Shown here piece by piece: positions 1 through 38,156 of a DNA stretch of 38,156 bases. The position numbers were made by a program, and so were the translations under genes. The notes beneath the pieces are model-generated. The model saw only the letters and a program-made list of their open reading frames with translations, was not told the DNA's origin and searched no databases. Within the stretch, counting starts at the first letter, position 1. Each line of letters opens with the position of its first letter. The DNA is from Chromatiaceae bacterium (GTDB lineage: Bacteria; Pseudomonadota; Gammaproteobacteria; Chromatiales; Chromatiaceae): positions 1 through 38,156 of the forward strand of contig REDK01000071.1 in the NCBI GenBank assembly GCA_007693535.1, read 5' to 3'.

Positions 1-673
1 GGGCGGCGGCCGGGTCGCGGTCCGGCCGGCGCGGCGCCGGCGCCTGCGGCAGCGCCACCAGCAGGGCCGCCTCGGCCGGGGTCAGGCGCGCCGGCTCCTT
101 GCCCAGCCAGGCCAGGGCGGCGGCCCGTACCCCCTCCAGATTGCCGCCGTAGGGGGCCAGATTCAGCCAGGCGGTGAGGATCGCCTGCTTGTCCGCGACC
201 CGCTCCAGGGCCACGGCCATCAGCAATTGCTGCCATTTGCCGGCGGCCGAGCGGGTTGGCATCCCGCTCGCCAGTCGCGCCACCTGCATGGTCAGGGTCG
301 AGCCGCCAGAGACGATACGCCGCTGCACCAGGGCTTGGCGCGCGGCCCGCAGCAGGGCCAGGGAGTCCACGCCGCGATGCCGGTAGAAGCGCCGGTCCTC
401 GAAGGCCAGCAGCATCTCGATCAGCAGGGGGTCAACCGCAGCCGGGGTCACCGCGAGCCGCCAACGCCCGTCCTCGACGGTAAAGGCGCGTAGCAGGCGG
501 TCCGCGCGATCCAACACCAGCGGCGAGGTCGGCCGCTGCAGCAGCGGCGGCTCGGTGCGGTTGACCTGCAGCGCCAACCAGCGAACCCCAGCCAGGCTCA
601 GCAAGGCGAGGGCCACCAAGCCGGCCGCAAGCAGAGTCCAGCGGCGGCGTGGCAGCAATAACAGGGGCCTCAT
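1..673 (-). CDS. pbpC: Penicillin-binding protein 1C, N-terminal part (cut by window edge)
   Basis: Reading leftward from ATG at 673, the frame stays open to the window edge, giving about 224 residues. A membrane anchor (residues about 14-30, rich in Leu and Ala) is followed by a glycosyltransferase family 51 domain: EDRRFYRHRGVD holds the catalytic Glu, then GGSTLTMQVARL, then LNLAPYGGNLEGV and the PAEAALLVALPQAP segment. The wording of these motifs (GGNLEGV, the short linker before the glycosyltransferase domain) matches PBP1C rather than PBP1A or PBP1B. It would polymerise glycan strands from lipid II on the periplasmic face. The transpeptidase and C-terminal domains lie outside the window. 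A PBP1C is often next to an alpha-2-macroglobulin gene, which cannot be checked here. Confidence 0.9.
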   Translation of the reverse strand, partial: MRPLLLLPRRRWTLLAAGLVALALLSLAGVRWLALQVNRTEPPLLQRPTSPLVLDRADRLLRAFTVEDGRWRLAVTPAAVDPLLIEMLLAFEDRRFYRHRGVDSLALLRAARQALVQRRIVSGGSTLTMQVARLASGMPTRSAAGKWQQLLMAVALERVADKQAILTAWLNLAPYGGNLEGVRAAALAWLGKEPARLTPAEAALLVALPQAPAPRRPDRDPAAA

Positions 674-767
674 CGAAATGGCAGGCGCGACGCGGATGGC
701 GTGGCATCAGCCTAGCACAGGGGACCGGCCCCGGCCGGTTGCGGTCGGCCCGCCCGATCCTTGGCCC

Positions 768-793
768 GGCCCCACGGGCCGGCCCCACGGGCC
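768..793. repeat. Two tandem copies of a 13-bp palindromic unit
   Basis: The unit GGCCCCACGGGCC occurs twice head to tail without mismatch. Each copy is itself an inverted repeat (GGCCC, loop CAC, GGGCC), so either strand could form two adjacent hairpins. It lies between the divergent starts of pbpC (673) and the lipoprotein gene (893). Function is unknown; it could be a strand-slippage product. Confidence 0.7.
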
Positions 794-892
794 GGTGCAA
801 CCAGCGGTCCCATCGGCAGCGATGCGCGCTATAGTTGCGCCAAAGGCGGTATTCATCCGGGCGGGCAGGGTTGCTGCCTGCGAGCATCGCCC

Positions 893-1573
893 ATGGGGCA
901 CGAGCCATTGTATACAGAGCCGACAGCCAAGACCGAGGGCGCGCCCAGGATCACCATCAATCGCCAGGTCGACCGCGCACCAGCCATACCGACGCAGCGC
1001 TGGCAGCAATGGGGCTGGCGCCCCGCGGTGCTGGCGCTGCTTGGATTGGTGCTGCTGGCGGTGCTTCTCGGCGGCTGTTCCGGCCGCCGCGGGGGCATCG
1101 ATTTCGACCGCGTCGTCGTGGCCTTGAAGCCCATGGACTATGCGCGGGTACTCTGTCGGCCGACCCCGATGGAGCACCGGCACACCTGCCTGAGCGCGGT
1201 GCTGGAGCACTTCCAGGAGACCTGGGACCAGACCGAGCCGCGCGGCCAGCAGACCGTCGGCCGGCCGTTGCTGATCATTCTGGACAATGAGATCTATCAG
1301 GGCAGCTATCGCGTCACCCCGGTCAGCGGTACCTTCAGCGCTCGCGGTGCCAGCAATACCTGCCGCGGCCGCTACAGCGCCCTCGCCGGCGACCGCGAAG
1401 CGATCTTCCAGGTGGTCTGCGACGATGGCGCCCGCGGGCAGGCCAACCTCATCCTGGGACAAGACGGCCAGAACGGACTTGGCCGACTATGGCTCGACCA
1501 CGGCCGCGAGGGCGATATTGTCTTCGGCCACCGGGCCGTCGGCAGCCTGCAGCAAACGCTAGCCGCCTATTAA
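893..1573 (+). CDS. Putative lipoprotein of unknown function
   Basis: The 226-residue product has a polar N-terminal stretch, then a hydrophobic segment ending in a lipobox (VLLGGC, Cys at residue 62), so it is probably a lipid-anchored envelope protein. After the cysteine comes a compact domain with four further Cys residues (LCRPTP, TCLSAV, NTCRGRY, VVCDDG) that could form two disulfides in the periplasm. No known family was recognised. The frame is open upstream to 761, but those residues look like non-coding DNA and ATG 893 is the most reasonable start; the n-region is still unusually long for a lipoprotein. It is divergent from pbpC, and a role in the cell envelope is only an inference from the anchor. 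Confidence 0.65.
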   Translation: MGHEPLYTEPTAKTEGAPRITINRQVDRAPAIPTQRWQQWGWRPAVLALLGLVLLAVLLGGCSGRRGGIDFDRVVVALKPMDYARVLCRPTPMEHRHTCLSAVLEHFQETWDQTEPRGQQTVGRPLLIILDNEIYQGSYRVTPVSGTFSARGASNTCRGRYSALAGDREAIFQVVCDDGARGQANLILGQDGQNGLGRLWLDHGREGDIVFGHRAVGSLQQTLAAY

Positions 1574-1814
1574 GGCGATTATTATCAACCTTCATACCAT
1601 CTGAGCTGGTCTCGACGTCCTCCTTCAGCGTCGCACTGGCGTTCACAGCGCTTGCGATGCTTCTGCCAGCCCGCCTTGAAGGCGAACGGCAATCCTGCGT
1701 CACCTGGCATCACAGTTACCGACAATCACCTAACCCAGGGCCGGCCCACCGGCGGTCGCCCACGCGGCCTAATGTGGCCATCCCCGACCCCACTTGCCTT
1801 TCCGGTAGATCACT

Positions 1815-3020
1815 ATGCGCCTGGGAATCGATCGTCTGCTCGCCGAGGGCAACCTACGCCGCCCGCTGACCGGTCGCCGCGTGGCCCTGCTCGCACATGC
1901 CGCCGCGGTCAATTCGGTTGGCCGCCACAGCCTCGATGCCCTGATGGCGCTCGGCGGCCTGCAGCTCACCGCCGCCTTCGGCCCCCAGCACGGTATGCGC
2001 GGGGACAAGCAGGACAACATGGTCGAATCCGGGGACTATATGGACCCGCTGCACGGCATCCCGGTGTTCAGCCTCTATGGTGAGGTGCGCTATCCCACCG
2101 CAGCGATGCTGGCGCAGTTCGATGTGCTACTGGTGGACCTGCAGGACATCGGCACCCGCATCTATACCTATGTCACTACACTGGCCTACATGCTGGAGGC
2201 CTGCGCCGCGGCGGGCAAGACGGTGTGGATATTGGATCGCCCCAACCCGGCCGGGCGTCCGCTGGAGGGCAGCCTGCTGGAGCCAGGCTGGGAGAGCTTC
2301 GTCGGTGCTGCCCCGCTACTGATGCGCCACGGGCTGACCTTCGCCGAACTGGCGCGCTGGCTGGTCGCCGAACGCCGCCTGGATCTGGACCTCGAGCTGA
2401 TCCGGATGCAGGGCTACAACCCAGCCGCCGGCCCGGGCTTCGGCTGGCCCCGAGACGAGCTTCCCTGGGTCAATCCCAGCCCGAATGCCTCCAGCCTGAA
2501 CATGGCCCGCTGCTTCCCCGGCACTGTGCTGATTGAGGGCAGCACCCTCTCCGAGGGCCGCGGCACCAGCACGCCGCTGGAGGTGGTTGGCGCACCAGAT
2601 CTGGATATCTGCCGCCTGCTGCGGCGCATGGAGACCCTGCAGGCCGACTGGATGCAGGGCTGTATCCTGCGCTGCTGCGCCTTCGAGCCAGTGTTCCACA
2701 AGCATCAGGGCCAGCTCTGTCACGGCCTGCAGGTGCACACCGACACCCGCCATTACCAGCACGAGCGGTTTCGCCCCTACCGGCTGGTGACCCTGTTCCT
2801 AAAGGCGTTACGCTTGGAATATCCCACGTATCCGATCTGGCGATCATTCCCTTACGAATACGAGACCGAGCGCCTGGCCATCGACCTGCTGACCGGCGGT
2901 CCTTTCCTGCGTCAATGGGTCGATGACCCGGCTGCCACCCCGGCCGACCTGGAGGCACGCCTGATCCCGGACGAACAGGCCTGGCAAGCGCAACGCCGCG
3001 ACCATCTGCTGTATCGATGA
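1815..3020 (+). CDS. namZ: DUF1343 / NamZ-type exo-beta-N-acetylmuramidase
   Basis: The 401-residue protein matches the DUF1343 family along its whole length: LTGRRVALLAHAAAV, FGPQHGMRGDKQDNM, the DVLLVDLQDIGTRIYTYV strand, DRPNPAGRP, PLLMRHGLTFAELARW, PSPNASSLNMARCFPGT and EGRGTSTPLEVVGAP. Characterised members (NamZ, glycoside hydrolase family 171) release N-acetylmuramic acid from the non-reducing end of peptidoglycan fragments and serve in cell-wall recycling. This copy has no clear signal peptide from ATG 1815, whereas many relatives are exported, so it may act in the cytoplasm or the start may be misplaced. Ribosome-binding signal is weak (GGTAG). It lies near pbpC, another cell-wall gene, but with a 240-bp gap upstream and no sign of an operon. 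Confidence 0.85.
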   Translation: MRLGIDRLLAEGNLRRPLTGRRVALLAHAAAVNSVGRHSLDALMALGGLQLTAAFGPQHGMRGDKQDNMVESGDYMDPLHGIPVFSLYGEVRYPTAAMLAQFDVLLVDLQDIGTRIYTYVTTLAYMLEACAAAGKTVWILDRPNPAGRPLEGSLLEPGWESFVGAAPLLMRHGLTFAELARWLVAERRLDLDLELIRMQGYNPAAGPGFGWPRDELPWVNPSPNASSLNMARCFPGTVLIEGSTLSEGRGTSTPLEVVGAPDLDICRLLRRMETLQADWMQGCILRCCAFEPVFHKHQGQLCHGLQVHTDTRHYQHERFRPYRLVTLFLKALRLEYPTYPIWRSFPYEYETERLAIDLLTGGPFLRQWVDDPAATPADLEARLIPDEQAWQAQRRDHLLYR

Positions 3021-3305
3021 CCGAGCGCCCGCCTGCGCGACAGGGTCCGCATCCGCACCGCCAGCGGAGGCGCCGACCGCGACCAACGACGAGCAAGCCG
3101 CCGACGGCATCCTGCTGCTCGATACCGCAGGCATCGTCGGCTATACCAGCAGCGCCCCCGCACGCCTCTTTGGGCAGGGTCTGGCGCAACTCATCGGCGC
3201 CCCCTGCGCGCTGGCCGAGGTCCCAGAGGCTCCACAGCCGGCTCGAATTGGTTCGACCCGATGGCTGCCGCTACGGCCGCAGGTGCAGGCCTGAAGGCAG
3301 CAATG
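3017..3305 (+). pseudogene. Frameshifted PAS-domain fragment
   Basis: One frame (3103-3294) encodes DGILLLDTAGIVGYTSSAPA followed by RLFGQGLAQLIG, which is the classic first half of a PAS domain. The frame that starts with the ATG overlapping the namZ stop (ATGA, 3017) picks up the second half at about 3224: SRLELVRPDGCRYGRR, resembling the PAS strand 'rDGs'. Thus the two halves lie in different frames, and neither frame alone gives a full domain: the first half lacks any start codon. The simplest reading is a decayed sensor gene with at least one frameshift and no remaining output domain. Intact short PAS protein is less likely. A sequencing error could also explain one frameshift. Confidence 0.5.
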
Positions 3306-3306
3306 G

Positions 3307-3726
3307 TCAGGACTGGGTTGCCGCCTCGGTCTTGGAGCCCGTCAGGTCCCAGGCGAAAGTGCAGTCCAGATGCGATAACACCGCGATCAGGCCGCTCTCG
3401 CCGTCCTCGACCATCACCGCGATCGGCGCACGCTTACCGAACTGCTTGTTGCCCCGCTTGACCCACAGGTCGCGCATCTCCGGATTGCGCGGGAAATAGG
3501 TCTGCAAGGCCTCCTCGATCCGCAGCAGATAGGCCACCCGGCGGTTCACCGCAGCGTCGTCCGGAAACGGCTCGTCCTCGCGATAGCGGGCGATATTGCG
3601 CGCCTTGATGGTCTCGGGCAGTTGCAGGATGCGTAGGATATCGGTCGCACCGAGACCCCAGCCCTCGACCAGGGACATGGTACGGCGGGTCAGGGCATGA
3701 CGTTGGTCGGCGGTCAGATCAGACAT
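3307..3726 (-). CDS. MbcA/ParS/Xre antitoxin-like protein (DUF2384), no partner toxin seen
   Basis: The 139-residue protein has an N-terminal helical, HTH-like region (MSLVEGWGLGATDILRILQL) and a C-terminal toxin-binding region (DUF2384): YLLRIEEALQTYFPRNPEM, then GKRAPIAVMVEDGESGLIAV. In RES-Xre and MbcTA systems this domain neutralises a RES-fold NAD-degrading toxin encoded next to it. No RES-like reading frame lies beside this gene in either direction. Start ATG 3726 (MSDLTADQ) is preferred over the upstream ATG at 3753 because the extra nine residues look unlike the family. It could be a solitary regulator, a remnant of a lost toxin-antitoxin pair, or an antitoxin that acts against a distant toxin. 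Family assignment is fairly certain; role is not. Confidence 0.75.
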   Translation of the reverse strand: MSDLTADQRHALTRRTMSLVEGWGLGATDILRILQLPETIKARNIARYREDEPFPDDAAVNRRVAYLLRIEEALQTYFPRNPEMRDLWVKRGNKQFGKRAPIAVMVEDGESGLIAVLSHLDCTFAWDLTGSKTEAATQS

Positions 3727-3816
3727 CGGGTACACCAGGTTCGGGTCCGGCACCGGGATGGGCCGTCGCTACTCCCCCCGGACAATGATGGCGCATTACC
3801 CAGCGTGCAACCCGGA

Positions 3817-3969
3817 TTAAGCCGCCCGGGCCAGCAGAAGCGTGGCAACGGCGGTCCCCCAGAGCAGCAGCAATCCGCACCAACCCCAGCGGGACAGCCA
3901 CGGAGACAAGGTCATGCGCCATTTCAGGCGCAGCCGCGGCGAGCGCTGCCGGGCGATCGTCGGCAGCAT
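3817..3969 (-). CDS. Possible 50-residue single-pass membrane protein
   Basis: From ATG 3969 this frame encodes a basic N-terminus (RQRSPRLRLKWR) and then one strongly hydrophobic segment (WCGLLLLWGTAVATLLLA), ending in ARAA. A GGAG sequence lies eight bases before this ATG, good ribosome-binding spacing, and other ATG codons in the frame are worse placed. The layout (basic head, Trp-rich short membrane helix, about 40-50 residues) recalls the DUF2474 small proteins found with cytochrome bd genes, but no cyd genes are present, so the likeness is weak. It is encoded on the same strand as the antitoxin-like gene, 90 bases upstream of it. It may also be a chance frame. Confidence 0.35.
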   Translation of the reverse strand: MLPTIARQRSPRLRLKWRMTLSPWLSRWGWCGLLLLWGTAVATLLLARAA

Positions 3970-4050
3970 CACCATTGCTCCACGGTTAGCGCGTTGGCCG
4001 CCAGGCGTGCAGAAGCAGGTCTGCATGTCTCCGACCGGGCGGGGCGCACT

Positions 4051-4305
4051 TTCAACCTAGAAGCGGCAGTTGAACGGCCCCCAGGGTGCGTCCCGCCGTC
4101 CGGCAAGGCACAACGAGGCGCAAGAGTGATCTATTCCAACGCGTTGTCACGCAGCCGGGCGCCGCGCGGGGCGTGCCCCCTGGTTGGGATCAGGGGGCCG
4201 TCGCGACCCGCACCGGAAAGGTGATCTCGAGGCGAGCGCAGAATCCCCGACCAGTCGATCACTTGCGTGATGCACGAAGCAGTCAACTGCCGTTTCTAGG
4301 TTCAA
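4051..4305. mobile_element. 255-bp MITE-like element with terminal inverted repeats
   Basis: The left end (4051-4075) and the right end (4281-4305, read on the opposite strand) match at 21 of 25 bases, sharing the core CCTAGAA(G/A)CGGCAGTTGA. The interior carries no convincing gene. A second partial copy lies at 28042-28208 and matches the left two thirds of this one, including CTATTCCAACGC and GCCGCGCGGGGC, but lacks the right terminal repeat. Two related intergenic copies, matched inverted ends and no coding capacity fit a non-autonomous transposable element moved by a transposase encoded elsewhere. No clear target-site duplication is visible at the ends, so the exact borders are uncertain. 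Confidence 0.6.
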
Positions 4306-4323
4306 CGATTGGATAAAGATCGC

Positions 4324-4388
4324 CCGCCGTCGCGGGAGGCTCCCCGGGCGTGTCCCGGGGGGCGTCCGCAGCCGGTCGGCGGTTTTTT
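4324..4388 (+). terminator. Nested hairpin followed by six T, plus-strand terminator candidate
   Basis: Outer arms CCGCCG (4324-4329) and CGGCGG (4377-4382) enclose a perfect inner hairpin, CCCCGGG-CGTGT-CCCGGGG (4342-4360). TTTTTT follows at 4383-4388. This resembles a Rho-independent terminator for rightward transcription. No rightward gene ends just before it, so either it stops a transcript coming from the 4051-4305 element or it blocks antisense transcription into smc, whose stop codon is at 4398. On the minus strand it has an A-run and would not terminate smc. Confidence 0.45.
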
Positions 4389-4397
4389 CACAAGCGC

Positions 4398-7300
4398 TCA
4401 GGACACCGCCGCCAGGCGCACCGCGGCGTCGACGTCCACGCTCACCAGGCGCGAGACGCCAGGCTCGTGCATGGTGACCCCGAGCAGGTGATCGGCCATC
4501 TCCATAGTGACCTTGTTGTGGCTGATGAAGATGAATTGCACCTGTTGGGACATGCCCCGCACTAGATCGCAGAAACGTCCCACGTTGGCCTCGTCGAGCG
4601 GGGCGTCCACCTCGTCGAGCAGGCAGAAGGGGGCGGGATTGAGCTGGAAGATGGCAAACACCAGGGCCACCGCGGTTAGCGCCTTCTCACCGCCGGAGAG
4701 CAGATGAATGCTGCTGTTACGCTTGCCCGGCGGGCGCGCCATGATGGTCACGCCGGTCTCCAGCAGATCCTCGCCGGTCAGTTCGAGATAGGCCTGACCG
4801 CCGCCAAAGACCCGCGGGAAGAGGTCCTTGAGACCCTGATCGACGCGGTCGAAGGTCTCTTTGAAGCGCTGGCGGGTCTCGCGGTCGATCTTGCGGATGG
4901 CCGCCTCCAGCGTGGCCAGCGAGGCACTGATGTCCTCGTGCTGGGCGTCGAGGTAGCGCTTGCGCTCGGATTGTTCCGCGAATTCGTCGATGGCGGCCAG
5001 GTTGATGTTGCCGAGGCGGGCGATGCGCCCCTGCACCGCCGCCAGCTCGGCCCGCCAGCGGTCGAGCGGCCCGGCCGCCGGGTCCGCCGCGGCCGCGGCG
5101 AGGAGGTCGAGCGGGGCAGATGGATGCGCGACCAGTGCGGCCAGCAGGGCCTGGGGGTCGGCACCGCGGGCGCCGAGCTGCTCCTCCAGGGTGCGCTGGC
5201 GTACCAGCAGTTCTTGGCGCGCCAGGCGCGCCGTGTCGAGGCCGGCCTGGGCCGTGGCCAGGCGCTGATCGACCTGATGGCGCTGCTGTTCGGCGGCGCG
5301 CACGGCCTGATCGCAGGCCTCCATCCGGGTGCGGGTGGCGGCCAGTTCCGCCTCCACCGCCAGTTGCCGCTGCAGCTGTTCCTGCAGCCGGTCCTGATCG
5401 TCGGCGGCGGGTTCGGCAGCGGCCTCCAGCAGCTCGGCCAGTTCGTCGCGACGCTGGGTCAGCACGGTGGCCTGGGCGGCAGCGCGCGCCAGGTTGGCGG
5501 CCATCGCGCCGCGCTGGGCGCGGCGGGTCTCGGCGGCAACGTGCAGGGCCTGTGCCGCCTCGCGCCAGTGCTGTTCCTCGTCGCGGGCGCGCTGCACCGC
5601 CGTGCGCAGGCGCTCGCGCTCGGTGCTCAGGGCATCGCGTGCAGCGGCCAGGGACTCGTTGGCGGCCAGGGCCTGGTGCAGCCGGGTGCGGCCGGCGGCG
5701 ATCGCGGCGCTGAGCTCAGCCGCGCGGGTGGCCAGTTCTTGGCGCTCTTCCAGCAGCGTGGCACGGCGCTCGCACAGGTGCTCCAGGCGGGCGCGCCCGG
5801 CGCCGAGTTCGGCATCCAACGCGGCGCGCTCGCGACTGAGTCGGGCGACCTGCTCCAGGGCGTCGTCGCGATCCTGTTCCAGGCGCTGGCGCTGGCTCGC
5901 CTGCGCCTGCTGCTCGGCGCCCAGCTCGATGATGATCTCATCGAGTTCATCGGCGGCCTGTTGCAGGGCCTTGAGTTCCTCGGCGCGGCCGATGCTACCG
6001 GCCAGTTGTGGACCCAGCGCCGGGGTGCTGATCCAGCCTTGGCCGAGCAAGAGTCCGGCGCGGGTGACCAGGCGCTGCCCGGGGGGGCCGGGGCGACCGG
6101 GGCCGTCAGCGAGCCGGGCCAGCGCCGCGGGCAAGTCATCGACGGTGACCACTGCCGCCAGCAGGCCGATCAGGGCAGCCGGCCCGGCCACCTGCTCGGC
6201 TAGGGTGCCGGCCGGCGCCGCGACCAGACCCCCGCCGTTGCGCGCGACCAAGGTCAGTGCCCCCGCCGCGGCGGCGGGCAGGCTGGCGGCCAGCGCCGGC
6301 GGGTCATCCACGCACAGGGCCCCCAGCAGCGGCCCCAGCACCGCCTCGACGGCGCACTCCCAGCCCGGGGCCACTTCGATGAGATCGAGCAGGCGTGGGG
6401 CGTCCTGCAGACCCTGAGCATCGATCCAGGCGGCGATGGCGGCATCGCTGCTGTCGAGGGCGGCATCCTGCAGGGCCTCCAGCGAGGCCTGGCGGCCACG
6501 GGTGGTCTGCAGTTCGGTGCGGGCGGCATCCAGGCGCGCGGCCAGATCGCGGCGCGCCTGCTCGGCCTCGCGCAGGGCGCCGGCGGCACGGGCCTGGGCA
6601 TCGGCGGCCAGATGCAGGCGCTCGTCGAGCCCGTCGGAACGCTCCTCCAGGCCCACCAGGCGCTCCTCGAGCGCGCGATCGTCGAGCCGCGCCAGTTCTT
6701 CGTCGATGCGCCCCGCGCGGCGCTGATCCTGTTCCAGGCCCTGCTCCAGATGGTTGATGTCGGCGCGCGCCCGTTGGGCCTCGGCGGCGGCGGCCGCCAC
6801 CTGGGCCTGGCTGTCATCCCAGCGACCCTGCCAGGCCTCCTGCGCCTGCTCTGCCGCCTGCACCTGGTCCTGGCAGGCAGTGAGCTGGGTGCGCGCCGCG
6901 GTCTCGCGCGGGTCGTCGGCGGCCAGCGCGGCATCGAGGTCAGCGATCTCGGCCTGGTCGCGCGCGACCAGGTCGGTGGCGCTGGCCAGTTCGCGGGCGA
7001 CCCGGCCCAGGTCGCGCTCGTGGCGCTCGCGGGTCTCGGCGGCGAAGCGCAGTGCCTGTTCCAGGCGGGCGATCTCGGCGCCGATGGCGTAGTAGCGCCC
7101 TTGGACCGCGTTGAAGGCATCGGCAGCATCGGCCTGGGCGGTGCGCTGGGCCTCGATCTCGGCCTCCAGCCGGCGCAGTTCGGCGCGGTCGGCCTCGGCA
7201 GCGGTCTGCGCAGCCGCCAGCGCCCGCGCGCCGGTGGCCAGTTCCTGTGCCAGGGCCTGCCATTGCAGGGCGGCCAGTTCATCCTCGAGCCGGCGCTCCT

Positions 7301-7970
7301 CCTCTTTGAGGCTGCGATAGCGGGCGGCGGTGGCGGCCTGACGCTCCAGATGCTGCAGTTGCTTGGCGACCTCCTCGCGCAGGTCGTCCAGACGCGCCAG
7401 ATTGTCGCGGGTGTGGTGCATGCGGTTTTCGGTCTCGCGGCGGCGCTCCTTGTAGCGGGAGATACCGGCCGCCTCCTCGATGAACAGTCGCAGCTCCTCC
7501 GGGCGCGCCTCGATGAAGCGCGAGATCATCCCCTGCTCGATGATGGCGTAGCTGCGCGGCCCGAGCCCGGTGCCGAGGAACAGATCCTGGATGTCGCGGC
7601 GCCGGCAGCGGGTACCGTTGAGAAAATAGGCCGATTGGCCGTCGCGGGAGAGCTGGCGCTTGACCGCGATTTGCTGATAGCGGGCGTACTGACCGCCGGC
7701 GCGACCAGCGCTGTTGTCGAACAGCAGTTCGATACTGGCGGTGCCGACCGGCTTGCGCCCGCTGCTGCCGTTGAAAATCACGTCGGCCATGGATTCGCCG
7801 CGCAGCAGCCTGGCCGAGGACTCGCCCATGACCCAGCGCACCGCGTCGATCACATTGGACTTGCCGCAGCCGTTCGGCCCCACCACGCCCACGAGGTTGC
7901 TCGGGAACGGCACCGTGGTCGGGTCCACGAAGGACTTGAAACCGGCGAGCTTGATCTTCTCCAGGCGCAT
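4398..7970 (-). CDS. smc: Chromosome partition ATPase SMC
   Basis: The 1190-residue protein has the normal length and order of a bacterial SMC. The N-terminal head holds the Walker A site GPNGCGKSN (residues 31-39). A long arm rich in Ala, Glu, Arg and Gln forms the first coiled coil (about 170-500), a Gly/Ala/Pro-rich hinge lies at about 510-670, and a second coiled coil returns to the C-terminal head. That head has the signature LSGGEKALTAVAL (about 1090) and Walker B FCLLDEVDAPLDEAN. SMC dimers with ScpA and ScpB extrude DNA loops and help segregate the chromosome. Start ATG 7970 (MRLEKIKLAGFKSF) is the family start. It is divergent from queF with a 151-bp gap. In some gammaproteobacteria MukBEF replaces SMC; this organism has the SMC type. 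Confidence 0.97.
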   Translation of the reverse strand: MRLEKIKLAGFKSFVDPTTVPFPSNLVGVVGPNGCGKSNVIDAVRWVMGESSARLLRGESMADVIFNGSSGRKPVGTASIELLFDNSAGRAGGQYARYQQIAVKRQLSRDGQSAYFLNGTRCRRRDIQDLFLGTGLGPRSYAIIEQGMISRFIEARPEELRLFIEEAAGISRYKERRRETENRMHHTRDNLARLDDLREEVAKQLQHLERQAATAARYRSLKEEERRLEDELAALQWQALAQELATGARALAAAQTAAEADRAELRRLEAEIEAQRTAQADAADAFNAVQGRYYAIGAEIARLEQALRFAAETRERHERDLGRVARELASATDLVARDQAEIADLDAALAADDPRETAARTQLTACQDQVQAAEQAQEAWQGRWDDSQAQVAAAAAEAQRARADINHLEQGLEQDQRRAGRIDEELARLDDRALEERLVGLEERSDGLDERLHLAADAQARAAGALREAEQARRDLAARLDAARTELQTTRGRQASLEALQDAALDSSDAAIAAWIDAQGLQDAPRLLDLIEVAPGWECAVEAVLGPLLGALCVDDPPALAASLPAAAAGALTLVARNGGGLVAAPAGTLAEQVAGPAALIGLLAAVVTVDDLPAALARLADGPGRPGPPGQRLVTRAGLLLGQGWISTPALGPQLAGSIGRAEELKALQQAADELDEIIIELGAEQQAQASQRQRLEQDRDDALEQVARLSRERAALDAELGAGRARLEHLCERRATLLEERQELATRAAELSAAIAAGRTRLHQALAANESLAAARDALSTERERLRTAVQRARDEEQHWREAAQALHVAAETRRAQRGAMAANLARAAAQATVLTQRRDELAELLEAAAEPAADDQDRLQEQLQRQLAVEAELAATRTRMEACDQAVRAAEQQRHQVDQRLATAQAGLDTARLARQELLVRQRTLEEQLGARGADPQALLAALVAHPSAPLDLLAAAAADPAAGPLDRWRAELAAVQGRIARLGNINLAAIDEFAEQSERKRYLDAQHEDISASLATLEAAIRKIDRETRQRFKETFDRVDQGLKDLFPRVFGGGQAYLELTGEDLLETGVTIMARPPGKRNSSIHLLSGGEKALTAVALVFAIFQLNPAPFCLLDEVDAPLDEANVGRFCDLVRGMSQQVQFIFISHNKVTMEMADHLLGVTMHEPGVSRLVSVDVDAAVRLAAVS

Positions 7971-8121
7971 CGCGGCAAGATACTGAAGCCCAATTTACAG
8001 CACAAGCACGGGGTTATGGCCGCCACCGCCGGCCGGCGCCTGTTAGACTGCTGCCTGATCAGCGGCGGCACTGCCGCCGTCTCCCTCCCCCTCCGTTGCG
8101 CCGGTCCGCTTCTCTGTTCTC

Positions 8122-8511
8122 ATGCCCAGCAATCCGAGCCGTTCCCTGGAGACCTTTGCCAACCCCGCCCCGGAACGCGACTACTGCATCCGCATCCGCG
8201 TGCCCGAGTTCAGCTGCCTGTGCCCGAAGACCGGCCAGCCGGACTTCGCCGAGCTGCTGCTGGAATACGTGCCCGACGGCCAGTGCGTGGAACTGAAATC
8301 GCTCAAGCTCTACGTCTGGTCGTATCGCGACGAGGGCGCCTTCCACGAGGCGGTCACCAATCGCATCCTGGCCGATCTGGTGCAGGCGCTGGCGCCGCGC
8401 TTCCTGCGCCTGACCGCGCAGTTCAACGTCCGCGGCGGCATCTATACGAGCGTCGTCGCCGAGCATCGCGCCGCCGGCTGGAGCCCGCCACTGCCGGTGC
8501 AACTACCCTAA
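8122..8511 (+). CDS. queF: NADPH-dependent preQ0 reductase QueF (short type)
   Basis: The 129-residue protein is the short, single-domain form of 7-cyano-7-deazaguanine reductase, which reduces the nitrile of preQ0 to the amine of preQ1 on the way to queuosine in tRNA. The catalytic Cys34 and the proton donor Asp41 lie in the segment [10 protein letters not shown], and the NADPH-binding QueF motif [13 protein letters not shown] is at 58-70. [10 protein letters not shown] near the end is also conserved. Many gammaproteobacteria such as E. coli carry the long two-domain form, so the short form is worth noting. It stands alone, divergent from smc; a 7-bp inverted repeat (GGCGGCA-C-TGCCGCC, 8064-8078) lies in its leader. 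No other queuosine gene is close. Confidence 0.95.
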
Positions 8512-8570
8512 GCGGCGCTCCGTTGGTGGGCCAGCACCCGCGCAGCGTCAGCCCGGAGCGCGCACCCGCC

Positions 8571-9962
8571 GTGGCCGACCTGGCCAGCAGACCGGTCATC
8601 GGGCTGGATCTCGGCACCTCCGGCTGCCGGGCGCTGGCCGTGGACGCCACCGGCCATGTCATCGCTGCCGCCGCGGTGGACCTACCGGCCCCGCAGCGCG
8701 ATGGCGCGCGGGTCTGGCAGGACCCGGCCTGCTGGTGGCAGGCGGTGGTGGCGGTGCTGGCGCGCCTGGCCGCAGACCTGCGCGCCCTGGTCACCGCGCC
8801 GCCGCGCGCCCTGGCGCTCGACGGCACCTCGGCGACCTTGCTGCTGTGCACCCCCGACGGCCGGCCGCTGGGGCCAGCACTGATGTACAACGACGCCAGC
8901 GCGGCGGCGGCGGCAGACTGGATCGCGCGCTGCGCCCCGGCCGACAGCCCCGCCCGCGGCGCCAGCGCCAGCCTGGCCAAGCTGCTGCACTTGCTGCAGA
9001 CGCGGGCGCCGGTCGCCGGGCCGGTGCTGGCCCTGCACCAGGCCGACTGGATCGGCGCCCGGCTGCGCGGCTGCTATGTCCGCGCCGGGCGGGGTGAGAG
9101 CGACTGGAACAACGGTCTGAAGCTCGGCTTCGACCCGGTCAGCGGACGCTGGCCGGACTGGTTGCGCATGCCGCCGCCGGTGGCTGCGCCCGCGCACTGG
9201 CGCGCCGCTTGGGCGGGCGTCTGGGCGGCCCTGCCCCACTGCCACCCGCCAGGCCAGGATCTGGGCGCGATCGACCCGACCCTGGCGCGGCACCTGGGGC
9301 TACCGGTGGACCTGCGCATCCTGGCCGGCACCACCGACAGCACCGCCGCCGCCTTGGCCGCCGGCATCCAGGCCCCCGGCGACGCGGTGACCAGCCTCGG
9401 CAGCACGCTGGTGCTGAAGCTGGCCAGCCCGCGCCCGGTCAATGCCGCCAGCCACGGGATCTACAGCCATCGTATCGGCGACCTCTGGTTGGCCGGCGGG
9501 GCCTCCAACAGCGGCGGCGCGGTGTTGCGCCAGTTCTTCGACGATGCCCGCCTGGCCGCCCTGAGCGCGCAGATCGATCCAAGCCGCCCGAGTGGCCTGG
9601 ACTACTACCCGCTGCCGGCAATCGGCGAGCGCTTCCCCCATGCCGATGCGCACCTGGCACCCCGGCTCACCCCACGCCCGGCCGATGATGCCCATTTCCT
9701 CGCCGGCCTGTTCGAGGGGATCGCCCACATCGAGCGCGCCGGCTATGCGCGCTTGACCGCCCTCGGCGCGCCGCCGCCGCGACGCATCCTCAGTGTCGGC
9801 GGCGGGGCCGGCAACCGCCAATGGACCGCCATCCGTGCCCGCATCCTGGGACTGCCGGTGCTGCCGGCGGCCCGCCAGGACGCCGCCTATGGCGCCGCCC
9901 GCCTGGCGCTGTCGGCCCAACCAGTTGGCACGACCACGGCCGGTTCCATGCCGTGCGGGTAA
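8571..9962 (+). CDS. FGGY-family carbohydrate kinase
   Basis: This 463-residue protein begins with the actin-like ATPase fold signature VIGLDLGTSGCRALAVDATG. ALALDGTSATLLL, LALHQADWIGARLRG and ILAGTTDSTAAALAAGIQAP follow. The second phosphate-binding segment is TSLGSTLVLK, and the C-terminal GGGAGNRQW segment is the adenosine motif. It phosphorylates a sugar or polyol with ATP. Its length and the SDWNNGLKLGFD segment resemble the D-ribulokinase-like group of cyanobacteria and plants more than xylulokinase or glycerol kinase, so D-ribulose is a guess for the substrate. The start is uncertain: GTG 8571 is chosen because the family signature begins just after it; GTG 8526 is also in frame. It follows queF by 59 bases on the same strand and may be read through from it. 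Confidence 0.88.
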   Translation: MADLASRPVIGLDLGTSGCRALAVDATGHVIAAAAVDLPAPQRDGARVWQDPACWWQAVVAVLARLAADLRALVTAPPRALALDGTSATLLLCTPDGRPLGPALMYNDASAAAAADWIARCAPADSPARGASASLAKLLHLLQTRAPVAGPVLALHQADWIGARLRGCYVRAGRGESDWNNGLKLGFDPVSGRWPDWLRMPPPVAAPAHWRAAWAGVWAALPHCHPPGQDLGAIDPTLARHLGLPVDLRILAGTTDSTAAALAAGIQAPGDAVTSLGSTLVLKLASPRPVNAASHGIYSHRIGDLWLAGGASNSGGAVLRQFFDDARLAALSAQIDPSRPSGLDYYPLPAIGERFPHADAHLAPRLTPRPADDAHFLAGLFEGIAHIERAGYARLTALGAPPPRRILSVGGGAGNRQWTAIRARILGLPVLPAARQDAAYGAARLALSAQPVGTTTAGSMPCG

Positions 9963-10568
9963 AGGACCGAGGCTGGGCGACGCCGCGGCGCGAGGGGGGA
10001 ATCCGGCCGACCCGAAGGACGGCTGCTGAGGCTATCGCATTCTGGCGGGGAGGCCAGCGGGGACGATCGACCCGTAACAGGGCGCCCATAGCCTGCCCGC
10101 GCGCCGAAACCCTAGCCAAGACCGGAACCGGGACCAAACTGACCAAGGTGCGGCCCTGTCGTGGGCAACGCCGGGCGCCGCCGGTGCCACGGCACTGCCG
10201 CCGCCCAACGCAAGACCTTTATCCTGCCCAAGGACTTAGGAAACCATCAACAGTCGCTGTGGATAACTCTGTGCACAAGGCCGGGGCAATGCGCCTAAGT
10301 GCATGGTGCGGCAACCGCCCAGCCGCCTTGGACGAATCTTTACCATCCGGCAGCGTGTTGTTTTTATTGAAATAAAAAATCATCGTGCGCAAAGATGGAC
10401 GCATCGTACACACCCTGGACGCGTCCGCTGCGGATGTGCACAACTGCCGGGCACGGTGGTTGCGGGGACCACCAAGCCGCCCCCTGATCGCGGCCGACCG
10501 CTGACTGCCGGCTGGGGTATTGGTCGAGCAGTAGGCAGGAGGTCAGTCGGATCACCCTGGCATTGCCC
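9963..10568. other. Convergent intergenic region with DnaA-box-like sites and an AT-rich palindrome
   Basis: No gene was found in these 606 bases between the rightward kinase and the leftward ferritin-like gene. A perfect consensus DnaA box (TTATCCACA on the minus strand) is at 10258-10266 inside CTGTGGATAACTCTG, the same string as the strong DnaA boxes in E. coli oriC. Two TGTGCACAA sites (10270-10278 and 10435-10443) are one mismatch from the box. Between them lies an unusually AT-rich stretch (10358-10382) with a perfect 8-bp palindrome, TTTTTATT-GA-AATAAAAA, and a GGACGCGTCC palindrome is at 10418-10427. It could bind DnaA as a minor origin-like or titration site, or the sites may be chance. 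Confidence 0.4.
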
Positions 10569-11108
10569 TCATGGCAGCTGCGGTGGATCCAGATCCTCCG
10601 GCAACGGCCGGTCGGTCAGTGCCTCGCGGGCCAGCAGATCGGCCAACCAGGTCAGATGCTCGGTCTGGACCGCGGCCAGTTCCGCGGCCAGTTGCCGCAC
10701 CACCGGCTCACCAGCGCTGCCGGCCACCTGTAAATAGAAGGCGTGGCTGCGACGCTCGTTGTGGATAGCCAGCCGCAGCGCCTGTACCGCCCGCATCCGG
10801 TAGCCTACCTCGGCATGCAGACAGTCCGGATCGCTCGGATTGCCGGGGCAGTTCCATTTGAACGACCAGGGCGCGATATGCGGCAACTGCAGGCCGGCGG
10901 CACGGTCGGCCAGGTCGCCGGCGCGTTCGCTGCTGCGCCGCGCCAAGCGCCGGAACAGGGCCGCGACCTCGGCGTTGTGATGGCTCGCCATGCTGTCGGC
11001 CAGACCCTCGTAATGGGTGGCCGCCTCGTGTTCCAGTTCCAATGCGTGCACCAAGAGTTCGGCGACGCTGCCGATGGTACCGCTGGCACCAGACTGCTCC
11101 CCGTTCAT
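10569..11108 (-). CDS. Ferritin-like/rubrerythrin-type di-iron protein
   Basis: The 179-residue, mostly helical protein carries the pattern of a ferritin-like four-helix bundle: ELEHEAATHYEGLAD near the N-terminus, NAEVAALFRRLARRS, then NERRSHAFYLQVAG and AVQTEHLTWLADLL toward the C-terminus. The Glu and His in these helices would bind two irons. No rubredoxin CxxC modules are present, so electrons must come from elsewhere. Its ATG overlaps the korB stop (ATGA), so it is translated with korAB. In that setting a role in detoxifying peroxide or oxygen near an oxygen-sensitive ferredoxin oxidoreductase is reasonable but inferred. A Trp-rich middle (IAPWSFKWNCPGNPSDPDC) with two Cys is unusual for rubrerythrin and could shape partner binding. 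Confidence 0.8.
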   Translation of the reverse strand: MNGEQSGASGTIGSVAELLVHALELEHEAATHYEGLADSMASHHNAEVAALFRRLARRSSERAGDLADRAAGLQLPHIAPWSFKWNCPGNPSDPDCLHAEVGYRMRAVQALRLAIHNERRSHAFYLQVAGSAGEPVVRQLAAELAAVQTEHLTWLADLLAREALTDRPLPEDLDPPQLP

Positions 11109-11941
11109 AGCGCAAACTCCGCCTCAATGGCCGCAAGATCGTCGCCTTCCAGGCGTGGCTGGGACTCGAAGGGTGGCAACACCTGGGCATAGAGTAGCCC
11201 CAGCGCCATTCCGTCGTCGGTCAGCATGAGCTGTGCCGCCGTGGCCGGGTCGCGCGCTGGGGCACCGGCACAGGGATGCACCCGCGTCTTCCATTCCCGG
11301 CTTTCGGGACGGAAGGTCTGGCATGGGCTCAACACCTGCACGAAGGCGAACCCGGGATATTCGATGGCCTGGGCCAGCAAGTGCGACAGGCCGTTGGGAT
11401 CGCCAGCAAAGCCGCGGGCAATGAAGCCGGCACCGGCGGCAAGGGCGATGGCGGCTGGCTTGAAGCGCTGCATCCCGGTGCCCTCTGGGGTCAGGCGGCT
11501 GCGGCGCCAGTCCGGGCGGGTGGTGGGTGAGGCCTGCCCCTTGGTCATGCCATAGACTTGGTTGTCCATCACGATGTAGGTCAGGTCCAGGTTGCGCCGG
11601 CAGGCATGCAGGAAGTGATTGCCGCCGATGGAGAAGCCATCGCCATCGCCGCCGGTGACGATCACCGTGAGATCGGGCCGCGCCGCCTTGAGTCCGGTCG
11701 CTAGCGGCAGGGCACGCCCGTGCAAGCCGTGAAAGCCGTAGCAATCCAGATAGGCAGGCAGCCGCGAGGAGCAGCCAATGCCCGAGATCACCGCGATGCG
11801 ATGCTTGGGCAGCGCCAGAAAGGCGAGCGTGCGGGTCAGGGCCGAGAGCACGGCAAAATGGCCGCACCCGGGACACCAGACCGGCTTGAGGTCGGACTTG
11901 TAGTCGCGGGCGCCGAGACTGGGGATGGCGGTGCTATCCAT
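11105..11941 (-). CDS. korB: 2-oxoacid:ferredoxin oxidoreductase, beta subunit
   Basis: The 278-residue subunit binds thiamine diphosphate and one [4Fe-4S] cluster. Cluster ligands are visible as CPGCGH (Cys23, Cys26), GIGCSSR (Cys57) and LSPCQTF (Cys207). The thiamine diphosphate/Mg motif is GGDGDGFSIGGNHFLHACRRN shortened to GDGDGFSIGGNH (about 99-109), followed by DNQVYGMTKGQASPT. With KorA it interconverts a 2-oxoacid and its acyl-CoA with ferredoxin as electron partner. Two-subunit enzymes of this type are usually assigned to 2-oxoglutarate, but pyruvate or a mixed range cannot be excluded from sequence. It follows korA by 81 bases and is coupled to the ferritin-like gene downstream. No separate ferredoxin-type delta subunit gene is in the cluster. 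Confidence 0.92.
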   Translation of the reverse strand: MDSTAIPSLGARDYKSDLKPVWCPGCGHFAVLSALTRTLAFLALPKHRIAVISGIGCSSRLPAYLDCYGFHGLHGRALPLATGLKAARPDLTVIVTGGDGDGFSIGGNHFLHACRRNLDLTYIVMDNQVYGMTKGQASPTTRPDWRRSRLTPEGTGMQRFKPAAIALAAGAGFIARGFAGDPNGLSHLLAQAIEYPGFAFVQVLSPCQTFRPESREWKTRVHPCAGAPARDPATAAQLMLTDDGMALGLLYAQVLPPFESQPRLEGDDLAAIEAEFAL

Positions 11942-12022
11942 GAGGGCGGCGCGGATGGCGGGTTGAGGTGGATGGGCTGGGATCGATCGCGCGAACTCCG
12001 AGCAGCGGCGGCCGCCCCGGTC

Positions 12023-13858
12023 TCAGGCCACCGGGGCGTCCTCCAGCGCCTGCACCGCGGCGATGATCTCTGCCGGGCGCAGCGGCAGGGGACCGGGATG
12101 GGCGAGCACGCGGGCTGTGGTCGGCAGGACCTCCTGGGCATGCAGATAGCGGAACAACTGGCCACGATGATTGAGTTCCACCACCAGCACCGCACCCGCC
12201 CCGGCGATGGCCGCACGCAGGGCCGCCTGCTGCAGCGGGGCCAGCAGGCGCAGGGCGATCACCCGCACCAGCCAGCCATCGCGGCGCAGGCGCTCGGCCG
12301 CCTCGACCACGGCGCCGCGACTGGAGCCCCAGGTGATCAGGCACAGGCCGCCCGGCGCGGCGCCAGTAAGCAAGGCGGCCGGATGGCTGTCAAGGCAGCC
12401 ATCGATGTCAGCCCAGGTCGGCCCGTAATTGTGCGCCACCAGCTTGTGCCAGCGCTTGTCCAGTTGCCGACAATGATCGGCGGCCATGCTGGAGGGGGTT
12501 CCGCGGGCGTTGTGTTCCAGCCCCTCGGCCGTGTACATGTGCCCTGGTTCGCCCGGCACCGCCATCGGCGAGACACCGTCGATACTGGCCGCATAGCGCG
12601 CATAGCCGCCGGCACCGGGGACGGCCCGCTCGCGCCCAGCCAGAGCCGGCGCGGCAGGGGGCGGATCGCAAATCGCCCGCGCCTGGCCCAGGGCCTGATC
12701 GGAGAGCACGATCGCCGGCACCTGCAGGCGCTCAGTCAGGCGCGTAGCCCAGTCGAAGGTGAACGCGCAATCGGCGATATCCAGCGGCGCCAGCACCAGA
12801 TGCGGGGCATCGCCGTGCAGGCCGTAGAGGGCGAGGTCCAGATCGGCCTGCTCAGACTTGGTCGGGATGCCGGTGCTCGGTCCACCGCGCATGACGTTGG
12901 CCACCACGATCGGGGTCTCGCTCGCCACCGCCAGCCCCAGGCCCTCGCTCATCAGGCTCAGCCCCGGCCCTGAGGTGGCGGTGAGCGCGGGCACCCCGCC
13001 GAAGCTGCTACCGATGACCATGTTGATCGCGGCCAGTTCGTCCTCGGCCTGGATCAGTAGGCCGCCGAGGCGAGGCAGCCGTGGCGCCAGCCATTCCAGC
13101 AGATCGCTAGCTGGGGTGATGGGATAGGCGGCAACGAAACGCACCCCGCCGCGCAAGGCGCCCAGGCCGGCCGCCTCGTTGCCACTGATGTTCCAGCGCG
13201 CCAGGGCGGCCGGCGGGCAGCTGGCTTCGGCCGCGGTAACGGTCGCCTCGCCATGTACCACCGCAAAGCCGGCGCGGATGCAGGCTGTCGCGGCGGTCAC
13301 AATCGCCTCGCCCTTAGGCGCCAGACTCTCGGCGGCGCCCTGCAGCAAGGCCGCCAGCGGCAGCCCGGCCACTGCCCCCACCACCCCGACCGCCACCATG
13401 TTGGTGCGCCCGTCGCAATAGCGGCGGGCGGCGGCGCGCAGCGCAATGGGGTGCAGTGCGGCACCGCTGGCGGCAATCACCGGCGGCAGGGTCCCGGCGG
13501 CAGGATCGGCCAGGACCAGGCTAGTGCGCGCCAGCGGCAGCTCTTCGCTGAAGCGCAGATGGTTGGCCCAGTCAAGCGCCAACAGCAGGTCGATGCGATC
13601 CCCGATACAGGCGAGCGGCTCGGGGCCGAAACGCAGCATCGCGGCCGATTCGCCCCCCCGGATCTGCGGCCCGGCCGAACGGGTGAGCAGCCCGTAGAGC
13701 CCGGCGCGCGCGACCGCGGCGAGCAGGATCATCCCGGCGGTAAGGGCACCGTTGCCGCCGCTGCCGGTGACCGCCAGGGCCAGCGGGCGCTCGTGGCGGA
13801 TGGGGAGGGGATCGCGCCGGGTGTGCGGCCGGTCCGCGAGTTCGGAGTTGGTCTGCAC
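12023..13858 (-). CDS. korA: 2-oxoacid:ferredoxin oxidoreductase, fused gamma-alpha subunit
   Basis: The product (611 residues from GTG 13858) fuses the gamma domain to the alpha domain. The gamma part carries TGSGGNGALTAGMILLAAV and SAGPQIRGGESAAMLRF (about 30-200). The alpha part starts at GNEAAGLGALRGG and has the CoA/2-oxoacid segment FVAAYPITPASDLLEWL, then QAEDELAAINMVIGSSFGG, TATSGPGLSLMSEGLGLA and RGGPSTGIPTKSEQADL. With KorB it oxidises or forms a 2-oxoacid using ferredoxin; in an autotroph the 2-oxoglutarate reaction could feed biosynthesis. The frame is open up to 13981, but residues encoded there look like non-coding DNA; no good ribosome-binding site marks either start. The gene leads the korA-korB-ferritin-like operon and faces away from nothing obvious upstream: suhB lies upstream on the same strand. 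Confidence 0.9.
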   Translation of the reverse strand: MQTNSELADRPHTRRDPLPIRHERPLALAVTGSGGNGALTAGMILLAAVARAGLYGLLTRSAGPQIRGGESAAMLRFGPEPLACIGDRIDLLLALDWANHLRFSEELPLARTSLVLADPAAGTLPPVIAASGAALHPIALRAAARRYCDGRTNMVAVGVVGAVAGLPLAALLQGAAESLAPKGEAIVTAATACIRAGFAVVHGEATVTAAEASCPPAALARWNISGNEAAGLGALRGGVRFVAAYPITPASDLLEWLAPRLPRLGGLLIQAEDELAAINMVIGSSFGGVPALTATSGPGLSLMSEGLGLAVASETPIVVANVMRGGPSTGIPTKSEQADLDLALYGLHGDAPHLVLAPLDIADCAFTFDWATRLTERLQVPAIVLSDQALGQARAICDPPPAAPALAGRERAVPGAGGYARYAASIDGVSPMAVPGEPGHMYTAEGLEHNARGTPSSMAADHCRQLDKRWHKLVAHNYGPTWADIDGCLDSHPAALLTGAAPGGLCLITWGSSRGAVVEAAERLRRDGWLVRVIALRLLAPLQQAALRAAIAGAGAVLVVELNHRGQLFRYLHAQEVLPTTARVLAHPGPLPLRPAEIIAAVQALEDAPVA

Positions 13859-14051
13859 GCTAGGTCTTGGGATGGGACTCGCCCCGGGACGGATGCCGTC
13901 GCGCGCACCCGTCCGACCGACTGATGTACTAGCTATCCCGGCAACGTCACTGAAGACCAATGCAACGACAGGTGGGACCATGCCGGCACTGGAGTCGGGT
14001 TACGCAGCGCTGATCCGATCGGCAGGTGTGCCGGTGATTCTCGACCGGCCG

Positions 14052-14849
14052 CTAGGCCGGCAGCTTCGGCCCTAGGAACGGGCGCAGCCGCTCGACCATG
14101 GCGCGGTGCACTTTGAGTCCGCCAGCAACCAGGTTGAGCGTCTCAAAATAGCGATCACCCCCGGCCAGATCCGTGACCGTGCCGCCAGCCTCGGTGACCA
14201 GCAGCAGCCCGGCGGCAAAGTCCCAGGGTGAGAGCGACAGCTCCCAGAAGCCGTCCAGCCGTCCAGCCGCCACATAGGCGAAATCCAGCGCCGCGGAGCC
14301 AGGCCGGCGGATGCCCGCGGTATCCTCGATCATCGCCCGCAGCATGGCCAGATAGACATCCAGGTTGCCCTGATCACGAAACGGAATACCGGTACCGATC
14401 AGTGCTCCGGCGAGGTCGCGCCGGTTGCTGACCCGGATACGGCGGTCATTGAGCAGCGCCCCGCGCCCACGGCTGGCAGTGAAGAGTTCCTCATGCAGCG
14501 GATCGTAGACCACCGCCTGCTGCATCTGGCCACGGTAGCGCAGGCCGATCGAGATCGACCACTGGGGGAAGCCGTGGAGATAATTGGTGGTACCGTCGAT
14601 GGGATCGATGATCCACTCGTAGTCGTCGCGGCCCTGACTACCACTCTCCTCGGCAAGGATGGCGTGGCTGGGGAACTTGCCGCGCAATTCATCGATGATG
14701 GCGGCCTCGGCGGCACGATCCACCTCGGTGACAAAGTCGTTACGGCCCTTGCTGGCCACCTGGATAGAATCGGCGCGCCCGTAGAGGCGCATGGCAATCC
14801 GCCCGGCGCTGCGGGCAGCGCGAACGGCGATATTGAGTGTCGGGTCCAT
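14052..14849 (-). CDS. suhB: Inositol-1-monophosphatase family protein
   Basis: The 265-residue protein has the metal-binding motifs of the Mg-dependent, lithium-sensitive phosphatases: LAEESG (Glu67), WIIDPIDGTTNYLHG (Asp82, Asp85) and LSPWDFAAGLLLVTEAGG near the C-terminus. It hydrolyses inositol phosphate; in E. coli SuhB also binds RNA polymerase and supports rRNA antitermination, and the closeness to SuhB (for example MDPTLNIAVRAARSAGRIAM at the start) makes a similar double role likely. ATG 14849 is the family start; the frame stays open further but without related sequence. A perfect 6-bp hairpin (CCGGCC-GCTA-GGCCGG) spans the stop codon. A five-fold GGGCT repeat lies 72-96 bases before the start, in the probable promoter region. 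Confidence 0.93.
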   Translation of the reverse strand: MDPTLNIAVRAARSAGRIAMRLYGRADSIQVASKGRNDFVTEVDRAAEAAIIDELRGKFPSHAILAEESGSQGRDDYEWIIDPIDGTTNYLHGFPQWSISIGLRYRGQMQQAVVYDPLHEELFTASRGRGALLNDRRIRVSNRRDLAGALIGTGIPFRDQGNLDVYLAMLRAMIEDTAGIRRPGSAALDFAYVAAGRLDGFWELSLSPWDFAAGLLLVTEAGGTVTDLAGGDRYFETLNLVAGGLKVHRAMVERLRPFLGPKLPA

Positions 14850-14920
14850 AGCCTGCTTACGATACCCCAAGCACCGCCTGCGCGATAGCAGCAGCGATGC
14901 CAATGGCAGCCGATGCCGCT

Positions 14921-14945
14921 GGGCTGGGCTGGGCTGGGCTGGGCT
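14921..14945. repeat. Five tandem copies of GGGCT
   Basis: A perfect 5-bp tandem repeat (5 units, 25 bases) lies between the divergent suhB (start 14849) and ygfX-like (start 15026) genes. It is placed about 72 bases before the suhB start and 80 bases before the ygfX-like start. Repeats of this kind can change length by replication slippage and alter promoter spacing. No evidence of variation is available from one sequence. Confidence 0.85.
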
Positions 14946-15025
14946 CGGTGCGGGGGCAGGTGCGGGGCACGGCGGCGACCGACGCACCGCCCGAGATTGG
15001 GAAGGCAACTTGAGGAGGCTTCGCC

Positions 15026-15577
15026 ATGATCCGTCACACGCGCCGGTTGCCCGACGGGGACGCGGGTCCCGCGACAGCGCCGGGGCTGGGCCTGGACACA
15101 GACGCCCCGCGCCAGCCACCGCCCGGCGGCCCAGCCACGGCACCGCTCGTGTTGCAGCCCCGTCCCTCGGTCCGGCTCGGGGCCTGGGTACTAGGCAGCC
15201 ATCTGGCCGCCCTGGGCACCACCCTGGCGTTAACGCTGGACTGGTTCTGGCGGTTAGGGCTGGGGGTCGTGTTGCTCGCGTCCCTGGGTTTGACGCTGTG
15301 GGCACGGGTGCTGGGGCGGGCGCCCTGGTCGATCCACACTGCGGTCTGGGGCGATTCCGGCTGGGTGTTGCTGCGCAACGATAGACGCGTCCTGACAGCG
15401 CGGCTGGCCCCCTCCAGCTTTATCGGTCTGCACCTGGTGGTGCTGAACCTGCGCTGCGAAGGATTACGGCGCGCCACCCTGGTGCTGAGCGCCGATGCCA
15501 TCGACGCCGACCTGCTGCGTCGCCTGCGGGTGCGGCTGCGTCTGACCGGCCAGCAGGCACATCGGGCTGCAGGCTGA
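15026..15577 (+). CDS. YgfX-like (CptA family) membrane protein
   Basis: The 183-residue protein has a long polar N-terminal stretch rich in Pro (1-48). Two close membrane segments follow (LGAWVLGSHLAALGTTLALT and RLGLGVVLLASLGLTLWARV), and then a small cytoplasmic domain with the pattern W.LLRNDRRVLTARLAPSSF, LVVLNLRCEG, LVLSADAIDADLLRRLRVRLR. This layout matches YgfX/CptA, an inner-membrane protein usually encoded beside sdhE (ygfY) and reported in E. coli as a toxin affecting FtsZ and MreB assembly. Here no sdhE is next to it, and the N-terminal extension is longer than in E. coli. AGGAGG lies about eight bases before ATG 15026, so the start is well supported. It is 98 bases upstream of galE. 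Confidence 0.75.
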   Translation: MIRHTRRLPDGDAGPATAPGLGLDTDAPRQPPPGGPATAPLVLQPRPSVRLGAWVLGSHLAALGTTLALTLDWFWRLGLGVVLLASLGLTLWARVLGRAPWSIHTAVWGDSGWVLLRNDRRVLTARLAPSSFIGLHLVVLNLRCEGLRRATLVLSADAIDADLLRRLRVRLRLTGQQAHRAAG

Positions 15578-15675
15578 CGCTGCGCCCGGCCGCCCGGCCA
15601 GCAGTGCGCCTGCGCCCGCGTGTTTGAGTTACACTGCCGGACCTGTTGGCATCTCCCTTGGGGCCGGCGAAACGC

Positions 15676-16686
15676 ATGCGGGTTCTGGTCACTGGTGGCG
15701 CCGGCTATATCGGCAGCCATACCTGCGTCGAACTGCTGAACGCGGGCTACGAGGTGGTCGTTATCGACAACCTGGCCAACAGCAGCGCGGAATCCCTGCG
15801 CCGGGTGCAGGACATCACGGGACGACCGCTGACCTTTATCGAGGCGGATCTGCGCGACAGCCCGAGCCTCGGCAGCCTGTTGCACGACGGCGGCTTCGAT
15901 GCGGTGATCCATTTCGCAGGCCTCAAGGCGGTCGGCGAGTCGGTCGGCCATCCCCTCGCCTATTACGACAACAACCTTGGCGGCACCATCAGCCTGTGCC
16001 GGGCAATGGCCAGCAGCGGGATCAAGCGGCTGGTCTTCAGCTCTTCGGCCACGGTCTACGGCGATCCTCACCGCTTCCCCATCGATGAAGGCTTTCCGCT
16101 AGCGACCACCAATCCCTATGGCCGCACCAAGCTGTTCATCGAACAGCTGCTACACGACCTGGCCGCGGCTGACCCCGACTGGGACATCGCGTTGCTGCGC
16201 TATTTCAACCCGGTGGGGGCGCATTCGAGCGGACGCATCGGCGAAGACCCACAGGGCATCCCCAACAACCTGGTGCCCTTCATCGCCCAAGTCGCGGCCG
16301 GCAGGCTGCCGGAATTGCTGATCTTCGGCAACGACTACGCCACCCCCGACGGCACCGGGGTGCGCGACTACATCCACGTGGTGGACCTGGCCCGGGGGCA
16401 TCTGGCGGCCCTGGATCGGCTCGCGGCGCGGCCTGGCGTGGTCACCTACAACCTGGGCACCGGCCGCGGGTACAGCGTGCTGGAGATGGTGGAGGCCTTC
16501 GCCGCTGCCGCTGGGCGTCCGATCCCCTACCGCATCACCGCCCGCCGCCCCGGCGACATCGCTGTCTGCTACGCCGATCCCGGCCTGGCAGCTCGGGAAC
16601 TGGGCTGGCAGGCGCGCCTCGGGCTCGCCGAGATGATGCGCGACACCTGGCGCTGGCAACAGGCCAACCCCCAGGGTTACCGCTGA
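15676..16686 (+). CDS. galE: UDP-glucose 4-epimerase
   Basis: The 336-residue protein begins at once with the NAD-binding motif [17 protein letters not shown]. The catalytic pair is seen as SSSATVYG and the YxxxK motif NPYGRTK. Sugar-binding segments such as [30 protein letters not shown] and [18 protein letters not shown] are all typical of GalE. It interconverts UDP-glucose and UDP-galactose for envelope polysaccharide. Start ATG 15676 is chosen over 15646, since the family begins at MRVLVTGG. It follows the ygfX-like gene on the same strand; the genes probably share no function. C-terminal [18 protein letters not shown] and [14 protein letters not shown] are intact, so the enzyme should be active. 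Confidence 0.96.
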
Positions 16687-17164
16687 CCTGCTCCATAACG
16701 CCTGCGTCGCAACCTCAGAGGTGGTGAAACCATCTACCAAGCGCTCGGCGAGCAACAGAAACACTGATGCCTTCAGCGTTTCGTGCGGGGCAGGCGCCGC
16801 ACTGTTCTCAATCGCTGGTCAGGTTCATATCGCCGTTATGATCGGCAGGTAGCATGAGGGCATCGTTATCCGCCTCAATGATCGCGCCGATGCCCCGCGC
16901 CTATCCCGACCGCCCGCCCCATACCTGTCCTGACCGCAATCCGCGCCGCCAGTCCGACCTCGGCCGCACTGCCGAGGCACAACCCGGACGGCGTCATCGG
17001 CGGCCGCGGGCCTGCCCACCCGCGCCCCCCGTCACCACCCTCACTCGATGGTGGGCAGCGGACGCTGCCGGAGATCCCGATGCGCGCTCGAGCGGACGGC
17101 GGCGTGGACGGCAGACATGCCGCCGGGATCACCCGTGGGTCCGTCACGGTCGCAGGAGCGGTCG
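16687..17164. other. Intergenic region, nothing recognised
   Basis: These 478 bases between galE and the esterase gene hold short open frames on both strands, but none has a good start, family likeness or codon pattern. No tRNA, repeat or clear terminator was seen. The last part carries the ribosome-binding site (AGGAG) of the esterase gene. Confidence 0.6.
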
Positions 17165-17893
17165 ATGAACCGGGAATACCACCGCTGGTACAGCGCGCGC
17201 CTGGGGCGCGATATGGAGCTGCTGGTGTTCGGCCATGCCGGCGCCAAGGTCCTGGTCTTCCCGACCCGCGACGGGCGCTTCTACGAATACGAAAACCTGC
17301 GGATGGTAGAGGCGCTACGCTCCAAGCTGCAGGCCGGGCATCTGCAACTCTGGTGCGTGGACAGCGTCGCCTGGGAGGGTGTCTATTGCTGGTGGTGCCA
17401 TCCGGCCGACCGGCTGCGCCGGCACCTGGCCTTCGAGGACTATCTGCTGCATGAGGTGCTGCCGCTGATGCAGCAGAAGAATCCCCATCCCTGCACCATC
17501 GCCCACGGGCTCAGTCTGGGCGCCTTCCTGGCAGCCAACATGGCCTTTCGTCATCCGCACCTGTTTCGCAAGCTCGCGGCCTTTTCCGGGCGTTACGACC
17601 TCACCCTCGACGTCGAGCACTTTCGCGACCTGCTCGACGGCTGGCGCGACGAGCAGGTCTATTTCAACACCCCTGTCCACTATTTGCCCAACCTCGGCTG
17701 TCCCTGGCGGCTCGGCCAGTTGCGACAGATGGATATCGTGCTGGTGATCGGCCGCGACGATCCTTTCCTCGACAATAACCGCCATCTCAGCCAGATCCTC
17801 TGGGACAAGGGCATTTGGCACGCCCGCCACGAATGGGACGGCCGCGCCCACAGCGGCTACTATTGGCGGCGGATGGCCCCGCTCTACCTGTAG
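17165..17893 (+). CDS. Putative alpha/beta-hydrolase esterase (COG4947-like)
   Basis: The 242-residue protein has the features of a small esterase family. The nucleophile elbow is HGLSLGAFLA (Ser117), an acid is likely in VIGRDDPF (Asp198 or Asp199), and the His lies in RAHSGYYWRRM (His229) near the end. It opens with MNREYHRWYSARLGRDMELL and has FPTRDGRFYEYEN. There is no signal peptide, so it acts in the cytoplasm. AGGAG eight to nine bases before ATG 17165 supports the start over the longer frame. Substrate is unknown. Relatives occur widely in proteobacteria, sometimes near peptide- or amino-acid-ligase genes; none is adjacent here. It converges on adk. Confidence 0.8.
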   Translation: MNREYHRWYSARLGRDMELLVFGHAGAKVLVFPTRDGRFYEYENLRMVEALRSKLQAGHLQLWCVDSVAWEGVYCWWCHPADRLRRHLAFEDYLLHEVLPLMQQKNPHPCTIAHGLSLGAFLAANMAFRHPHLFRKLAAFSGRYDLTLDVEHFRDLLDGWRDEQVYFNTPVHYLPNLGCPWRLGQLRQMDIVLVIGRDDPFLDNNRHLSQILWDKGIWHARHEWDGRAHSGYYWRRMAPLYL

Positions 17894-18009
17894 GCTGGGG
17901 CGAGCAGGCGGAACCGCCCCATTGGCTTCAACATCGCTGCCCACAGTGGCACCCGCTCGGCGAAGCCGCGGCGGCATCCACGCCTCGCCGCTCGGGCGCA
18001 ACGCACGGA

Positions 18010-18699
<690 letters not shown>

Positions 18700-18823
18700 T
18701 CACAGCACGCAAGGCTGCCACAGGCCGCGAGCCGGGGCAAATATGACGCCGGCAGGCATCCGCACCGGCTGGCACGGCCATAGACGAAACGCAATGAAAC
18801 TGTCCACGCGACCTGTTTAACCC

Positions 18824-18843
18824 ATACCGAGGGTGGTATAACC
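18824..18843 (+). promoter_or_regulatory. Dyad overlapping a possible -10 box upstream of the cytochrome gene
   Basis: The sequence ATACC-GAGGGT-GGTAT (18824-18839) is a perfect 5-bp inverted repeat, and its right arm runs into TATAAC (18838-18843), a fair -10 element. It lies in the only A/T-containing part of the gap between adk and the cytochrome gene, 120 bases before the latter's start. A regulator that binds this dyad could control the cytochrome. No convincing -35 box was found; this is a weak call. Confidence 0.3.
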
Positions 18844-18962
18844 CGGCGAGCCGATGCCCGCACGCCGGGGCGTCGGCGGGGCGCATGCGGCACCACGCCC
18901 CCCCGAGGCCGACCGGAGCCCACGCGGTCGTCTCGTCTTCCACCGACTTCGAGGTCTGCGCG

Positions 18963-20990
18963 ATGCCCGCACCGATATGCCCGCTGCCCCACCTGCCGGG
19001 ACGCCTGCTGACCCTGCCCGCCCGGCTGCCGATCCTCTCCTTGATCCTGCTCTTGCTGGGACTCGCCCTAAGCACCGACGAGGCCGTCGCGGCCCTGCGC
19101 AAGTCCGATCCCAATGCCCCGCCGACGGTGGCGGAACTGCTCGACTTTCCGAACATCCCCAACGGCCGCTGCCTGAAGTGCCACAACGACAAGGACGAGA
19201 TGACCTCCGAGCGCGAGGACGGCACGGAGGTCAATATCTACGTGGACCGGGAACGCTTCGAACACAGCGTCCACGGTCATCAACCCTGCGTCGGCTGCCA
19301 CAACACGGTGCGCAAGGCCAACCATGACATGCCGCTGCCGAAGAGCATCGGCTGCGTCGCCTGCCATCTGAAGACCGCGGAACTGCAGCAGGACCGCGGC
19401 GATTCCGATTACCGCCGCCTCGACGTGGTGCTGGCACAGATCGACGGCTATATGAACTCGGTGCATGCACGGCCGAATCTACTGGACCAGTCGCGCACCA
19501 ACGCCACCTGCTACGACTGCCACGACGCCCATGCCATCGGCACTGTCGGCAGCTCCGCCCGCGCCGAGCACCGCGCCCGCAACCACGAGGTCTGCGGGCG
19601 CTGCCACGAGGAGCAGCGCGGCGATTACGTCCAGTCGATCCATGGCACCGCGGTCATTGATCGCCATGATGCCAGTGCCGCGGTCTGCTCCGACTGCCAT
19701 ACCCCACACAATATCGACTCGCCCGACCAGGACCGCATCAAACTGCTGATCACCGACAACTGCGGCAGTTGTCATCAGAAGCAGGTCAAGACCTATCAGG
19801 CCTCCTACCACGGCCAGATCACCCGCCTGGGCTACACCCACACCGCCAAATGCTACGACTGTCACGGCAGTCACGGCATCATGGATGTGACCGACCCGGC
19901 CAGCAAGGTCCATCCCGATAACCGGCTGGAGACCTGCCGGCAATGCCATGCCGATGCCCCGCCCGGCTTCGTCGGCTTTCGTGCCCATGGCGATGCCAAC
20001 GACTTCAAGCGCTATCCCGAGATGTGGCTCACCGCGCGCTTCATGGAGGCGCTGATCATCGGCGTCTTCCTTTTCTTCTGGACCCACATGCTGCTGTGGA
20101 TCTTCCGCGAATGGATCGATCGCCTGCGCGGCAAGGGTTATCGTCCGGACCCGGCCAACCCGCCCCAGGTCTATTTCCGCCGCTTCAGCCTTGGCTGGCG
20201 CCTGGCACATGGCCTGCTCGCGATCGCCGTGATGACCCTGGTGCTCACCGGGACCGCCGTGCTGTTCTCCGATCAGCCCTGGGCGCAGTACGTGATGAAC
20301 GTGCTCGGTGGCCCCAAGGTCGCAGCCGTCATCCATCGCGTGGCGGCCACCACCTTCGCCGCCATCTTCTTCGGCCATCTGCTGGTGGTGAGCTTCAATA
20401 TCCTGCGCGCCGGCAAGCGCTTCCAGTGGCTCGGCCCCACCTCGATGGTGCCAACCATGCAGGACATCCGCGATATCGGCGCGATGTTCAAATGGTTCCT
20501 GGGCCTGGCCCCGCGGCCACAGTTCGACCGCTGGTCCTACTGGGAGAAATTCGACTACTGGGCGCCATTCTGGGGCATGCTGGTGATCGGTCTGAGCGGA
20601 CTGATGCTCTGGTTCCCGACCGTCACCGCCACGATCCTGCCAGGCTGGGTATTCAATATCGCCACCATCGTCCATGCCGAGGAGGCGATCCTGGCCGCGG
20701 TATTCCTGTTCACCGTGCACTACTTCAATGTGCATTTCCGCCCGGAAAAGTGGCCCATGGACATCGTCATGGCCACCGGCGCAGTTCCGCTCGAAGAATT
20801 CAAGCACGAGCATGCGCTGGAATATGAACGGCTCCAGGCCAGCGGGGAACTGGAGAAGCACCTGGTCAAGCCGCCGACGGCGCGGTCGCGTCGCATCGGG
20901 CGCAAGATCACCGGCTGGCTAATTATCATTGGCCTGGTGCTGGCGGCACTGGTGATCAATGGCTACCTGAACATGCTCAGGGCTCATTGA
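18963..20990 (+). CDS. Nine-haem cytochrome c fused to a b-type membrane domain (CbcL-like)
   Basis: The 675-residue protein begins with a signal/anchor segment (about 20-43). A periplasmic region follows with nine CxxCH haem c sites, starting at Cys70, 109, 131, 183, 211, 242, 267, 297 and 325. After that come about six membrane helices (about 363-381, 417-436, 458-480, 536-556, 567-589, 651-668). Membrane His residues suited to bind b haems include His416, His458, His472, His571 and His586, and VHYFNVHFRPEKWPMD is a family mark. This nine-haem plus FdnI/HydC-like layout is that of CbcL of Geobacter, a quinone-linked inner-membrane cytochrome. It probably passes electrons between the quinone pool and periplasmic carriers, in a direction not known. 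GAGG lies before ATG 18963. It is monocistronic and has no outer-membrane conduit genes beside it. Confidence 0.85.
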   Translation: MPAPICPLPHLPGRLLTLPARLPILSLILLLLGLALSTDEAVAALRKSDPNAPPTVAELLDFPNIPNGRCLKCHNDKDEMTSEREDGTEVNIYVDRERFEHSVHGHQPCVGCHNTVRKANHDMPLPKSIGCVACHLKTAELQQDRGDSDYRRLDVVLAQIDGYMNSVHARPNLLDQSRTNATCYDCHDAHAIGTVGSSARAEHRARNHEVCGRCHEEQRGDYVQSIHGTAVIDRHDASAAVCSDCHTPHNIDSPDQDRIKLLITDNCGSCHQKQVKTYQASYHGQITRLGYTHTAKCYDCHGSHGIMDVTDPASKVHPDNRLETCRQCHADAPPGFVGFRAHGDANDFKRYPEMWLTARFMEALIIGVFLFFWTHMLLWIFREWIDRLRGKGYRPDPANPPQVYFRRFSLGWRLAHGLLAIAVMTLVLTGTAVLFSDQPWAQYVMNVLGGPKVAAVIHRVAATTFAAIFFGHLLVVSFNILRAGKRFQWLGPTSMVPTMQDIRDIGAMFKWFLGLAPRPQFDRWSYWEKFDYWAPFWGMLVIGLSGLMLWFPTVTATILPGWVFNIATIVHAEEAILAAVFLFTVHYFNVHFRPEKWPMDIVMATGAVPLEEFKHEHALEYERLQASGELEKHLVKPPTARSRRIGRKITGWLIIIGLVLAALVINGYLNMLRAH

Positions 20991-21223
20991 GCGTCCTATC
21001 CAGTGCGCGACGTCTTCGGCGGTCCAGGCCGGTCCGCCGGGGATGCACGCCGGGCGCAGCACGCGGCATCGACCAACCGACAACCGGGGGATCGGGCATC
21101 CGCCCACAGGTTCTGACCATCAGCGGCCGCGCTTGTCGGGCTGCCGCGCATTGGCCTGAACTGGCCCATTCAGGCCCGGTGCACCGCCGCGTTGGCAACG
21201 CCGAGGATTACCAGTCCTGATAA

Positions 21224-21997
21224 TCAGCCAGCCAGCAGCGGGCGCAGATCGAGCCCGGCCGCCAGCGCCGCGGTGGCCGGCGCCGGCAGCCAGGGCAGGC
21301 TGCCGAGCAGGGGGGCGTCGATCAGGGTCGCCAGGGTCGCGACATTCTCCTCGCGTACCGGCATCAGCGGATCGAGCAGATTGGCCACCCAGCCGGCCAG
21401 CGCCAAGCCGCTGCGGCGGATCGCCTCGCAGGTCAGCAGGGCGTGGTTCAGACAACCCAGCCGCAATCCCACCACCAGCACCACCGGCAACCCCAGCGCC
21501 GCCGGCAGGTCGCTGACAGCCAGCCGGGGGCCGAGCGGCACCCGCCAACCACCAACCCCCTCGACCAGCACCCAATCGGTCTGCGCAGCCAAGGCCTGAT
21601 AGGCCGTATCGATGGTCTCCAGCGCGATCTCGACCCCGGCCAGGCCGGCCGCGATATGCGGTGCGATGGGCGGGGCAAAGGCATAGGGATTGATCAACTC
21701 ATAAGGCATCGGCTGACTGCCCTGGGCAAGCAGGCGCTCGGCATCGTCGGAGCGCAGGGCCGTCGGCCCGGTCCCAAGGGCCGGCAGGCAGGCACGAATG
21801 CTGGCCAGTCCCGCGCCGGCCGGCCCGTCGGCCAGGGGATCGGGAAGCGCTGGTGCGGGGCCTGCGGCGCAGCCAGAGGCGACCGGCTTCATCCCGAGCG
21901 CCCGCTGCCCTTGCTGCTGCAGCGCCGCCATCAGGGCCAGGGTGACCTCGGTCTTGCCCACCCCTGTATCGGTGCCGGTGATGAACAGCCCGCTCAT
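21224..21997 (-). CDS. bioD: Dethiobiotin synthetase
   Basis: The 257-residue protein makes dethiobiotin from 7,8-diaminononanoate, CO2 and ATP. The P-loop is ITGTDTGVGKTEV (6-18), MKPVASGC carries the substrate lysine, and VLVEGVGGWRVPL is the conserved EGxGG region. Then DLPAALGLPVVLVVGLRLGC and LNHALLT match. An insertion of Ala/Gly/Pro-rich residues (about 44-75) makes it longer than the E. coli enzyme (about 225). Its ATG overlaps the bioC stop by four bases (ATGA). It is the last gene of the bio operon. Confidence 0.95.
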   Translation of the reverse strand: MSGLFITGTDTGVGKTEVTLALMAALQQQGQRALGMKPVASGCAAGPAPALPDPLADGPAGAGLASIRACLPALGTGPTALRSDDAERLLAQGSQPMPYELINPYAFAPPIAPHIAAGLAGVEIALETIDTAYQALAAQTDWVLVEGVGGWRVPLGPRLAVSDLPAALGLPVVLVVGLRLGCLNHALLTCEAIRRSGLALAGWVANLLDPLMPVREENVATLATLIDAPLLGSLPWLPAPATAALAAGLDLRPLLAG

Positions 21998-22896
21998 CGG
22001 CGCCCCCCGCTGCCGGTGGCGCGCCGGCTAATGGCGCTGACCGGGATCGCGACCCCATCGGCGGTGCGCTGCTGCGGCTGGCGAGCGCTGGCCAAAGGCG
22101 CCCAGGCATGGCCATAGACCACCTCCCAGGTGGCTGGCAGCCGGCCGTCGCGGCGTTGTGTCTCGTAGGCCGCCTGCACGGCGGCCAGGCGGCGCCGACC
22201 GGTCAGCCCGCGCGGGCGTCCGGCCAGCACGTTATGCGCCCCCAACGCCTTGAGATCGACCATCAGATCGCGCAGCGCGGGATAGGTCAGGGTGAGTCGT
22301 TCGGCATCCATGACCGGATCGGCAAAGCCGGCCCGCACCAGGGCATCGCCGACGTCGTGCAGGTCGATGAAGGCACCAACATGGGCATGCCGGCCGCCAT
22401 CGGCAGCGGCCCAGGCGGTGCGCAGTTCGGTCAGGGTATCGGGACCGAAGCTGGTAAACATCAATAGCCCGCCCGGACGCAGCACCCGACGCAACTCGGC
22501 GAACGCCGTGGTCAGGTCATTGGCCCATTGCAGGGTAGCATTGGAGTAGATCAGGTCCACGCTGGCCGGTGCCAGGGGCAAGGCCTCCAAATCGGCGCAC
22601 AGCAGACGCGGGCGATTGCGCCAGCTACCCCGCCGGCGTGCCCGCGCCAGCATCGGCTCGGCGAAGTCCAACGCCAGCAGGCGCGCCCGCCGGTAACGGC
22701 GGGCCAGGCCATCGAGGGCAAAGCCGGTGCCGCAGCCCAGGTCCAGCACGGTATCCGGTTGCAGCCGGACATAATCCAGCCGCTCCAGCATCCGGGTAGC
22801 GATCTCCCGTTGCAGGACCGCAACCTGATCATAGCTGGCGGCGGCGGCAGTGAATGCGCGCCGGGCAGCGCGCTTGTCGATCTGATTCATGGGCAT
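21994..22896 (-). CDS. bioC: Malonyl-ACP O-methyltransferase BioC
   Basis: The 300-residue enzyme methylates the free carboxyl of malonyl-ACP with S-adenosylmethionine, so that fatty-acid synthesis can build the pimeloyl chain. The start is [20 protein letters not shown]; the AdoMet motif is VLDLGCGTGFALDGLA (50-65). CADLEALPLAPASVDLIYSN and LRRVLRPGGLLMFTSFGP are the next class I methyltransferase motifs, and the LMVDLKALGAHN segment is typical of BioC. AGGA lies seven bases before ATG 22896, which is preferred over ATG 22890. The gene starts ten bases inside bioH's end and overlaps bioD by four. The C-terminal tail (about 270-300) is extended and variable. Confidence 0.94.
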   Translation of the reverse strand: MPMNQIDKRAARRAFTAAAASYDQVAVLQREIATRMLERLDYVRLQPDTVLDLGCGTGFALDGLARRYRRARLLALDFAEPMLARARRRGSWRNRPRLLCADLEALPLAPASVDLIYSNATLQWANDLTTAFAELRRVLRPGGLLMFTSFGPDTLTELRTAWAAADGGRHAHVGAFIDLHDVGDALVRAGFADPVMDAERLTLTYPALRDLMVDLKALGAHNVLAGRPRGLTGRRRLAAVQAAYETQRRDGRLPATWEVVYGHAWAPLASARQPQQRTADGVAIPVSAISRRATGSGGRR

Positions 22897-23693
22897 GCGG
22901 GTCCTGAGGATACCGGTGCGGCGGTTGCCGCTGCGCCGCCTTGCCCGAGGAAGGCAGCAATGCGCGCGGCGACGACGGCAGGGTGCGAAAGCAGCGGGGC
23001 ATGGCCGGCACCGGCAATGCTGTGACAACTGGCGGTTGGCGCCAGCACGGCCAGGTCGGCGGCAACCCCCGCCGGCACCAGCACGTCGCGCGCGCCAAAC
23101 AGCCACAGGCTGGGTACTCCCAGCCCCGGCAGCACGGGGCGCAGGTCGCGCTCGGCCAGCAGTGCGAGACCGGCAGCCAGGGCGGCCGGGTCTGGCGCTG
23201 GGGCCATCGCCAAGCCCTGGCGTAACTGCCGCAAGGTAGTCCTGGCCGCCTCGCTGCCACGGACCTGCAACGCGAGAAAGCGTTCCAGGGTCCCGGCCGG
23301 GTCCGCCTGCAGGGCACCGTAAAAGCCGCGCAAGGTGCCTGCGGCCATGGCCCGCGGCCAGTCCGCCGCCTGCACGAAGCGGGGTGTGGCAGTGATCAGC
23401 ACCAGCGCGGCCACCCGCGCCGGTGCCAGGCGCGCCGCCGCCAGAGCGACCAGCCCACCCAGCGACCAGCCCAGCCAGACCGCCCGCGGTGGAGCCTGCG
23501 CCAGGCAGTCCGCGGCCCAAGCCTCGAGCGCATCACCGGTGCTCGGCGCAAAGCGGCGTCCACCATGCCCAGGCAGCGCAATAGCATAGTGCGCCCCCCC
23601 CGGGGCCAGCGCGGCGGACAGCGCCGCCCAGACCCCGGGATGCATTCCCCAGCCATGCAGCAAGACCAGCGCGGGGTCGGCAGGCACGGTCAC
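22887..23693 (-). CDS. bioH: Pimeloyl-ACP methyl ester carboxylesterase BioH
   Basis: The 268-residue alpha/beta hydrolase removes the methyl group from pimeloyl-ACP methyl ester, ending chain extension. The oxyanion segment is [12 protein letters not shown], the nucleophile elbow WLGWSLGG (Ser77), the acid lies in [10 protein letters not shown] and the His in [13 protein letters not shown], matching the order and spacing in E. coli BioH. Its ATG overlaps the bioF stop (ATGA), and its own end overlaps the start of bioC by ten bases. A C-terminal Ala/Gly/Pro tail of about 18 residues is probably disordered. A position between bioF and bioC is common in gammaproteobacteria. Confidence 0.93.
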
Positions 23694-24922
23694 CGGTCGG
23701 CACTCCGCGCACTGGTCGCAGAGGCCGGGGCCAAGACCCGTTCTGGGTCAGCGGACGGCATCGCCGTGGTCCGCGGCAGCCGCGCCAGGGCCTCCAGCAA
23801 CCGGTCCACATCGGCCTCGTCATGGGCGGCAGAGAAGGTGATGCGCAGCCGGGCGCTCCCTGCTGGCACCGTGGGTGGCCGGATCGCGGTCACCAGGATG
23901 CCGGCGGCCTCCAGCGCCCGGCTCCAGGCCAGGGCGGTGGCGGCATCGCCGCACAGCAGCGGTTGAATCGGCGTCGGCGAGGCGATCAGCGGCAACCCGA
24001 GCGCGGCGGCACCGGCCTGGAACCGCGCCACCAGCGCCTGCAGCCGGTCGCGGCGCCAGTCTTCGCAGCCAGCCAATTCCAGCGCTGCCAGGGTGGCATG
24101 GGCCAGGGCCGGCGGCAGCGCAGTCGTGTAAATATAGCTGCGGGCGCGCTGCACCAGATACTCGATCAGGTCGTTGCTGCCGGCCACGAAGGCCCCGAAG
24201 GTTCCGAAGGCCTTGCCCAGCGTGCCGATCAGGATCGGGACCTCGGCCGCTCCCAGCCCGTAATGGGCCAACGTGCCGCGCCCGCCGGGCCCGATGACGC
24301 CCAGGCCGTGGGCATCGTCCACCAGCAGCCAGCCGCCGCGCGCCGACGCCGCTGCGACCAGGGCCGGCAGCGGCGCCAGGTCGCCGTCCATGCTGAACAC
24401 GCCGTCGGTACTGATCAGCAGCGTGCACCCGGGTGCCGCCGTGGCCGCCAGGCGCTGAAGCTGGGCGCAATCGCCATGGGCATAGCGGCGCAGGCGCGCC
24501 CCGCTCAGGCGCGCGCCGTCGGTCAACGAGGCGTGGTTGAGGCGGTCGGCCAGGATCAGATCGCCGCGCCCGGCCAGGGCCACGATCGCTCCCAGGTTGG
24601 CCATATAGCCGGTCGAGAACAGCAGCGCCCGCTCGCGCCCGACAAAGGCCGCGAGCGCCTGCTCCAAGCGTTCGTGGGCCAGCCCATGGCCGCTGACCAG
24701 ATGCGCCGCGCCGCTGCCGACCCCCCAGCGCGCGGCCCCCTCGCGCAGGGCGGCGATGACCGTCGGATGACTGGCCAGGCCCAGGTAGTCGTTGCTGCAG
24801 AAGGCGAGTAGGCGGCGGCCACCGATCAGCGGGCGCACCTGCTGTGGTCCGTCCAGCCGGCGCCGGCCGCGATACAGGTGCTGCGCGCGCAGGCGCGCCA
24901 GTTCAGCGGCCAGGTCCAGCAT
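23690..24922 (-). CDS. bioF: 8-amino-7-oxononanoate synthase
   Basis: The 410-residue pyridoxal-phosphate enzyme condenses pimeloyl-ACP (or CoA) with L-alanine. Seen are [24 protein letters not shown], the adenine-type segment [34 protein letters not shown], and the lysine that binds the cofactor in [14 protein letters not shown]. The sequence [14 protein letters not shown] is a family mark. ATG 24922 ([11 protein letters not shown]) is chosen over 24955 as the usual family start. The last 30 residues (after ALARLPRT) extend beyond the E. coli enzyme. It follows bioB by 63 bases and overlaps bioH. Confidence 0.95.
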
Positions 24923-24985
24923 CGTCGGCCCCGGCCGCCTGCACACCGCGCGCAACAGCGGGCAGCCTCCCGCGCACGGGCCGGT

Positions 24986-26119
24986 TCATGGGGCCACCGC
25001 CGGCGCGGGGGCAGCACCCGCGGCCTGGGCCGCGCCGGCCCCGCGGTCCGCCCGCTGACCGGTCTTGTCGCAGGCCCCCGGGGTGGTACGGCCGGTCAGG
25101 CTGGTCTCCTCGCAGGCCAGCCCCAGCCGCGCGAACAGGGCGCGATCGCGTGCCGCCCCGGCATTGGCGGTGGTCAGCAGGCGCTCGCCAGAGAAGACCG
25201 AGTTGGCCCCAGCCATGAAGCATAGGGCCTGACACTCATCGGAGAGGCCCTCGCGTCCGGCGGACAGGCGCACATAGGAGGCCGGCATCATGATGCGCGC
25301 CACTGCGATGGTGCGCACCAGGTCCAGCGGGTCCAGCGGCGCGGCAGCGGCCAGCGGCGTCCCCGCCACCCGCACCAGCAGATTGATCGGCACCGATTCG
25401 GGATGCGCCGGCAGATTGGCCAACTGACAGAGCAGCCCGGAGCGGTCGCGGCGCGACTCGCCCAGACCGAGAATGCCGCCACTGCAGGTCTTGAGCCCGG
25501 CCGCACGGACATGCTCCAGGGTCTGGAGTCGCTCCTGATAGGTCCGGGTGCTGATGACCTCGCCATAGAACTCGGGCGATGTATCCAGATTGTGGTTGTA
25601 GTAATCGAGCCCAGCAGCGGCCAGTCGACTCGCCTGTGCCGCCGTCAGCATGCCCAGGGTCACGCAGGTCTCCAGCCCCAGGTCCTTGACTGCCTGCACC
25701 ATCGCGAGCACCACCTCCAAATGACGATCGGTCGGGTTGCGCCAGGCCGCGCCCATGCAGAAGCGGGTCGCCCCGGCCGCCCGCGCCGCTGCAGCGGCGG
25801 CGACCACCTCCGCCAGCGGCAGCAGGCGTTCCGGTGCCAGCCCGGTCTCGTGGTGGGCGCTCTGGGCGCAATAGCCGCAATCCTCTGGACAGGCGCCGCT
25901 CTTGATGCTGAGCAGGGTGCTCACCTGGACCAGATTGGGCTTGAACCAGGACCGGTGCGCCGCCTGCGCAGCAAACAACAGATCGTTCAGGGGCTGTCCC
26001 AGCAGCGCCTCGACCTCGGCCGGCTGCCAGTCGTAGCGCAGCGGGGCGGCGGTGGGCAACGGCAGCGCGACGGCCGCGGGGACGGGGACGGAACGGGAGA
26101 CGGGGGCAGTCGAGGACAT
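24986..26119 (-). CDS. bioB: Biotin synthase
   Basis: The 377-residue radical-SAM enzyme inserts sulfur into dethiobiotin. The [4Fe-4S] ligands are in [11 protein letters not shown] (Cys77, Cys81, Cys84). Ligands of the [2Fe-2S] cluster are expected in [16 protein letters not shown] and [12 protein letters not shown], and the Arg in [29 protein letters not shown] is also conserved. ATG 26119 is chosen since the longer frame adds unrelated residues. About 27 N-terminal and 30 C-terminal residues rich in Ala, Pro and Val are extra compared with E. coli BioB. It is the first gene of the operon, 59 bases after a perfect inverted repeat that looks like a BirA operator. Confidence 0.97.
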
Positions 26120-26177
26120 CGGGATTTCCGGCCAGGCCAAGCGGGCATGAGTGAGCGCCGTCCAAGGGTAGCGGCCC

Positions 26178-26226
26178 ACCCGCCGCTGTCAACCAGCAGC
26201 GTTGGCCTTGGTTGACAGCGGCGGGT
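26178..26226 (-). promoter_or_regulatory. Candidate BirA operator of the bio operon
   Basis: A perfect 17-bp inverted repeat (acccgccgctgtcaacc, 26178-26194, and its complement at 26210-26226) with a 15-base spacer lies 59-107 bases before bioB. The inner nine bases of each arm, CTGTCAACC and GGTTGACAG, match the known BirA consensus TTGTAAACC-N(14-16)-GGTTTACAA in seven of nine positions each, and the spacer is right. BirA carrying biotinyl-AMP would repress bioBFHCD when biotin is sufficient. A terminator is less likely: there is no T-run. Confidence 0.7.
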
Positions 26227-26534
26227 CGGGGCCGGGGGCCGCTCCCACCAGTCAACGCCCTGCGGGCTTGATCGTTGTTCCAGCCACCTCCCCTCTATAT
26301 CAGGCTAGTTGTCGCCACCAGATTCTGAGACCGTCAACCGCAACCGGGGACTTGCCCGCAGCCCTGACAGAGTGATGGCGGATGCGCTGCGCTTATCCGC
26401 CCTACGGCTGCTCACATTGTTTCTGAACGGTTACTAAGCGTCGCGGTGACCCGCCGTGACGCCTGTAGCATTGCAGGATTGGGCACTTGGGGGCCCGCGG
26501 GGTTGCTGGGCCGCGGCGGCCCGGCACAGCGCGC
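26227..26534. other. Intergenic region with a REP-like palindrome
   Basis: The gap between the bio operator and the mgtE stop holds no gene. A hairpin with arms GGCGGAT (26377-26383) and ATCCGCC (26395-26401), followed by CTACGG, resembles the short 'GGATGCGCTGCGCTTATCC' type of repeat that is scattered in many proteobacterial genomes. It could be a repetitive extragenic palindrome. Confidence 0.5.
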
Positions 26535-27977
26535 TTACAGCAGGAAGATCGTGGCTAGACCGAGGAAGATGAAGAAGCCGCCGGAGTCGGTGGTGGCAGT
26601 GATCATGACCGAGCTGCCCAGGGCCGGGTCGCGCCCCAGGCGCTGGCGTATCAATGGGATCAGGACCCCGGCGGTGGCGGCCACCAGCAGGTTGAGCGTC
26701 ATCGCCGCCACCATCACCATCCCCAGTCCGCTATTGTGATAGACCAGCGCGGCCAAGGTGCCAATCACGCTGCCCCAAACCAGACCGTTGATCAGGGCGA
26801 CCCCCAGTTCCTTGAGCAACAGCCGACCCATGGCCGAGGGCTGCACCTGGCCCATGGCGAGCGCACGCACGATCATGGTAATGGTCTGATTGCCCGCATT
26901 GCCGCCAATGCCGGCGACGATCGGCATGAGCGCCGCCAGCGCCACCAACTGACTGATCGAACCCTCGAACAGGTCGATCACCCGCGAGGCGATTACCGCG
27001 GTCACCAGATTGATTGCCAGCCAGGCCCAGCGGTTTTTCACCGAGCGCAATACCGGGGCGAAGATGTCTTCTTCCTCGCGCAGACCGGCGTTGTTGAGGA
27101 TCTCGGTCTCGGTCTCTTCGCGGATGTAATCAACCACGTCGGCGACGGTGAGGCGCCCGATCAGGCGCTTGTCGGCATCCACCACCGGCATCGAGACCAG
27201 CTCGTAGCGTTCGAAGGCATTGGCGGCATGGTCGGCCTCGGCCTCCGGGCCGAACAGGATCAGACCCTTGGATTGCATCACGGCGGCGACCTCCACCTCC
27301 GGGTCGTTCACCAGCAGCATGTCCAGGGTCAGGATGCCGCGCAGCCGGTCCTCGCGATCGACCACGAACAGCTTGTCGGTGTGGTCCGGCAGGCGATCGA
27401 AGCGGCGCAGATAGCGCAGCACCACTTCCAGACGCACGTCCTCGCGCACCTTGACCAGGTCGAAGTCCATCAGGGCGCCGACACTGCCCTCTGGGTAGGA
27501 CATGGCGGCACGCACCTGCTCCTGTTCCTCGCGGTCCAGCGAGGCGAGCACCTCCTGCACCACCTCGGGCGGCAGGTCTGGGGCCAGATCGGCCAGCTCG
27601 TCGGCATCCAGGGACTCGACCGCAGCCTTGATCTCAGCCTCGTCCATGCTGCCGAGCAGGCTCTCGCGTACCGCATCGGAGACCTCCAGCAGGATGTCCC
27701 CGTCCTTGTCCGCCCGCACCAGATCCCAGACATAGAGCCGCTTGGCCAGCGGCAGGGCCTCCAGGATGAAGGCGATGTCGGCCGGATGCAGGCGGTCGAG
27801 CTTGGCCTGCAGGCGCGCCCGATGTTGCTGCTGGGTGATGGTCTCGACCAGGGCCTGGTGGGGCTGCTGCTGGCGCCGCTCGAGGTTCTCAACCAGTTGA
27901 TGGCGCGACAGCAGGCGTTCCACGTCCAGTAGTTGGCGCTGCAGCGCGTCTTGATTCGGGCGGGGCAGATCGGGCAT
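26535..27977 (-). CDS. mgtE: Magnesium transporter MgtE
   Basis: The 480-residue protein is a Mg2+ channel of the inner membrane. An N-terminal helical domain begins with LHPADIAFILEALPL, and repeats of the type ESLDADELADLAPDLPPE. Two CBS domains (about 190-310) bind Mg2+ and gate the pore. Then come five membrane helices with pore segments GGNAGNQTITMIVRALA and the last helix with TDSGGFFIFLGLATIFLL. The start ATG 27977 (MPDLPRPNQDALQRQ) agrees with relatives; ATG 28028 would add 17 residues without likeness. It is alone on its strand. No Mg riboswitch was seen in the leader, which is taken up by a repeat element. Confidence 0.95.
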   Translation of the reverse strand: MPDLPRPNQDALQRQLLDVERLLSRHQLVENLERRQQQPHQALVETITQQQHRARLQAKLDRLHPADIAFILEALPLAKRLYVWDLVRADKDGDILLEVSDAVRESLLGSMDEAEIKAAVESLDADELADLAPDLPPEVVQEVLASLDREEQEQVRAAMSYPEGSVGALMDFDLVKVREDVRLEVVLRYLRRFDRLPDHTDKLFVVDREDRLRGILTLDMLLVNDPEVEVAAVMQSKGLILFGPEAEADHAANAFERYELVSMPVVDADKRLIGRLTVADVVDYIREETETEILNNAGLREEEDIFAPVLRSVKNRWAWLAINLVTAVIASRVIDLFEGSISQLVALAALMPIVAGIGGNAGNQTITMIVRALAMGQVQPSAMGRLLLKELGVALINGLVWGSVIGTLAALVYHNSGLGMVMVAAMTLNLLVAATAGVLIPLIRQRLGRDPALGSSVMITATTDSGGFFIFLGLATIFLL

Positions 27978-28041
27978 CGGCGCAGACTCGGGTCGAGCGT
28001 TGAGGACGGCATGCGGCCGGGCCGGCAACCGGCATGGCGTG

Positions 28042-28208
28042 CACTTTAACTTAAGAAGCGGCAGTTGAACCGCCCCCGGGGTGCATCCCGCGGGGTGTCC
28101 GGCCAGGCACCAGGCGGCGGCAGCCGGATTCTATTCCAACGCCTGGTCTTGCCGGCGGGTGCCGCGCGGGGCCTGTCCCGGGGGTGGTCGCAACCGGCAC
28201 CCGCAAGG
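28042..28208. repeat. Second, partial copy of the 255-bp element
   Basis: This stretch matches the left part of the element at 4051-4305 in the same orientation. The terminal sequence AGAAGCGGCAGTTGAAC (28054-28070), the middle CTATTCCAACGC and GCCGCGCGGGGC are shared exactly, with many differences between. The matching inverted right end is missing. The copy begins 64 bases upstream of the mgtE start and so probably overlaps its promoter. Confidence 0.65.
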
Positions 28209-28400
28209 GGCTGCCCCGGCCATCGCGGCAGCTGGGACCAACCAGTCCGATGCCGCACGCAACGCTCCACCGCCCTTGCTCGGTTTAACCCGGCCGCGGG
28301 GCGGTCGCGAGCAGGGGCGCGCCGGGGATCTCGCGAGCGCCCCAGCGGGCTGGACTGATCACCCGATTCGGCGGACCTGGCAGACAACGCCGTGGGGCAG

Positions 28401-28505
28401 GCGGCTGAGCAGGGTCGGCGACATGCGACCATCGTGCTGCTCAATCCTGTTGGCCCTGCTGCTGATTCCCATGCGGCTGAGCAGGATCGGCGACGTGCGA
28501 TAATC
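28401..28505. repeat. Two 33-bp direct repeats 72 bp apart
   Basis: Copies at 28401-28433 and 28473-28505 (both starting GCGGCTGAGCAGG) match at 29 of 33 bases. They lie 70-174 bases before the patatin start. The period of 72 bases could place bound proteins on the same face of DNA, or the repeat may be a scattered intergenic element. Nothing else was recognised in 28209-28574. Confidence 0.65.
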
Positions 28506-28574
28506 AGGGGCTGCCAGCAGCCACCCGGGGATGGCTGGCCCATTTGCATCATCCACCATGGGGGATTGCCGGCG

Positions 28575-29795
28575 ATGACCAAACCAGCCGACCAGAGGCC
28601 CGCGACCGACTCGCCGTCAGGGACCAAGACGGACCTGCCCAACGCCATCCAACACCAGGGCCAGACCGAGCGCCCTGCCGGCGACAGCGCCAGCAGCGGG
28701 ACACCGGCGCCGGCCGGCGCTGCGCAAACGACGGCGCGGCGGACCCGCGCGACGCTCGATATCGACCTCGCCCTGCAGGGGGGTGGTTCCCACGGGGCCT
28801 TCGCCTGGGGGGTGCTCGACCGCCTGCTGGAAGAGCCCTGGCTGCGCATCGAGTGCGTCTCCGGCACCTCGGCTGGGGCAATGAATGCCGCCGTGCTCGC
28901 CGATGGCTACGCCGCCGGCGGTGCCGCGGGCGCGCGCAGCGCCTTGGAGCGCTTCTGGAAGCTGGTCTCCGATGCCGCCCAGTGGAGCCCGCTGCGGCGC
29001 AGCCCGCTCGACATGCTGATCGGGCGCTGGACCCTGGACTATTCCCCCGCCTTCATCGCCATGGATCTGGCTGCACGGCTGTTCTCGCCCTACGACCTGA
29101 ATCCGCTCGCCTTCAACCCCCTGCGCGACATCCTCGCTCAGAGCATCGATTTCGAGCGCCTGACCAACTCGCCGATCAAGGTCTTCGTCACCGCCACCAA
29201 TGTGCGCACTGGCCGCGGGCGTGTCTTCCGCAATGCCCATCTGACGCCGGACGTCCTGCTCGCCTCGGCCTGTCTACCGACCATGTTCCAGGCCATCGAG
29301 ATCGACGGCGACCCCTACTGGGACGGCGGCTATGCCGGCAACCCGACGATCACCCCGCTGGTGCGCGAATCCAACGCCTGCGACACCATCCTGGTGCAAA
29401 TCAACCCGGTCGAGCGCCCTGGTACCCCGCGCAGCGCCAACGAGATCTATAACCGCCTCAACGAGGTCTCCTTCAATGCCACGCTGCTGAAGGAGCTGCG
29501 CATGATCGCGGTGCTGCGGCGTCTGTTGGCCAGCCTTGGCGGCGAGCAGCGGCTGGCGGAACCGGGAATCGCACAAGAGGAATGGGCGTTGTGGGCGCAG
29601 ATGCGCATGCACCGTGTCAGCAGCGACCTGATGGTCGAACTCGGCTATTCGTCGAAGTTGAACGCGGAATGGGCGTTCCTGACCATGCTGCGCGATGAGG
29701 GCCGGCGTGCCGCTACCGCCTTCCTGGACCGACACTGGGACGACCTGGGCCGGGTCGCGACGCTCGACCTGGACGATCTGATGGATTGCTACTGA
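28575..29795 (+). CDS. Patatin-like phospholipase/acyl hydrolase
   Basis: The 406-residue protein has a disordered, polar head (1-60) and then a patatin domain. The oxyanion loop is LALQGGGSHGAFAWGVLD, the nucleophile elbow GTSAG (Ser99), and the catalytic Asp is in YWDGGYAGNP (Asp250). The C-terminal part (about 300-406) matches the extension seen in bacterial patatins often listed with DUF3734. No signal peptide is present, so it works in the cytoplasm, on lipids or another ester. It is 12 bases upstream of a GntP-type permease and clearly in operon with it. Since similar patatin genes lie beside 3-hydroxybutyrate genes in other proteobacteria, a link to polyhydroxyalkanoate or hydroxyacid use is possible but unproven. 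Start ATG 28575 lacks a strong ribosome-binding site. Confidence 0.88.
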   Translation: MTKPADQRPATDSPSGTKTDLPNAIQHQGQTERPAGDSASSGTPAPAGAAQTTARRTRATLDIDLALQGGGSHGAFAWGVLDRLLEEPWLRIECVSGTSAGAMNAAVLADGYAAGGAAGARSALERFWKLVSDAAQWSPLRRSPLDMLIGRWTLDYSPAFIAMDLAARLFSPYDLNPLAFNPLRDILAQSIDFERLTNSPIKVFVTATNVRTGRGRVFRNAHLTPDVLLASACLPTMFQAIEIDGDPYWDGGYAGNPTITPLVRESNACDTILVQINPVERPGTPRSANEIYNRLNEVSFNATLLKELRMIAVLRRLLASLGGEQRLAEPGIAQEEWALWAQMRMHRVSSDLMVELGYSSKLNAEWAFLTMLRDEGRRAATAFLDRHWDDLGRVATLDLDDLMDCY

Positions 29796-29807
29796 GGAGC
29801 TATACCG

Positions 29808-31274
29808 ATGATTCTGCTCGGTTTTATCGGCATCCTGCTCGCCCTGGCCCTGCTCATCGGGCTCGCCTACCGCGGCTGGAGCGTGCTGTTGCTGGCCCCG
29901 GGTGCCGCCCTGCTGGCAGCGCTCCTGTCCGGCGAACCCATGCTGGCGCACTGGACCCTGACCTTCATGCGCGGGGCGGCCGGCTTCTTCGCCCAGTTCT
30001 TCCCGATCTTTCTGCTGGGTGCCCTGTTCGGCAAGCTGATGGACGACAGCGGCTCGGTGCAGTCCATCGCCCGCTTCATGGGCGCGCGCCTGGGGGCGCG
30101 TCACGCGGTGCTGGCGGTGGTGCTGGCCGGGGCCATGGTGACCTATGGCGGAGTCAGCCTGTTCGTTGCCTTCTTCGTGCTGGCGCCGATGGCGCACGCC
30201 CTGTTCCGTGACGCCGACATCCCGCATCGGCTGATGCCGGCGGCGATCATGCTCGGGACCGCCAGCTTCACCATGTCGGCCATGCCGGGCACCCCGGCGA
30301 TCCAGAACGCCATCCCCATGCCGTTCTTTGGGACCACCCCGTTCGCCGCCCCGGGGCTGGGGTTGATCGCCTCGGTCATCATGCTGCTGTTCGGCCTCTG
30401 GTGGCTGGGGCTGCGGGTCGCCGGCGCCCGCCGCCAGGGGCTGGGCTTCCAGGGCGCGGCGGTCCAACTGGACCCGGACACGGCCGCCGATGATCCCTAT
30501 GTGCGCGAGCGCGCGAGCACCGCCCAGTCCTTCGATCCGGCCGAGGTGCATCATGGCCAGCGCAGCCTCGCGCTGCCGCCGGTGTGGGTGGCCTTGCTGC
30601 CCCTGGCACTGGTGGTGGCGGTCAATCTGCTGATGTCCCTGGTGATCCTCCCGCGCCTGGATCTCGGGTTCCTGGCCGAGGCGCGCTGGGGACCGAGTTC
30701 GCTCGCCTCGGTCGGCGGCATCTGGTCGGTGGTGGTCGCCCTGATCGCCGCCATCCTGTTGCTGATCGCGCTCAATCATCGGCGGCTGCCCAACCTGCGC
30801 GACAGCATCGATGCCGGCGCCAATGCCGCGGTATTACCAGTGATCAGCGTGGCGAGCCTGGTCGGCTTCGGCGGGGTGGTGGCCGCCCTGCCGGCGTTTC
30901 AGTTGGTCAGCGAATGGGTGCTCGGGATCGGTGGCGGACCGCTGGTCTCGTTGGCCCTGTCCACCAATATCCTGGCCGGGCTGACCGGCTCGGCCTCGGG
31001 CGGCCTGACCATCGCCCTGGAGGCCCTGGGGTCGACCTACATGCAACTGGCGGCGGAGATCGGCATGGACCCGGCCCTGTTGCACCGGGTGGCGGCGATC
31101 GCCTCCGGCACCCTCGATACCCTGCCCCACAACGGTGCCGTGGTCACCCTGCTGGCGGTGTGCGGGGCAACCCATCGCGAGAGCTATTTCGACATCGTGA
31201 TGGCCTGCGTGGTCAGCGCCCTGCTGGCGCTGGTGGCCGTGATCGTGCTCGGCACCCTGTTCGGCTCGTTTTGA
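29808..31274 (+). CDS. GntP-family permease (hydroxyacid/gluconate-type transporter)
   Basis: The 488-residue protein has 12-14 hydrophobic helices and the marks of the GntP family: FFPIFLLGALFGKLMDDSGS, VTYGGVSLFVAFFVLAPMA, TMSAMPGTPAIQNAIP, TNILAGLTGSASGGLTIALE and SGTLDTLPHNGAVVTLLAVC. The family imports gluconate, or short hydroxyacids such as D-3-hydroxybutyrate, with protons. The patatin gene just upstream and the CoA-transferase genes 3 kb downstream favour a short-chain hydroxyacid over gluconate, but this is inference. GAGGAG precedes ATG 29808 with good spacing. A soluble loop of about 45 residues between helices (about 210-255) is polar. The stop is followed by no obvious terminator. 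Confidence 0.88.
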   Translation: MILLGFIGILLALALLIGLAYRGWSVLLLAPGAALLAALLSGEPMLAHWTLTFMRGAAGFFAQFFPIFLLGALFGKLMDDSGSVQSIARFMGARLGARHAVLAVVLAGAMVTYGGVSLFVAFFVLAPMAHALFRDADIPHRLMPAAIMLGTASFTMSAMPGTPAIQNAIPMPFFGTTPFAAPGLGLIASVIMLLFGLWWLGLRVAGARRQGLGFQGAAVQLDPDTAADDPYVRERASTAQSFDPAEVHHGQRSLALPPVWVALLPLALVVAVNLLMSLVILPRLDLGFLAEARWGPSSLASVGGIWSVVVALIAAILLLIALNHRRLPNLRDSIDAGANAAVLPVISVASLVGFGGVVAALPAFQLVSEWVLGIGGGPLVSLALSTNILAGLTGSASGGLTIALEALGSTYMQLAAEIGMDPALLHRVAAIASGTLDTLPHNGAVVTLLAVCGATHRESYFDIVMACVVSALLALVAVIVLGTLFGSF

Positions 31275-31460
31275 GCTTGGCCGCGGGGGCGCGCGGCTCG
31301 GGATTCGGACCCGGATGCCGGCTTCCGGGATTCTGGACCGCCCGCTGGCGCCGCGGCCACCCATGCACCCCCATGCACCCGCGTAGGGCATGGTGAGGCG
31401 GCGGCGCCGACGGGCTATGTTGATCGCCCCCGCGGTCACCGCCGGAGTCGGTCCTCAACG

Positions 31461-32273
31461 ATGCGCCATCCCCTGCTGACCCTGCCCTGGCGCGCAGTGC
31501 CGCGCGCGTGCCGGGATGCGGCGGCCCAAATTGCTGCCTTGCCTCCTTATCAGATCGCCCTGTGGCCGGACGGCTGGGAACTGGAGGCCGGTGCCGTGCT
31601 GGTGGGCGAGACCCATGCGATGGCCGAGGCCCGCCGGTGGTATCAGAGCCGGGATCGGCGGCTCGGCACCCAGGGAACGACACATGCCAACCGGCGCGGT
31701 GCCACCCCCGCGGCCAGCGGTATGGCCGGCCCAGCACCCGGGCTGGACCACATCATGCGCCTGCATGGCGTATTCGTGCCGCGCGCCGTGGTAGCCCTGG
31801 CGGGGCAGCGCTTTCCGAGCGAGGCGACCGCCTCGGTGGCCCTGCAACTGATCGCTGGTGACTGGATCGCGTCCCAGCGACGGGTGCTGCTGACGGCCCC
31901 GCAGTCGGCCCTGGCCCTCCGCGAGCGCGCCTGGTGTGGGTCGCGCCATCGCCAACTGGCGACCGCCGACCAGGTTGCCGCGCTGATCGAGGAACTGCTC
32001 GCCGATTGCGTGCAGGAAGGCCTGGCTACACCGGCCGCCTGCGCGGTGCGGGTGCGCGCCGATGCTGGCTTCGAACTGCGGACCTGGCGCTGCCGGATCA
32101 GCGCGGACCTGGACCACGCGGGCTGTGTCCGCCTCCAGGCGTCCCTGGCGCTGGCCCTGATCCCCTGGAACCGTGCCCTGATTCGAGATGGCGCCCCCAC
32201 GCTGCTGATCAGTGTGCAGGTGGTACCAGCGGCCGTCACCGGCCGGGTCGTAGCGGGGCTGGACCCGGGCTAG
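31461..32273 (+). CDS. Conserved-looking protein of unknown function
   Basis: The 270-residue protein shows no family I recognise. It opens with MRHPLLTLPWRAVPRACRDA, has a low-complexity middle (about 70-95), then a region with LHGVFVPRAVVALAGQRFPS, and ends with a beta-rich part (TLLISVQVVPAAVTGRVVAG). No signal peptide or membrane helix is evident. The long, clean frame with strong third-base GC bias suggests a real gene. It follows the permease by 186 bases on the same strand. GGAG lies about 13 bases before ATG 31461. The function is not known. Confidence 0.5.
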   Translation: MRHPLLTLPWRAVPRACRDAAAQIAALPPYQIALWPDGWELEAGAVLVGETHAMAEARRWYQSRDRRLGTQGTTHANRRGATPAASGMAGPAPGLDHIMRLHGVFVPRAVVALAGQRFPSEATASVALQLIAGDWIASQRRVLLTAPQSALALRERAWCGSRHRQLATADQVAALIEELLADCVQEGLATPAACAVRVRADAGFELRTWRCRISADLDHAGCVRLQASLALALIPWNRALIRDGAPTLLISVQVVPAAVTGRVVAGLDPG

Positions 32274-32370
32274 CCGGGGTGGGCCGGCTCGCGGTGGAAA
32301 GCAGATTCAGAATCGGGATGAGACGGCCGACCGTTGCCCTCCGTATGGTCGTCTGCTCCCCCGTTGCGTC

Positions 32371-32418
32371 GTCGGCCAGGCATTGGGCGGCGTGCTGTTC
32401 ATCGACGAGGCCTACCAG
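32371..32418 (+). pseudogene. Fragment of a CbbX/SpoVK-like AAA+ ATPase gene
   Basis: This 48-base frame reads VGQALGGVLFIDEAYQ, which matches the Walker B region (GGVLFIDEAY) of the CbbX/SpoVK group of AAA+ proteins. On either side the frame has no further family likeness and no start codon. It lies in the 160-base gap between the unknown protein and the convergent flavoprotein gene. The best explanation is a relic of an ATPase gene removed by rearrangement. Chance similarity is possible given the short length. Confidence 0.35.
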
Positions 32419-32434
32419 CATCGTCGGGATCGCA

Positions 32435-33994
32435 TCAGGAGAGCAGCCGGGGCCACAGGCGAGGTTCGAGCACCGCAGCCGCGGAAAACCCGCCCATGAA
32501 TGCGCCCTGGATGCCAGGACTGATCGCGTCCTGGCCGGCGAGCAGCAGGCCGGGAACCGGCGTGCGGACGCCGACCGATGGATCGAGGAGCCGCTCGGCC
32601 GTCATCTCCAGCCCGTACATGGCGCCCCGGTCGGCCCGCACGAACGCGGCCTGCGAGAGGGGGGTGGAGAGTTCTTCGAAGGCGATCAGAGGTGCCAATC
32701 GGGGGAAATGACGCTCGAACTGGGCGCGGACGACCCGCGCGATGCGCGCCTTCGCCGCCCGATACTCCGGGGGGCGGCTCCCCGGCGCGCTCCCGGACCA
32801 GGCCGCGAACGGCTCCCAGGGACATGGCAGGATCACCTCGGCCGTGTGTCGATTCGCATCCCGATGCGCGGGGTCTTTCAGTGAGTGGAAGGACACCAGC
32901 ATCGAGGGGGCTTCCTCCTCCAGGGGGTGCTCCCAGAGCGCACCGATGTCGTCGCGCTCGTAGATCCGAAGGCTTGCCGGCGTGGCCCCGTGGGCGCGGA
33001 TGTCGCCGCGGAAGCCCAGGTAGAGGCAGACGTAGGAGAATCCGGCCCGCAGGGCGCTCACCGCCTCGCACCATGCTCCAGCCACGCCCGCCGGCAAGGC
33101 CGCGGCCGTGTTATGCGCCCCCATGGCCGAGACGACAGCGGACGCATCGATCGGCTCCCCGCCGGCGAGACGCACGCCGGCGACCTTGCCCGAGGTCACC
33201 CGGATCTCCGCGACCGGGGCGCGGGTGCGGAGCTGCCCCCCCGCCGCGGCGACCGTCGGTGCGAGCGCCTCAGCGAAGAGGCCCGGTCCGCCGACCGGGT
33301 AATAGGCGCCGGCCGCTTGGCTCTCGGTCACCAGGGCATGGACCGCGAACGGCGAGCGATCGGGCGGGACGCCATAGTCGCCCCAACGCGCGCCCAAGAC
33401 CGCGGCCAGCCGGCGGTCTCGGATCCCCGCAAGCGCCTCGGCCGTCGTGGTCCCGACCACGCGGCGCAGCCGATCTCCCCCCAGGGCACGCATCAGCCCC
33501 CCGACGGGATTGGGCATCGCCTTGGAGGCGAAGAGGCGCAGCAGCGCCGACCGGGCCTCCTCCGAGGCCTTGAAATAGGCGTCGATGGCGGCGGATTCGT
33601 GCGGAAACCTGCCCTTGAGGCCTGCCACCAGGGCCGACCGCGGTGCCTCGATTGCGATCTCCAGATCGGGCAGTCGCAGGATCTCGTAGGGTGAGCCGAT
33701 GCTGGCGAACCGCAGCCGGCCGTCCGACACCCATCGCATCAGACGGCCGAGCTGGCCGTCACGCCCGGGCACCTCTCCCAGGCCCCCGATGTAGTGCACC
33801 CCGGCGGCGAAGGCATAGCCGTCGCGCTCGAACGCCTGCGTCAAGCCACCGAGCCGCAGGTGCTGCTCCAAGACCAGGACCCGCCGGCCACATTTGGCCA
33901 GCGCCGCCGCCGCCGTGAGGCCGCCGATACCGGAGCCGATGACAATCGTGTCGAATGCTTGAGGCTGCGAGCGCGACCGCATCGTCAGGCTCAC
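32435..33994 (-). CDS. RetSat/CrtI-like FAD-dependent oxidoreductase
   Basis: The 519-residue protein starts with a dinucleotide-binding motif, VIGSGIGGLTAAAALAKCG (about 18-36), then VLVLEQHLRLGGLTQAFERD and AFAAGVHYIGGLG. It ends with VPGLLLAGQDAISPGIQG, close to the carotenoid isomerase/retinol saturase branch of the CrtI family rather than phytoene desaturase. These enzymes isomerise or reduce conjugated polyenes. The YYPVGGPGLFAEALAP segment is also typical. It is 21 bases after the CoA-transferase beta gene and probably shares its mRNA. Its substrate is unknown; it need not be a carotenoid, because relatives are found in non-pigmented bacteria. GTG 33994 and ATG 33982 are both possible starts. 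Confidence 0.82.
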   Translation of the reverse strand: MSLTMRSRSQPQAFDTIVIGSGIGGLTAAAALAKCGRRVLVLEQHLRLGGLTQAFERDGYAFAAGVHYIGGLGEVPGRDGQLGRLMRWVSDGRLRFASIGSPYEILRLPDLEIAIEAPRSALVAGLKGRFPHESAAIDAYFKASEEARSALLRLFASKAMPNPVGGLMRALGGDRLRRVVGTTTAEALAGIRDRRLAAVLGARWGDYGVPPDRSPFAVHALVTESQAAGAYYPVGGPGLFAEALAPTVAAAGGQLRTRAPVAEIRVTSGKVAGVRLAGGEPIDASAVVSAMGAHNTAAALPAGVAGAWCEAVSALRAGFSYVCLYLGFRGDIRAHGATPASLRIYERDDIGALWEHPLEEEAPSMLVSFHSLKDPAHRDANRHTAEVILPCPWEPFAAWSGSAPGSRPPEYRAAKARIARVVRAQFERHFPRLAPLIAFEELSTPLSQAAFVRADRGAMYGLEMTAERLLDPSVGVRTPVPGLLLAGQDAISPGIQGAFMGGFSAAAVLEPRLWPRLLS

Positions 33995-34015
33995 TGCTGA
34001 TCTTTCAGCATCGCC

Positions 34016-34672
34016 TCAGCCGGGCAGTTGCATGGTGGGCACCTGGTCCGGCACCAGCAGACGCGCACTGGTATTGGCCAGCACCTCATCCACGGTGACA
34101 TTCGGTGCGATCTCCTTGAGCACTAGACCCTGCTCGGTGGGTTCGATCACCGCCAACTCGGTCACCACCAGATCCACCCGCCGCACCGAGGTAAGGGGCA
34201 GGGTGCATTCGGGCACGATCTTGGGCGTTCCGCGTGCGGTGTGGGTCATGGCAACGATGACGCGGCGCGCCCCGCACACCAGATCCATCGCCCCGCCCAT
34301 GCCCGGTACCATCTTGCCCGGCACCATCCAGTTGGCGAGATGGCCGGCCTCGTCCACCTGCAGGCCACCGAGTACGGTGACATCGAGATGGCCGCCCCGG
34401 ATCAACCCGAACGACATCGCACTATCGATGCTGGTGGCCCCGGGCAGGGCCGATACGTAGCCGCCGCCGGCATCGGTGAGATCAGGCTCTTCCATGCCCT
34501 CCTCCGGCACCGGCCCCATGCCGATGATGCCGTTCTCGGATTGGAAATAGACCTCCAACCCCGGCGGCAGATGATTGGCCACCAGCGTCGGCAAGCCAAT
34601 GCCCAGGTTAACCAGGTTGCCTGGCTGCAGTTCCTGTACCACCCGGGTCGCGATCAGAATGCGCTGATCCAT
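34016..34672 (-). CDS. scoB: 3-oxoacid CoA-transferase, subunit B
   Basis: The 218-residue subunit holds the catalytic Glu46 in VYFQSENGIIGMG, the residue that forms the enzyme-CoA thioester. LVNLGIGLPTLVANHL and DSAMSFGLIRGGHLDVTVLG are conserved, and VPGKMVPGMGGAMDLV ends the core. With subunit A it moves CoA between a 3-oxoacid such as acetoacetate and another acid such as succinate or acetate. AAGAGG nine bases before ATG 34672 is a good ribosome site. It follows subunit A by 42 bases. Preference for acetoacetate or for 3-oxoadipate cannot be decided from sequence; no aromatic pathway genes are near. Confidence 0.93.
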   Translation of the reverse strand: MDQRILIATRVVQELQPGNLVNLGIGLPTLVANHLPPGLEVYFQSENGIIGMGPVPEEGMEEPDLTDAGGGYVSALPGATSIDSAMSFGLIRGGHLDVTVLGGLQVDEAGHLANWMVPGKMVPGMGGAMDLVCGARRVIVAMTHTARGTPKIVPECTLPLTSVRRVDLVVTELAVIEPTEQGLVLKEIAPNVTVDEVLANTSARLLVPDQVPTMQLPG

Positions 34673-34714
34673 GATGCATGGCCTCTTGCTTGGGGTTCGG
34701 CTGAACGGTGCAGG

Positions 34715-35362
34715 TCAGTTCCGCTGCACGACATAGTCGACCACCACGCCGGGGGTCGAGACCTCGTCGGGCGGGATGACGCCAACCGGCACGATGCTCG
34801 CGGCCTCGGCGATCACGGTATCGGCCGCCAAAGCCATCAGCGGATTGAAATTACGGGCGGTCAGGGAATAGTCGAGATTGCCCTTGTGGTCACAGCGCTT
34901 GCCCCGGATCAGGGCGAAATCGGCGCGCAGTGGCAATTCGACCAGGAACCGGCGGCCGTCGATCTCGAGCGACTGCTTGCCATGTTCCACCGAGGTGCCG
35001 ATGCCGGTCGCGGTGAGCACGCCGCCGAGCCCGAAGCCGCCGGCCCGCACCCGCTCTGCCAGTGTCCCCTGCGGAACCAGCTCGACCTCCAGCTCGTCGG
35101 CCAGCATCTGGCGCTGGGTCTCGGGATTGGTGCCGATATGGGAGACGATCAGGCGGCGCACCAGCCGGGCATCGATGAGCTTGCCGATGCCAACACCGGG
35201 CCGAGCGGTGTCATTGGCGATCACGGTGAGGCCGCCGCGGTGCTGGCGGACCAGTTCATCCATCAATCGCTCCGGGGTACCGACGGCCATGAAGCCGCCG
35301 ATCATCAACGATGCACCCTCCGGGATCAGGTCCACCGCGGCCTCGAGTCTGATACCTTTCAC
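34715..35362 (-). CDS. scoA: 3-oxoacid CoA-transferase, subunit A
   Basis: The 215-residue subunit begins at GTG 35362, preceded by GGAGG with six bases between; the frame is open to 35584, but that part has no family likeness. Family marks are IPEGASLMIGGFMAVGTPE, VIANDTARPGVGIGKL, HIGTNPETQRQM, PQGTLAERVRAGGFGLGGV and ARNFNPLMALAADTVIAE. It gives the CoA-binding half of the enzyme. The gene heads the scoA-scoB-RetSat-like operon and is divergent from the CoA-disulfide reductase gene. That two neighbouring genes both act on CoA may hint at joint control, though this is inference. Confidence 0.93.
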   Translation of the reverse strand: MKGIRLEAAVDLIPEGASLMIGGFMAVGTPERLMDELVRQHRGGLTVIANDTARPGVGIGKLIDARLVRRLIVSHIGTNPETQRQMLADELEVELVPQGTLAERVRAGGFGLGGVLTATGIGTSVEHGKQSLEIDGRRFLVELPLRADFALIRGKRCDHKGNLDYSLTARNFNPLMALAADTVIAEAASIVPVGVIPPDEVSTPGVVVDYVVQRN

Positions 35363-35779
35363 GCTGACCTCCGCGCTTGTTGCAATTGTCTGACGGCTGC
35401 GACCGAATACATCGGCACTGCCGGCTGGATCGGGTCTGGCTGCGGTTGGTGGCCGTTCGCGCGGTGCTGTCGGCGCGTGCCCGACAGCAAATTGCCTGGG
35501 ATGGAAACGGTGACTGCGATCGGCTGCCATGGCGCGAATGGCGCGCCGCGGATGATCATAGCGCGGATGTGCTGACTGCACCAAGACGGCCCGCTCTCAA
35601 TACAGGGCGTCGGGCGTCATACAGGTTAGCGGGCTTGCGGGTGTCGCCCGCAGCGGGCGCTGGGTCGCCACCGATCCGCAAGGGTGTGCAACACCGGACC
35701 AAACCCATGCGGATTCTGGATGCCGCGCCGTCATGCCGATGGCGTGCTATAGCAAACCTTGATACCGGAGGACAGACCC
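35363..35779. other. Divergent intergenic region
   Basis: These 417 bases separate scoA and the CoA-disulfide reductase gene and must hold both promoters. A GCGGG-TGTCG-CCCGC hairpin lies at about 35637-35651. No clear -35/-10 pair or known operator was found. No open frame has a good start. Confidence 0.5.
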
Positions 35780-37537
35780 TTGACCAGCAGTGATCAGGCC
35801 AGCGCCGCGGGCACCGGCACACCGAAGATCGTCATCGTCGGCGGCGTCGCAGGCGGCGCCTCGGCCGCGGCGCGGGCACGCCGGGTCAATGAGCAGGCAC
35901 GCATCGTAGTGTTCGAGAAGGATGCCTATGTCTCCTTCGCCAACTGCGGCCTGCCCTATTTCATCGGTGGCGAAATCACCGATCGCGCGCAGTTGCTGGT
36001 GGCGACACCGGAATTATTTCAGCAGCGTTTCTGCATCGATGTCCGGGTCCGCCATGAGGTCATCGCCATCGATCGTACCGGCAAGCAGGTCGAGGTCCGC
36101 CATCTCGACAGCGGCGAGACCTATCGCGAGGACTACGACAAGCTGATCCTGTCGCCTGGCGCCGCACCGATCACCCCGCCGCTGCCGGGCGCCGCCGCCG
36201 CCGGGGTCTTTACCCTGCGCAATATCGAGGATATGGACCGGATCATGGCAGCGATGACCGGGGCTCACCGCGCCGTCGTGGTCGGGGCCGGCTATATCGG
36301 TCTGGAGGTGGCAGAGCAGTTCGTCCATCGCGGGATGGAGGTCGCCATGGTGGAACTGCAGCCGCAGGTGATGCCCTTCTTCGATCCCGAGGTGGCCGAA
36401 CCCCTGCATCGGGAGATCGAGCGCAACGGTGTGCGGCTGGAACTCGGTCGCGCCGTCGCCTGCATCGAGACCGGGGCCACGGGCGCGGCCACCGGCGTGG
36501 TGCTGACCGACGGCACCCGATTGGACGCCGATCTGGTGCTGCTCAGTATCGGGGTCGCGCCCAAGATCGCCCTGGCCGAGGCCGCCGGGCTGGAGATCGG
36601 CGCCAATGGCGGCATCGCGACCGATGCCTTCATGCGCACCAGCGACCCGGACATCTATGCCGTCGGCGATGCCGCCGAGTACCGGTTCGGCCCCACCGGG
36701 ACCCGCCGGCGCGTCCCGCTCGCCGGGATCGCTAACCGGACCGGCCGCCTCGCCGGCCAGCATGCCGCCACCGGCAGCGCCCGCGCAGCCCCGGCTGCCT
36801 GGGGCACCTCGATCGTGCGGGTCTTTCAGTATGCCGCCGGTGCCGCTGGGCTCTCGCTGCGCGCGGCCCGTCAGGCCGGCCACGATGCCCGCGCCGTGCA
36901 CATCGTCTCCTATCACCATGCCGGCTATTACCCTGGCGCCGAGACGTTGGGGGTGAAGCTGGTCTACGAGAACGGCAGTGGTCGAGTGCTCGGGGCGCAG
37001 GCGGTGGGCGCGGCCGGCGTCGACAAGCGCCTGGATATCATCGCCACCCTGCTCCATTTCGGCGGCACTGTGCACGACCTAGCAACCCTCGACCTGGCCT
37101 ATGCGCCGCCCTTCGGGAGCGCCAAGGACCCGCTGCACATGGCCGCCTTCGCGGCCGAGAACGAACTCGATGGCCTCGCCCCGCTACTGCAGCCGGACAG
37201 CGACCTGAGCGACTATCAGGTGATCGATGTCCGCGATGCCGAGGAACTCGCGGACCTGCCCCTGTCCCATGCCCCCCATGCCCGGCATATCCGGCTCGAC
37301 GAGTTGCGCGGGCGGTTGGGCGAACTGGACCCGCACCGGCCGACGGTGGTCTCCTGCCGGGCCGGGCCACGCTCACATCTGGCCGCGCGCATCCTGCTGC
37401 AGCATGGCTTCAGGGAGGTTTACAACCTCTCCGGTGCGGCGTTGATGCGCGACTTTGCGCTGAACCGGCGCAGCGGCGCCCTTCCTGACACCCTGGTGCA
37501 ATTGCCACCGCCCGAGCACCTGAGCGTCGCGGACTGA
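35780..37537 (+). CDS. CoA-disulfide reductase/NADH oxidase fused to a rhodanese domain
   Basis: The 585-residue fusion has a flavin-binding start (VIVGGVAGGASAAARARR, GGVAGG at 21-26), the single active Cys56 in VSFANCGLPYFIGG, an NAD-binding motif AVVVGAGYIGLEVAEQF and the FAD segment DIYAVGDAAE. YAPPFGSAKDPLHMAAF ends the reductase. A rhodanese domain (about 470-570) carries the active Cys526 in VSCRAGPRS. Such fusions reduce CoA disulfide, CoA persulfide or polysulfide with NADH (for example the Npsr-type enzyme of Shewanella). TTG 35780 is the start: GGAGG lies eight bases before it. It suits a sulfur-metabolising cell and lies divergent to scoAB. It could also protect against disulfide stress. 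Confidence 0.92.
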   Translation: MTSSDQASAAGTGTPKIVIVGGVAGGASAAARARRVNEQARIVVFEKDAYVSFANCGLPYFIGGEITDRAQLLVATPELFQQRFCIDVRVRHEVIAIDRTGKQVEVRHLDSGETYREDYDKLILSPGAAPITPPLPGAAAAGVFTLRNIEDMDRIMAAMTGAHRAVVVGAGYIGLEVAEQFVHRGMEVAMVELQPQVMPFFDPEVAEPLHREIERNGVRLELGRAVACIETGATGAATGVVLTDGTRLDADLVLLSIGVAPKIALAEAAGLEIGANGGIATDAFMRTSDPDIYAVGDAAEYRFGPTGTRRRVPLAGIANRTGRLAGQHAATGSARAAPAAWGTSIVRVFQYAAGAAGLSLRAARQAGHDARAVHIVSYHHAGYYPGAETLGVKLVYENGSGRVLGAQAVGAAGVDKRLDIIATLLHFGGTVHDLATLDLAYAPPFGSAKDPLHMAAFAAENELDGLAPLLQPDSDLSDYQVIDVRDAEELADLPLSHAPHARHIRLDELRGRLGELDPHRPTVVSCRAGPRSHLAARILLQHGFREVYNLSGAALMRDFALNRRSGALPDTLVQLPPPEHLSVAD

Positions 37538-37607
37538 GAGATCGCGCCCCTGGCCACGCCCGAATGGGGATCCAAATGCGCCGGAGAGTCGCGTGTCCCT
37601 CGTGATA

Positions 37608-37636
37608 CCTCGCGGCGGCATCCTGCTGCCGCGAGG
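37608..37636. repeat. GC-rich hairpin after the CoA-disulfide reductase gene
   Basis: CCTCGCGGCGGC and GCTGCCGCGAGG form a 12-bp stem with one G-T pair and a five-base loop. It lies 70 bases after the stop at 37537. There is no T-run, so it may be a transcript-stabilising structure or a Rho-type site rather than an intrinsic terminator. Confidence 0.45.
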
Positions 37637-37885
37637 ACTCGGTCTTTGGCGACGGCCTGTTGTGCCCGGGTTAGCCCTGCGGTCGCCGCCGTGCCCGACG
37701 CCCCGTTGGTCCGCCGGGCACGACTGCGCCCTCAAATGGCTTGACGGCGTGTGGGATGCGCTCTGCATGTTGCCTCCGCGGCTTCGGGACTCCCGCCCCT
37801 GCGCCACTGCGGCAACACGCTCGCGCCCACGCCGACCCGGGACTACGCGCCTTCGCTTCACTCTCCTTGGCGCGCAGCGATCGAC
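37637..37885. other. GC-rich non-coding stretch, unrecognised
   Basis: Long frames exist on both strands, but none resembles a known protein. The minus-strand reading that follows the methyltransferase scrap turns at once to an Arg/Gly/Pro-rich sequence without family likeness, as in read-through of non-coding DNA. It may be a repeated or structured element joined to the scrap. Confidence 0.4.
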
Positions 37886-38026
37886 GATCAGCGCAGGGGC
37901 GAGGCGGTAGTGGCAGAAACCGCCGCCGCCTTTCCAGTTCAACGCCTTTGCGATGCCGCCCTGGTCCTCGCTGTCGATGAAGTTCTTCAGACGGATCTTC
38001 CAGCGGAGGCAGCGGCGTATGGGCAC
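37886..38026 (-). pseudogene. Remnant of a type III-like DNA methyltransferase (mod) gene
   Basis: About 47 residues carry GGIAKALNWKGGGGF and then HYRLAPALI, which is the hallmark C-terminal segment (GGxSxAxxWxGGGGFRYYRLAPSLL) of Mod-type adenine methyltransferases. Before it stands RLKNFIDSEDQ, also typical. No catalytic DPPY or AdoMet FxGxG motif is nearby, and the frame upstream is cut off by an A/T-rich stretch. The downstream continuation is unrelated. So only a C-terminal scrap of a restriction-modification gene remains. Confidence 0.6.
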
Positions 38027-38039
38027 GTAACCATATCAA

Positions 38040-38082
38040 TAAAAAAGGAAAAAACGCGCCGACAGCACGGCAGCGTACTGCC
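38040..38082 (-). terminator. Hairpin plus T-tracts after the edge gene
   Basis: Read on the minus strand, the stop at 38082 is followed by GGCAG-TACG-CTGCC (38069-38082), then GTGCTGTCGGCGCG, and two runs of six T separated by CC. This is a plausible intrinsic terminator for the gene at the window edge. The T-runs are 14 bases after the hairpin, which is farther than ideal. Confidence 0.4.
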
Positions 38083-38156
38083 TACAAGGTCTTGGCGGTG
38101 TGCGAGGGAAAGCGAAGGCCGAGCGCATCGAGGAGGGTGCATTGCTCCTCATCGGG
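38082..38156 (-). CDS. C-terminal end of an unidentified protein (cut by window edge)
   Basis: Twenty-four residues are seen before the TAG stop: PDEEQCTLLDALGLRFPSHT then AKTL. The EEQxxLLDALG wording resembles the tail of some transposases of the IS1634/IS4 type, but this is far too short for assignment. It lies beside a methyltransferase remnant and may belong to an inserted element. The rest of the gene is beyond the window. Confidence 0.4.
   Translation of the reverse strand, partial: PDEEQCTLLDALGLRFPSHTAKTL

Follow-up and report, generated by a model that had tools for sequence, protein, structure and literature searches.

The closest described systems are membrane cytochromes in which a multihaem c-type domain is joined to a b-type domain. 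CbcL of Geobacter sulfurreducens, as set out in the accessible text of its description, comprises nine bis-His c haems and a di-haem b domain of six helices and hands its electrons to periplasmic PpcA (PMC9129911). According to the accessible text of a further study, homologues of CbcL, MtrH and MtoC are found in 15 phyla, among them the sulfur oxidiser Sulfuricaulis limicola, and the identity of Geobacter CbcL to MtrH/MtoC is about 35% (PMC6295460). The initial annotation had regarded this family as unusual outside the metal reducers, a view that the published spread does not support. Both the family and its spread are already in print; the new part is its association with fccAB and other partner neighbourhoods. 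No report of a link between fccAB and the nine-haem family was found in the literature searched, which took in only a minority of subscription journals. Within their accessible parts, no mention of CbcL was found in the Thiocapsa bogorovii genome paper (PMC10892978) and no CbcL homologue is reported in the published Deferribacter genome.

The gene considered here lies in a window, by which we mean the whole analysed stretch of 38,156 nucleotides from a Chromatiaceae bacterium. Its product resembles MtrH of Rhodoferax ferrireducens and MtoC of Dechloromonas and Gallionella in length, in its nine haem sites and in its six-helix FdnI-like domain, and it shares nine c haems and a six-helix b domain with CbcL of Geobacter sulfurreducens, the latter likeness being drawn from the published description. 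It is 47% identical to three Rhodoferax sequences (L099, L100, L115), the comparison covering these rows rather than MtrH and MtoC proper, and 47-52% identical to eight rows of the alignment that adjoin mtr-labelled genes. Since 47% exceeds the published figure for Geobacter CbcL, itself outside the comparison, we place the window protein nearer to MtrH/MtoC. Unlike the genes of MtrH and MtoC, the window gene has no mtrAB neighbours, and its sister branch is paired with fccAB. FdnI, the gamma subunit of formate dehydrogenase-N, has the b-domain fold in common with the window protein and lacks a fused c-haem domain; NapC is anchored by a single helix and lacks a b haem.

We are confident that the window protein belongs to the class of inner-membrane quinone/quinol:periplasmic cytochrome oxidoreductases of the CbcL/MtrH/MtoC family. 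The full proposal, a stand-alone quinone:periplasmic-cytochrome oxidoreductase serving sulfur-derived electrons, is one to which we give even chances, and the sulfur partner and the direction of electron flow are assigned tentatively.

The fusion cytochrome and its setting

The gene occupies positions 18,963-20,990 of the forward strand and encodes 675 residues in an open frame, the in-frame opening beginning already at 18,885; its assignment draws on Pfam, the alignment and an AlphaFold2 model. A putative Shine-Dalgarno element, GAGG, can be read off the forward strand at 18,951-18,954, 8 bases ahead of the ATG. It is followed by a probable Sec signal peptide (18,963-19,094, forward strand), in which hydropathy marks residues 18-36 as hydrophobic and cleavage would fall near residue 44. 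The periplasmic domain (19,170-19,988, forward strand) carries nine CxxCH motifs, at residues 70, 109, 131, 183, 211, 242, 267, 297 and 325, and both Pfam and NCBIfam recognize c-type multihaem domains in the protein. This number is not attributable to chance, because 2000 shuffles of the same residues yielded a mean of 0.023 motifs and never more than two. In an alignment of 47 sequences, consisting of the window protein and 46 rows hand-picked from the best 80 named loci (one further row, which contained a stop, was dropped), the nine c-haem sites are conserved throughout (47/47), and the c domain has exactly nine other invariant histidines (47/47 each): 104, 121, 168, 190, 227, 249, 283, 304 and 342. 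These distal ligand candidates would match the need of nine bis-His haems. The fifth haem site, CGRCH in the window protein, has the form CxxxCH rather than CxxCH in nine rows (L097, L098, L100, L107, L111, L115, L123, L132, L138), several of which are Rhodoferax-like or mtr-labelled.

The membrane domain (20,016-20,984, forward strand) is assigned six helices, at residues 352-388, 410-434, 451-486, 526-550, 562-591 and 640-674, from AlphaFold2, Foldseek and conservation. The Pfam model Ni_hydr_CYTB/b561 matches the protein at 31.4 bits (cut-off 30.1), and the NCBIfam model of formate dehydrogenase gamma matches residues 406-623 at 34.8 bits, far under its cut-off of 115.85. The AlphaFold2 model (mean pLDDT 83.4, pTM 0.75) has six long membrane helices, and the sole Foldseek match in the PDB at E<=0.001 is FdnI (1kqf_C), with a probability of 1.00, a TM score by target of 0.74 and 17% identity. 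By sequence profile FdnI was found weakly (E 0.2), and a sequence search of the PDB with the b domain alone gave no match. Four candidate b-haem ligands, H416 in helix 2, H458 in helix 3 and H571 and H586 in helix 5 of the model, are invariant in 47/47 aligned rows, as is H591 (47/47); H375 is kept in 45/47 and H472 in 44/47. The haem ligands of FdnI are His18, His57, His155 and His169, and the four candidates occur in the same order. The CbcL-type layout proposed initially, nine CxxCH motifs followed by a multi-helix b-type domain, is therefore confirmed by motifs, Pfam, AlphaFold2 and Foldseek alike, and the membrane histidines are predicted to be able to bind haem, four invariant candidates lying in FdnI-fold helices of a model that itself contains no haems. 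By analogy with FdnI and CbcL, two b haems would pass electrons through the membrane, either towards or away from a quinone site, and a wire of nine c haems would reach soluble periplasmic cytochromes.

The gene is real and intact and, judged from its sequence, probably functional. Its GC3 of 0.842 is neighbour-like (0.807-0.874 in five neighbouring genes). No other full-length copy was found in its own genome, where a second match shows 25% identity over part of the haem region only. On one side, adk (Pfam ADK; 18,010-18,678, reverse strand) is divergent from it, and on the other side lies a convergent bio-type cluster that includes a bioD-type AAA_26 protein (Pfam domain; 21,224-21,997, reverse strand). 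The domain search of this cluster returned AAA_26, methyltransferase, alpha/beta hydrolase, aminotransferase and radical SAM+BATS, which we take to be bioD, bioC, bioH, bioF and bioB. Within the window, its stand-alone position between adk and a bio operon thus stood up to analysis. The adk-bio junction could not be recognized as a conserved insertion point: adk and bioD lie on separate contigs in the six other same-genus genomes with matches to both, and adk was not found at threshold in a seventh (G170), so that adk-bio synteny is uninformative. An MgtE-type cation transporter lies at 26,535-28,028 of the window, about 5.5 kb from the cytochrome gene, and a transporter of the same type directly adjoins the nine-haem gene of genome G074 (L032:10864-12555); this nearness in both is perhaps a trace of older synteny.

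The 284-base gap common to adk and the cytochrome gene contains a perfect dyad, ATACC-N6-GGTAT (18,824-18,839), for which a role as a regulator site had been raised as a question. As a 20-base pattern it is unique in its own genome, and with up to two mismatches it is found upstream of 0/21 close-type rows (13 different genes, eight fetched twice). Because it is both unique in the genome and missing upstream of relatives, the dyad is not a conserved operator. It overlaps TATAAC, a possible -10 box.

Relatives, their neighbours and their phylogeny

When examining the distribution of the family within the order, 100 of 195 genomes match at E<=1e-20, partial matches included. The close type is present in 14 of the 195, namely in the own genome, in 11 at 76-81% identity and in two as pieces that lie side by side, 74-75% and 64% identical, and it is open and stop-free in the 13 others. 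No second full-length homologue was found at E<=1e-20 in any of these 14 genomes. Such a rule of one type per genome lends weak support to an equivalent function of the types, with relatedness as a confounder. Within the own genus, full-length homologues occur in two of eight genomes (own and G134), and these are of two different types. A 71-residue remnant of a close-type gene, 76% identical, is encoded at G116:C1:2192587-2192799, the genome of G116 (genus code g29) being a single contig. Both this patchy distribution and the remnant would suit a relic that had lost its partner and is no longer used, a scenario we consider very improbable, given that the frame is intact, that no haem or membrane ligand is missing, that GC3 is neighbour-like and that the frames of the close type are stop-free elsewhere.

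Among the matches listed from the all-species collection, 590 stretches fit the pattern and 574 of them code for a relative; the best 80 named loci were kept. Genes up to 6.5 kb away, whichever their strand, were labelled by BLAST hits to seed proteins (E<=1e-8). The seeds were chosen by Pfam and NCBIfam: FCSD_central plus FCSD-flav_bind for FccB, Multi-haem_cyto for the octahaem proteins, MtrB_PioB for MtrB, a DmsE-family decahaem model for MtrA and Cytochrome_CBB3/Cytochrom_C for class-I cytochromes, while the MtrC seeds were named only by their place beside MtrAB. It is evident from these 80 loci that homologues adjoin differing periplasmic partners: 14 carry an fcc label for the fccAB sulfide dehydrogenase, seven an octahaem protein of the hydroxylamine oxidoreductase (HAO) type, 12 an Mtr A/B/C label and 21 class-I multihaem cytochromes (three loci bear two labels), and the 29 without a label are an upper bound, contigs often being short and monohaem and NapC-like neighbours being left uncounted. 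fccA (+1) and fccB (+2) follow closely on the same strand in 23 loci, among them four or more places fetched twice; the gaps measure -4 to 124 and -92 to 85 bases, respectively. In L100 and L111 the nine-haem gene has MtrA, MtrB and MtrC labels beside it. This range of partners suggests that the family, familiar from metal respiration, serves as an all-purpose link between quinones and redox enzymes of the periplasm.

An HAO-like octahaem gene is located upstream of the nine-haem gene in L047-L054, L092, L095, L108, L110, L118, L136 and L145. A 420-aa gene separates the two in L048 and L050; in L048 this gene encodes an ammonium transporter. The pair is a possible quinone-linked nitrite/hydroxylamine module.

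A set of 119 rows, reduced to 88 by thinning at 88% identity, was used to estimate the phylogeny of the whole protein in a quick IQ-TREE run with SH-aLRT support only. The window protein falls in a clade of seven Chromatiaceae rows, Thiocapsa and others (support 100), none of which (0/7) has a labelled partner. Its sister is a clade of 20 rows (support 99), 14 of them fcc-labelled and six unlabelled, and the two are joined as a set of 27 rows (support 100). Of all fcc rows, 14/15 are within the 20-row clade, the exception being L085. Next to join the 27 rows (support 89) are L088, which is MtrAB-labelled, L085 and L086, the last with a class-I label; because these sit just outside, FccAB is one of several candidates for the ancestral partner of the 27 rows. 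The HAO-labelled rows are all (15/15) within one set of 16 rows (support 99). In a tree of the b domain, the same 7-row and 27-row sets were recovered, each with support 99. The b domain therefore takes the same place as the whole protein, in a tree without Geobacter CbcL with which either a near or a distant kinship to CbcL would be compatible. The window protein aligns over its length, and falls in one tree, with the Rhodoferax/Ramlibacter-type rows found beside mtr genes, a weak sign of family membership, all rows being homologues by selection.

The clade of the window protein either lost a fixed partner or never had one. In the five loci of this clade with wide flanks (L032-L035, L060), no labelled redox gene is found beside the nine-haem gene (0/5). 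Downstream, four of the five have an FGE-sulfatase/PEGA-type gene, and upstream three have an RND pump, in each case on the opposite strand; we take neither for a partner. Since there is no fixed partner, soluble cytochromes are the most likely partners, and electron exchange would most likely be with soluble, probably dihaem class-I, cytochromes. Elsewhere, in L036, L037 and L063, the nine-haem gene is near a dihaem class-I cytochrome, which itself adjoins a secreted-looking ankyrin-repeat protein (repeats recognized by Pfam in L036); the genus code of L036 and L063 also covers the Escarpia symbiont of L069.

FccAB and the direction of electron flow

The own genome assembly (4.16 Mb in 186 contigs) contains photosynthetic reaction-centre genes (Photo_RC) and one FCSD flavin-binding match. 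The host is phototrophic and probably one of the purple sulfur bacteria, and its initial reading as a gammaproteobacterium was correct. Sulfur-compound oxidation had been named as a candidate role, and it gains from the fccAB neighbours in the sister clade: because that sister branch is mostly joined to fccAB, the branch of the window protein, too, would belong with sulfur oxidation, as far as its relatives indicate. During phototrophic growth on reduced sulfur, flow from the periplasm to the quinone would be the likelier direction.

Despite this kinship, fccAB was not found beside the window gene. Thinning at 93% reduced the 50 FccB sequences found to 36; in the resulting tree, 16 of the 21 rows linked to a nine-haem gene form one clade (support 100). 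The other five (L072, L077, L073 and two of L085) lie elsewhere, and L073 and one of L085 join the set of the own FccB (support 87). This sole FccB of the own genome groups with standalone ones (8 rows at support 100, 9 rows at support 98), outside the linked clade. Eight of the other 13 close-type genomes were sampled for FccB, and none of the 10 proteins fetched from them belongs to the linked clade (0/10, of 12 counted; five were thinned as near-copies).

In the own standalone operon (C69, L146:7143-11334), two genes lie ahead of fccA, one for a 344-aa protein and one of the NapC/NirT tetrahaem type. A relative of the 344-aa gene is inside the fetched stretch in 9/20 other standalone fccAB loci, and the NapC-type gene is present in the same order in 9/9 of those extended, only the nine with the 344-aa gene having been extended. 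This gene order resembles Alvin_1092-1095 of Allochromatium vinosum, which in the accessible text of PMC11267869 are strongly induced on pyrite; Alvin_1095 is called a 4-haem cytochrome in the text of that study and is annotated otherwise in its Table 1. The tetrahaem protein, encoded at a locus separate from that of the window protein, would be a plausible quinone-side partner of FccAB. Because the own FccB is of the standalone type with its own NapC-type gene, canonical FccAB may not need the window protein, and a direct role with FccAB is weakened; the quinone-side partner of the own FccAB is probably not the window protein. FccAB thus seems to have two alternative partners on the quinone side, a NapC-type tetrahaem protein and the nine-haem c/b fusion. 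This bears on the role of FccAB in A. vinosum, which the accessible text describes as unresolved, mutants still oxidizing sulfide (PMC11267869). The same source states that Thiocapsa roseopersicina produces no flavocytochrome c, a point against the preferred reading, and fccAB genes are listed for the genome of Thiocapsa bogorovii (PMC10892978).

It is also conceivable, though unlikely, that the window protein runs in reverse, as a quinol oxidase that relieves an over-reduced quinone pool onto periplasmic acceptors, such as polysulfide or S0 in the dark, or nitrite or hydroxylamine via an octahaem protein, much as CbcL passes electrons to PpcA in Geobacter (PMC9129911). Such a role is consistent with the HAO-paired part of the family and with an octahaem Multi-haem_cyto protein encoded in the own genome (C135). 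However, this octahaem gene has its own adjoining NapC/NirT-type gene, and the branch of the window protein is sister to the fccAB-linked and not to the HAO-linked branch. We tentatively keep to the forward flow of sulfur-derived electrons as the preferred reading. A broader scheme, which we offer as speculative and more probably wrong than right, is that the Chromatiales and some betaproteobacteria possess a sulfide-to-quinone route that bypasses both SQR and the customary soluble cytochrome c, with electrons passing from FccAB to a dedicated nine-haem c/b fusion and on to quinone. The clade of the window protein would then be that module set free, in purple sulfur bacteria an all-round gateway linking quinone with the cytochromes of the periplasm, which could run forward on sulfide under light and in reverse, onto sulfur, in darkness.

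Outer-membrane conduits and other multihaem proteins

A further scenario is that the window protein is the inner-membrane end of extracellular electron transfer, either taking up electrons that come from Fe(II), pyrite or an electrode or exporting them. The Mtr labels among the best named relatives, including L088 next to the 27-row clade, are in its favor, as are the close-type genomes with an MtrB match: MtrB is matched in 32/195 genomes at E<=0.001 (29 above cut-off) and, at E<=1e-29, in five of the 14 close-type genomes (G078, G104, G128, G143, G151), the match in G128 being partial. Extracellular electron transfer is thus more plausible in those five than in the own genome, which has no MtrB/PioB match at E<=0.001 in a search limited to conduits of that type and for which MtrB-type transfer was accordingly rejected. 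No mtr seeds match near the window gene, and the absence of a porin-cytochrome partner noted at the outset holds for the window. Furthermore, the 11 Mtr-labelled rows of the whole-protein tree are dispersed, requiring 10 changes, a number that 168 of 500 shuffles matched or undercut; in the b-domain tree they are slightly less so (9 changes; 36 of 500 shuffles). Taking both sides together, we regard a part in extracellular electron transfer as improbable for the window protein and retain exchange with soluble periplasmic cytochromes.

A heptahaem protein and an adjoining octahaem-type frame, the latter possibly misread in its N-terminal part, are encoded without a recognized porin on C25 of the own genome (L147:7592-8632 and 8895-11432); the heptahaem protein matches no NCBIfam model at cut-off. 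It was rejected as a specific partner, being present in 71/195 genomes; these include all 14 close-type genomes, which relatedness may explain. In one relative, L065 (G070:C7), the c-type and b-type parts are separate genes, and the set is tripled and accompanied by 11-haem and 20-haem genes.
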